Below, in pieces: positions 1 through 64,000 of a DNA stretch of 64,000 bases. A model generated the notes under the pieces. The model was not told where the DNA came from, ran no database searches, and saw only the letters and a list, made by a program, of their open reading frames with translations. The position numbers and the translations under genes were made by a program. Numbering within the stretch: the first letter of the stretch is position 1; each line of letters begins with the position of its first letter. The stretch covers positions 68,006,659 to 68,070,658 of the forward strand of contig CM049313.1 in NCBI GenBank assembly GCA_026874595.1, given 5' to 3'. Source of the DNA: Sipunculus nudus. Its lineage: Eukaryota > Annelida > Sipuncula > Golfingiida > Sipunculidae.

Positions 1-626
1 TGTTTACTGTGTATTATGTTAGATTCCTTAGATTGTTCGAGATATAGAAGCTTCTCGGCTGGAGGTGAGAAATTTTAAATAGGGGGCTGTGTTTTAAAGC
101 GGGAAAGAGGTGAGAGAATATTCCAGCGGACACGGAAGCAAGTTAGTCAGTGTGTGGGACCTATCCGATTATCCAGTAATTTCAGGGATTCTACTATTAC
201 TAAGTCTATATAATTTAATGCTGCCTGCCTCAAGTTGACTTTCTAGATTGTTACAAGAGCTTTACTTGGACTGTTATTCTCCGAGAGAATTCGTGTAAAC
301 TTTTCGCCAGGTTTATACATTTTAAAGGACTTATCGCTGTGACAGTTGTGGTATCCAGGTACTGTACACTTTATTTATATACTTGCATTTATTTACTCTT
401 GTACTGTTGTTATACTGTGTAATCGTATTGATTTAGTGAATTGTAATGTTAGGCTTGTTTTGAGAATAAATTATAATTATTTGATAACAAAAAACACTGA
501 CTTCTTTATTCATTCCCCTAGACATTTCACGCTGCCTAGTGTTACAGAATCTGATTTTTTTAATCTCCCTGACAAAATTTATGTTCATCACGCATACGTG
601 ATCTGTTTATATTAGGTTATGAAACA
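1..626 (+). repeat. Solo LTR of Gmr1-like family, cut by window start
   Basis: Plus-oriented LTR matching the solo LTR at 21847-22719 and the two LTRs of the element at 49957-57071. The shared blocks include the stretch around 50-70 (ttctcggct), the block at 345-470 (ggtatccaggtactg... tactgttgttatactg), the block at 490-560 (cactgacttctttattcattcccctagac followed by cacgctgcctagtgttacag) and the terminal block at 570-626. By alignment with the 21847 copy, about 215 bp of the LTR lies left of the window. No internal retroelement sequence follows position 626, so this is either a solo LTR or the right LTR of an element whose body lies outside the window. Reading frames inside it are not genes. 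Confidence 0.8.
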
Positions 627-884
627 TATTTAAATATTTCAGTCTGTTAAAAAAATCATAAAAAGTTAATTCAAGTTTATGTGAAACATAAATTATTCTT
701 TTACATTGCGATGGTTACTTATCTTGATTCCACACGTACAAGGTATATCTATGGGCTACCTTATCCGTCAATGAAGTCAATATAAAACCGGAGTGGTAGG
801 TATAGGACGTGTTTATAAACCAGGTGTATGCCGATCACGGGCGTAGAACAGCCCTTCTGTAATCTTGAGCCTGCCACACTAGGG

Positions 885-1726
885 CAGGGATGGGCAACGG
901 CTAAACTACGTGGGGTAACTTGATGTGGTCCGCAAGCGCCCTCGCAAGCGATATCAATTTGTGCTCGAATCGAATTATGCCTTGGCAGGTGTGGCCGTTT
1001 TTAAATTGGAAGCTAAGATCAGTTGGATGAAGAATCCCTTTTCCATAATATTGAAGCATCCTCAAGTGATCTCCGGCTGTAATTAATTGACAATACTCTG
1101 GGGCAGTGTTTTGCGCTTCTCTCATGGCAGAAAATTAAATCAATTTGGTAAAGTTTCCAGAATAATGTGCGTATTCCTTGTTTTATTAAGCTTATATTTC
1201 AAACAAGCTTTCTCATGGAAGAGTGTAAACAATATTGAGTTGTTTCTATAAGACTCAGCATTGCACTCTGCTTTGAGTTTAACTTCAATAATCCTGTATC
1301 CTGCTTCTAACAAAATTGTACAGTATTGTTAACAATTTCATATATTCATTTAAAAATTTGAGAAACTGTTGAGTATCATTTATGCAGCAACACATTATAC
1401 ATTCATTTTTATCTTTCTATTTAATTCTTTAGTGTGCCAAAGAAATCAGCTATTTAAACAATACTTGTTTATCTATACAAAAATTACTTTTTTTATTGAG
1501 TAGATTTAGCTATATACCGACGCGGTCCGCTAGATATCTTACTGATGCTCCACTGTCTTAGTAATATATTTAACCCATACTTTATAGATAAAGCGTCTGA
1601 CTAAGCCCAGACCAACTGGGACCCGTCGGGCGCCGTCTAGATGGGATTGAAAAACTATCTGAGACCCGTCCATCTGGGATGACACCGTTCATGTGTCCCC
1701 CTTTGAGAATACGTTGCCCACCCCTG
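885..1726 (-). mobile_element. Non-autonomous hAT-type DNA transposon with TIRs
   Basis: The left end reads CAGGGATGGGCAACG from 885 and the right end reads CGTTGCCCACCCCTG to 1726, a near-perfect 15-bp terminal inverted repeat of the canonical hAT form (CAGGGnTGGGCAA). The flanking 8-mers are cactaggg (877-884) and ctcttggg (1727-1734). They match at six of eight positions and are each one change from ctctaggg, as expected for a decayed hAT 8-bp target duplication. The sequence just inside the left end (gatgtggtccgcaagcgc) resembles hAT/Charlie-type ends. A minus-strand open frame of 74 codons at 901-1125 starts with ATG but I cannot assign it to a transposase domain. At 842 bp the element is too short to be autonomous. 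Orientation is arbitrary. Confidence 0.72.
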
Positions 1727-4350
1727 CTCTTGGGCTACAACATGTGGGGCCCAATTTATCTTGCAAAATGTTGCTTCAAAAATGCTATTGAAACGACTCC
1801 TCTGTGGGTACAGTTCAAGGGCGTTGCGTAATACAGTCTCAGTCACCCAGAACCCCAAAGTCTCACTCTATTTGGGCACTATTGTCAATCATTCCTTTGT
1901 AAAATATGACACAACGGTCCTTGGAAGTTTATATTTTCATTATCATTTCTAACCATTAATATTACACGTAATTGCCTTTAAAAGTTGCTCTACAATACTG
2001 CCAACCAATTGCTCTAAGTGCATGCTGTGTCAGACCTCACGCAACTTTGCAATTAACGGGTCATTACAACACTAAAGGCCTTCCCACTGTCGAATTACTG
2101 GCCCAATAATGGTATGAGTCACATTATCTGGTAGATATAGACCTTTTGGTGTAAAAGTTAAAGGTAATGTTTCAACGGGTCCTGACCTGAGCTAATTAAC
2201 ACCCGCTGGTTGGTTACTCCACTGGGACGAGCATTTGTCACTATGGTCCTCATGAGCATATGCCACCTTGGGGCAGGACATAACACGATGGTTAAGCAAG
2301 CTAGCATTCCATATATATATATATATATGCGCGTATGCGACGGCATGCGAATGCAGTACGTATGCGTATTGCCGCTAGAAATCATACGCCTGTTATTCCA
2401 TCAACACGTATGCCTATGCAGAAAAATCTGGTTTATAGTATAGAGCTGCATGATACGAGAACTCATCTGCCAGAGGAATACCCTGTCACTGACGTCAGAG
2501 TGTGGAATTTTCCCGTACGTTACAATGCGTATGTGTTTTCAATCGCTACAGTCAGTGTTCGAAACGTACTTCATACGTATAAATAATATATTTAGGGGTT
2601 GGGTCCTATTACAGGGGTTCTTTAACTATTACTATTGCTATTACTATCACTATTAATATTATTTCGTAATCTAGCTATTAATATTACTTTAACAATTTTT
2701 TCATCTTTTACTATTACTTTTTATATAACTCGGTTTATTTTACTATTATTATTACTATAAATATAACTTTATTTCAAATAGTGGGATGTGTATATGCTGA
2801 TCTTGCCCACTGCATAACCTCACCGTCATCCCCCTTTAGGTGAAACTTTAACGTGTTGGTATATTTAAATTGTAACGTTGTAATTTAAAAAGGAAATAGA
2901 TAAATTGAAATCCTTTAGTATAAATTAGCTTTCTCGCGCAATTAATGCGTACGACTTGACTTAGTTCAGATATTATTAATTTTCAACGAGTTCATGATAC
3001 AACAAAAACCAATTCCTGGAAAACTGATATTCACCACAGTTTAAGACTGTGTATCTTTTACATTTACTAATACATATCTCACAATGTTCAAAGAAAATCA
3101 AATAAAAAACTTCCTGTTCAGCAAAATTTCAAAACAAAAAGAGTAAGGTTTGAATTGTCATGAAACACAAAATATTAAAGTAATGTTTAGTGCAATTGAG
3201 TATAATTAAATATGTCCAGTTCCTGTTCAACACAACATATACCCAGTAATATATATAATATATTATATATTCCCGACTGGTCCAGACGAGATCCCGATCC
3301 GGATTATATATTCGGATCTAGTAGGAGATTTTAGGGACATCTTACACCATGTCAAATTTTGGATTTGTAGATCTTACGGTTTCAAAACGTGCCCTGTTAA
3401 CGGAAGTCCGGACGGCCGGACAGAGGGACGATTTGATGATGATGGACGAGTGACAAGAGACCCTGACTTTAGCTCAGATGACTTTTAGTCAACAGAGCTA
3501 AAAATGAATGAAATTAATAAACCTAAACCAAATAAATTAAAAGAAACGTTTGCACAGTTAAGAATCAATACCAAGATCATCCAAATCTGCCAAGGCATTC
3601 CAGAAATATTGTGATCGGAAGGTTGCACGGCATGTTGGGACAAATCACCGATAAAGGGGTAGGGGTTGCCTGTTTTGAGCTGCAGGGCAGACCTACCGTC
3701 TGCATGTGCAACTTAAGACTGTCATTTTCTAATGTCCCTAAGTATACTACAATGGAAAATAAACCTAAGATTAGCGATAAAATTTTGCATTTAAAGCGAT
3801 GTATCCCGGGGACTTAGTCAGTTAATGACTTCCTATCCAACTCATAGATGTATCTTCTTGCTAACCTCATGCCTATAAATCTCTTTTGATTATCAAATCA
3901 ATGTTAAATTGTTGATATATAAAATGTTTTTGATCATTTTAGATACAGAATTTACTTATTTTGACTCATACACACATAATGCATATAAATAATACAAGTC
4001 AAAAATTTTTTATTCATGAAGTTTAACATATTTGGAACTTTTTACAAAGGTTAAGCTGTGCCAAAAAAGTCGGTAATATTCTTTTATTCCGTAAATTAAT
4101 TAATGTCATATATCAGTCTTTCTAATAAGCATTGGTTCAACTGACACTATGTTTTTGAAGTTTGTCATGACGAAATTAAATTTAAGGTTTTGAGTATAGG
4201 CTGAATGTTTGTGAATTTTCTTTAATTTATTCAGAGGTACGTGCTTAATGCGTTAATTAGTATTATGTCAACTTACAGTCTGGATCAGGATTTGGACTGA
4301 ACCAGATCCGGATCGGATTAGACCAATCGGCGGAGATCAGGATCTGGGCC
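1727..4350. other. AT-rich non-coding stretch with minor repeats
   Basis: No gene is recognisable. It contains (AT)n at 2311-2328, followed to about 2590 by a stretch unusually rich in the word CGTATGCG and its variants, and a low-complexity TTACTATTA run at 2620-2760. Around 3285-3510 there is a block with gatccggat words, the run cggacggccggacaga and paired AGCTC/GAGCT words near 3470-3500. That layout is reminiscent of dispersed repeats common in bivalve genomes (recollection, low confidence). Short open frames here overlap on both strands and show no domain. Confidence 0.5.
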
Positions 4351-4356
4351 TTGACG

Positions 4357-4358
4357 TA

Positions 4359-4432
<74 letters not shown>
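4357..4432. repeat. (TA)n microsatellite
   Basis: A nearly pure TA dinucleotide run of about 76 bp, interrupted by a single G near the start. It lies immediately downstream, in minus-strand sense, of the hammerhead-like motif and the Penelope-like element. Confidence 0.97.
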
Positions 4433-4433
<1 letters not shown>

Positions 4434-4471
4434 CTCTGAAGAAAAACAACACTGTTAATTCACAACAGTCT

Positions 4472-4499
4472 GTTTCACGGGATGCGACCCGATCATCAG
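4472..4499 (-). ncRNA. Hammerhead-ribozyme-like core, probably a relic
   Basis: On the minus strand the conserved core words appear in the right order: CTGATGA (4493-4499), then a hairpin whose four inner pairs CGGG/CCCG close a six-base loop (within 4477-4492), then GAAAC (4472-4476). A further hairpin ACTGTT/AACAGT follows at about 4452-4470 in the position of stem III. Penelope-like elements are known to carry hammerhead motifs in their repeats, and this lies about 650 bp beyond the stop of the minus-strand Penelope-like frame. Against it: the first stem II pair would be U-U, and I cannot find a stem I pairing upstream and downstream flanks. It could be a dead ribozyme or a coincidence. 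Confidence 0.35.
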
Positions 4500-4582
4500 G
4501 TGATTGTGGTTAGAATGAAGCTAACGGCGTGGTTTGAAAGCCGAGACTTTACGAGATTACGAGATTATGCTTTGTGCGATTC

Positions 4583-4601
4583 GGGGGGGGGGGGGGGGGG
4601 G
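4583..4601. repeat. Poly-G tract, 19 G
   Basis: Uninterrupted run of 19 G on the plus strand. It produces proline-rich spurious frames on the minus strand. Confidence 0.97.
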
Positions 4602-5030
4602 CATGTGAAAAACTGACACTGATCCTATTGTCCTCGGGTGCACAATAGGATTGGTCGGGGTACACGTGCGATACTGGAACATAACAGGGCGGGGCAATGA
4701 GGTTATTATTGTTGTAAATTTTATATATAATACAAAGATATATACCAGGATGCTCAATTAGCATATTGAACCGATTTCTAATAGGGTCTTGGAAGTAGTG
4801 AACATATCAGTAGTATACATATGATAAAAATACACATATACTATGAAAATACACAATATACAAAGCAAATATACAATATAAAAGGCAACTATACTATACT
4901 TTACTCATACCAAATGCAATCCACTCTGTACACTCACCATGATGTAGTGGTAACGCCATGTCCCTCATCACTGCAAAGCAGTGAGAGAACAACTACCTGA
5001 ACAGGTAAGTCTGCCCAGCGGATCCTCGTT

Positions 5031-5052
5031 GGGGGGTGGGGGGGGGGGGGGG
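5031..5052. repeat. Poly-G tract with one T
   Basis: Six G, one T, then fifteen G, just beyond the 3' end of the Penelope-like reading frame. Confidence 0.97.
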
Positions 5053-5155
5053 TTTAAGGGGGAACGCTGAATATTAGTCGAATGCTAGGTTTTAAAATAT
5101 TTCAGGGTGAATTTGTTTTGATGGCGGCACTTGGGGAGAATTTCAGCTCTTGAGT

Positions 5156-6289
5156 TCAACAATGATCCAGGGGGGCCGTTTCTATAAGTAGCTTTTCAGA
5201 CAAGCAGAGATCACACTTCCGAGTCCCACAGAAGTAAGGTGCTGCCTTGGCAGATATTTCCCAGGAGAGCTTGTAATTGGTATTGTTGTCTTTTAGTGAC
5301 CAAATGTGTTTAGACAGTTCAGTATTTTTAGCGTTGGATCTGTTCCGAAAGGATTGCTTGTGGTTATTGTATCTTGTCTTGAAATCACCTTCAGTACACC
5401 CTATGTAGTGTTTCACGTCATTGTCTGTTCTAACTGGTTCCTTATAGACAATGCATTTCAGCTGACATTGACCATTCATAGGACATTCGTCTTTTTTACG
5501 GGAGTTACATTGTTTTTGAGGTACATTCACAGCATTGTCGGTATTTAAAACCTCCCTATTATGTTTGCTGATCAGGTTAGACATGTTGGGTAGACAGCTA
5601 TAGCTAATTTTCAAATTGTTCCTGTTGAATAACCTGTGGTACCTGTGATGTTGAGGGAAGTGTTTTTCAACTAGTTTCATGAATTGTCTGCCAATGTTGG
5701 TTTTTACATGACGGCTGTAGGGTGGATTAAACCATATTATTTTCCTTTTCCTGTTTCTTTTGCTTTTCACTGTGGGTTCAACATATTTTAAGCTTTCTGA
5801 GAACCCGCTTTTCGCTAAAGCTTTGTCATACATGGGTTTGGCTTTCATAAATAGCTCTTTATTGCAGGAGATGTCAGATACACGTTTGCTGATCATCATA
5901 GGTATCTGCCTAATGATAGCTGGGGGGTGATTGGATTGTGCGTGGATATAGAGCGGGTCATTGTTCGGTTTTCTGTAAGGGTAGAAGATGTCATTTTGGA
6001 GGTCAAATGTTACGTCTAAGAAATCTGTGCACGTCAGGTTAGTTTCAATGGTTATCTTTAACCCAACATTGGAAAAGAGTTTGATCATTTTCTTACGGGT
6101 GCTGTCTGCTTTGGGTCCAGACATGTTGGGGAAACAACCTAAACCGTCATCATGATACTGCAGGCCTAGAGCATTTTCACCAAATTCCTTTTTCAACATA
6201 TCTAGGATGTATAAACCAACAATTTCGCATACTTCAGCGCCATCAAAACTGCCCATGGTGACGTCAAAACTAGTATGATCTTTTTTCAC
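5156..6289 (-). CDS. Penelope-like retroelement: C-terminal RT plus GIY-YIG endonuclease
   Basis: An open minus-strand frame of 377 codons. Residues 8-30 (FDVTMGSFDGAEV onward) and the catalytic YHDD at 45-48 belong to the reverse transcriptase palm. Residues 67-135 contain the RT block FLDVTFDL, the YRKPNNDPLYI block and NHPPAIIRQIP, typical of Penelope-like RTs. A cysteine cluster (C261, C269, C275, C279) precedes the GIY-YIG nuclease, seen as HYIGCTEG with YIG at 295-297, R306 and E324. The first half of the GIY motif is degenerate (VKH). A CxC-type knuckle lies at 354-362. These proteins copy RNA at a cut made by the GIY-YIG domain in the nucleus. Full-length family members are longer: the frame is closed upstream by an in-frame TGA just before 6289, so the N-terminal RT motifs are missing. 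The frame has no natural ATG at its edge; the first in-frame ATG encodes M12. Strongest intact coding stretch in the window. Confidence 0.88.
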   Translation of the reverse strand: MKKDHTSFDVTMGSFDGAEVCEIVGLYILDMLKKEFGENALGLQYHDDGLGCFPNMSGPKADSTRKKMIKLFSNVGLKITIETNLTCTDFLDVTFDLQNDIFYPYRKPNNDPLYIHAQSNHPPAIIRQIPMMISKRVSDISCNKELFMKAKPMYDKALAKSGFSESLKYVEPTVKSKRNRKRKIIWFNPPYSRHVKTNIGRQFMKLVEKHFPQHHRYHRLFNRNNLKISYSCLPNMSNLISKHNREVLNTDNAVNVPQKQCNSRKKDECPMNGQCQLKCIVYKEPVRTDNDVKHYIGCTEGDFKTRYNNHKQSFRNRSNAKNTELSKHIWSLKDNNTNYKLSWEISAKAAPYFCGTRKCDLCLSEKLLIETAPLDHC

Positions 6290-9200
6290 TCAGGTGTTAC
6301 CGTTGCTAAACAGTAAGCTTATATATATATATCTCATAATCTTCTTACTTGTAGCATTCACATTCAACCTATTCCTGTTCAGCAAAACACAGAAGTCCTG
6401 GGAATTTCGTGTCCACCAGGTTTTTTTTTTTTACATTCGTTAGAATAGCCCATTTAATTTATCGTGAGCAGATGTTTCTTAAACCTGATAAACTTAAGAT
6501 GTTTAAACACACTAAGCAAGCTTTGTCCAAGCCATATAATGCTTAGACTGCAATACTTGTTAGAACAAACAGGCCTTTATACCCTGTCTGTGTAAGCACT
6601 AATTCAGTCATCAGAGGTTATGACTATCAGACATGAGATATGACTATAAACCTCTGAAGTTCTCAAACATGATCAGCACTGCAGCAGGATCAATGTCTAG
6701 CCTCAGCTGTGAATAACTTGCCTAACATAATGGGTAAATGTATATATGTATATATATATAATCTATCGTCGGTTTTGTACGTTTTCTGGAGACGGCGGGT
6801 ACATGCTTTTGTTTTCGGATCTATTCAAGTATAAGTATTTACTCAACATTGCTGTCAAATTATTGATTTCACAGTTTTGATAAAACTAAGATACCACATC
6901 CCGTATCAAGAGCTAAAAATGATTACATCTCAAAACTTATATCATCTTCATTCTGTGATATTTGATAAAATCCTCAAATTATCCAAATATCACTCCATGA
7001 CACAAATCCTTTCAGAAAAAGTATGACAGACTGACGTGGACTTTTATCCTGCGCAGATTTACCCACTGTACGGCCGGCAGAGAATAAATTGTCCATAATA
7101 GCGCTAGGTACAAGTGTACATGGTTATAACTACAAATCCGCCGAAAGAATTCGCCTTTTTCTCCATGAATATATGGGGACACATTCTACTGTTAAAAAAA
7201 TAAACAAGAAACGCCCCTATGGGTACCGGTCTCGGAAAACTACATGGCGGCAGCTGAATCAGAAAATCGCTTTTCTCACGAAAACTGATCCTGAGGAAAA
7301 GAAAGAAGGTATTGTGCACCTGACTTCATATTTGAGTATATGTTCAATCATTTGACACGTAAATCACGATTTTTTTATGTTTTTTTTTTTTTGTTATTGA
7401 AATGCTTCAATATAAATGCCTATATTTTGATCTGACACTTGGAACAGCTTATCAATTGTGATTGGAATTATGACTCCAGGCCAAGTCCGTTTATTTTGAA
7501 AAAAAGGCCTGTGAGTCATGTTGTCATGGCTACTAGCTAATCAGATTCACACTGAATAAAGTCGGCACCTGCGGCCTTAATCGGCCCTAGACTGGCCCAG
7601 TCGATTCAATGATAAAGAAATAATTTCTCCCCACTAAAAACGCAATCAAACGTGCTCTTGCTGTGTTGCAACGCTTAGAACCACTACTGCCACCTCGCAA
7701 AACTTAAAATACCAAAGCAAGGCAGGGCTAGATCCGCCTGGGATCTGCAAAATGCCAGAAAGTAGAGCTTTTCGATATATTTGAAAATATTTCAATTCTG
7801 TGTGGGAATACATTTGACATTCTCATATTCTGTATATCGACCCTCAGTACATATATATAATTCTTCATAATATAGTTATGATTAAATTCGTAGGATACAA
7901 AATACTGATCGTCAGGGCCATTCAAGGATTTAGTAAAAAATTCCTTATTTTTGAAACGGGAATTAAATTCCTGCGCATTAAAAAAGAAACCTTAAACGGA
8001 CAATAGATGCCGACGTTGCCAGGCGATGTTAAACACGCTCCATGAGCAATCATGACAGCATACAATGCCCACTCAGACGTTGTCAATTGCTATCGCCCTG
8101 CATTGCATTTTCTGATTCCCTAGGTTACCTCCTATACTTTTTTTACATCAGGCTTTTATTCATACAGAGCTAACTGGAAACATCCGATTAGACAAGGTAC
8201 TGCCTAGCAATAATTTATAGCCCTGGCACCCGTTCTCTCTGCTTACAATACACTAAATTAAGAGGGAGCCCTGGAAGATCCATTTTGTTGATAAGAAACA
8301 TTCTAATTAACGATAAATTTATAGTCTCATCTAATAGGGTAATAATTATAAAACAGCTTCGAAGCACGTTTGAAATGGCCTTTGTTCAACTGGATGGAAA
8401 ACAATATCCTGAAGACTGTAAACTTAAAAACCAATCATAGAACAGTTCACTGAAAAAAATGCTATTGCCCATTTAAATCTACAGATTTAATTGCAAGTAA
8501 TTACACAGGATGCTATCCGATTAACAAAAATCATTTTAACTAGGATTTTAAACAGTTTTTGTACTATTTCAAATTTATATAACACTCACTTATTCAGACT
8601 TTTAAGATTTGGTTATAAACTTTTTATTTGATGCCTTAAGTATCTTCAGCAGCTTTGACCTCACTGTTTCTTTTTTCAATTTAGGTCTATATATTAAACA
8701 TATAATCTTAACAAGATGCCGAAGTTAATGCAACAAAAGCTATATCATTCAAGCCATAATCAATGGTTCGTTTTTGTTGAAACATCATTTCACCTACGTG
8801 AATACTAGGATGTATGTAAAATTCTGTAGAGCCTCGGACATCGGTTACGTAGATTACGTAGTGTATAGTCTCGATCAAGACTGAATTGCTGGACTACGTC
8901 AGTTTTGGAAAAGGCATTCATTTTCCGAGGTGCAAAATATGCGTCCCGTAAAATAAATTTGCGAGATCTAAATTTTCGATGACAAAAGGCTGAAAATGAT
9001 ACATTATTTTCCTTCCTTCCAGGGATATATTTTAACAAGTTTGAGTGGAAAATAATACTTTCCACGGTATCTGAAACTCTCTACAGTCTAATTTTTACAA
9101 CACAGCATGGGCTTCCCAGAGCTATATCCTTCTGTTCGGCATCATCTCCGCTAGCCGTTTTCCTATTGGCCAGGACCTCACAATAAGCTGGTTCATTTGA

Positions 9201-9960
9201 ACGGATATGTTTACAACAGACGCACGTGTTGCGAAAACCGCGGGAGTTTACGAGATAATAAACAAAGGTCACATCATTGCTGTAAATCGTGAATAAAGCA
9301 ATCTAACTGATAATCGCTTGTTATAGCCCACCAAGCAGTTCACTAAAAACATTCGATGATGAAAATTAAACATATTTAAGATAAACACTCGCTTTTAGAC
9401 CAAAGCGGACTATGGGCTTTCCGCACGCCTAGTGTGAAAAGGCCATACCGCTTTATACCATGCATGCATGTTGATGGCCGTCAGTCGACAAATGGATAAT
9501 AATACAGTGAGTTAAGGAAGAATTGAGTCAAGTAAAAAGACAAAAAATGTTGAAATAAACATCCATAAACAATTCGTGAACATAATAAATGTACATTGGC
9601 ACTTTTTTTACACGTTTTTCCGTAATTATCGTTCGAAGGAGCTTGCTCTTTGTTCCGGACAACATGTTTCCATGCCGTTTAGGAAATTCAACGTCTGGTC
9701 CCATAACAAGATTCGCCTGTAGGGGCTGTCACGGAGACGAACGATGCCACCGTGGACGGTATACCTGCATGCACCAGCTGTGTACAATCAACCACCTGTG
9801 AATTTGTTTTGTGTTGAAATCGTAATGTGTTTTTTCAATGTTAGGAAAATTTTTGTGCTCGCGGATCTTACTATTTTTACACAGTCGCGGTTGTTGCGCA
9901 GAACAGCTTGGCGAGTTTTTGGGATACAGGAATAGACATAAAGATGGCGACACTCAGTGG
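6290..9960. other. AT-rich non-coding stretch
   Basis: No recognisable gene. It contains short TA runs (near 6320-6335 and 6740-6765) and T- or A-homopolymers (6421, 7379). Small open frames at 7089-7355 (+) and 7104-7319 (-) overlap on opposite strands; others occur at 8805-9065 (-) and 9589-9801 (+). They lack recognisable domains and are read as chance. Confidence 0.5.
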
Positions 9961-9962
9961 CG

Positions 9963-10033
9963 TTAGTTTATCTTCAAGGGTAGGGGTAGTTGGTAGTTAA
10001 CTCTCAGGCGTGGGAGCGTAATCCAAGTCGGGA

Positions 10034-10108
<75 letters not shown>

Positions 10109-10390
10109 CTATGTGTCATATTGCAAATATATTACTATTAAGTATAAAGTTTTAAAAAATACGGTTTCTTGAATAGGATCATTCAAATCAGATATCTAAT
10201 GCTCAATTAGATATATAATACTTCATAGTAAACTCAGAAATGGAACCAAAGTCTATTATTCTTATTATAAATATGTTCCATTTTCAATGTATAGATGTTT
10301 TACTCTGAATAGTTAGGAGGAGGGTTACATTGACCATTCCAACTTGCAAAAAAAAGCGAGGCGGGATATAAACACCCCCCCCCCCCTCTG
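9963..10390 (+). repeat. Dispersed repeat R1 with internal (TA)n and poly-C end
   Basis: Copy 1 of a family also seen at 43528-43819 (minus) and 46090-46445 (plus). The order is: a degenerate tRNA-like head (tagttggtagttaac), a (TA)n tract at 10039-10102, then a stretch sharing tattgcaaatatatta and aaatggaaccaaagtctatta with the other copies, the block atagttaggaggaggg, and a C13 run at 10375-10387. Copy identity is moderate but the blocks are collinear. The tRNA-like head suggests a SINE, though the A and B boxes are weak in this copy. Confidence 0.6.
10039..10102. repeat. (TA)n microsatellite
   Basis: A 64-bp TA run with a single G, internal to dispersed repeat R1. Confidence 0.97.
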
Positions 10391-13300
10391 TATTGCCGCC
10401 CTTGAGTAATGAGGGACGTTTCTCCGTAGTACCCTATAGTGGGCGGGGCCCCAGACTATCGCGCAGCCATGAGGTCCGTCATGATGTTGAGACATTACTG
10501 ATTAAGCTTGTAGCGGTTATTTTCATATTTAGTCACTACATAATACACATGATGGTGCGTTAATATCTAAAATTAATGTATCAGAAGACTTTTGAAATGT
10601 AATATAGTATCACGTACCTCAGACTTTTCTAAGTCCTAAATAGATGGTGCGCAAACTTCTTGAACAGACTGTCCTCGGTAATTCTTATAGGGACTTGACG
10701 ATGGGTGGTTCCTGGGGTTGCTTGTGCCTTCCGTGAGTTGCTGTTCCAGTGTTCCGCCGGAGAATGTTTAACTCATTGATCATGCCCGTTTTGTATCCTC
10801 GCCTGCAAAGCAATGCAAAATCCCTGTGAGATAATCCTACATTAACTGTAATACATCTGGTCCAAGGCCTCTTGACATCAAGACCAGAAGACAACCTGCT
10901 GGTCGTACGTCAGAACGTGGAATGGCTCATGACAGCCGCCGTAGGTAGCTTTCTCGAAAAAAAAATCGATATTTGAGACGACAGGTGGATATCTATGCCA
11001 CTGCCCTGTATGTCTTGTCCTGTAATTTTTTTTAGAAACACAGTCAATAATCCTGATTTACTGTTTGCTATACTATGTTTTCAAACAATCCGTTAAATTT
11101 CTGTATAAGTCGGACTATATACTATTTGATATACTGGGGTGAAGTTACGACATTGACAACCTGAAGGGGTAAGCTTAAATATAAATTTGTAAGTTCTAAA
11201 ATTTCTTTTAAACATACCGTGTCCTGTATAAGGTATTAAGCCAGACGTTGGATAATTTTACATTCACACTTAATATGCATATTAAGCAAGCGAATAAAGC
11301 AGAATTTAGTGAGAACCACATTTATATATCCGAAAGGAACCCAAGCAAACTTTGTATGTATATCACGGTTTAACTACTCGACGGTTGCATCAAATGTTAA
11401 CAATGCAGGTCAGAAAAAAAGCGGCTTTTAGTGAATTTACTCTGGCCCTTGAACGGGTTAAACCAATGGCCCTGCTTTTCTAGCAAAGGTTTATAATCAT
11501 TTGAACAAGATATATACTGACGATTCATATTACCTCCAAAATTGATAAGATTGTTCATTGTCCAAAATTTCAACAAATGTTAACTAGAACTCATCACTTA
11601 CCTTTACGGTGAAGTAGCCACATAAAAAATCAACTGTACCTAACCTAATCTTGTTACACTAACTATAGGCATACAAACATAATACATGCTGGTGGAGGTA
11701 TATTAAAATGAGCGTATATTAACCCAATAAGTTTTCAAGCAACACAGGTATAATTAGTTTGATGTGCGTGGTCTTCCCAATGAACATACCGGGTACGAAA
11801 TCCGTAAACGAAACCAATGATCCTGTTAAAATTTAATTCAATAAAAACTTTGAATTTCAGTTTTAGGGTAGATGGACTCATGATAGAGGAAAAATAAAAA
11901 AAAATTGAGATATTGTCATTTAGGTTAATATTAATTCATAAAAAAGCCGGATTTGTTACTCGGGGCTTAAAATCGTTTACCTTTTAAACATTTAAACTTT
12001 TTTTTTTTAATTTTACAAAATAATGTAGAAAAAAAATTATAACATGTATACTATCGTATAGATGATGCGCCAGGGTTAAATTAATATTTATTTTATGGGG
12101 TCTAATATGAATATAACCCACTTTTGGATTGAATTTAAATATAGGGGTTTCAAACGATTATAATACCTTAGTGGTATTATAACTATTGGTTACAAAGTAC
12201 ATAAACACATCAATTAAATCAGAAAAATGAGATCTTTATTAAAAAGAAATTTACTAAAATGGGTTAAAAAGCCCATATACACACCAATTAATCACTTTAA
12301 TGGATCTCCTTGCTTTATGGAAATCAATAACATGTAAACGTGTAATTTATGTAAGCTCATCGGTCCGATTTTCTCGAGAGACTCAAGGAAATAAGACATC
12401 TAGGATTTTTGTAGCCAGGCCGGTGTGAAACCTAAAATATTTAGATAAATAGGCTTAATTATAACGTTATATTCAGGTAGTATGGCTTTGTCCAATTTTA
12501 ACTTGTTAAAGCCACAACCTGGCACTCCCGCGTAGAGACACGCTTGAGTCCTGCTTTCCTGTATATAACTGTAACAAATCACTACGTATGAGAGCATACA
12601 CGACGCTCCAAGAATATGTGTATATAACTATAATTTAAGGATGAGGCCCAAAAAAAATTAAAATGTATGGTTTTTTAGGCACCGCCTGCGTTAATTTGAA
12701 CCCCCGCATAAACAATTTTTATTTTTGATTTCATCTTTAAGAAGATAAAATAATACAATTTTGATAAGTTTTCTTTGCTATGTAATGCTCTTACCTGTTT
12801 AGAAAAATAAAATTAGATATTATCAGGCTGATTAAAGATATTTTTTTCGAAACATACAAAAAAGGTAATAAACAACCGCCCGCCCGCCCTGATTTCTGAT
12901 AAAAGTGCCTGAGAACAATACCTTCCTTTTCGGCCTTAGGCCGCGGTCATAATGAAAGGGATTTTGCCCTAAAATTTGCCGATACACAGCCTTTGCCACT
13001 AAACTCGTGGTGCTCTTATGAAGGAGTTGAAATGCGGAAAGGGACATGTTAATTCCTGCTCCACGGAAACGTTTTGAGACATAATTTAGGAAGAAATACT
13101 TTAAATATCTCCAGAATTCGTGCAGGATCAATGATGGAAGTTTTGACTCGTGGTCTGGTTGAATCCAGGCAGTATCTGGTTTTCAGGACGTGGACTGCGG
13201 TGCATTTAACTGTCATATAGTCGATATTTGGACATTCCACTTCTGTCTGGCATTAAATATCAAAGTTGATGTTTGACAATACTGTGAATAGGTTTACGAA

Positions 13301-14850
13301 CTCATAGAACTTATTTATAAAACCCCAGCAACCTGGGCTTCCGAAATCAGTCAAATAAATAACGGTGCTAATAAGATTAAAAGGTTCGAGGTATCAGCCC
13401 GGAGGCCGAGATAAGACAACACTGTTCTGTTTATTTCAGTTTGTTTCTTGAACGGTAATAAAGCATCCCTCGCTTTAAGGACCATCTTGCACCCAGAAAG
13501 AGGTCTTATGAGAAGTGACGTCTTGAACCCGAATCAATATCCAGTTGACCTCCAGTTTACCTGTACATTTACTTCTCACTCACCGTGAACCAGCTATAGA
13601 ACTGCGCTCACACGACAATGCACGACTCTTCTCAATGCAGCTATGTGTTAATTATGTCAGACAAGTTTGAGGCCACTGTTTGAGACCTTCTTTCTATACA
13701 GGAAACCCAAAGGGTGATCCTAATAACAATATATTAGCAGCTGTAATATAGGCTGTACACGAGGTCGAAAGTATGGTGTAAAAACAACAACAAATGTGGT
13801 ATCAAGCCGCGAGGGTTTAGACCCACTTCGTATAAGTGGACATCCCAGGCCGTTGAGAGTAGCAGATGTAATGGCTCTGTTGGTGGTATCCCAATAGGCA
13901 GCTGTCAACCATGATTTATCAAGGACCAATTGTCTGTCAGGCGGCAGCTGCAGGTGGTTTTATGTTGTTATGTATTGTGCACAGACTTGCCTTGAACTAA
14001 GTTCAGTATCCTTCGACTGATACCTCAGAGACATCACTGTAATGCGTGGCAGCATACACCTAGTGCAATTTGTTACAAATGGTTATGGGCTGTATAAGTC
14101 AGTGACTCTTATAAGAATATCACCATATATAACATAGATAAGACCTATGTTAGTGATGTTAATTATGAATTAATAGCCACGCATCTGATAGGTTTGCAGG
14201 ATCACGGCACATCATGATGAAGTTTTATCCGGGATAATATTTTTAGATTGGATTTTTTTCTGTATCAGATTCCCTGAGAATGGAGTTTGGTAGAAAAAAT
14301 TTCTACTTTGACCATCTTTGATAATGTTTTTGGGCTCCTGTATAGAACTATTGATCTAGTTCACATTCTTTACCCAGTGAATCCCGCCGCCGAAATTTTG
14401 TGATCGTTAATACCCAAGCCAACATAATAAACTGAGAAGAGAGTTTTCATTTGATCTGTTTTCATTTCTACAAAAAACTCTTGTATCGATCATTTTCAGC
14501 GCTGATGTGGAAAATACAGGTGGCGCCTACTATGAAGGGTAATGGTAGACATAATACACAGCCTTATGAATGTTGGCCGAATTCACTTTCTTGCAAGAAT
14601 TGAAAGGGCCGAGTTTTCTCTTTTATCTTGAAAAGTTTCGTTGTTCTTCTGAAATATTTCCATGAGATACTGTTTTGTTTGCAGTTTCTGCAAAGGAACC
14701 ATTTTAAACCAAGGCAGATCCAGTAAGTTTTACCTACTGCACATTGCCTTAATTTAACCATGAAAAATGGCACATACTGCAGTTTACGCTCCCGAGGCAG
14801 CGGAAATCTTGCGCTTCTAAAGAAGCAACTGATTTTCACGCTGCCAGCTT
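10391..14850. other. AT-rich non-coding stretch
   Basis: Nothing recognisable as a gene. The minus-strand open frames at 10685-10894 (69 codons), 12832-13131 (99 codons) and 13720-13929 (69 codons) match no family I know and have no splice or promoter context that supports them. The 13390-14080 part has higher complexity and could be an old interspersed repeat, but I see no second copy here. Confidence 0.45.
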
Positions 14851-14859
14851 TGACCGTTT

Positions 14860-15480
14860 ATGATATATTTAGACACCAGATGGCGGTTTGTTGTCCACTG
14901 AAATACACGTGCGTACGATGTGACAAGCAGCCAATCAGATGCCAATAAACAAACACTCGACAGGCATCCTGGCTCCGCCCATTGCCGCGCTCCAAGCGCC
15001 GTTTGATGAGTTTCCGGTCGAATTTAAATTGCTCCCTCTGCATTCTCGCATCATCGACCGATTCGATTATGACATTATGACTGTGTTAGCGTAGCCATGT
15101 ATCTGTTGTCTGCAGAACTGAAACCAGCCAGCGAGGTGTGCACGCAGCCTTTGTTGTTACGTTTCGTTTGAATTACAGCTCACCGGACGAGCATCCTATG
15201 TGCCCAAGGCCCTAAGCAAACCACGTCAGGGGCAATTCTCTCTGAGCCTGTGGCCTGTTTAGACGGTTACGCTGGGGGATGAGCTGTCACTCAAAAAGAA
15301 ATGAATATGATTGGCTCCGTGTATTCCTCGCTTGGCTTTGTCTTCCAGCACAAAGTTTAATCTGATTGGACAAAAATACAGTGCTCCCCTCTGGTGTTGC
15401 AAAGCAGGATACGAGGTCATAACAAACAGCGCCTTACGATATAGGAAGTAGCCCTATAGGTAAAGCGCTGTGTAAAGAGC
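14860..15480. promoter_or_regulatory. CpG-rich block with CCAAT boxes, possible promoter
   Basis: The block is clearly richer in G+C and CpG than its surroundings, notably at 14950-15110. It carries CCAAT or ATTGG words in an AGCCAATCAG context at about 14930 and inverted GATTGG words at about 15308 and 15365, plus a GC box-like ctccgccc near 14970. Clustered CCAAT and GC boxes in a CpG-rich island are typical of animal promoters. No transcript start or coding exon could be recognised next to it, so this is inference only. Confidence 0.3.
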
Positions 15481-16994
15481 GTAACTGCAGTTTGCCTTTG
15501 TTTTAGGATCAACTTTAAAAAAAATGAACTGCAATTTATTTTTATTTATTTTTGAGTGACACCTAACTGTATAAATCTTTTATCTTCTACCAGATAATGT
15601 AACCAGGTTGTCAATGAGAATAAAGGAGCCAGATGTTTTTTTTTCATAAACCATAATTTTTTTCGGACTTTTGAATAGGACTATGAGTAATATGGTCGGT
15701 TATGTAATAAGAAACAATATCTTGAAAGACGACAACATTGTTGACATTGAAGGACAGCAAAAAATTGATTTAATTCACTCGACCAATCCAAAAACAACCC
15801 GACAGCTCATATCAGTACTGTATTTACAAACATATCAACAGCAGCACATATCGTTTACCTGGAACGTCTGCAACCAGTAGGAATATGTGTGATGTGCAAA
15901 CTTTCTTCAGGAAAGATCCTAAAAACGAAATAAAATTCTACTAGTTTTCGTTAGTATTATATAAGAGACAAGGACAGGGGGACCCATATATCTACCGCGA
16001 GGCTCTTCAAGAAAAACCACCAACACGGGAAATGGGTCTCTTTTTCTGAGGTATTCTGATAGCAAAACCAAAAAGAACAGTATGACATACCAAACACAAT
16101 AGACTTTCTTGAATAAAGTCTATGGGTGTATATACCCCGCTAATCGGTTCCATTTAAATATGTTTGTCCGATAGTTCTAGATAAATGCGAAATGTTATGA
16201 ACTCATCTATTAACCGATTTCCATGACTCCAACTAGACTAATTGATACAATTAGATTTCAAATGCCGGTATGTCGTCTTTTTTTCGGTATGATTGATGGT
16301 AATCGGTATGTGTAAGTCACATGGATCCAAGCAGTGATCATAAGTCATGAAACAAGTATCATTCAGACCAAAACCGACGGAATTTTCACTTGAGTTAATT
16401 ATTTCTTCAAGAGCAACAGATAAGAAAAGCATCGAGCGAGTGAACATCGACAAAATAGTAGTCTCATTAGTGTACTGGCGCCGGTAGCCCACAAGTGCAT
16501 CAAAATCAAGAATCAATGTAATTTGGCTAATAACATCGCTGAATCTGGAGTGGTTTTTTTTATCGAGGTGGATTATTAACAGCTCGTAACAGAGGGCTCG
16601 ACCTTAAAGAAGAGTATGCTTCTTCATTAATTACATTACATTTATTAACCAGAGCAAACAGGAAATATTGTTCAGTAAATAGCAAATGTGCATAAATAGT
16701 TCAAAGCCATGTGTAATATTAACTATAAGTTTATATTTTGAGACATTAAACATTGTTACACCTTTTCCTTAAACACGTAGATAGACGTGGTCTTGTCAAA
16801 TACTAATCTCTAAGTATTATAAAAATTAAAACCTTTAAAACGGATAATTCTATACATTGCTGTACTTTTGCTGACTGGTACATACAATTTTTTAAACTGT
16901 CTGGTATAATAAACATTAGTGTTTACTTAAAATAAATTAATTCTTTTTAAGAGACGCACTGAAAACGTAGGGGAGTCGATTCACCCAATTATGA

Positions 16995-17013
16995 CCCCCC
17001 CCCCCCCCCCCCC
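16995..17013. repeat. Poly-C tract, 19 C
   Basis: Uninterrupted run of 19 C at the edge of a G+C-richer patch (17040-17280) that has no recognisable gene. Confidence 0.97.
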
Positions 17014-17379
17014 AACGGGGAGTCGGAGGGTGGATTTGACTATGGTTGTCATAAAACAGCACTGAACGGCCCAGGGGAGTGCATGTTGACCCTCCGTGAA
17101 GTGTCAGGCCTTGAGCAGCTCCCTGGCAGCGCGGCAGCCAGCTTGGACAAGGCGCACGCTGACCACACGTGAGCCGGGCCGGATACCTCGCGGACTGCAT
17201 GGGCCGGAACAAAGTCACGGTTGCGTGCACAAAGTGCTGCGCTCCATGTTCGTGCCATGTTCATGTGTACAAGTCTCGGGTGTACACACAATTTTCAACA
17301 TGAGTGTTTACAACATTTTTGCCCAGAGGGTACTCATACTAGCAGAGTCGGTGTTACATTAATTCAGCATGTGGAAGTA

Positions 17380-19225
17380 TAAGTTAGTACGGATCGTTTT
17401 GCAGTCTTCACAACAATCATCGTCTTCGTCCCTGACCAAGCGATTGCAGTGCATCGTATACAAAGTACTGTCGAGTGGTAGCCAGTCAAGTCGGTCGGTG
17501 AGTAGGTGAATTATATAAATTGCTGTTTCTGAAAAGTGAGTTATTTGTTAAGAACAGGCACTAATTTTAATACTTTAGCTGTGTCAAAATTGCCAATCAA
17601 TGAACCACATAGTGTATGTCTTCTGAGTCAAGTTCGGTAAGTTGAATTTTGTTTAGTAGGGGTGTGTATTATGATATATCTGTATGTACATTCAAATAAT
17701 GTAACCAAGTACCCAAAAATACACCTTTAAGTAAAGCTAAATGTATGTTCATTAAAAAACTAACAAAATTTGGTGTAATTTGTACTCCCGAGTGTGATTG
17801 TAACATAATACAGCAGGTTCAGTACAGGCGGGCATATAAATATATATGTAAGGTTTAATTTTCATATATAATAATTACATTCTCAATGGTCATGGTCATC
17901 TGTGTAGTAAAGTATTTTTCAAATATTTTGTAGAGTCTATTCCTGGACCAATGAGCCTGGAGAAGGAGAATACAGCTAGCTGACATTGGAGAATCGCCCA
18001 ACCTGCCAGGTAACTATTAATTAATTTTGCTGAACATGTTGTGTGATATAAATATATACATATGTATAAATATAAATATATATATAATGTATATAGAACA
18101 TTTAAGGATATGACAAGTATATAAACAAATTAACAATGTAAATTCAATAAAGACCTAATATTTCATATGTTGTAAATGTTTTGTATAGTACTAATATTAT
18201 TGTCACCCTGGCTTATTGCTCTAAGTTTCCAGTAGTCCTATATTAATCGGAAATTGCAATTATGTGCCCAACACATGGATTTACTTCAAGCCATTGATTG
18301 ATAAATGAATTTGGTTTTCTACTAGACCTAAACCTATAACAAATTTGTAATATTATATATATATATATATAAATGTGTGTGTTTGTGTGTGACCATGATT
18401 ATACAAGTTGTCAATACATCCTTTTACTCCTGCAGCTACCCTACACTTGACAACTAGTACACAGACGTACCTCAGGCCCTGTTGAGCCATGTGGATGGAT
18501 TGTTTGCAAATGAACTTATGGTAAGTGACTCTATAACAATAAATCCCGTTTATAAATACATGTATAATGAACATTTTCAGATAAGATTTCACACGATACT
18601 ATGCTTGCTTAAGTTTTTTATTTTGCAATATTGAAGGCACACATTTTGGGAGATGAATGGGAGGAGGACTCCTTAATCTCAGGAACTAACCCTCCAATAT
18701 GAATTTTATATAAAGTGTACCTCCGATGTAGCATCAAAAATAAAAATTATCAGGATGACATATTCAGTCATATAAGCTGTGATTCAATGTTCACAAAATC
18801 CTGCACACAACTATATATGTCATATAAAATGTGTTTTTCATGGATTTTACATTTTTTTTTTGTATTTTCAGACACTCTGACTCTGGAGAAAACATTTTCG
18901 TTACGGATTTGTAACCCCGAGTAGAAGGAGGGACCAGGGCAAGTCTGTTGTTCAAGTACAGAATCAGAAACTGAAAAGAGATCTATATGCTGGTCACGCG
19001 GGTAGCCGACTTTGGAGTGATAAACTACTTGCTAGAAAGGAAGCCGAGGTGGATGAAGATATAATAAAGCTACACATTTACTCATTATGTGAACACTGAA
19101 ACACACTCAGACAGAACCCTGTCCACTTTGTAAGGAATAATCAGTCGTAAAACTGTTGCAGACAAATACACGTATCACAAATTACACGACCACTTGGTTT
19201 TAATAAATATACGTTCTACTTAAAA
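17380..19225 (+). ncRNA. Candidate four-exon long non-coding RNA
   Basis: Exon-like blocks separated by good splice signals. Exon 1 ends at about 17497 before GTGAGT. Exon 2 is 17934-18009, from TTTTGTAG to GTAACT. Exon 3 is 18436-18520, from a pyrimidine-rich TCCTGCAG to GTAAGT. Exon 4 starts at 18872 after a long T tract ending TTTTCAG. An AATAAA signal lies at 19202-19207. The three GT..AG introns have lengths of roughly 0.35 to 0.45 kb. Exon 3 has a stop in all three frames and exon 2 has only a tiny ATG frame, so the spliced product would not encode a protein of any length. It could alternatively be an untranslated 5' region of a gene, a decayed gene, or chance. The start of exon 1 is unknown. 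Confidence 0.38.
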
Positions 19226-19252
19226 ATGTCTATTGTTATTATTATTATCATA

Positions 19253-19312
19253 TATATATATATATGAGAGAGAGTGAGAGAGAGTGAGTGAGACAGAGAG
19301 AAAGAGTGAATA
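19253..19312. repeat. TA / GA-rich microsatellite
   Basis: A short TA run followed by a purine run built from GAGA and GAGT units. Confidence 0.9.
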
Positions 19313-19321
19313 CGGATGAAT

Positions 19322-19480
19322 CTGACAGGTCCATGACAACCCATTTGACAAACATTTGACAACCCTTTTTACAACCCTAGAGGGTTGTCAAATTGAAATT
19401 TTGACAACCTGGGTTGTTGTTTTAGGTACACCCATTTGACAAACCTAAAGTTGTCGATTTGACAACCCTGTTTTCAGTGC
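19322..19480. repeat. Cluster of direct and inverted TTTGACAACCC motifs
   Basis: At least eight copies of the word TTGACAACC or its complement GGTTGTCAA occur within 160 bp, in both orientations. Included are the perfect palindrome ACAACCTGGGTTGT (near 19405) and the hairpin ACAACCCTAGAGGGTTGT (near 19370). The DNA or a transcript could fold extensively. No family recognised; compatible with a foldback-type insertion. Confidence 0.7.
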
Positions 19481-20638
19481 GGTAGGAGACCTTTGTTAAA
19501 TTTATACATGAAACGAAGCACACTATAAATATAATTCTTTGGAAGCTCATAATATTCAAAGATTAAAATGATATATCAGATTGTGCTTGTTAAGGTTCTG
19601 AAGTGTTTATTTTTACGGCACTTTTTTTAAGTTTTATTAACATATATAGAAAAAGTAGAAATCACCACATGCAGCTTGTTTTGTTTATATCAAATGGCAT
19701 TTTGCAACAAGTGACCTTTCTACCTCCGAATATATGCTACCTACCACCTAAGGTAATATGTTTTTCCCGTTTGTCAACATTGCTGTGTTTACAAACATGT
19801 TGTTGATAAACAAATTCATACATCCTTCATGAAGGCGTTATCAGAACTTTTCTGTACCAACATTTTACCCTCAGATCATAGATTTATACACAGAAGACGC
19901 CAGAAATCACATAAACTCTTTTTCTAAAAACAGGTGAATAGGCACCTTTAACTCGAGCGACAAAACAGACCGTAGTTTGTAAGTACAAAGAGTCTTAATT
20001 ACAATAATAGCCATTCAGGTTTCTTTTTATTTATTTCAACAATTCTGTTGTAGGCAGGGCCCTGTTCCAGTTATAAAAAATAAGACATTTATGGTCAACA
20101 TGATAATAAATATACAAGTCACAAAAAATATAAATGACATACTAAAACTGTAAAACTAATAAAAATAATAATAATAATAATATTACAGACTCATGGTCCA
20201 TATACAGGAACAATGAAAGAAATAAGAATTGAAAGAAAAGAGCAGTAGAATGCAAATAACACAGGATTTAGGCTAACTGCGTTATTGCTTATAATCTATT
20301 AACAAATCTCTTCTCATTATGAACATTAAACAAGTCTGGCTTAAGATTCAGATACAGGTTGTCAGATTCAGTTATTCACATTTTAATTATTAAATCTGAT
20401 AGCGCATTAGTGCGTCAAAAGTGGCAATGTTACGACTTATTTATTCTTTGCTGATGCTGCAGTGTTTTGGAAAGCCAAGGAATATCCTTAAATCATTATT
20501 GTATGCCCCTTTCACCTTTTCTATGCTGGACTTTCTGTATTTATACCGACAGAGCAAAACCAACTATATCATCAGCGTACATAAGATGATTGATGATTTT
20601 TTGGGGATACTGAGTATGAATATTGTGGTTTTTTTTTT

Positions 20639-20653
20639 GGGGGGGGGGGGGGG
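20639..20653. repeat. Poly-G tract, 15 G
   Basis: A T run followed directly by 15 G. Confidence 0.97.
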
Positions 20654-20715
20654 TGCGGATGTCATTTGTTTGGAAGAACCTCAACGAATCTGGGAAACTT
20701 TTCGGTCTGACACAT

Positions 20716-20855
20716 CAACCACTATTGTAATAATTATTTCAATAGTGACAGTTATTACAATAGTGGTTGGCAAAAACTGGCCCTTACCAACCAACCAATT
20801 GTAACCAATTGTAATAATTACTACAATGGTGAATGTTATTACAAAAGTGGTTGCA
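20716..20855. repeat. Tandemly repeated palindrome with 18-bp arms
   Basis: Left arm CAACCACTATTGTAATAA (20716-20733) and right arm TTATTACAATAGTGGTTG (20752-20769) are perfect 18-bp inverted repeats around an 18-bp centre. A diverged second unit follows at about 20795-20853 and ends in TTATTACAAAAGTGGTTG. The whole block could form two hairpins. No gene or transposon family recognised. Confidence 0.85.
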
Positions 20856-21659
20856 CTGCAACCGTGCATAACTTTTATAGAATAAAGCAGCCTTAAAAAA
20901 ATCGATGCGTGGTTTTGGAAGGATACAGTATTTTTTATGGATTGAGCGTATGGAATAATGGTGGGCGTCTTAAGCCATAGCGCCCTTATCACACAGATAG
21001 GAAGAGGATTTGTCATCAGACCAATCTCTCTGAATTAATGTCTGACGTGAAGTTTGTGTCTAACAGCTACGATTTCTGCTTTGCTAAAGGATAATGTAAT
21101 TAACCAAAAAAAAATTAATATCACTATTATAAAAAAAATAATAAAGTTGAGATAATTATAGGTGGCGTCACAAGTTTCAATGTATCCTGAGGCAACCCAT
21201 CCGGCCATTCATAAGTAAATCTGGTTTCTTACATTGTTTCAACGTTAAACTAAAAAAATAATGGTCTCAGTGATTTCATTACCGAAATCAGCCATTCCCA
21301 AAAATATTTTTTTAGAATGCTAATATAGCGACATAATCAGTAGCAATATTATACCTGTTCTTTCTCAGTATCAGTTCAGTTATGTTTTATACAAATGTTT
21401 CCCAGCAAAAGAATCCCAGCACACAGTCTCAGTACCTCGCATACAGCTGTTTAACACCTTGTTATGGTTCTGCTTGTTGTTAAACACTGTCCACGTGTGT
21501 CTCTTAACCATAAAATGGTCGCGTGACAGGAGGTCCGAAAATGAGCCGCGGTGTTTCGGAAAGAGGGAACATGTTTTACATTTTTGGGCCAAGTCAGTAA
21601 GGCATCTCCTGATTGACACGTGTTGTGGCACCGCGAATAGCATTTATATCTGCAGCCGA

Positions 21660-23450
21660 TATGTGTATGTAGGTGGCGCCTACTGCCATAAAATCGAGAA
21701 AGTTATCAAAGATATATAAACATGCAAATTTTTAGGCAGATCATTCAAACCACTACTGAGATATGAGTGATTTTAGCCCACGGCAGACAAACAGACGGAC
21801 GCTATGCAAAAATGGTTGCAGGTGGCGCCTCCAGTTTTGTGTATGATGTTAAAGATGTCTCTTTTGTTGTATGCAGCGGTCTTACATTTGTGTGTGCAGC
21901 ACTAGCAATGGCCGTTGCTATGGCGGCATAGCCCGGCCCACGCGTGGAGTCTGACGTGTAAACAGCGGTCATGCTAGTTTGGGGATTTCTCGCCTGGCCG
22001 AGCCGAGCCGGCCCACGTATGAACCCTGATATGTAGAAAAACACCGTTCTTTGTTCTAGATGTTTCCTGTAACGTGTGTACTATTTGGTTCTTTGGACTG
22101 TTCGAGAATTGGAAAGTTCTCGGCTTTAGGTGAAAAGTTTAAAATAGGGGGCTTTGTTTTAGAGCAGGTAGAGAGGAGAGAAATATTTCAGCGGACACAG
22201 AAGAATGTGAGTCAGTTTGTGGACCTTTTCCGATAATTGCGGCAGTTATAGATTTTCTTCGAATTAGTAACGCATTTTATATAGTCTTCAGTTTGCCTAT
22301 GGGATCACTTCCAGGATTTCACTTTTGGATTACAACAAATTGATTTTGTGATTGAACTGGACTGTTATTCTCTGAGAAGGTTTATGTGAACTGTTCATCT
22401 GGATTATATGCTTTAAAGGACTTTTTGTCGCTGTGACAGTGGTGGTATCCAGGTACTGTATACTTTATTTATATACTTGCATTGATTTACTCTTGTACTG
22501 TTGTTATACTGTGTAATTGTATTGATTTAGTGTATTGTAACGTTAGGCTTGTTTTAAGAATAAATTATAATTATTTGTTAACAAAAAAACACTGACTTCT
22601 TTATTCATTCCCCTAGACTTTTCACGCTGCCTAATGTTACAGAATCTGATTTTTTTTCTCCATTACAAAATTTATATTCGTCACGACTACGTGATCTGTT
22701 GATATTAGGTTCCGCAACAATGATAAAGAGCTGAATGAATGTGAGATCTATACACATGCAAAATTTCAGGAGGATACAGCAAACCAATCCTGAGATATAA
22801 GCCTGGATGCCTGCAGCGTAAACATGAATATAGGTGGCGCTTTGTGAGATCTATACACATGCAAAATTTTTGCCCTGTCGGTCAAACGGTTCCCGGGATA
22901 TAAGCTTGAATGTCTGCAGCGTAAACGTAAATGTAGGTGGCGCCACCTGTCATAAAATCAAGAAAGCTGTCCAGGATGTATAAACCTCAAAATTTCAGGT
23001 GGATAAGTCAAACCACTGCCGAGATATGAGTGATTTTATCTCAAGGCAGATGAACAGGTGGACGCTGTGCAAAAACGGCTGCAGGTGGCGCCACCAGTTT
23101 TGCGTATGAAGAAGAGCTAAGTGAGACCTTTACACATGCAACATTTTGGCCCAACCGGTCAAACGGTTCCGGAGATATAAGCTTGGATGTCTGCAGCGCA
23201 AACGGGAATGTAGGTGGCGCCACCTGTCATAAAATCAAGATTAGTCAATGGATAAGTCCAACCAATGCAGAGATATGAGTGATTTTATCCTATTGCAGAT
23301 GAACAGATGGACGCTGTGGAAAAATGGTGGCAGGTGGCGCCACTATTTTAGTGTATGTTATAAAGCTATCAAAGGGCTACATTTGTGCAAAATGTTTAGC
23401 CTGATCGGTCAAACGGTTCCCGAGATATGTGGGTTTATGTGTGGAAACAG
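21660..23450. repeat. Dimeric tandem repeat (aggtggcgc family), split by a solo LTR
   Basis: Alternating half-units of about 120-145 bp each begin with aggtggcgc (near 21670, 21828, 22835, 22937, 23085, 23213, 23332). One half type carries cacatgcaaaattt, a ggtcaaacggttcc block, gatataagctt and gtctgcagcg. The other carries gtcataaaatcaag, ggataagtc-aaacca, gagatatgagtgatttta and cagatgaacag-ggacgctgtg. The two half types are themselves related. About three full dimers remain. The solo LTR at 21847-22719 interrupts a unit cleanly. Confidence 0.85.
21847..22719 (+). mobile_element. Solo LTR of Gmr1-like family with 4-bp TSD
   Basis: It begins TGTTAAAGATGTCTC and ends TTCCGCAACA, so it has the TG...CA termini of an LTR. 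It matches the LTRs of the element at 49957-57071 throughout (ccggcccac block, ttctcggct block, cactgacttctttattcattcccctagac block, gatctgttgatattaggttcc terminus). It is flanked by ATGA on both sides (21843-21846 and 22720-22723). Joining the flanks restores a unit of the surrounding tandem repeat, so the insertion and the later LTR-LTR recombination were precise. At 873 bp it is the best guide to the complete LTR. Confidence 0.9.
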
Positions 23451-25540
23451 ACGGACAAATGGACCTGGGCAGCGAGGAAAGGTCAGAAGTCAACCAAAAA
23501 TAAGGGCGCATGTGACCCGATCATAATCCCGAATTTAAAAAAAAAATTCCGCCCAGTGGTTACGGAGGAATTCTCCGGAAACCTATACGGCGGCGGCGTC
23601 CGACTGAAAACATAGTACCCGCAAAACTCTATTTTGGCGGATAAAATAATGTGTGAAATAGAAATATGGCTAGCACAATCAGTCTTTTCAAGTCACTGGA
23701 GGTTTCATAGTTTAAATAATATTTTTCAGTTTCATGACAATCGCAGACTGTCTACGGCTTGTTGCAATTAAAAATCGCTGCAAAATCCCAATTGAGCGAC
23801 AAGCTTTAAAATCCTTTTATATGAATTCCTGGTGAAAGCCTGGTCTTTTTAGTTGCCCAAACTCGTTTTTTTTTTCCTTAAAACAGAGGGTAAAGGGGAG
23901 AGTTTAGATTTAAACAGATGACCTTTTGGAACCTTTCAGCATGTGACGTGTTATCGTCCTGGAGCTTAAGAATACGATTGGTCCTGTAAATGGAAAGATT
24001 TGCGGAGGAACGGATGGTCAGACGGCGGAGAATAGGCCATCCGTAAACCACAGAAGAGGTTTTACAGTCAACTGAGCAATTCATCTGATAATTCAATTTT
24101 TTATATTTTACTTACCTTCCGCTCGTCGTAAATTATATAAAGCTTGAAAAGTTTCCAATAGAAGTAAAGGTAATGTGATAAATCCCAAGAAACCCTGACC
24201 TGTCAGAGATGTGATTTATGTCATCGTTAACTGCTTTATTTCATGACCGGTCGTGAATCACAAGTCGATCCCACGTTTCGTGAATGATGGGTCCCTGGAA
24301 TAGACAGTGACTCCAGGGTACAGAGAAAGTCCATACATCGTTGATATTTAGGGTATAGGTCTCCCATCCATTATCCCTTCTAAGAAGCTTTCGCAAGGGC
24401 AGTTTTATAGGATGCAGCACGCACCAGGGTACGTCTCCCCTTTTCTGAAAAATATATATTAATACACGCTTATATACACGCTTAAGTTTTTTACCGCCCA
24501 TTTCCTCTTATTTAGGCGTTTCGCTCGTCGCCTCCGGCGGTTTTAAGGCCTTGCCATATTAGCTCCCCCATTCCTAAATCCTCTATCAGTCTTTCTCCTG
24601 TCCTCGTAAAAATCACCAGTATCAAACACGAACTTGTTTCTGGATAACACTTTATATATAGGGTGTGTATGTCAAGGACTCACGCTCTTTTACCACAGGA
24701 AGACATTTGTTCTACGGTGGGGCTGCGTGATAAAGAGAATTCCCCTCGTGCGGCGTACTGTGCCGCTAACCCGGTGTGAAACTTACCCCATTGCAGGTTA
24801 ACCTCACCCTCACTCTCTTCCCCGCTGATCCACCTGTTTAAAACTGATTTGAGATTATCCCCTAGTTAATTTAGCTTAATGATAATCATTATGTTTTTAG
24901 TTCATATGTGTTTTAATAAAAAAAACTGACAGACATAAAATGTTAAAAATGTTTTTATAAAATCTAGAAACAATACTTGGAAAAGAAAAACAAACGACAC
25001 AAAATGTAAAACTTATGATTAATTTATCTCAAACATCGTCAAAGGGGACGGCACTATACATACAAACATATCGGATTTACAAATATTTAACCTAACTTAA
25101 AAATTGCAACATTTAATACTTAATCTCTTAGAGAAAATGAAAGGCTCTTTTGCAGTGAGATATAAAACGAGATGATTTATGTTCATGTTGTACAGACAAC
25201 AAGGAGACAATAGAACATTTCATGTAAAATTAACATTTTTGGAACAATAAGACACCGGGTCCAAACATTCTGTCGGTTTAGCGGGGAAATATTTATAATA
25301 AGAAGATTGAATAGGGATGTAATCAATGCTATTTCCTTATTAGGAAAGCAGAATTTATAAACTCATAGAATTTGTGGAAATATTCCAGATGTGACTATAT
25401 TTTCAAATCAAAATTGTGAGCATAAATAAAAGTTGAACAGTATATATAACACATAAACAACAATGGAAAGAAGACTCTGTGGAACTGTAGGTACCTTACT
25501 TAGAATTGCAAAATTAAAGGAAACATGTTTGTTTTCTGAA
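23451..25540. other. Non-coding stretch
   Basis: No recognisable gene or repeat. Small frames at 23878-24096 (-) and 24241-24501 (-) show no domain. Base composition is slightly less AT-rich at 24240-24850 without a clear reason. Confidence 0.45.
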
Positions 25541-25549
25541 TTATGTATA

Positions 25550-26295
25550 TATTAAGGGTGTGCTATATGATCGATATATCGGTATATGATATAATGATTC
25601 TTCTATTGCGTATAACGACATGATTTTATAATATCGATATTTCTCAGCATTTTTTTTCAAACATGTCTGAAACTGATATATTTTAGTGACAATCAGGTTT
25701 CACCTATACAAGTTGTGACATCTAACTTGGTGGAGTTCAGTGAATGGCTGAAAGTGAAAGCAGCTGCCACGTCTAGAGACACTCCCTGGGTCCACTATTA
25801 GGAACTTTTAGTAGACTTAATGAACCATATGATAGGTCCGTCCCAAGGAATCTGAATTTCTACTGAATGACATGAAGGAAGTTCACTTTAAAAAACTATT
25901 TTACTTTACATCCTGTGTAATAACAGTGAGATCAGTGCCAGCTGAATAGTATTACTGATCAAGAACGGCTACCTTACATTTTGGTACACGACTGTGGTTA
26001 TGAACAAAATCTTTCCCTCTCCTTGCATAACCACAGTACAGAAAGCCCTTATTGCCCAATTACTTGCATATGTAACCCTTAAAAACATATTAAAAACTTA
26101 TTTTGATTGTTTCTTCGAGTACTGTCAATAATAAGTAGTTGTCATGAGTTATTTTGCCATATATACTGATCTACATAAACATTTATCGTTTCATTACATT
26201 GAACATATTGATGATTTAATAACACACTTTCTTCCTGAAAAATGGTGCAATGAAAAATATTGCGATATGTATCGCAATACGCTAACACATCGAAA
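25550..26295. mobile_element. Possible decayed hAT-like element
   Basis: The left edge (gtgtgctatatgatcgatatatcgg, about 25558) and the complement of the right edge (ending cgatatgtatcgcaatacgctaacac, about 26288) are similar and full of ATCGATA/TATCGCAATA words. Such words are typical of the ends of some hAT elements. No clean terminal CAGGG or target duplication could be fixed. The centre shows no transposase. Confidence 0.25.
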
Positions 26296-26299
26296 TTTT

Positions 26300-27855
26300 T
26301 TGCAATAATATAAATGCAAAAAAAAGACACACAAGAGCATTTGTTTCGGTTTTTATTTACTGTTGTTCTGTCCAATGATGGTGACCGCGTTAACCTCCAA
26401 GACTTCAGGCTCTTTTTGTGCACAGGGCTGGATAATTTAGATAAAATGAGACCTTTCAAAATGTTAAATAATAATTAAGCGCTTGTCTGTTTTACATACT
26501 AAGAGGGAGTCCAAGGTACTTTATGTAATAAGCATACTAAGAAAAAACCAATTGGCATCACCATGTTTTCGACCTACTGGTTTGAGTTCTCTCGGCTGAT
26601 GCGAGCGATATAGTAAGCGAAACGTTACCGAGAAATTGTGTGTCAGATGAAAAGGCACCAGAAAGTGTACGTGAAAGTATGCGTGTCTTATGAGTGCAAA
26701 TACGCTCCAAAATCAGCGGTTACGCTATGCGCAACTATTCGCTACCCAACCGCTGCAATAAACCGCGGTTGCCCGTCAGGTTTCCACCAGGCGGTGCTGT
26801 CTCTGTTGAATTCCCCCTGCGTAATATTTAACCAATTACATTGCAGGTACCAGCAGTACAATCGAATGTACTTGGTATCACAGCGCTTGGTATCACAGAC
26901 TTGTTCCGACCCCCGTTGGAATACACACGATGCTATCGTCAACTTTCAACACAGTCTTTTTCACTGACTTGCTTGTGTGGCCTGAGGTCAGTTATCCCTA
27001 CTGTTAGCATATTTCCTCTCTTGCAGTGGTACACGAGCTTGCCATGGGCGCAGCCATGTTTGTTTCACGCTGAGCCAATCAGATTTCTTCTACCATTCCT
27101 GAAGATTTGTTTAATTGCAGAGGAAATTAGAAATTAGTTTATCCAACGTAAACTGACTGGGTGTTTGGCACCTTGCTAAACCTGAAGGATCCTGCTCTTT
27201 TTCACAGTGTGTGAATGGCAGGTCACAGGGAGGTCCCGCGCTGTGTTCAGAGCGTAGAGTGCTAAGGGAGGGAGGAAGAGTTAATGATTTTCATAAATAT
27301 AGAAATGACTCGAAAAGCACGAATCAATTCTTTGAACTTTAAGAGAGTTAATTAGTTTATTGGAAAGGCTGACTTAACTTTGTATCATTATCACACGTTT
27401 TAATAACACAGTGGCAGCGAATCAATGAAAACGCACGCGCGCTTTAGTTCAGTCATTTTTTTTAACATGACCTCATAAAAATTGCAACAAAAGCTAATCC
27501 ATTTGTTTTGTACCCCAGAAGGTATCCTTTTGAACATTTGAACAAGTCCTAAGACATTCTCCAGGGGGAAAGTAGTGAAGTTTGGGAATATCAAAATGGC
27601 TGGTATAAAGCCTATAATTCATCAATTTCAATTAATCAAAACGATGTAATTATACCTAATTCAACATTTTCAGAGGTTTTCAAGGTCGCAGAATATAATC
27701 CTGATATTTATCAGCTAATTTAAGGACTCCCAAGGCTCATATGTATGGGTTGATGTTGAAACCGGCTAGAGCATGGGGTGCGTTCGGGGATGGGGTGGTA
27801 GCCCGACTTATATTGAGCAGGTAAGCCGCATTCATTTATCCTGTTGCAATGATAT
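26300..27855. other. Non-coding stretch
   Basis: No gene recognised. The 26570-27090 part has higher complexity and contains overlapping open frames on both strands (26638-26967 +, 26742-26942 -, 26841-27137 +) with no domain, and a CCAAT-type word near 27070. Confidence 0.4.
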
Positions 27856-27859
27856 CATA

Positions 27860-27990
27860 GTATTTAGATATTCAGGAAACATGCAGAGGGAATAACTGAT
27901 ATTCAGGATTAAGACGGAATTTTTCTCGCACATGGTAAGTGTTGTGAGAAAGTACTCTAAAACAGCAAACGATTGGTCTAGTTTAAGTCA
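27860..27990 (-). pseudogene. Copy 1 (short) of unknown repeat-borne reading frame
   Basis: On the minus strand an ATG near 27944 opens a short frame starting MCEKNSVLI, aligned with MNEENSVLI at 36.6 kb and MSENSSVLT at 60.7 kb. The sequence upstream of the ATG also aligns (tactttctcacaacac). Similarity stops after about 21 codons, at a MFPE matching MFVE in the other copies. Function unknown. Confidence 0.4.
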
Positions 27991-30900
27991 GGTGACGAGG
28001 TACCTGCTTTTGGAAAGCCTCAACAGGTTATTAGACGCTTTTCTCAGACTATAACTGCAGCACCTTCAGATGCACATGCAAAAAGAATCTTAGATCGTGC
28101 ACCCCGGCTTGTGGAATCTGCGGGGACTCTAGCTGCCTACAGGGTTGCCAGCGGCCAGGGAAAAGTCACGGCTAATATTATGTTTTCAAGCACAGGGAAA
28201 TTTCAGGGAGTTTCATAAGTCTTGTCATTTTCTGATGATTATTCAAGTAAGGGAAGAGAGAATTTTTAATGGCTAAGGCGACTGTAGTTGTTTATCAGGC
28301 AGGAACACTTTATCATCTTATGAGGAAAAAAATCAAAATTTCTAGTTTCAGTTTTCTAAGCTGTTCAGTTCCAATTTTTCAAATGAAGATTTGGTTTGCG
28401 TTAGTATAATGACGTTTTGAGAAGGAATATAAATTTGGTTGGTCAGTTTTTCCTTGAAAATCAGCAAAAAGTCTTGGAATAGTCAGGCAAATGTCAGAGC
28501 TTTTTCACAGCGTTGACTGCCGGCAGCCCTGTGCGTAATTCACAACAGACACTTTGTAATAAGGATGGACAAGATGACGTCAAATTCAGCATGTGATCAT
28601 AACATATTCACATGATTTCATTAATATGGTGATTAAAACAAGGCACCCGTGGGTCCTGGTGCACAAGCTGAAGTTGACCATGAAGGTATAGATTTAAAAT
28701 AAAAACTAATGGAGACAGAACCTGAGAGGAAAAAGTAGTATAAGCTAGTTATTGGTTGATATGATTGACTTGTACGGATAAGTAAGAAAATATTTGCAAA
28801 TAATACTTTGGGATCTGACCATGAGTTTTCTAATGATGAAATTGAAGCATGTAAGCAGTTTTTAAACACGAGATCTATACTATTACCATGACCTGTTGTA
28901 GACTCCTTGATATGTTGTTGACAGCTCAGCAGTTTATATATACGTGTGTTAAATTAAATCCTTATATTGTATTATACCGATTTTTCAGTTTTATAAATTA
29001 TATAAAGTTGCCCTATAAGTAAAGTCTCCAGTCCACAGGTGCAAGGACTTTAAGGCGGGGGAAGGGATGGGAGTCACTGAATGGTGGGAGTTATATATAT
29101 ATACAAATGGGATCAGGAATTCAGCAGTTCGTACAGGAAAAACAGCTGATTCATAATTAATAAATGTTTAAAAATGGACAGACGGACAGGTAGACGAACG
29201 AGGCCGATAATTTTTTTACATTCTTCTGAGACAGGAAAATAATGAACAAATGTTCGCATTAGATCCTAAGTTTTTATTTAATCATTTTTTAATTTTCATA
29301 ATTTTAACTTGCATACATTTGTAATGTAACATATATCTGGATATATAGGTCAATTCAACATTCTAAATATCATCATCATTGATCCCTAATTTTGCTCATA
29401 TAACATCACATTATGCACACTGATGGATTTAATTATATTTCGAATCATAACTTAGTTAAAATTATTTATAAGGAAATTAGTTGCTTCAAAAGTGCCGCAA
29501 AACCACAATATAGCATCCTGTTGCTTACATTTACACTTTTGGAAATGTGGTTTAAACAATAACAATTATTCCATTACACTTAATGTATATTTCTGTGGGG
29601 GTGGGGTGGGGAGTGATTTAAGAATAACTGTGCACCTTTGAAAGAATGGGTGCTTCTGAGTGATACATTTCTAATCAGGTATGCAGGCAATGCTGTATTA
29701 GATCATCTCCAGTGACCAGCAGCGGGCTGCTTGTTTCTTGACCCCCCCCCCCCTCCAAAAGGATTAAAAGGCCTGTTTGTGAGCCTTCATTTTGAAAATT
29801 CATGTTCTACTAAATCCTTTTGGTATTTGCTGTGAAAATCAAATCAGCATTGCTTACAGGAATACAATGTGTCATGGTCAAAGTTTGGAAAAATTTAAGG
29901 TAATGATTTTACTCTAATGCTAAAAAATAAAAGCATTTACAAAATTTTAATCCAATTTCTTTCATACAATTTAATCTTGATTAAAAAGAATTCTATCCTA
30001 GAAATATCTCTGACTATAGCAGTATCCATGTCAAGGGAGGAAATATATATTTTACTATTTTGAAAAGGAATTTATAAATGTTTCAGTCCATTACTTCCAC
30101 AAATTATGTAATATTCACCTAATATATATATATATATATATATAATAAGAATTTTATGAGTGTTTGTAAAAATGAACAAACACAGATGAGTGGTTTTGAT
30201 ATTAGGCTGTTATGAAATGTAACGACAGGTTTTTCCTTTAGTTCATGGAAGAGTGAAGTCGCAATAGCCTAATTTGGGGTATAGAAGGGGAAGTGAGAGA
30301 ACTTACGGGCATCTAACTGAATAACACATTTTGGAAGTGTAGGTCCAATTTCAAAACGTATAAGTCTAACGGACGGACGGATGGATGTAAGACAATAATC
30401 TATAGAAGAGGATAATTAAACAATCCCATGGTTAATTGAATAGATAATCTAACATATTTATAAATCTAATATTCCAATCAAATGTTCACTTGGCCCACTT
30501 AAACCGTGAGCTGAAGTGAAATGTACCGCATTTGTAAACGAACACGTGAAATAGTCATGTCCCAATGCTTACTAAACCTGTGACTAGAGCAGGTGTCATG
30601 CATTGCCATTTTTTCAACAATGTTCCAAGCTACGATTTGCTTTTAATTCCAACGATTTCACGGTTGAGGTACCCTCAGATTATGCGTTTTCCTCACGTTT
30701 TAGCTGCTTTTGTTGTGAAATCGTCTCAAATCAAATCACATGCCAATGCTTAAAACCTTAAGCTGGTGACACATACCAGCGTTTCTCGCTTTGCGTTTAT
30801 CGCACTCGACTATTTGACAACACACGATGCAAACAAGCGTCGACAGCTTACGGTATCTCTTCAGAGCAACATAAGTGTATTCCTTTAAACCTTAATAATA

Positions 30901-33700
30901 TCTAATGAAAAATAGTTTAGAAAATTGACAAATAGTTTTCAAGAAGTTGATTGCCCCCCCCCCCCTCCCCCCCAAAAAAAAGAAAAATAACAATTCCACC
31001 GGAGCCTGCAGAACTTGCCACTTATTGTGTTCCAAGGTAACCTTTTATTACATCAAGGGCATTGCACTTCAATATGTCCCGATAAGATGCATGCTGAGTG
31101 TTTTAGACATGGGCTGCTTCCTAAGGTTAATACACCATCAATAAGCTCCCCGAGTCGTCCTTCGATAAGTTTATGAGCGCAAATGCCATGTACCAACGCC
31201 GCGGGTGTATTTAGAATGCCAGTACATTGTGAAAGAAGGTTGGTTATTAACAGCTAATGAACTGCGTACGATTCTGCGCAGTGTGTGTTCTCTTTATGCA
31301 TTCATTCCAGTCGGGAGGCATGGTATTCGTAACATGTGAAATCAAATTGTGACTGTGCCAGGAACATCACTTTGAAATAAGTAGGTTTATTATACGTTAA
31401 GTCATATATTTAAGAATGGGAAATTTTTATTGTCAAACTATAAGACATTAATATTCAGTATCAGTTATCGCCGGCAGGTGTCGTTTATGTGATGGGAACG
31501 TTGGATTTCGCAGTACAATGCACAAAAACATATTTTATAATACCTTTACGCTGCAGAGAATTGTAATTTGCGAGCACATAAACAACAACAACAAGTTCAA
31601 TTGGCGCTTAAATAAATGCAATTTGCAATTTGTTCTTAATCTGTGAATCTGTATTTGTTTCAGTAGTCGCACCCAAGTGTATACGGACTATGATTGTTAA
31701 AGTCGAAATTATAGTGAAGAAAAATTTCATCCTCGAAACAACTGGCTATAATATAAACTACTACTTCAGGATACATTTTAAAGTTTTTTCCCATTCAGAT
31801 TCAATTGATGTTTTGGTAAGTACATTATAAAGTGTTAGGTAAATTTCGGGAAAACTTTTCTTTCCATCACTGGTAACTTGTAACTTCTTGGATTGAGAAA
31901 CCCGGACCTAATTTAACAGATGAAAAAAGACCCTTACCTAATAAAAACGATCTTGAAACTGAGTTAATCAATAAGATTGGGTCTATCCCTTCCCTATGAA
32001 ATAAAAATTTATCTGATAATATGTATTTTTAGTAGTAAACTATTACTCCTAATAAGGGTTAAAATGCCTTTATTTGGGGTCGTCAAAACCAAGGCCGACA
32101 GAGAAACGGCCGTTAATACTTATTTTATGCGTATTTTTACACTTTCTATCGTTGCTTGTCATTACTCTAACCATAGACACCAGAAAGGTAACTAAAATTT
32201 GGAAAATCAAGCCGATTCCGAACTTAAACATATGGTCCGAAAGACGGTTCCGCAAAACGTCTCCCGGGCCCAAATCAAAAAGCATTTGCACTCCATTACA
32301 AATTATATATTTCTCATTTACGACTGGATACGTTAGATTAGACTATAAAATCACTGTGTAAAAGATATAAAACGTAAAAAATTCCGAATTTCAAGCGTTT
32401 ATTACGGTTTTCGGGATGGTCTCTTAAAATGCTAATGAACGTACCGTATACCATGACCGGACCCAAATCGTCATGCATTATACGGGGTACAGAGGTCCCA
32501 TTTTCAACATGTTCCGAAAGCCCGAATGGTAACTCCTGTTACTGTTCAAATGTTTACTTTTTATTTGAACTGGTGAAACCATAATCTTCAAATGAATTTA
32601 AATTTTATGTTTTAAGTATAAGTCAGAACCACAAATTAATGTAGCACTATACCATAAAATCGCTACTTTACTTAGAGAAAAAAACTAGGAAATTATTGGA
32701 CGTAACAGATCGATGAATAATTGCCAACTGCTGCTTAATAATTGCCCTCCACACAACCATGTATATGATACCACTCCTGCTTAATCACTAATCTTGAGAT
32801 TTCATGTCATCATGCTAGGGGAAACTACTACTATGAATCATTTTTATGCTTTTTTATTCTTGAAATGCAGATACTAGTGTTTGACTGCTAAGATCTGTGG
32901 TGACCCCATATTTTTGTGGGTGATTATTTATAATAGAGTATAAGTGATTCATAGGCCATAGTAAAATAAGAAATCAATTCTAGTTCTTGTAAATGATATT
33001 TTATTACTGCAGAGGAGTGATGTATTCTGGTCATTTCCGCCAGGTATTTTTTTTAATTATATATGAATTCCGACAATATATTTTCTGTTTTCATTATAAA
33101 TTGACTTCCTTCATAAGAAATGATGTCGTTTGCTTCTTTTATTAATTAAAAGTTTTCAAATTACACTTTATTGCAATGCTGTAGCTTATCATATTCTTTA
33201 ACTGATTTTTTCTTCAGTCCATCAAAAAAGCCAGTTGACCACCGTCCTGTTTACTGGTCATATCTGACCAAAATGCATGGTGACCATCCTTGATCAGTTT
33301 GCTTTCCAACATGAATCAACCTTAAGCACAAAATATAATACTTACACTTGATTATCAATTTTAGAAATGATAGTAGCACTTTAAGAGGCTCTGAATGACG
33401 CATATGACGTTATAGGGGAGGGTAATTGATCTGAGGATTGTGATCAATGCACAAAGATTCCTTAACTCGTAAAAATATTTAGTTTTTCGAATGGCCACGT
33501 CATCCACACACCAGTTCTAGCCTAGCCGACAAGAATAGACCCCTCAGCTCCTTATAATAATTAAAATACGTACTGTTGCGTAGCCGTCGGTTCAACGAAG
33601 AAGGGGGGGGGGGGCAGTGAACCTCACTATCTAGAAAGTCCTCCTCCTGGTTGTAGCATCCAGCAAACAGCAGCTCGTCATAACCTTGATTATGCCATCA
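27991..33700. other. AT-rich non-coding stretch
   Basis: No recognisable gene over 5.7 kb. It contains C runs at about 29742-29752 and 30954-30970, a G run at 33604-33615, (TA)n at 30122-30144 and a few GGACGGACGG-type words (30371). The pair of overlapping open frames at 32070-32361 on opposite strands has no domain. Confidence 0.5.
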
Positions 33701-33725
33701 TTAACCATATTTACACACGTTTTTG

Positions 33726-34182
33726 TGGAGCGCTCTACATCGTTTAGCGCGCGCCAGGTCCCCCAAACGCGCAAGATTTCGTAGATTTTTGGTCTGGAGC
33801 ACGCTACATTTTGACCACCGGTTTGAGTCGGTTCCAGATTCTAGCGCGCGCCAGACTCAGTCTGGTGCGGCCTACATTTGTGCTTCGAACGTGTGAAAAC
33901 AGAAGTGGAGCGCGCTACCTATATAGCGCGCTCCAGCAAGACTCGGCCGTCATGTGACTAGGATTTAGCCATGCGCGCAAGGGGGAATCTAATCTAGACC
34001 GCACTAGATTGCAGTATTTATCTGCGTGTAAACGCAATGCAGATTCTAGGCCGGGCCAAGTGCAATGCGGCCTAACTTGACAGGGTAGCGCGCTCTACAT
34101 GGTCACTTGTTCCGGCACAGTGTGAACGCATTGTTAAATGTAGCTCGCTCCACATTTTTCTGGACCTGTCTAGCGCGCGCCA
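33726..34182. repeat. Array of inverted GC-rich 12-mers (TGGAGCGCGCTA)
   Basis: About ten copies of TGGAGCGCGCTA or its complement TAGCGCGCTCCA, exact or with one to three changes, in mixed orientation. They lie at 33726-33737, 33745-33756, 33795-33806, 33842-33853, 33863-33874, 33906-33917, 33924-33935, 34086-34097, 34141-34152 and 34171-34182. The pair at 33906-33935 is a perfect palindrome with a 6-bp centre. Spacers share short words such as gtgtgaacgcattg and tgtaaacgcaatgc. A perfect CRE-type TGACGTCA follows at 34242-34249. This may be a protein-binding array, a satellite-like relic or the subterminal region of a DNA transposon; I cannot decide. Confidence 0.75.
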
Positions 34183-34269
34183 CATTTTTCTAGTATCAAT
34201 TGGGCTATTGCATTTGTCACTGCACCCAGCTTCTCTGACGTTGACGTCACCATGGTGACGAGACAACAA

Positions 34270-36020
34270 TAGTAACTCACTTAAGCTCCTGGACTTAAAA
34301 GGTACCTTTCATGTTCACAGAACATCTCAAATTATCTAATTAAGACCTTTATTGATTTTAATGAACATTTGTGGAATAATGGGCCATATAATAAAGCAAG
34401 ATAGAAGTGATTACCTTTTTGGCTAATCATTTTAATTTTGGTGACGCTGTACGGAAAAAAAACCTATGAGACAGCGGCCTTAATAGGGACGACTCTTAAT
34501 GAATCTGGATCCGGATTCGCATGTTAATATTTTTTCTTTTTGTTAACAAATGTTCATCAAGAACTTCTTAAAATATGGCTCGGACACACACACAGACACA
34601 GATACAGCCGATCACATAACCTTCTTCTACGTTCGTTGGCTGAGGTAATAATAAAAGGTAAAAAAAAAAGTTACGGCTTCAATGCTGATAGTTATTTTAT
34701 AAAAAAAAACCTACAGCTATGTATTAAACCATGTATATCTCCAACACCTAAGGTCGAGTTAGGGTAGTTCTAATATCATGAATGTCTATTCAGTTAATCG
34801 CACTTACCTTCTAAACAACTATGTAGCGGATGGCGACCGATGGCGTATCTGAGGACGTCTTGGAACATATATCGGCAGAGAAGAGCCTCTAATGTTAACA
34901 CAGATGATTACGGCGCCGATCGTTTTTATCTCTGTGTCCTGCATAAATTTCATTAGGAGCTGGGCGTGTCCTTACTGAGTGTTGCGACCACAGCATTAAC
35001 ACATAAGAGCAAACAGGTGATTGGTTATTTGATCAATATGTAACTTACGTGTGATTACCCATCATCAGTAGCGGGCACAGGCGGCGCGGGGAGAGGGTTG
35101 GGCAAAGGTTCGGAAATCTTTCAGTTGAAAATTTGACCCGAACATAGCATACCACTATTACGCCTAATGGACGTGCTCGTTGAAAAAGGTACAGAGGCGC
35201 GTCGAATTATCTTAAAGCGTGCGGGATGTTTCAAGGGCGTATAAATTAAAGCACTTTTTAAAATAAATCTAATAATAATGTATTCAAAGGCCTTCATTCA
35301 CAAGTTTATATAGAGTAGCTAAAGTTCGACGACTTTCGATTGTACAATCAATGTCAATATTAATGGTCCCGCATTTCCGATTCCATTAAAAGTTGGCGAA
35401 TGTAAAGAGTAGTATCCTCTTTATAAATACCACAATAAGGCCACAATAAGACCAGGGTAACAAGCAATAAACTTATTTTTTTACATTTATTGCTAAGTGG
35501 GACTAAAGCCAACTTGGGTACACAATTAACATTGAATGATATTATGTTTACTTGCAAAGCAGAGGTATTGCCCACACACACACATATATATATTATATAT
35601 CAATTTTATATATATTCAAGTAATTTGCATGTCTTAACAATGAATAATATACACTAAATTCCTTATGGTGCAGACCTTTATTCTCCCCAGTTTGTTAGGC
35701 ATATTTTCACTTAATGGTTTATTACACAAAGGTCTCCTCCTATGATTCTTGTCATGAACAGAAACAAACATCCCCTGAAGCTATCACAGCCAAAGTCACT
35801 TGAGATCCTATTTAAAAGTGTAAAGAAGAAATTTTGAACCAAATTGCCTCCTATTGTCCTATGTATCTTAATCTCTGTAGTTTGAAACAACGTTCAGTTA
35901 AACAAAAAAAACTATTTTTTACCATTTTGAACAGTATCATTCAAAATATCTCATAATTGCTGCGCTTTGAAATTTCATATTTAAAGTTACAATAATAATA
36001 ACAAGGTAGAAGTATAATAT
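34270..36020. other. Non-coding stretch
   Basis: No recognisable gene. Small frames at 34540-34767 (+) and 35360-35581 (-) have no domain. Confidence 0.45.
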
Positions 36021-36023
36021 AAG

Positions 36024-36202
36024 TGACGTCATGAAAGCTCGATGGGTGGCAGCGGGCGGCCTTTATTTTTGGGAGGGGAGCCGGGCCCTGCGCGCCCTTT
36101 CGCGGGAACTGGCGAGACGAAAACGGACTTCGAGACGGCTGTTTCGAAACAAAATCACACCTGAAGTCGAAGGTTTTTTTTCGTCCAACGTTTCTGACGT
36201 CA
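36024..36202. promoter_or_regulatory. GC-rich block bounded by two TGACGTCA palindromes
   Basis: A G+C- and CpG-rich patch in AT-rich surroundings, starting and ending with the CRE-type octamer TGACGTCA (36024-36031 and 36195-36202). A plus-strand open frame crosses it (36031-36261) but the composition is arginine/serine-rich and no domain is recognisable. It could be a small regulatory island or an insertion. Confidence 0.25.
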
Positions 36203-36279
36203 TACCGTACGGATCCAGGGGAGGGTTCAGACTAGCCGAAAAAAAAAACAGGAGTCAGTAGGCACTTTTGTTGTCGTGA

Positions 36280-36625
36280 TACAAGCCATAACAGGAATGC
36301 AACGCAGTGGTTTTCCATATCGCATTCATATCGTGGTAAAAGCCAATAATCATCACATTAGGTAAATGAATGATGAATTTATACAAACAATACATGTGAA
36401 CTCACAAACCAAATTGAAACACCGTCTCTGGAGTGACAAGTCATTTCCTGTATTGCATACAAACTAGCTGCATCCAGTAAGCCGTGCAAGCCATTCTTGT
36501 ATTCATGCTGTCCAGATTCAACAAACATGCGGAGGGATTTACCAATAAGATGAATTAAGACGGAATTTTCCTCGTTCATTTTAGGTTTTGTGACGAAGTA
36601 CATCAAAAAAGCTAACGATTAAACT
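36280..36625 (-). CDS. Unknown conserved frame, copy 2 (open)
   Basis: A minus-strand frame open over 36379-36606. Within it an ATG near 36579 starts MNEENSVLI, followed by LRMFVES, HGLLDAASLYAIQEMT and RDGV. The copy at 60.4-60.8 kb aligns without gaps, and several of the differing codons are synonymous: in the shared LYAIQEMT block, three codons differ and none changes the residue. That pattern suggests past selection on protein. Sequence similarity continues downstream of the frame to about 36280, where the minus strand reads MENHCVAFL against MEDHLDAFL in the other copy. I do not recognise the family; it may be part of an undescribed transposon or a retroposed gene. No start context, introns or promoter could be assigned. 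Confidence 0.4.
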
Positions 36626-36629
36626 GGTT

Positions 36630-39600
36630 ACCTGTGATAATAGCCATGAAAACATGACACTATGACCTTCTGAAGTAAACTGATAGGGCCCTGCTTGGAG
36701 TCATGATGCAAGTCACAATAGAACATCTATGCTCAGGGTCGCATCAAATATTTGCTGTGTGGTATTATTTGACATCAGAGGCATATATGGTGGTGATATA
36801 TGTGCTTAATATCGAAAAGAAATCTTGTTATACAAACTCTTTTACATTTATTACCTCCTTTCATCTCTATGGCGACGATTCACATGAAGCGGTCCAAAAC
36901 TGAAGGTGTCATGGCAGGATCGTGTGTGTAAAACTCGGAAGCCGGAAAACGGAAGCGATGCATTTTTAAATAAATAAAGTATTAAAACATATACAAGTGC
37001 TGACACTTCAGTACCATTTATTTTTTTAATAGAATAAGATCTGTACCATTATTCAGTGAAGAATCTTAGTTATCCATACTCTACTCTGAAAGTTATAGAC
37101 AATTTCGTGTTAGGAAGCCATCTCGGAATTCACTCAGATATGCTGGGATGTGATCCAAATGTGTAAAAACTCGGAAGTCACACGGACGCACTAGTCAACT
37201 GATTGTCAGTTAAGAGCCAAAGTCCAAATGCGGTTTCATTATAATTATAGTTGCATGCATATATTTAAATTGCTTCTGCTTGGTTATGCTTTTGAATGAG
37301 TGTATAATATAATACATGATACATACTAAAATTTGATAAAAAATACATTATAAATTCAATTTTAAAACAGCTGTCATCTATTTTACATACATTGAACGAA
37401 TCTGAAAAGTCGATATGTTCCAGTAGGACATCGCTGGAACATCAACAAATATACATGTACCATCCAAAACAAAAGAAATGTCTTTCAAAATGTAAAGATT
37501 CTACGATGTTCTTCGAGAAAAAAACTTGTTAAATATACCATACAAAAGGAATACAACCGTCTGGATAATATATAACATACTTATACATGTGTGATTATAA
37601 AATCTAATCTGTTTTTATGTTTTAGCATATAGTTGGATAAGTTAGTTTTAAAACAAAAGTAAAACTTTTTCAAGTTTTCAACGTTATCTTTTTAACCTTT
37701 TCAACCATGATATTTATATTCTAATTATAATGTTTCTACAATATTATAACATTTCATCTTCAAATAAATGGATATGTAAACATACCTTAAAATATTTTTA
37801 TCACTTATTTCACTCTAAAATGTTACGTGCGCGATAAGGGCTTCCAAACAGAATGTACTCCCTTCATCTACGGATCATTGTACGATTACAAAGATCTCGA
37901 TAAAGAAATTCCAATTTTGTGCTCAGAGGAGATCGTTGAATGTAAAATCTTAGATAAATAACCTCATAAATAGGATCTTTATCAACAATAAGACATTTGG
38001 GGCTTCAAGTGAAAGTCTGTCTAGGGGTGACCTAGGGTCTCGAAGAAGTTACGGAAATAGGCATTTTTATTGAACCAGTTGCTAATATATATATATATAT
38101 ATATATTATAAGATTCATCTCTTTAATTCTACATAAAAATGTTGACGCCATGTAATAATGGAACCAAACTGTTTCGATAAATTTTCGACAAATACTCATC
38201 AAATCAATAACTTTACCGATAAGATAAAAATTTTAATTACAAATATTAATGATTTCATTTCTACTTTTGCTTAACTGTAATTAATGATTTTAAAAATCAT
38301 GCATTTGAATATTTCCTGCACACTCACCATTTCTATTTGATTCTTATATTTTATCGTTATTTTAAATAAGTTTATCACAAAAAGAGTGAACAGCTAGGAT
38401 GCTTATTCTTAGCCCTGGTTATCACTAGACTAGCTATAGTCGGAATTCAATATATAGTGGTACCGTCGCTTTCAAACCTACCTCCTCCGGACTTAATTGT
38501 TGATTGTATCCAATTTTTTACATTCATAAGAAACGGTTTAACATTTGCTCTGTTGCAGCTAATTTTAAACATTTACTTAATCTTTTTTTCAAAAGTCATA
38601 TATTGTGTTGATGTTTTATTGATTTGCTGTTGATTTTTCTATTGACACATTTTACAATATGTATATATAAAGTTTTAACGTTTGCGCTGTCTGTTTTTGC
38701 AATTTTTCATAACATTAATTTTAAAAATATTGAATTTAACAGCATTAAAATATCGAGGTAATAATGAATCTTTCGGCAAACAGAAACTATTAAATTTAAA
38801 TGAACGTAACATGTAACAATCAGCATCATACCTATTTACACATGCATGTGTATTTCTTTCTGTCGAGGTATTGTTAATGTTTGTGTTTTTATTTTTAAAT
38901 TGTAGGATACGTCTGATGAAATCATTATCGCACAGTTCATCGTAAAATTTTACGTATCTTATGCTGTCTATTTTGACAACATTTTAAAACATGAATTGAA
39001 ATTGGATCCATTTACGTACCTGGACCCCCCCCCCCTTCATTTACCGAACCAAATGATCTTTTCTAAAGTTCTCTCATTACACTTCCAATATTGGATCCCT
39101 CCTTTTACCAAACTCAAGGATCCATCCCTCCCGATTACAATTTTGTTTTAGCTCAAGCTGACATTTTGCTTCATTTATCTGATTTTTTTTCAGGGTCGTG
39201 GCTAATTAAATGTCTTTGAAATGTCAGTGCAATTAGGATCTGCCACAAGAGTCGGCTAATTGAGTTATTAACATCACCTTAATTTGACCACCTCATCTTC
39301 TTATAATTCACATACACATGATCTGTTTGTTTCCCTCAGGTTATTAACTCTAGAAAATATCAATCATTATAATCTTGGTTTATTTATGTATAAGCTTAAT
39401 TATGAAATGTTATTTATAATTTCATCTGAATTATTTTTGCAAAAACTAAGACGTACATCATTATAGAAAAAGATGCGCCGGTATGTAAAACCTACAACCT
39501 ACATTAAATGTTTACAATTTAAAGGAGTTTGGGAATTTGGAACAATATTATTTAAGAAATTGTTCCTTATTGTGCAATATCAACATTAAAACGTCGTGTG

Positions 39601-40005
39601 AAAGATTATATTCCTTCACTTACGAATCATATTAATTATATTTAATTTCATTTTATAATCATATGTTTTTATTTTGTTTTCTATATATTGTGAAAATTGT
39701 AATTTTTATTTTCCTATTGCACTGTATCTTAACCAAATAACCTACTATATTTAATGTTAATACCGAGAGGAAATATACTCTATGAGTAAGTCCTCTTTGT
39801 CACATTTAAACTTTTATATAAATGAACTTTTTCATATGAAATGTCTAATCCTTTTGGCAATAAATGAATTAAATTGGAAAAATTTGAATCGAATTTAGGC
39901 AGATACAACTTTAAAGGAATAACTTGAGCTTTTAAGTAGGGGTTATGAGAAATAAACCGCTGACAATGAATTCTTTTTTTGAATGATAATGATACTTTGT
40001 AGCCC
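36630..40005. other. AT-rich non-coding stretch
   Basis: Nothing recognisable apart from (TA)n at 38084-38109 and a C run near 39026-39036. Very AT-rich, with no domain-bearing frame. Confidence 0.5.
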
Positions 40006-40009
40006 AGCT

Positions 40010-40437
40010 AAAATTTTCGGAAGAAACTTGCTTGATAGAATAAGAAAAGGCATAGACAAATCTCATAGGAAGGAACAAGCAGATTACAGGAAGGGTAGAG
40101 GAACCACAGATCAGATCTTCATACTGAGAAACAAAACAGACATGAGTATTTAGTTGGAATGCTGTAAATAAACGTTATAGATTAAAAAAAGCATTTGACA
40201 GTTTACGAAGAGAGAGAATTATGGAAAAACATAGATATTACGGACGACTTAGCCAGATAGATGGTGAGCATAACACAACATTAACGAGGGAAGCAGCGGT
40301 AGTGTTTTAGATCATGGAAACTGGTTTGAAATATAACAGGAGTTCGGCAAGGATGTGTAATGTCAGGATTTATTTTTATAATAGCAGTGAACTGGATAAT
40401 GAGATGTGTAAATGAAGGAAGGGTACACTACAGGAAA
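40010..40437 (+). pseudogene. LINE reverse transcriptase relic (truncated)
   Basis: Plus-strand translation in shifting frames gives RT blocks: RNLLDRIRKGID, KEQADYRKGRGTTDQIF, KKAFDSLRRERIM and GVRQGCVMSGFIFIIAVNWIM. These are motifs of the fingers and palm of non-LTR retrotransposon RTs, of the RTE/CR1-like kind often annotated in invertebrates. The order is correct, with stops and small indels. The relic ends abruptly at about 40437, where sequence homologous to 46508 onward begins, so the 3' half was deleted. It is the left part of segmental copy A. Confidence 0.75.
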
Positions 40438-42655
40438 TGCGTCAATCGTGCAAACTAACAAACTTGAACAGACAAGATAGTTTTTCATTGAATTTAGGAA
40501 TTTGGAAACATATGGAACTGTTGCTTAGTTTCTGTTATTCATATTCTCCATATTTTAACTGAACTTCATAAGATATGTAGGCCTACTTCCGCTTCGAATC
40601 CGTGCAACGCTAAGATAAAGTTTACACCATATTCTGCGCATGCGTCTCAAAGCCGTCAGAAGTCAACTTTTGACAATGACTAATTTATCCTATCCCCTTT
40701 ACTTTTTGAGTGATTCTTTGATTTCAAGACACTTCATCGGTAAAAATAATTTGTATTGGAAAATCGAGGAATTCATCATACGAATATTACAACTCGAAAT
40801 ATATCACTGCATATATTTCATATCTTGATACCATATGTATCCCGATCTGGCTATTCAACTGATTGCAAGTGATATGTCATTATACTCCGAAATATGATTT
40901 TGGAAAATAATTGACCTATCCATGAACTCTATCGCATATTCATTCAATGAATAATCATGAGCAGAGCAGTTGCGAGTAACCAATCAAGTTACCGTTGGCA
41001 AAGTAAATGCTCAATCACCCCACAAGTGCAAAATTTGCATATTTTGAATGACTATCCCAAACAGAACACGTGTAGCCTGCACAAATACCTGTGTCCGCAT
41101 GTTAACCGGAATATTTTTTAAACAAAGGTGACAGCTGCATAATGCCCTTTGCAAAGCTCAAGTTCGTCTGATTTGATAATGTTTTTGTTGAGTTAAATAC
41201 TTGTAACCAAGGTAACTTGTAAAAGTAATTGTAATCGTAATCAATGGCATTGATATTTTCATGTAATCATAATCCTGATTGTGATCGCACATTTTGAAAG
41301 TACTCGTAATGGTAATTGATAACATTTAAAATGTTTTGGCCCCAACCCCGGTGTATTTGGCTTATTTTGGTGGGCCCTTTAATAACATGGTATGATGAAA
41401 CAACCTTGACTTCGAAAGCAATTCGATATAAAACAGCCAACGCATTGAGCTTCCCCCTTGTAAATAATATACCCTAATTCCCCAGTAGTATTGTATATGA
41501 TTTATTGGTTGGAAAATGAATATAGATGAGGTCATACTACTGCATAAAAGGTGCACAGTAGTGTTGATGGATGCAACGTAGAACCTTAACATTGTGGAAA
41601 CGGCTGGTAGTACGCTGAGTGCTACTTGTAACCTAGTCAATATTTGAAGGGCTTTTAGGAACTCAAGGGTAAGTGTCATTTTACTCGGACGCGCGGTTCT
41701 AAATGCTCTGGCGTATGACGGGTCGTGCAAAATTTATGACTGATGAACCTCGGGTATAAAAATCGACTCAGAAATCAGTCTAATATTACCTCTTGGGAGC
41801 CTTAACGTGATTTATTTTGAGCCTTCACTATTCAGATACTACCCCCCCCCCTTCAGTAATTACGATAAATAATCAACTTCCGCACATATGCAATCAACCA
41901 CCTTACGGTATAGGATTCTTCTGTTTCTCAAATCATCTTCAAGTCAAAATGAAACAACATATACCATGATATATAAATACTATAAACTTTATTTTACATG
42001 GATTGTACAAATTTTCAAGCTGACACTCTCAATGGCCCCGGTAGAAGCGTTCGGTGGAAGGTAGAGGAAGCTGGAGATCCCTGATAAAACCACCGGTCAT
42101 GGACTGGCCACTCAAAACATATTCTCAAAGCCACGCCGGATATCGAACCCTTCAGGTACACCAGCTAGGAGAGCCGAGAGTTTTACACGAAAAGATTGCC
42201 AAGGTTGATTTCAAAGCTCTCGGACAAAACATCTGTCATTAATGGCAGTATATATGTGATATCTGAGTTCGGAAATATTGAGGGCAGTAAAAGGACGCAT
42301 CAATGTTTAATTCCTCAGAAAACTGAAATAATAAACATTATTTTGAGTTTCCGTCTTTTGTTTCATGTGGATACTTGAAAATTCAAACTTACTGCTCTTT
42401 GCCTAAGAATTAGCGTGCATTTGCAAATTTAATAAAAAGGAAGCACTGTCCCCCTGTATTCATTTTCTACTCTTGTCTCAAAAGAATGCCAATTAGTCCT
42501 ACTACTATGCAAAACCCAATAAAGCATATATCATTTTAAACCTTGTTTAATTATTTATCTGATAAATTATAAAACATTTGTATTTGTACAAAACTAATCA
42601 TTCCCCGCCCATCGTAGCAATTTTCAGTAGGGCCAGTACATGAATATCCCCAGGC
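40136..42655. repeat. Segmental duplication copy A
   Basis: Homologous to 44322-49957 in the same orientation. Matching landmarks include kkafdslrr (40195 / 44380), tctcaaagccgtcagaagtcaa (40645 / 46733), attcattcaatgaataatcatgagca (40940 / 47247), aaacagaacacgtgtag (41055 / 47343), gatggatgcaacgtagaa with cattgtggaaacggctggtagtacgctgagtgctac (41565-41625 / 48575-48640), ggtagaagcgttcggtggaaggtagagg (42040 / 49397) and cccgcccatcgtagcaattttcagtagggccagtacatga (42605 / 49918). Copy A lacks about 1.9 kb after the LINE piece, about 0.7 kb near 41110-41215 and about 350 bp near 41768 that copy B has. Identity in the blocks is roughly 80-90 per cent by eye. Confidence 0.88.
41215..41350 (-). repeat. 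hAT-like terminal region (copy A)
   Basis: A run of AATCGTAATCAAT/GTAATTGTAATC words ends in a degraded CCCCAACCCCG at 41350, aligned with the better CGCCCAACCCTG end of copy B at 48366. Arrays of TGTAATTAC-type words next to CAGGGTTGGGC are typical ends of some hAT elements. No opposite terminus was found. Confidence 0.4.
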
Positions 42656-43527
42656 ATTTTTATGTTTACTGACCTGTCACCTACCTTTCATGTTAAAAAT
42701 GCAATTATAAAATTTTGCTCCAATAAATATTAAATTTTCACTTGAAAGAGATATTTGGATAAAGAAAACATATTTTTAGGAAACTTATTTGACATAGCGT
42801 GTAAGGCATTAAAAACGTATGTGATTTGTCTTTACTGAGAAATGTCGATTGAAAAATGATGCATATCACTCAGAAAAAGACAAATCAATATATGTGTATT
42901 ACTGCTAAACTTTTGACCTTGACAAGGGTTAATTGTGAATGACAACCCGTTGTCGTTATTATGTGTACAACGATCAACCGAATATGCTTTCGTCTTACTA
43001 ATTTTGCTCATATAGTTGCAAGTTAAAAGTGGTCGTAATGCACAATTTTACATCTGACAGCTGCGAGGCACGTGTACCAATGTGTGCTGGCTAAGATTTG
43101 GGTCGGTCAGGAACGCGCGTCGTGTAATTGATGGCTTTACTTTCAGGTGCTAAAAGGATAACCTGCCGCGCTAATCACAGCGACCCGGCCATTCCTTCCG
43201 CTCATCCTCTCACCGGAAAATAACGTAATTAGCGATATTATGCTCTCTCTCTAATAAGGTTTCACAAGGCCCCCCACAGGGGCCCCCTGGCTATACCTCA
43301 AGCAGCGGCCCTTAAATTTGGTAACGTGTGTACAAGAATACAAGATAATTTGTTAAACCGAATTTTAATTTTATGAACTTTTGTCCACATTATGTAACAC
43401 TGAGTATGTGGATTGTGATTTTTACAATCTTATTATTACAGCATTACATGGCATTGAAATTCAGGGAACTTACAAATTCAGTAAAAATGAAAAATCGTTG
43501 ATGTTCTTTTAGCAGGGGCGTCAATAC

Positions 43528-43771
43528 GGGGGGGGGGGGGGGGGGTGTAATGTAGTCATTCCCCTCCTGATATTGGAAGAAAATATTGGAAATGAAATAT
43601 ATTATTACATTCAATAATTGAATTTTGTTCCATTTCACAGTCTACTGTGAAATATCATATTTTAAAACTTGGTTAAGAATTAAAATATATACTTGAATAC
43701 TAATACCTTAATTTTTAAAACCTAAAATACTAAATCGTTATATATTTGCAATGTGTTGCACAGACAATGAA

Positions 43772-43819
<48 letters not shown>
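43528..43819 (-). repeat. Dispersed repeat R2, (TA)n to poly-C end
   Basis: Minus-strand copy of the family at 9963-10390. Reading the minus strand from the (TA)n at 43774-43819, it shares tattgcaaatatataac, gttttaaaaat and gaaatggaacaaaattcaattatt, then aggaggggaatgactacatt, and ends in C18 (G18 at 43528-43545 on the plus strand). The distance from the TA tract to the GGAGGGG block is close to that in R1. Confidence 0.6.
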
Positions 43820-43822
<3 letters not shown>

Positions 43823-43908
43823 GACTTGTGACGTCGAGACTAATGTATTATTAAGGGGTAATGCCAGTCTCTGAATACAATACCATTCGCTGATCTCCTT
43901 AGACAGAC

Positions 43909-43911
<3 letters not shown>

Positions 43912-43956
<45 letters not shown>

Positions 43957-43957
43957 T
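43912..43957. repeat. (TA)n microsatellite
   Basis: A second TA run, about 95 bp from the TA tract of repeat R2. Confidence 0.95.
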
Positions 43958-44321
43958 AAGATCTAAGGACGGCAACACGACGTCCATAGGCTTATTTATT
44001 CTAATCACCATGAATCAAATAAGTGATTTCGTTAAACGAATTGAATCAGAATTGTTTTGTATTCAGCAAAACTGGAGAAATCCAGCACTTGGTATTTGCA
44101 GTGATTTTTCTCAAAAGGCATTTTGTCGTCTTTCTTTAAACTCCTTCTTCATAGCACTATTACCCTCCCTCACAAAATTAAAATTTCAAAATAAATACAT
44201 AAAATTTGATCACCCTAGAAAACAATTTCCAATTTTCTAGTTATTTATGCTTACAGCGGAATTATTCAAAGGAGGTTTTGTATACCAGCTAATGCATTGA
44301 CATGAGGTATATCATTATAAC

Positions 44322-45475
44322 AGACATAAGTACTGAGTGGAAAGCACCGCTGTCAATAAATTTTATAGATTAAAAAAAAGCATTTGACAGTTTACGAAGA
44401 GAACATGGGAAATACATAGATAGAACGGACTACTAAGGCAGAGGGTGAGCATAACACAACATTTATACGAGGGAAGCAGCTGTAGTGTTTTAGATAATGG
44501 AAACACATCAAAATGGTTTGAAATAAAAACAGGAGTTCAGCAAGGATGTGTAATGTAAGGATTTATTTTTATAATAGCAGTGGATTGGATTATGAGATGT
44601 GTAAATAAAGGAAAGAGGCAAGGAATAAGATGGAATCTTACATCTATATTACATGACCTGGAATATGCAGATGATGTTGTACTTTTCACAAGCAATCATC
44701 AACACATGCAGGAAAAGAACGAAAGACCTAACAGAATAGCTAGGTTAATTAGTTTAGAAATTAATACTGAGAGAGCAAACTACTTAGAGTCAACAACAAG
44801 AAACGACATCAGATATCAATGGGAAGACAAGAAATTTAGGACGTAAAGATTTAACTTATCTTGGAGCAGAAATAAACTAGAAAGGGGGATCCAGGGAAGA
44901 CATAAAAAGAAAAATAAATTTAGCAAGAATTGCATATGTAAAATAAAATAAAATGTAGAAATCTGCCAGATACAAGAAGGACACGAGTAAAGAATTTTCA
45001 AAAGTAATGTACTATAAGTAGATTTATACAGTTCGGAGACATGGAGAATGACAGAGGCAGATCAGAAAAGAGTGGATGCTTTTAAAAGGTAGTGTTTAAG
45101 ACGAATACTTAAGGTGTACTGTCAATGAAAATTTCAGACGTGAACTCCGTAACAAATTAAATCAGAGTTAGACGTTGGAGATGGCTAGGGTTCGATATTA
45201 AAAAAGAGTAAAACAGTGACACTAAAGTAGCTTTAACCTTGGCACCTGAAGGTAAGAGGCTAAGGGTTGACCAAAGATAAAATGGAGAAGAACAGTATAG
45301 GTAGAAAGGGACGAGATGGGATGGAGAACCTAGAAGGAGACTGAAAGGACTGTTAAAGATCAAGAGAGATGGAGGGTCTGGCTGCATGGCCTCATATACC
45401 ACCATTGGCATGCATGAAGAGGACAGGAAGGTAGAATGATGAGCGTTACGGCAACCCTCGGTTCCCATATCTTCT
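44322..45475 (+). pseudogene. LINE reverse transcriptase C-terminal half, decayed
   Basis: Same family as 40010-40437 but extending to the 3' end of the coding region. Plus-strand blocks in order: KKAFDSLRRE, GVQQGCVM, a 44580-44846 open frame with MDWIMRCVNKG, QGIRWNLTSILHDLEYADDVVLFTS (the YADD active site), then LTYLGAEIN, QFGDMENDRGRSEKS (a shifted version of the common C-terminal ETWRMTEADQKR block), RRWRWLGFDIKKE, and RWDGEPRRRLKGLLKIKRDG near the end. Several stops and frameshifts make it inactive. It belongs to the endonuclease-type LINEs of the RTE/CR1-like groups; the exact clade needs phylogeny. Confidence 0.82.
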
Positions 45476-45753
45476 GATTTTGAAATGTACAGTACTTAAC
45501 TGGGTGTAAAGCAAAGACAAATATACAATTTATATCCAAATTATTTAATATAAAATCTCAAAACTGTTATAGATTGACCCTTTATTTCTATATGGTCAAG
45601 AGTTTAGAGTTCCACCTGCAGCTGGTCTTCAGGTATAAATGAAAACGTGCTCAACTATGACAGACCATGTGTAATCTGTAGATGAGCAACCTTGGCCTTG
45701 AAAAAAAAAAAACATGTTATGTATCATATGCGGGCTCGTCCAAAATGACACCT

Positions 45754-45975
45754 TTTACAGGTGTCTCTTTTATTGTGCACTGTTGACATTCTGATTCGTG
45801 TAAAGCAGGCCCTGGTTTATTGTGCGCAAGAGTCTTGCATGTGTCTATAAGGCAAGCATAGTCCGTTGCCATTGGATACGCGCCAGCCGGGCCGGCCCGC
45901 ATGTGTTGTCTGAACTCCGTAACAAAATTTATGCTCGTCACGACTACGCGATCTGTTCTTATTAAGTTCCGTTAC
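45754..45975 (+). repeat. Internally deleted LTR relic of Gmr1-like family
   Basis: It starts tttacaggtgtctcttttattgtgc and carries gcgcaagagtcttgcatgtgtct and ccgggccggcccgcatgtgttgtct, matching the LTR 5' part. It then jumps at about 45915 to the LTR 3' terminus (aacaaaatttatgctcgtcacgactacgcgatctg... aagttccgtta). About 0.5 kb of the LTR is missing. Just upstream, cgggctcgtcc (45731-45741) matches the primer-binding-site word of the full element, so an internal piece of the element may have preceded this LTR. Confidence 0.7.
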
Positions 45976-46089
45976 TCACCAAACGTTTGGGCCAGGGGAA
46001 TGGTGGTTCGAAGAAACTTAGTAAATACCGCCCCCTAGTTTACCAAAGGTTTAATTTCTGGATGTGTCGATCTTATTCTAGCAGCAGAA

Positions 46090-46445
46090 CGTTCTCAAGA
46101 GGGAATGTGTTACGGGATGCACATAAAAGCGGACAAACTTCTTCAGCATACGAGTTGGAACGCAGATGATGTGCGTCACCGATATGGGTTCGAATCCGGA
46201 ATCGACCGAATATTTTCTCCCGAGCAAAATGTTTACGTAGCAATATATATACATGTCATGTGCATTTATGATGTATGCCTGAGGTCATTCAAAATAATGT
46301 ATAACCCCACCTATTAATGCTGGTCTGTCAAGCAGAAATAGAACCAAAGTCTATCATATTAATTATTAATTAAAATTTTACTTTCTGAATAGCTGAGAGG
46401 GTGGGTTTGGTGATCACCTTGATCCTACCCCCCCCCCCCCCCCAT
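46090..46445 (+). repeat. Repeat R3 with tRNA-like B box and poly-C end
   Basis: Third copy of the R1/R2 family. A perfect RNA polymerase III B-box word GGTTCGAATCC sits at about 46187-46197, preceded by a weak A-box-like acgagttggaacg. Downstream, agaaatagaaccaaagtctatca and ctgaatagctgagaggg match R1, and the copy ends in C16 at 46428-46443. The TA tract is almost absent here (short atatatata near 46242). Confidence 0.55.
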
Positions 46446-48234
46446 ATTTGCTTTAAAAAGTGGGTGACATAAGTACACCCGATGCACCTTTATTCTGACA
46501 CTCGTGAAAAGGTACACTTCAGGAAACGAGTCAATCTGGCACAACAACCAAACTTAAACAGGCAAGATAGTTTTCCACTGAATTTATGATTCTGAAAACA
46601 TAAAACTGTTGCTTATTTTCTGTTATTTTTATTCTTCATATTTTAACCGAACTTCATGACATAAATAGGCCTATTCCAGCTTCGAATAAAAGCAACGCTC
46701 TGATATGGTATGCACCATATTCTGCGTATTCGTCTCAAAGCCGTCAGAAGTCAAATGTTGACAGTGACAGATTTATTCCATCCCCTATCCTTTTCGAGTG
46801 ATTCTTTGTTTTCGTTACACTTCACCAGTAAAACTTATTTATATTGGATAATGGAGGAATTCACTTTATGAACAAAACTGAAAAAAATACATACCTTAAT
46901 TGTAGTAATATTAATCAATTACACTATTTCAGTGTCTCAAATATATGTTTCTCAATATTTCATCTGACCACACTCAACCTCCACCCCACCCATGACTAAA
47001 ACAATACCTTCCTTGTCACCCTCAACCCAACCTCAATGCACAACTGTTATATATAAGTAGAAACTACTCTAAAAGCGATATGGGGGATCGAAATATATCA
47101 CTGCGTATATTTCTTATCTTAATACCATACGTTTACCTTCCAGGATATTCAACTGATTGCAAGTTATTTGTAAGTCTATGTAAGTGATTTATTTGATTTT
47201 GGAAAATGTTTGACTTTCCATGAACTCTACGTGACCTTAATCGCAAATTCATTCAATGAATAATCATGAGCAATGTAGTTGGTAAAGCAAACAGTCAATC
47301 ATCCCACAAGCGCAACATTTGAATAATTTGGGCGACTCTTCCAAACAGAACACGTGTAGTCAGCACCAGTACCTGTGTCGCCGTGTTATCCGCGATATGC
47401 TTTTATACAAAGTAGACAGTATAAACAGTTCTCGGCCAAAGGTTGCAGGAGTCATGCCGCCGGCTTTTCAAGCTGATGACTTCAGTCAATGCGACGTCAT
47501 ACGTCATCTAACTTTTATTTGTGACGTTTGTGAACTATGGGCATGGAAGGCCTTATGCGTGCGAGCGCATTTGCATAATTAAGTTTAAAGGGCAGGGCAT
47601 AAGGGCTCTGGTGAGGTCAATTTGAGGAATTTTAAGATGTTTGCAATTAAAGCCAGCCATTCACCTTCAGAATATATGTGATTTCTGGCTTTCTCTACAT
47701 ATAAAGTAGTGAAGTGTAGGTAATTCCTCTTAAGAAATGTTCATTTAATGCCTCTGTGATGATGTATGAGCGAGTTTATCTACAAGCCGTTAGTTGACAC
47801 AGTACATGCGCCAATGATGAAAACAGAAAAGCCATGTTACCTAAGCTGGTTTGTCTCATATTTGCGGAAGTTTACCAACCTTTCTGGGCCTCAGGTGCTC
47901 AACTTGACAAATAATGCACGGGTCAAGTATGTCTGTGCGTTGGGTACAAGAAAACTGTTGTTTACACACAGATTTATCTCGGGATCAGCTGCGTTGTCGC
48001 TCGTGCAAATGCATTTAAAAACGACGAAATAGCCGTTGAAAATCACGACGTATTTAACCGAGGCAACGTATCCTGTTGCCACACCAAGTTATTAAAATAG
48101 CGTTCAGATTGAACCGTCTGACTCATATTTCAGATACAAGGTTTACCAGTAAAAGGATATGAACAAAATAAGATGAAAAAAACATCACTTGATGGGTACA
48201 GCTGATGTTCATGCAATTAGAGAATGCTTCTTTG

Positions 48235-48366
48235 ATTACTTGTAAAAGTTATTGTAATCATAATCAATTATACTGATTTTCATGTAATTGTAAAGGTAGT
48301 TGTATACATTTTATAAGTACTCGTAGGCGTAATTTATTACATTTAAAATGTAATCGCCCAACCCTG
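48235..48366 (-). repeat. hAT-like terminal region (copy B)
   Basis: TAATCATAATCAATTA-type words, followed by tttaaaatgtaatcgcccaaccctg ending at 48366. On the minus strand this begins CAGGGTTGGGCGATTACATTTTAAATG, a typical hAT end. It is the better preserved partner of 41215-41350. The other terminus is missing. Confidence 0.45.
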
Positions 48367-49956
48367 GTGAATTTGGCTTGTTTTGGTGGGCCCCTTTAAT
48401 TACATGGTATGATGAAACGACCTTGACTTCGAAAGCAAGTCGATATACAAAGGTCAACTTACTGAGCTTCCCCTTGAACATAATGTCTCTATTTACCGTA
48501 TGGTATTTGTACATGATTTATTGGCTGGAAAATGAATACAGGTCATACTACTGCATTAAAGGTGCACAGTAGTGTTGATGGATGCAACGTAGAAACTTAA
48601 CATTGTGGAAACGGCTGGTAGTACGCTGAGTGCTACTTGTAACCTAGTGAATATTTAAACTGTATGTTACAGGGCTTTTAGGAACGCAAGGGTAAGTGTC
48701 ATTTTACTCGGACGCTCGATGGTCTGGCCTCCGACGGGACGTGCAACATTTATGGTTGTTGAGCCGCGGGGATAAAAATTGGCTCTTGTATTAGTCAGTG
48801 ACCATTGCCGACCATTCCAAAACATAGTCAATTTTGTAGACACTGTGCTGACAACTATAAACCTTAGATTTCACCAAAGTGATGTAATTATATAATGCAT
48901 ATAGTGACGCAATATCTAACCATGAAATGATACGAAAATGACATTAAATAAAACATAACCAATTTTACACTGTCCTTGAAAATTTGACAACTGTCACCTC
49001 TCATACCTATAAACTATCACCTGTCAATCCTGTAAAAATATACTTTATAATGCATTTCAGGGGATAGAAATAAAAGTCTGGATTACAAAATTTAAATCTT
49101 TAGCTGAAGTTATCTCTTCTTGATTATATGAAATCAGTCTAATATTTCCTCTGGGGAGCCTTAACGTGATTTATACTGAGCCTTCACTGTTCAGATACTC
49201 CCTCCCCCCTTTAGTAATTACGATAATCAATCAACTTCCGCACGTGTGCGATCAACCATCTTACGGTATATGATTCTTCTGTTTCTCAAGTCATCTTCAA
49301 GTCAAAATGAAGCAATATATACCATGAAATATAAATACTATAAACTTTATTTTACATGGATTATACAAATATTCAAACTAACACTCTCCATGGCCCAGGT
49401 AGAAGCGTTCGGTGGAAGGTAGAGGAAACTGGAGATCCCTGATAAAACCACCGGACTTGAACTGGCCACTCAAAATATTCTCAAAGCCACGCCGGATATC
49501 GAACCCTTCAAACCCCAAAAACTGCATAGATGGATTCGAAGCTCCCAAACAAAACATCTATCATTATTGGCAGTATATGTTGTTCGGATATAGGGCAGTA
49601 AGATGAATGCATCAACGTTTACACCCTCAGACGACTGACATAATAAACATTATCTTAAGTTACTGTCTTTTGTTTCATGCGGATGTATAAAAATTCAAAC
49701 TTACTGCTTTTTCCCTTTAAGAATGAACGTGCATCTTCAAAATTGACAAAAAGGAAGCACTGTCCCCTGCATTCATTTTGTATTCTTGTCTCAAAAGAAT
49801 GCCAATAAGTCCTACCACTTCCAAGCAAAACCCCATAAAGTATATATCATTTTAAACCTTATTTAATTATTTATCTGATAATTTATAAAACATGTTTTTG
49901 TACAAAATTAATCAATCCCCGCCCATCGTAGCAATTTTCAGTAGGGCCAGTACATG

Positions 49957-50651
49957 ATTCGGTAACACTAGGCAGCGTGAAATGTCTAGGGAAATGAATA
50001 AAGAAGTCAGTAGTTTTTTGTTAACAAATGATTATAATTTATTCTTAAGACATCCCTAACTTTACAATACACTCAATCAATACAATTACACAGTATAAAA
50101 CAGTATAACAGTAAATCAATACAATTACACAGTATAATAAATAAAGTGTACAGTACCAGATGGAGTGTCCGGATACTAGGCTTTTCTAGATCCCACCAAT
50201 GTCCAGCTCAGTAAGTCCTTAAAAACTAATAATCCACGTAAACAGTTAAAAAAGTCTCTTATTATAATCCCGAAGGCAAACTGGAGACAGTCCCACTGAA
50301 TCTGCATAGAGTTCAAAGAATCCCTGACACTACTGCAATTATTGGATAGATCCAAAACTGACTCACACTGTTCCGTGTAAGCTGGAATTTTTCTCCTCTC
50401 CTTGGCTCTAAACATAGCCCAATATTCATAACTTTTTATCCAAAAATTCTAGAAATGGTAAACTCCATAGAACAATCTACATGTTAGAGGAACACACTTG
50501 AGACATCTAGAACAAAGAACGATGGGTTTCTACACGTCAGACCCCACTAGTGGGCCGGACCAACCTGCACGTCTCCAATTCGTTGAACTATGCTTGCGCT
50601 ACACAGACACATGCAAGACTCCTGCGCACAATAAAAGAGACACCTGTAACA
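49957..50651 (-). repeat. Downstream (3') LTR, last part missing
   Basis: It starts at 50651 with TGTTACAGGTGTCTC (minus strand) directly after the polypurine tract and runs to GTTACCGAA at about 49957. Compared with the complete solo LTR at 21847-22719, about 80 terminal bases are missing (the gacaaaatttatgttcgtcacgactacgtgatctgtt block). It abuts segmental copy B. Confidence 0.88.
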
Positions 50652-50664
50652 CTCCCCCTCCTGT
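50652..50664 (-). other. Polypurine tract
   Basis: Minus strand ACAGGAGGGGGAG lies immediately before the TG of the downstream LTR. This is the expected position and composition of the primer for plus-strand DNA synthesis in an LTR retrotransposon. Confidence 0.85.
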
Positions 50665-50759
50665 AGGAAAAAAAGTTTTCTCAAACAAACTTTCTTTTTG
50701 CGATCTCAATCACTAAATTGTTACAATATTTCAAAAATCATCTTATTTACAACATTTCA

Positions 50760-53400
50760 TAAACATCTCATTTCATAAACATCTCAATAAGCATCCAGCA
50801 AGAACATTGTCTTTCCCTTTAATGTGTCTGATTTTAAGATTGTAAACCTGTAAAAACAAACTCCTTCTCAACTACCTTGATTTTTTACTTTAACTTGTTC
50901 ATGGACGTGAGGGGAATGTGATCATTGAAGACAATGATAGGCCTGACTGATGAAGTAACATAAACTTCAAAATATTGCAATGCCAAAATCAAAGCCAAAC
51001 ATTCTTTTTCTATAGTGGAGTATTTTTTCTGGTTTGCATTAAACGTTCTTGAAAAATTGGACGATCTATGCCATCATTGCCTTCTTGTAACAACACAGTA
51101 CCAGCAGCAGTATCACAAGCATCTACAGCTAACTTTTAAGGTACAGAAAAGTCTGGAGCTGCTTAAACTGGCGTACTTTCCAGAATTACTTTCAAATTCT
51201 GAAATGCAGTTTCACACTGAACATTCCATACAAACTTTTGTTTCTCCTTTAACAAATTAGTCAATGATTCAGCTACAGCAGAAAAATTTAGACAAAACTG
51301 TCTGTGGTTTCCAACCATACCAAGAAAAAGCATTTTTTGGCTTTTTGTTCTCTGGTCTAGGATATGCAGAAATAGCACTTATTTTAGCATAAACAGGTTT
51401 TACTTGACCCAGCCCTACAGTATGACCCAAAAATGTTACTTGTGCATGACAAAACTCTGATTTGACTAAGTTGATGGTCAGACGTGCTTCGCTGAGTCTT
51501 TCGAAGAGGTCTCGAAGAATTTGCAGATATTTCTCCCAGGTGTCGCTCTACACGGTGAGGTCATCAATATATTCGTCGCAGCCCTGAATGTCCTTGACAA
51601 CCATATGGATGAGGCGCTGGAGCGTGGCTGGCGAGTTCTTCCTGCCAAGCGGCATAACTTTATACTGGTACAGTCCTTGCGGCGTCACAAATGCGGACAC
51701 TTCTTTCGCTCGTTCTGTCTGCGTAACTTGCCAGAATCTTTTTAGCAAGTCAAACTTGGAGACATATCTGAAGCTACCGACTCTATCAATACAATCATCG
51801 ATCCTCGGAATCGGGAACGTGTCAGTCTTGGTGACAGAGTTCAGTTTTCGATATTCCGTGCACATAAGGTAATGTCCATCAGGTTTTGGCACAAGAAAAC
51901 TTGGTGAACTCCAGCTCCTATCCCATGGTTCAATAAAGTCATTGTCCATCAAATATTGAACCTCATCGTGTAGATCCTTTTGCTTTGGTGGATTCAGTCT
52001 ATCAGGATTCTGCTTGACTGCGCTTGACGTCATGGCACGATATGTTGGTTCGCGTTGGAATGTCACTAAATAAATGTTCATATTTCCGCAGCAGATTCTT
52101 GAGGTCTTGTTGTTGTTGTGCGGTAAGGAGTGACACTTTGGCATCCAGGTTTTTAAGCACGTCTGAGTTTTTTAATGGTACTGTACCACACTGAATGTCT
52201 ACATCACACTTACAATCAGTATCTACTTTAACTGGGTCAGGGTCAGTTTTTACACAATCAGCAGCAGTAACATTATATACAACATCTGATGAGCTGTTTC
52301 TGTCATAATATGGTTTGAACATGTTAACATGGCACAGCTGTTTTTTCTTACGCCTATCTGGTGTCAACAGTATGTAATTTAAATCACTGACTTTCTTGCC
52401 AACAATGTAAGGACCAAAATATTTAGCATTCAGAGGTCTGCCAGGGATGGGAAGTAAGGCAAGGACCTTTTCACCATGATCAAACGTCCTACTTACAGTG
52501 AGATTATCATACTTTGTTTTCATTTTACTTTGTGCAGATTTTAGATTAGACTTTGCAATCTCACAAGCTTAATGTAGTTTAGTGCGAAAGTCTGAGACAT
52601 ACTGCAATAAACTAAGAGACTCGGGATATTCACAAAAGTGGTTTTCTTTAAGCAGTTTTAATGGTCCTCGAACTGAGTGTCCAAAAACTAGTTCAAAGGG
52701 ACTGAAACCCATGGAATCTTGAAATGATTCTCTGACAGCAACGAGCAATAGGTGGATTCCTTCATCCCAGTCTCTTTGCGTGTCATAGAAATAGGTCCTG
52801 ATCCTGTTTTCTTAACGTCTGGTGAAAACGCTCGAGGGCGCCCTGAATTTCAGGATGGTATGGCAAAGATCTGTACTGTTTTATACCTAGCTCAAGCATA
52901 ACTTGCTGGAATAAGCCAGACGTAAAATTAGACCCTTGGTCAGACTGGACAGATTTTGGTAATCCAAAAGTTGTAAAAAACCAGGTCAGAGCCTTGACAA
53001 TACTTTTGGCATTGATTTTGCGCAATGGTATTGCCTCAGAGAACCTGATAGATAGGCACATAATTGTCAGCAAGTATTCATGTCTAGATTTTGTTTTGGG
53101 CAGGGGTCCAACACCATCAACAATAATCCTACTAAATGGTTCGTCGAAAGCAGGAATAGGCCAAAGTGGGGCTTTAGGAGGATTCTAATTGGGCTTGTCT
53201 ACCATCTGCCATGTAAGGTATGATTTACAATGTTGTACAACATCAGTTCTGAGGTAAGGCAAGTAGAAGTGTGTACTAACTTCCTGATAAGTTTTATTTA
53301 TACCTAAATGGCAAGACAAAGGAGCCTCATGTGCCATGCTTAGAATGCCATTGCGATGATGTTTGGGCAACACTATTTGATGTTTAATGGCCAACTCATC
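50760..53400 (-). pseudogene. pol: Gmr1-like pol: integrase, reverse transcriptase, RNase H
   Basis: Minus-strand domains in order. Integrase N-terminus is at 53394-53185, with the two histidines in AHEAPLSCHLG kept but two of the usual cysteines lost. The integrase catalytic core is at about 53180-52783: first Asp in IIVDGVGPLPKTKS, second in SDQGSNFTSG, Glu in GALERFHQTLR. The integrase C-terminal module follows at 52523-52330 (LLPIPGRPLNAKYFGPY, CHVNMFKPYY). Then come a linker (DLKNLLRKYEHLFSDIP) and RT at 52144-51548, with FLVPKPDGHYLMCTEYRKLN, FDLLKRFWQV (catalytic Asp) and YIDD near 51555. RT thumb and connection lie at 51500-51163, then RNase H with LKLAVDACDTAAG near 51110 and a terminal KGKDNVL-type block near 50800. 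Frames shift between 52783 and 52523, between 52144 and 52002, and after YIDD (stop). Pol would copy and integrate the element; this copy cannot make a full protein. Confidence 0.9.
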
Positions 53401-53689
53401 ATCAGCGCATACATCAGGTGGTCGCTATTCACGCATAAGCACTTCATTTTTAACATAGAAACAAACTGGGTTCATCTTTAGAAACTGCCCTGTGAAAAAA
53501 AAAATGAAACAACAGGGTCCTTATGCTGTTCCGCGATAAGTTCTGACCTTAAAAATGCTGCATCCTGTACGGGCGAGTCGTTAGACGAATAACTAGTGAC
53601 TCCCAGAGTGTTATTATCTGGACCATTATCCTCGTGTGTTTTTCTTGGCCATAGATCTTGTTAAAGACCTGGAATTTCCTGACTTTCCG

Positions 53690-53800
53690 ACTCAGTGCCC
53701 TGATCAAGTCACGGCTTTTCTGTCACCATTGGTACAGTCTGTACTTCTTCACCTGCAACATCATTGCCTAGAAGCAACTGAATTCCCTGAAGGGTAAAGT
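53690..53800 (-). pseudogene. Protease-region relic
   Basis: Between gag and integrase the minus strand reads GIQLLLGNDVAGEEV (about 53790-53745). This matches the conserved LLLGNDLAG block found in the protease region of this retrotransposon group. The flanking frame is broken by stops, and an Asp-Thr/Ser-Gly active site was not located with confidence. Confidence 0.5.
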
Positions 53801-53899
53801 AGTTCTTATGCCCACACTAATATTCCCAGAAATCAAAGAGCTTGGCTCTTGTACTATGCTATGCATATATTTTGAAACAAAACTTTTTGGATTATTTGC

Positions 53900-54697
53900 A
53901 AGTATCCAGCAGTCAGGTATTACATGACCTTCCTTTTTGCTGTAATTACAGCAACAGGACTTTGTTAAAACTATCAGGACTGCTAGTACTTGGTGACTCT
54001 GCTTTAAACTTCTTTTGACGGTACCGTTTTACAGTCTTGTTTGTGAATGGCTGGTTTGATTTGCTAGTAATTTTCCCAATTTCTGAATTTCTGGCGGTAA
54101 GCCTCTGGAACTAACTCATAACCTTTTAGGATTAACAGTTAAACCTAGTCATAGCCACCAGCCGCTTCTACTGAAAGCTCTGTATAAATTTCTCTGGCCT
54201 TGCCAGCCAATACACTTCGTAATAGCATAGTCCAATTTACCTTAGGCCATTTTAAATTTCCAGCTACCTTTTCAAAGTCTAAGAACTATTTATCAACCTC
54301 TTTTTCTTGAAAAGGTGGGGACAAGTCTAATGTGTTTAGTAACATTCAAACTGTGAGTTAGACCATGTTCTAGTTTAAATCTTTCTGATTCTGGTCGTTT
54401 TTCACTCAATTTCTTTTTCTTTGTCTTTCTCTTTTAATGCTAGCTCATGTTGCATTTCTAACTTTTTCTAATTCTAACTGTATAGCACGGCTGTCATTTT
54501 TTTATGTTTCCACTTTACTCTCTTAAATTAAACCTTTGCTGAGTAGATCTTGCATGATTTTAGCAATTATATCAGGCTTTCTCAAAGCTAGTTTCGCACT
54601 TAGCCCTAATTGTTGTCCCAAACGCAACAATTGATCTGTTGTCGAGTTCATAAGGGTCTGGATCTTCAACAAATGCCCCAGGTTTGAAATCTGCCAT
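53900..54697 (-). pseudogene. gag: Gag relic with SCAN-like capsid domain
   Basis: An ATG at 54697 opens MADFKPGAFVEDPDP. After a frameshift, LRKPDIIAKIMQDL follows (54600-54540). The capsid part at 54300-54075 reads WPKVNWTMLLRSVLAGKA, then YTELS and finally LVPEAYRQKF (54082-54112), a signature shared with the vertebrate SCAN domain. Three in-frame stops interrupt it (one near 54287 and two near 54145-54155). A degraded CCHC zinc knuckle (CCCNYSKKEGHVIPDC, one Cys changed) lies near 53960-53915. The SCAN domain is held to descend from the gag of Gmr1-like elements, which agrees with the pol order here. Confidence 0.78.
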
Positions 54698-54842
54698 GTT
54701 AAGATGTTAAAACAATAACAAAAAAACCACTGAGATAAATCTTGTAAACAATGTATCATAAACAATATGTAACCTGTAAACAATGTATAGTAAACTGTGT
54801 GTCTAGGTCAAGGCCTAATAAATTTTCAAAACTATTAAGGCT

Positions 54843-54862
54843 CCCGGACGAGCCCACAATTT
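54843..54862 (-). other. Primer-binding site, tRNA-Pro-like
   Basis: Minus strand TTGTGGGCTCGTCCGGGAG follows the upstream LTR. It is close to the tRNA-Pro primer site TGGGGGCTCGTCCGGGAT known from other LTR retroelements. The exact LTR/PBS boundary is uncertain by a few bases. Confidence 0.7.
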
Positions 54863-55576
54863 TATTTTACGGAACCTAATAACAACAGATCACGTAGTCG
54901 TGACGAACATAAACTATGTTATGGAGATAAAAAAAATTAGATTCGGTAACACTAGGCAGCGTGAAATGTCTATGGGAAGGAATAAAGAAGGCAGTGGTTT
55001 TTTGTTAACAAATAATTATAATTTATTCTTTAAACTTAACTTGACAATACACTAAGTCAATACAATTACACAGTATACAAACAGTATAACAGTAAATCAA
55101 TACAATTACACAGTATAATGAATAAAGTGTACAGTACCAGATCGAATGTCCGGATTCTAGGCTTTTCGGATACCACAACAGTCACAGCTCAATAAGTCCT
55201 TTTTAAACTAATAATCCACGTAAACAGTTCAAATAGTCCAAAGTAAAGCTCTTGTAATAATCCCTAATGCCAACTTGAGACAGTCCCACTAAATATGCAT
55301 ACAGTACGTAGTATCCTGACACCACTGCTATTATCGGATAGGTCCAAAACTGTCTCACACTCTTCCGTGTCCGCTGGAATCTTTCTCTCTCCTCTCCTTG
55401 GTTCTAAACACAGCCACTATTTATAACTTTTTATCCGAAAATTCTACACGTTACAGGAACACACTCGAAACATCTAGAACAATGAACGTTGTGTTTCTAA
55501 ACGCCAGACCGCATTTGTGGGCCGGGCCAACTCGCACGTCTCCCATGGCACCGAACTATGCTTGTGCTACACAGAC

Positions 55577-57032
55577 ACATATATGTACATTTTTTTTTTT
55601 TTTTTTTGACGTCTCAGACTGGTTTAAGTTGTCACATGTATTATATTTCATCATCGACGTCGAGTTTTATTGGAAAAGGTGACGCTTAATTGATTACATA
55701 GACAGAACAAGAATAAGGATGTAGATAAGTATATACTGTGATAATTTGTAAAGTATATACTGTGATATGTTTTAAGTAAATATATAAGTAACTTGTTCAT
55801 TTGTGACACAAAATTCTAATTTGTACCAAGGTAAGACAAAACTTGATAAATAAAACAGTATTAATCAATTAAAAAGGCTGTCAACATGCGCTATAGTAAC
55901 ATGCATTGAAAGCGTACACATACCTTTACATACATATACAAAACAAATATATACATACATATATACACATCAATAAACATGTATTTCCTGCTTATTCATT
56001 AGTATCATAAGTTCGAAAATATTTTTCCACAGATCATTTCAATTTTGTTGTTACATCAATTTCTGGAGTAGGTATTGTCTAGAAGTATCTGATCGGTATC
56101 AAATTGATCTTCACTTTTTGTATTAATTCCATTATAGAGGGGTTTCAATCGCTCATTAAATATTTTTTCATCTGCTGTATTGTAAAGAGCTACCTTAATA
56201 CAGTTTAATTCAGAACGTATTTGACAAAGGAAAATACTAAACAAAATTTCTTTTTCAGAACATTTTTGTCTGTGTATAAACATTTTAGCTTGTAATATAA
56301 AAAAATTCAGAATATCAGCATGAGTCGATTTCGTTTTATCGTTAGACCCAAACAGGATTGTGTCGAGTGATAATGAAAGTTTTGTTTTATCATATTTTTC
56401 CCATAATCGTTCACATTTATTCCAAAATGAGTTCAATTTCGGACATAAGAAGAATCTGTGTTCAATGGTGTCAACATTCGTTTTGCAGTAGTCACATATA
56501 CTATTTTCTACAAGTTTCATATGGTGAAGTCTCTCCTTGTACGGAATTTTTTTATGCATAAATCTAAAGTGAAAATCTTGTGTTTTAATACTACTCACAT
56601 ATCTCAGTGGTTCGCTTATAAATATATTAAATTGTTCAAGACTGATATTGTAGTTTTGTTTCCAGTAAGCAAAAGCTGTTGGTTCTTCGTATTTCGTTTT
56701 TATCAATATATTATAAATATGTTTACATTTATTTGATTTGTTTTTAATTTCTCTGCTGTCTTGACCATCTAGTGTTATAGGTCTTTGGGTTAATAACTGA
56801 CTTCTCCAATGTTTTGGTATTGCATTAGTTATACCATAATATTCAATAAAATTTATATTTATCTTAAACTTCTGTTTTAACTCTTCCATTGATAAGATGG
56901 CTCCATTCATGATCAAGTCTCTGACACGCAGAATCCCTGCTTTGTACCAATGTTTATAAAATATGCCTTTTGTACCATTATCTGTTGTTATAAATGTATT
57001 ATACCAGATTATCTCTGTACATATATGTACAT
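55577..57032 (-). mobile_element. L1/Tx1-type LINE nested in LTR, 5'-truncated, 14-bp TSD
   Basis: A perfect 14-bp direct repeat ACATATATGTACAT lies at 55577-55590 and 57019-57032. Between them is a minus-strand LINE of 1428 bp that ends in a 17-base poly-A (T run 55591-55607). The other LTR reads acacagacacatgcaagac without interruption at this point. Direct repeats, a poly-A tail and 5' truncation are the marks of target-primed reverse transcription. Confidence 0.93.
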
Positions 57033-57063
57033 GCAAGACTCCTGCGCACAATATAAGAGACAC
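56056..57063 (-). CDS. C-terminal part of L1/Tx1-type LINE ORF2
   Basis: A minus-strand open frame of 335 codons. The first residues (MSLILCAGVLHVHI) are read from the LTR and are not part of the LINE, which begins near 57018. The rest matches the region after the RT of L1/Tx1-like ORF2 proteins: FRFMHKKIPYKERLHHM (residues 167-183), then a CCHC motif C190-x2-C193-x8-H202-x4-C207 in SICDYCKTNVDTIEHRFFLC, then a W-rich segment (WNKCERLWEKY). The RT and endonuclease domains are absent because of 5' truncation, so it cannot move on its own. The open frame suggests a fairly recent insertion compared with the host LTR element. Confidence 0.85.
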   Translation of the reverse strand: MSLILCAGVLHVHICTEIIWYNTFITTDNGTKGIFYKHWYKAGILRVRDLIMNGAILSMEELKQKFKININFIEYYGITNAIPKHWRSQLLTQRPITLDGQDSREIKNKSNKCKHIYNILIKTKYEEPTAFAYWKQNYNISLEQFNIFISEPLRYVSSIKTQDFHFRFMHKKIPYKERLHHMKLVENSICDYCKTNVDTIEHRFFLCPKLNSFWNKCERLWEKYDKTKLSLSLDTILFGSNDKTKSTHADILNFFILQAKMFIHRQKCSEKEILFSIFLCQIRSELNCIKVALYNTADEKIFNERLKPLYNGINTKSEDQFDTDQILLDNTYSRN

Positions 57064-57079
57064 CTGTCACAAAATACTC

Positions 57080-57790
57080 ACTAAAACACATAGATGTGCT
57101 GACTAAGTATGAGGTTTATAAATTTTATTAAGAGATAGAGTGAAACACTGATCGAGTAAAAAGGTCGACTTCGACGTTGTTTGAGATTCCCTACGGTTAT
57201 TTTGAAACGGAATTAAATATTTTCAAATAATGTCGTTTCCAGATTATTAGCCAAAGGTTTTTTTCCGACAAATTACGAAATTGCCCCCCCCCCCCTTAGC
57301 ACACGCCCCTACTTTTTTCATGGTTAGTTCTTCAATTGACAGGTGAGTCGCTTTCTCACAAAAGATGTGCGTCTTAGTTTGACACTAGCTTTACCACTTT
57401 CTGTCAATATCTTAATTACAGTGAGCATGAAGCAAATACTATCAATTTGATAACTTATTTTCGGGGCCCCCTAAATATCGGGTACCCCTGGGTGTAGCTT
57501 AGTAAGCCATCCCTTTAATTAGCCCCTCTTCTCTCTCTTCATATATACATTCTTATTATTCATTTTCCAGTATGAGCTTATTACATTGATAATTAATCCC
57601 ATATTCCTTAGTTTATCCTTATATTATCGCCCACTTTTAAACTTTGATATTCAGTGAATAGTTCAGCCCATAATAATAAGTTAGCTGTAACACTGATATT
57701 GTGTCCGCCCGTACATCCGTCCGATGGGCCAGCCCGTCCATCTGTCTTGTAGTCGGAGAAGCCTTTGGAACTACGGATATCAAATTAAAA
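57080..57790. other. Non-coding stretch
   Basis: No gene seen. It contains a C run at about 57282-57295. It does not match the sequence that follows gggccagtacatga in segmental copy A, so it is not the other side of the duplication. Confidence 0.5.
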
Positions 57791-57793
57791 AGG

Positions 57794-58115
57794 GTTTCAG
57801 GGGTAGAGCGCAGGACTCAAAGCCGGGAGATCGTGAGTTCGAATCTCAGCCGAAGCGGTGAGGTTTTTCACGGTCGGCCCTCACCAAGGGTAAGCGCTCT
57901 GCAGGCTTAAGTCGTGCCCAACGGCCGTGTTTCACTCACAAACGAGTGCGCCTTTCGGGGGTCCTCGGTGGTATGATTACCAACCCAGGGCCCGCAGGTG
58001 CAGTAGTCACGGGGCCTGGTTAACACCAGGATATTAAATGAGAGGAAGCGTGTGATACTGCCCTGTCACGTAGTCGAAAACCGGAATGGAAATCTGCAGA
58101 TGTACATATACTTAG
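57794..58115 (+). repeat. tRNA-derived SINE, copy 1
   Basis: The head has an A box-like ggggtagagcgcagg and a good B box gagttcgaatctc. The body is shared with the minus-strand copy at 62683-62985 (ggcggtgaggtttttcacggtc / gcctttcgggggtcctcggt / gttaacaccagg / ccctgtcacgtagtcgaaaaccggaatgg), and the tail is atctgcagatgtacata. Length is about 320 bp. The tRNA of origin is uncertain (anticodon stem decayed). Confidence 0.85.
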
Positions 58116-58758
58116 TTGAGGTAGCATTAAAAAAAATCGAGGCGGTTATCTCCGACAAAAAAAATATTTAAACAAAAGTTATCGGATGAATTTAGTGCTA
58201 CTATAAAAATAAAATTATGTTTTCAGAATAACTTAAAGACGATGAACTTGTACTCGGAGCTCTCGGATTTGAATTCGACGGGCTTAAACTCAGACTTTGA
58301 CCCCTATAGGCGAACTCTGCTGCAAATCTATAAACAAAGGGATGTGCTAGATGTTTAAAGGTGACTTTATAAAAAGTCATCATACCTAGTTTCAACCGGA
58401 AATACGAACAATCAGGAAACAGGAACTTACTAAGCACGTTTGAAACGTAAAATATTCAAAAGCGATGGCTGTTAAAACTATGCTTTCTCCATTCAGATAA
58501 CTCGGAAATTTGAAAGACCCGTCCGACGTGGCCCGTCTTCTACCGAGATTGGCCGTGTTCACCCTGGCCTATAGTTTTTTATAGATGGCGCTGCGACAGA
58601 CCATTCGAGAATTTTTTTCAAATCCCTCAGAATTTCGGAGAAAGGGATACGGTAAATCATCCTCTTAGGACATCCCTTGGCATCGTTCCGACAATTACAA
58701 AAAAAAAATCATGGGCATATCCGAAGGATGTCCACATAGGAGTTGCGTGCCATCGTCA

Positions 58759-58764
<6 letters not shown>

Positions 58765-58802
<38 letters not shown>
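58765..58802. repeat. (TA)n microsatellite
   Basis: Pure AT dinucleotide run. Confidence 0.97.
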
Positions 58803-58804
<2 letters not shown>

Positions 58805-60404
58805 TGACTTGTTCCCCGTATTACAATGAAGTTGGAACATTGGAACATATATAGCTAGTGCCCTGGTCGAAAAGGCGAGCTGGGTAATAAGCTTGATCAT
58901 ACACTGCTATGTCTGATCATTGTAGCTATCCTATTTCTTATTTTTGCTATGTTGATATTCTTTGGCTGCAATGCCTGTATGTCTCATTGCCTTAATCATG
59001 GTTTTCGGCATGCCTATTGAGGTAGCTGTCCAGACAGCACTCACGCATGGTAGCAGGGCAGTTAACAGAAGCTATTGTGCCTTGTTGAAACTAAAAAAAA
59101 ATCTGGAGGACCTTGATGACCTAGGTGTTCTTAGAACATGATCCTGTCACCATGGTGTCACGCGACAAATTTTGCTCAAGCATGCATGATAAACCCATTG
59201 CGAATCAAACGATTTTTTACGCTGAAAAAGGTTGATTTTCTCAGGCACTGCGCTCTACGATTTTGCCCCCCCCCCCCCCCCAAGCTTGGATATTTTTTTA
59301 TTTATTTTGGATTGAAATTTAACGATTTGGAGTTCCCGACGCTTGAACATTCTTTCAAGGATATAAAATATTCAAATTTTGTTAAAAATCTCCTTTTTAT
59401 GACGTGCTATTACGTGTTTAGCAAATCTATTCTGTTATATCATGGTGGTTCCTTATTATATGATTATTTTTATTGAATACCCGTGATAAAGCATCGCTCG
59501 CCCGCACTGGTTACTGAAAATTAATCAAAATCTTCAGATAACACTAGCAACGTGCAGGTCTGCCAAATCACTCTGTTATAAGAGAGTTACTCTTTTTTAA
59601 GATTCACTGGAGGAAAATACTAATTACCCCCTTTTTTAGAGCACTTACTCTTTTTCATGTCTTTTACCTTTGGCAGGCCTGAACCTGGTGTTGGTGGTAT
59701 CATGAACATAACAGTGTACACTGTCATGTATACAGGGGTGTGAAAACCAAAATTCTAATCGCAAAAATGATTTTAACAATCGCAGAAAAAGAAAAACCAT
59801 CAGCTCCCCTATTTGTGTGTAGATGAAAATTGACGTCTAAAGCGACAGTGTCCACATAAAAAAGTGTTAATATTATTCCGGAACGCTAGGTTTAATTTCT
59901 ACCTAAATTTTAATATTTAACATGTTAATTCCTGTGGGTCAGGATTTCAATAACAGTAAAGGGGTCTGGCATTACCCCAGCTTTAAAATGGGATTGCCCA
60001 TATCGCAAGCGAGCTTAAAGCGGTCAAGATTTCAGAGAAATTTCCAACTAGCTCATTTCTAGGCAAGGATGGCAGGGTGGCAGTGCAGGTGTTTTGGGCT
60101 CATGAAATCATGTAGATTAGCATGAAAGTTTGTATAATGTTCGCACCTTTTTGTCAAAGGTGTATTTGATTTTTTGCAAGGTAAAATTATTTTTTGTTGT
60201 GAACTGCAAACAGATTCATTTCCCTGATTAAAAACTTCGCTTTCACATATAGACAAGTTGTGTCTTAAAGATGAATTTGTTTCTTATCATCGAAATTGAA
60301 CGAATAAACTCGTGCTTTGAAATGTGTAAAAATGCAACAAATATAAGTTAGCACAAGGGTAGCCGTGACAACCCGACTCAGAAGGCAATGATAATTGGGA
60401 TGGT

Positions 60405-60775
60405 AAGCCTACTTGAGTCGCGATGCATGCAATATCGAGGAATGCATCGAGGTGGTCTTCCATCATGTTGTATTCATTTTGTAGTAAACAGCCCATTATC
60501 TTAACATTATGCTGCCAATGATGAATAAACACAAGGGAATACATGTAAACTCACAACCAAAACCAAAACCCCGTCTCTATGGTAACGAGTCATTTCCTGT
60601 ATGGCGTATAAGTTGGCTACGTCTCCTAACCCGTGCCATGCCTGTTTTCACGTGGTCAGAAATTCAACAAACATGCGAAGGGGCTAACCAATATACCGGG
60701 TTAAAACGGAACTGTTCTCGCTCATGTTTGGTGTTGTTTGAAAGGACACTAAAATACTATAACAAATAGTCTGGT
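60405..60775 (-). pseudogene. Unknown conserved frame, copy 3 (two stops)
   Basis: The minus strand aligns without gaps to the open frame at 36.3-36.6 kb. It starts MSENSSVLT (ATG near 60739), then PLRMFVEF, HGLGDVANLYAIQEMT and RDGV, with two in-frame stops (after YIG and after LTT). Past this, a second open frame (60287-60544) continues with MMEDHLDAFLDIACIAT, matching MENHCVAFL in the other copy. Many codon differences between the copies are silent. Function unknown. Confidence 0.4.
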
Positions 60776-61339
60776 TTATAGCAATTGACAGTGTAAGCCA
60801 TGAGGCGTTGTCAGAAATAACAAAATTATTGCGTCCTCATTGGGCCTTATCATGCGATCCTCAGACCTAGATGTAAAGGCACTCTGACAGCCAGTTAGCT
60901 GGTCGTAATGCCAGAGGGCCGATCTGGCGCTAGGGCAAGGGGGACTGGCAGACGCATGGAAATTCTGATCGTGTAACGAGAATTTATATAAAAAAATAAT
61001 GCTAAATGAATTATAATTTTGATACGTCATTAATATACGTCATTAATATAAATGGTTCCAACTGCTATATCACGGTATATGACCGCAGCTTAGAATTCAG
61101 GTACGGTATTTTACAAAAGAATAAAACATTTGAGTGAAATATGAAATTTGCGATCTCACACTCTTCCTCCTGATGAAGCCTGCGAAAATCTGTGAAACTA
61201 AGTTTACGGAATATACGGTCTCACACCTAGAGAAAGATCCGAACCGTGCTGAACTATGACTATTTATATTGATAGATAGATAGATAGATATATGTGCCAT
61301 ACAAGTGTCAAAATGTACCACATGTGACCCTCAGAAAAT

Positions 61340-61735
61340 CAACATTGATTTAAAATAGAGCATTTAACATTGCTAGCCCCAGATTCTGAAATACCGAGAC
61401 ATTGAGAATCTGTTCTATTCTAACTGAGTTCAAAACCAAACTGAAAACCTACCTATTTGCTGAGTACTATTATTCTTTAGTTAATGTAACTTCCTGGATT
61501 CTGGCCTATTATCATATTTACATATTCATGTAAAACATATTAGTTTGTTTGATGTATTTTTTACATTTATTTATTAGTATTTATTATATATCCACTATAT
61601 GTATCTACCAGGGTTTAAAAGCATGCATTTATTGAATTTTTACGCTGTATAAAATGAATTATTATTATTATTATTATCACTATTATTATTATTATTATTA
61701 TTTTATTATGAATAAAGATTTGATTAATAAAACTT
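61340..61735 (+). mobile_element. 3' end of a CR1/L2-like LINE
   Basis: In the plus frame FKTKLKTYLFAEYY (about 61428-61470) is preceded by a decayed version of the usual W-N-S-L-P block. This is the conserved last segment of CR1/L2-like ORF2 proteins. About 200 bp of 3' untranslated sequence follow, ending in an ATT trinucleotide run (61657-61702) and aataaag. Only the last fragment of the element is present. Confidence 0.55.
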
Positions 61736-61739
61736 GCTG

Positions 61740-62680
61740 GGCGCGTACTAAAACTGGGCTTTATTAAGACATGTAATTAACACAATAATCAGAGGATAAT
61801 AAATCTACCTTGTTAATCCTGGGATGTCCGTGGCCTTGTCCACCTGTTCCTAATAAACTGTGACGTTAAGATGCGCGTATCACGCGGACGAACCCGTGAT
61901 TATTTAACCTGAAGTTATTTAACACCGCGCGGATTACACAAACCTGTCCTTTCATCAGGTATGTTAGACGGTAATATTTACACCGTAAAAAAAGCGGTGC
62001 ATTGTCATGCGTAATGACAATACTTACATTACAGCTCAATCAATAGCCATGTACAATTGTGAAGAGGACAGGGTGTTCACTGTAGGTATCTTTTTCTCTT
62101 GGTGTGTTGATCTACAATCAAGACTGGAAGTACTTTGTTTAATCGATCGTTTCCTAACGGCAACTAATTGAGTGGTGGTCCTAGCGGGTTGCGGCACATT
62201 AAGGGGGCGTGACTTGGTATTGTATTGAGATGTAGCATGAAAAGTTCATCAGAAAGGGACAAATTAATTTGTATAATTTTTTGACTGTTTCTTTTTCAGT
62301 TCGGATTTGTGGATTTGTTTCCCGAACCAAGACAAAGTTCCATCTTTATATATTCCATCTTCATATATTTTATATTATTAAACACCTTGGTATGTCTAAC
62401 GTGTCTCTAATCCAATATATGGGGGCTTTTCTTACTTACTCCATTTCAGGCATTCCATGCATTTTTATTGGACAATTGGACCAATCAAATGATTCGCGTA
62501 TGGTCCTTTTACACAGGTTTCGAAGGAAACAAAAATATTAGTGGTCTTGAACTGTCAGAACGTTTTCGTGATACTGAGCTGCCAAAGGAAAGCATGTTGG
62601 GTAATCTTCAACAAAAGCGTGACGGTGGAGAGCGATTTTTTCTAGTAGCCGAAACCGCCTCCGTTTTTTCTTGCTTGCTT
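61740..62680. other. Non-coding stretch
   Basis: No recognisable gene. The plus frames at 62269-62541 and 62468-62797 overlap each other, and the second runs into the SINE; neither shows a domain. Confidence 0.45.
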
Positions 62681-62682
62681 AA

Positions 62683-62985
62683 CTATTACTATGTACATCT
62701 GCAGAGTTTCATTCCGATTTCTGACTACGTGACAGGGGCTTGTACGTGGTTTTCCTGGTGTCAACCATACTCGGTGTACCACTCCTGTGGGTCCTAGGTG
62801 TTTGTCGTCCCCGTAGCTCGGTAAAACACCGAGGAGCCCCCGAAAGACGCACTCGTGACCGTTGTGCATAGTCTCTCGATTAAGCCTCCAGAGCTCTCAC
62901 CCTGGGTAGGGCCTGACCATGAAAAATTTCACCGCCTCGACTAAAATTCGATCTCCTGGCTTTAGTCCTACGCTCCACCTCTGAG
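62683..62985 (-). repeat. tRNA-derived SINE, copy 2
   Basis: Minus-oriented copy of the SINE at 57794-58115. On the minus strand the head reads gaggtggagcgtaggac with a decayed B box. Body landmarks are ggcggtgaaatttttcatggtc, gtctttcgggggctcctcggtg and ccctgtcacgtagtcagaaatcggaatg, and the tail is ctgcagatgtacatag. Confidence 0.85.
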
Positions 62986-62989
62986 CAAA

Positions 62990-63894
62990 AAAAAACCTTT
63001 TACGCAGGTTTCGAAAGAAGAAATAAAAATAGCAGTAGTCTTGCAATGTCAGAACGTGGTCAGGATAAGGAGCTGTCATATAAAAGCATATTGGTTAGGT
63101 CATCCTCAGCAATTCTGTGACCTCATTTTGGAGGTCTTACGACAAGTTTGAGAGGAAATAGCCTCTTTGTACTAAAATTTGTCAGCAATCTTACGTTTGG
63201 AGGTAAAAAAAGTTCAAATCACAAATTTTACATCAAATATTAAATTCTCAACTGCAAAAAAAAACATAATCCAGTATTGTGGGCAAAACCATTAAAAAAT
63301 GACGGATGGCAGCAATTTCAGATATCGGGCTCTCACAGACTCCCCCCACATTTTCGCGAGGGATACCCTTGCTAGATTTTTAATAAACCTTCCTAGAAGA
63401 AAAATCCACTGAGAAACCAAAATGCCTCCTACATATTTCCCAGTGTTCATATAATAGTCAGATTGAAATACTAAGTATTGCACATTCTTCAGTAGGACTA
63501 CTAAACTTCTGTATGTACCACTGGTGATTAAATCCAGTGTAATTAAGACCTAACTATTTATTTGAAGTGAACAAGCCCATTCTTTCACCCAGACCTGTGT
63601 ATGAGGTGTTCTATCTCAAAGGGGACAGATGTCTTGTTAATAAAAACATTTCTATTAGAAACACCCAGGGTGGTGGAGGAGGCGGCCCCTGGCCGTTTTT
63701 CCACTTATTTAATGCAGGCCTATACGTATCATGTATATCAAGTATCAGAACTACTTTAAAACTGAAATAAAAGTTATATTTGTCTTGTTCAATTCGTTTA
63801 ATTGATTTATTTATTACATTATAATTCAAAAGGATAGCTCATTCAGCAAATACCTTTTTCGAAGAGGTCCTGCTACAGTTTAAAAACATGAATA

Positions 63895-63926
<32 letters not shown>

Positions 63927-64000
63927 AATATATATATATATATTTATATATATATATATAAAGGGTATACACAGAAAAGTGGTTCACTGCCAGTAGGATT
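62990..64000. other. Non-coding stretch with (TA)n
   Basis: No gene recognised. The TA-rich run at 63891-63961 ends the window. Small frames near 63567-63829 overlap on opposite strands. Confidence 0.5.
63891..63961. repeat. (TA)n microsatellite, imperfect
   Basis: TA dinucleotides with a C and some AA/TT phase breaks. Confidence 0.95.

What the first reader, a model, noticed from the sequence alone, without database searches (positions are those of the whole stretch)
50652..54862. Ty3/gypsy element with integrase before RT and a SCAN-like gag (Gmr1 group)
Seen: on the minus strand the integrase modules (zinc-binding, DDE core, C-terminal) precede the reverse transcriptase (YIDD) and RNase H, and the gag relic has LVPEAYRQKF. 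Known: this pol order within Ty3/gypsy defines Gmr1-like elements, whose gag is the proposed source of the vertebrate SCAN domain. Inference: this genome carries such a lineage, with further LTRs at 1-626, 21847-22719 and 45754-45975, so it was active and multiplied.
Basis: partly seen in the sequence, partly recalled or inferred. Interest (0 to 1): 0.72.

Follow-up and report, generated by a model that had tools for sequence, protein, structure and literature searches.

The report
Worm retrotransposon with SCAN-type capsid
This is a decayed copy of an old, multiplied retrotransposon family in a peanut worm that carries its integrase before its reverse transcriptase and a capsid of the type that became the vertebrate SCAN domain; it is a new member of a known group, found here in an unexpected kind of animal.

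Summary
On the minus strand the integrase modules precede RT and RNase H. The given coordinates are the internal region; the element spans 49956-57071, its 5' LTR split by a LINE fragment. It is no chimera: 27 of 30 loci keep the order cleanly, and one unmodified copy reads from integrase C-terminus through the YIDD RT in one open frame. The window's gag relic cannot itself prove a SCAN-like capsid, because most of SCAN and the protease are deleted, but sister copies do: 13 of 13 chosen gag pieces match Pfam SCAN, best 5.8e-15, and all 150 scored SCAN hits of this genome, out of 2,198 first-look candidates, pass the curated cut-off. Chromosome lengths identify the host as Sipunculus nudus, a sipunculan annelid. 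Gmr1-like elements were already reported from crustaceans and one annelid, so this is a new member of a known kind. The useful point is that SCAN-type gag occurs, apparently at high copy number, in a protostome. Grouping with Gmr1 in RT and INT trees could not be tested: no Gmr1 sequence was available.

The parts
57029..57071 (-). first 43 bp of the 5' LTR, cut off from the rest by a LINE insertion
   Evidence: 95% identical to 50609-50651, the start of the 3' LTR (family D8)
55581..57028 (-). LINE 3' fragment inserted in the 5' LTR (not part of the element)
   Evidence: zf-RVT PF13966 3.1e-8 in ORF 56059-57066; poly(A) run ending near 55590; TGTACATATATG on both sides
54865..55580 (-). rest of the 5' LTR
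   Evidence: 81% over 676 alignment columns to the 3' LTR; LTR end placed by comparison with sister copies whose LTRs end GTAACA
54841..54858 (-). primer binding site, tRNA-Pro-like
   Evidence: TGTGGGCTCGTCCGGGAG; a related motif (up to 3 edits allowed) follows the LTR end in 15 of 20 sister copies; the tRNA name is recalled, not from a call
54074..54697 (-). gag relic from a likely ATG to just after LVPEAYRQKF, with stops and frameshifts
   Evidence: sequence; deletion after ~54071 against sister copies
53768..54028 (-). gag C-terminal relic with a CCHC-like knuckle, then a remnant of the protease region without DTG
   Evidence: ORF, no meaningful Pfam match; knuckle and DTG in sister copies
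53185..53424 (-). integrase zinc-binding domain (H2C2)
   Evidence: PF17921 9.9e-14
52783..53184 (-). integrase catalytic core
   Evidence: PF00665 1.6e-11
52002..52568 (-). integrase C-terminal region, running into the linker before RT
   Evidence: PF22938 5.2e-9
51548..52171 (-). reverse transcriptase, YIDD
   Evidence: PF00078 1e-15
51269..51547 (-). end of the reverse transcriptase domain
   Evidence: PF00078 1.4e-4, below the curated cut-off
50885..51073 (-). RNase H relic
   Evidence: PF17917 1.1e-12
50652..50662 (-). polypurine tract AGGAGGGGGAG next to the 3' LTR
   Evidence: sequence
49956..50651 (-). 3' LTR, begins TGTTAC, lacks about the last 75 bp

Best explanation
A decayed copy of a Gmr1-like Ty3/gypsy LTR retrotransposon family of Sipunculus nudus. 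Shown: order LTR - PBS - gag (capsid ending in a SCAN-type domain, then a CCHC knuckle) - protease DTG - integrase - RT - RNase H - polypurine tract - LTR, pieced from the window and separate sister copies. Inferred from established LTR-retrotransposon biology: the LTR promoter makes a full-length RNA; a gag-pol chain is made and cut by the protease; capsid units assemble through the SCAN-type C-terminal domain; a tRNA (proline-like site) primes cDNA synthesis; the integrase, cut from the middle instead of the end of the chain, inserts the cDNA. The window copy lost most of SCAN and the protease motif, carries stops, and its 5' LTR was later hit by a LINE, so it is very probably dead.
For: Domain order in the window; same order cleanly in 27 of 30 loci, 21 of them with all five domains; one open frame of 565 aa from the integrase C-terminal part through YIDD in L007 and one of 480 aa from SCAN through CCHC to DTG in L042. 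RT nearest in the PDB to Ty3 RT, 7.7e-72; integrase nearest to PFV integrase 1.4e-19, with Ty3 at 7.5e-16. SCAN: 5.9e-14 and 2e-13 in L032 and L048, 13 of 13 pieces at E up to 1, best 5.8e-15, 150 of 150 scored genome hits over the cut-off and 0 of 14 control genomes. Best PDB profile match is the SCAN domain of human ZNF24, weak at 0.13 but over the SCAN stretch. PBS in 15 of 20 copies.
Against: No Gmr1 sequence was available, so the defining tree was not built. The single-sequence PDB search with gag found no chain at 0.01. Three of 30 loci did not show the order cleanly: L002 without RT hit, L010 with a domain on the other strand, L025 with overlapping hits. No Pfam family matched the one protease piece tried, so the protease rests on its DTG motif and position; the zinc knuckles also stayed below Pfam's cut-off (0.003-0.27). 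Of the five pieces, L034 (its frame ends soon after SCAN begins) and the protease piece had no SCAN match, and L043, which holds half of SCAN, scored 0.011, below the cut-off.
Confidence: 0.9

Rival explanations
1. A chimera: an integrase-bearing fragment of one element nested next to the RT of another, so that the order is an accident of this site.
For: Nested insertion does occur here: a LINE fragment sits in the 5' LTR.
Against: The order recurs cleanly in 27 of 30 loci on many chromosomes (three of these, L015, L016 and L021, are near-identical local duplicates), and L007 has the integrase C-terminal part and RT in one open frame.
Confidence: 0.02
2. A Ty3/gypsy lineage unrelated to Gmr1 that moved its integrase upstream independently.
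For: No tree with Gmr1 references could be built; Gypsy diversity in related phyla is large (PMC6238403 lists 21 mollusc clades, section 6 read).
Against: The gag matches Pfam SCAN, a domain that a frog survey found in over half of Gmr elements and only there (passage of PMC4131045). Two independent characters agree.
Confidence: 0.08
3. The SCAN match reflects only the general capsid fold, so the gag says nothing about Gmr1.
For: The SCAN fold is the general CA fold (passage of PMC6525542); the profile match to a solved SCAN chain is weak (0.13); other gag-like models are touched weakly, DUF1759 in 6 of 13 pieces (best 0.0015) and Ty3_capsid in 2 of 13 (0.0089).
Against: The SCAN model wins by a wide margin (best 5.8e-15, 55 bits for the member shown against a cut-off of 27) and covers model positions 1 to 87 or 88 of 90. 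In the tables that show cut-offs no other gag family reaches its own (first member).
Confidence: 0.1
4. A Ty1/copia element, which normally has integrase before RT.
For: The domain order alone.
Against: RT matches Ty3 RT at 7.7e-72; the next rows are 8r0s 'Enzymatic polyprotein' and retroviral pol chains, none of them named Ty1 or copia in the 60 rows shown of 202. Integrase matches PFV and Ty3 and Integrase_p58_C.
Confidence: 0.01

Closest known systems
Gmr1-like elements of vertebrates and tunicates (Gmr1 clade, Ty3/gypsy)
   Same: Integrase upstream of RT (stated in passages of PMC6238403 and PMC2774666); SCAN in gag (passage of PMC4131045); gag and pol given as one chain in pufferfish Gmr1 to Gmr4 (table passage of PMC11117352)
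   Different: Protostome host; LTR about 750 bp against 337-518 bp in those pufferfish families; the copies examined here are decayed
LGF3 of the annelid Lamellibrachia luymesi
   Same: Annelid host; placed in the Gmr1 clade by RH, RT and INT trees in PMC8220671 (passages)
   Different: Fewer than 25 elements there; a search of the text for 'SCAN' gave no SCAN domain
GyRex4, Gychoro2, GyMaja1, GyLiva4 of crustaceans
   Different: Other hosts; GyRex4 known from its RT/RH part only
Vertebrate SCAN domain
   Same: Same Pfam family, match over model positions 1-88 of 90; best PDB profile match is human ZNF24 at 0.13
   Different: Here it is a capsid part of a mobile element, without a C2H2 motif within 1.5 kb in any of the 30 loci looked at

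Membership tests
Ty3/gypsy (Metaviridae) | RT of the Ty3 type | tested here: met
   Ty3 RT 7.7e-72, 245.6 bits; best other chain not labelled Ty3 or of that entry 151.1 bits (query from L015)
Ty3/gypsy (Metaviridae) | two LTRs, PBS, polypurine tract, gag with zinc knuckle | tested here: met
   knuckle by motif, below Pfam's cut-off
Gmr1 clade | integrase upstream of RT within one pol | tested here: met
   (27 of 30 clean)
Gmr1 clade | capsid with SCAN-type C-terminal domain | tested here: met
   sister copies. Not met in the window copy itself, which lost it
Gmr1 clade | RT and INT group with Gmr1 in trees | not testable with these tools
   No Gmr1 or other named Gypsy reference sequence was at hand; scans of viral contigs and genome contigs, each with only two short peptide patterns, found no relative
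Gmr1 clade | gag and pol in one reading frame | tested here: inconclusive
   Single frames cover SCAN to DTG (L042), protease to H2C2 (L002) and integrase C-terminal part to RT (L007) in different copies; the pieces were deliberately not joined
SCAN zinc-finger host genes | SCAN followed by C2H2 array | tested here: not met
   0 of 30 top SCAN loci have a C2H2 motif within 1.5 kb; 27 of 30 have the CCHC and/or DTG of the element. The other candidates were not looked at

The most novel reading that the evidence does not exclude
The SCAN-type capsid is an ancestral trait of Gmr1-like elements that predates the protostome-deuterostome split, so the raw material of the vertebrate SCAN domain was present in retroelements long before tetrapods adopted it; the alternative with the same interest is horizontal transfer of a SCAN-bearing element between phyla.
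Probability: 0.6. Interest if true: 0.5.

Novelty: new member of a known kind. Interest (0 to 1): 0.38.

Why it matters
SCAN is usually told as a vertebrate story: one review says the SCAN gene family is vertebrate specific and derived from a Gmr1-like gag (passage of PMC3424704). A protostome genome with 2,198 first-look SCAN candidates gives an outgroup for dating that capsid type and for asking whether any other lineage adopted it. It may also warn annotators: 'SCAN domain' genes reported as expanded or enriched in giant clam and oyster (passages of PMC11700175 and PMC10546077) could be gag of such elements; the giant-clam authors themselves ascribe theirs to transposable elements.

Tried and rejected
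Nested chimera and Ty1/copia membership were tested and rejected. A look for host SCAN zinc-finger genes among the 30 best SCAN loci gave none; weaker ones among the 2,198 candidates are not excluded. Scans of viral contigs and of genome contigs for relatives of the RT gave none; with two short peptide patterns each they are not sensitive. Rfam and tRNA scans of the window were empty. Seven other window ORFs gave one Pfam match, the LINE. Other Ty3/gypsy families of this genome, wanted as tree references and as a control for pol order, were asked for by PF17921 seven times without an answer, so that control is missing. Host tests by hemocyanin (PF14830) and COX1 (PF00115) did not complete; the host was then named from chromosome lengths in a paper. 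Structure prediction was not used, because its stated rule does not list loci from whole genomes.
Full report
What is there. The minus strand of 49956-57071 holds one LTR retrotransposon copy. The 3' LTR begins TGTTAC at 50651 next to a polypurine tract and lacks its last ~75 bp at 49956. The 5' LTR ends near 54865, with six bases between it and a proline-tRNA-like primer site (tRNA name recalled). Its first 43 bp lie at 57029-57071, because a LINE 3' fragment with a poly(A) run and a repeat of at least 12 bp on both sides sits in it.

The copy is old and very probably dead. It is in pieces by stops and frameshifts. Against 20 sister copies, 13 show a loss of 239-242 nt in SCAN, 13 a loss of 67-80 nt near the knuckle and 13 a loss of 628-669 nt with the protease motif; the sets of 13 differ. 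L038, L039, L044 and L045 align only further downstream; L034, L037, L040, L043, L047 and L049 give other sizes at one or two of the three places (for example 154 nt in L043 and 304 nt in L049), some through their own deletions. The window's LTRs differ by K2P 0.147 over 623 sites. No rate is at hand, so no date is given.

The order is a family trait. A 1.2-kb integrase query gave 44 matches, 40 of 1,793 first-look candidates being scored. Of 30 loci taken (the window copy included), 27 show H2C2, core, C-terminus, RT in this order on one strand, 21 of them with RNase H too; L002 had no RT hit, L010 a domain on the other strand, L025 overlapping hits. The C-terminus and RT query pieces overlap by 170 bp of DNA in different frames, which explains small overlaps. 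L007, unmodified, has the integrase C-terminal part and YIDD RT in one open frame. Three of the 30, on C12, are 98.8-100% alike, hence local duplicates. The median identity over all 435 pairs, these included, is 92.9%, and outside these three no pair exceeds 95.6%, which speaks for an old expansion. The 30 were picked as nearest to the window copy, so younger branches may have been missed.

Gag. Thirteen pieces chosen for length from the 30 SCAN loci all match at E up to 1, best 5.8e-15. Genome-wide, all 150 scored SCAN hits pass the cut-off, out of 2,198 first-look candidates, with none in 14 control genomes. Of the best 30, 26 have no stop inside the SCAN stretch, 18 have a CCHC motif about 460 nt after the start of SCAN, 22 a DTG motif further on, 27 at least one of these, and none a C2H2 motif in 1.5 kb on either side. 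A single-sequence PDB search found nothing at 0.01; a profile found human ZNF24 SCAN first, at 0.13.

Type of pol. RT is nearest to Ty3 RT (7.7e-72), integrase to PFV (1.4e-19) and Ty3 (7.5e-16). So pol is Ty3/gypsy by sequence and Ty1/copia-like in order, as in the Gmr1 clade.

Host. The genome has 17 chromosome-sized contigs (C17 61.1 Mb; C18 52.5 kb) and 1,426,538,692 bases. Table 3 of PMC10212961 (abstract and passages) gives scaffold lengths for Sipunculus nudus. Of eight that I could compare, five are identical to the base (C2, C8, C10, C12, C16) and three (C3, C5, C6) differ by 6 to 9 kb; the totals differ by 0.24 Mb. The host is therefore taken as S. nudus, in Annelida, Sipuncula; no gene-based test of the host was answered. 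That paper gives Gypsy 6.87% of the genome and holds neither 'Gmr1' nor 'SCAN domain' (counts).

What was known. Gmr1 elements with this order: stated in passages of PMC6238403 and PMC2774666. First protostome cases in crustaceans: PMC3587641 (passages). One annelid: PMC8220671 (passages), of a clade that the polychaete survey PMC8556966 did not find in its own analysis (passages). The mollusc survey lists 21 Gypsy clades, none called Gmr1, though one is Cigr-1 (section 6 read). SCAN in frog Gmr elements: PMC4131045 (passages). The source paper on SCAN (Emerson and Thomas 2011) is not held and is known to me from citing passages and recall. I saw no paper that joins SCAN with Sipuncula or reports SCAN in an annelid Gmr1 element in the listings of searches. 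They cover open-licence papers only, and five of the seven listings are capped (40 of 2,193, 40 of 53, 25 of 507, 20 of 33, 15 of 69); 78 and 79 are complete.

Verdict. The finding is right in substance. It is a new member of a known clade in a new host class, with the added and useful fact that its capsid is SCAN-type and apparently abundant in a protostome.

Noticed in passing
window 55581-57028: A LINE 3' fragment (zf-RVT 3.1e-8) with poly(A) inserted into the 5' LTR, with TGTACATATATG repeated on both sides; a relative-age marker for the element.
   Followed up: yes
L031-L050 (5' ends of sister copies): Two kinds of primer site follow the LTR: TGGGGGCTCGTCCGGGA (tRNA-Pro-like) and TGGGGGCTCTCGTCGGGA, which suggests subfamilies with different tRNA primers.
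   Followed up: partly
G000 C16 59.91-60.01 Mb and C12 40.05-40.31 Mb: Four integrase matches of 86% identity to the query spaced about 32-33 kb, each with a second partial match about 190 bp away, and three copies 98.8-100% alike to each other: local duplications carrying the element.
   Followed up: no
window 5159-6289, minus strand: A 377-aa ORF that looks like the end of a Penelope-like element (RT plus GIY-YIG-like end, recalled); no Pfam match at 0.01.
   Followed up: partly
window 41365-42577 and 48382-49893: Several direct repeats about 7.0-7.4 kb apart, 83-97% alike, pointing to a duplicated block just beside the element.
   Followed up: no
window 21639-23358: Interleaved direct repeats of 93-125 nt around an LTR relic, tandem-like.
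   Followed up: no
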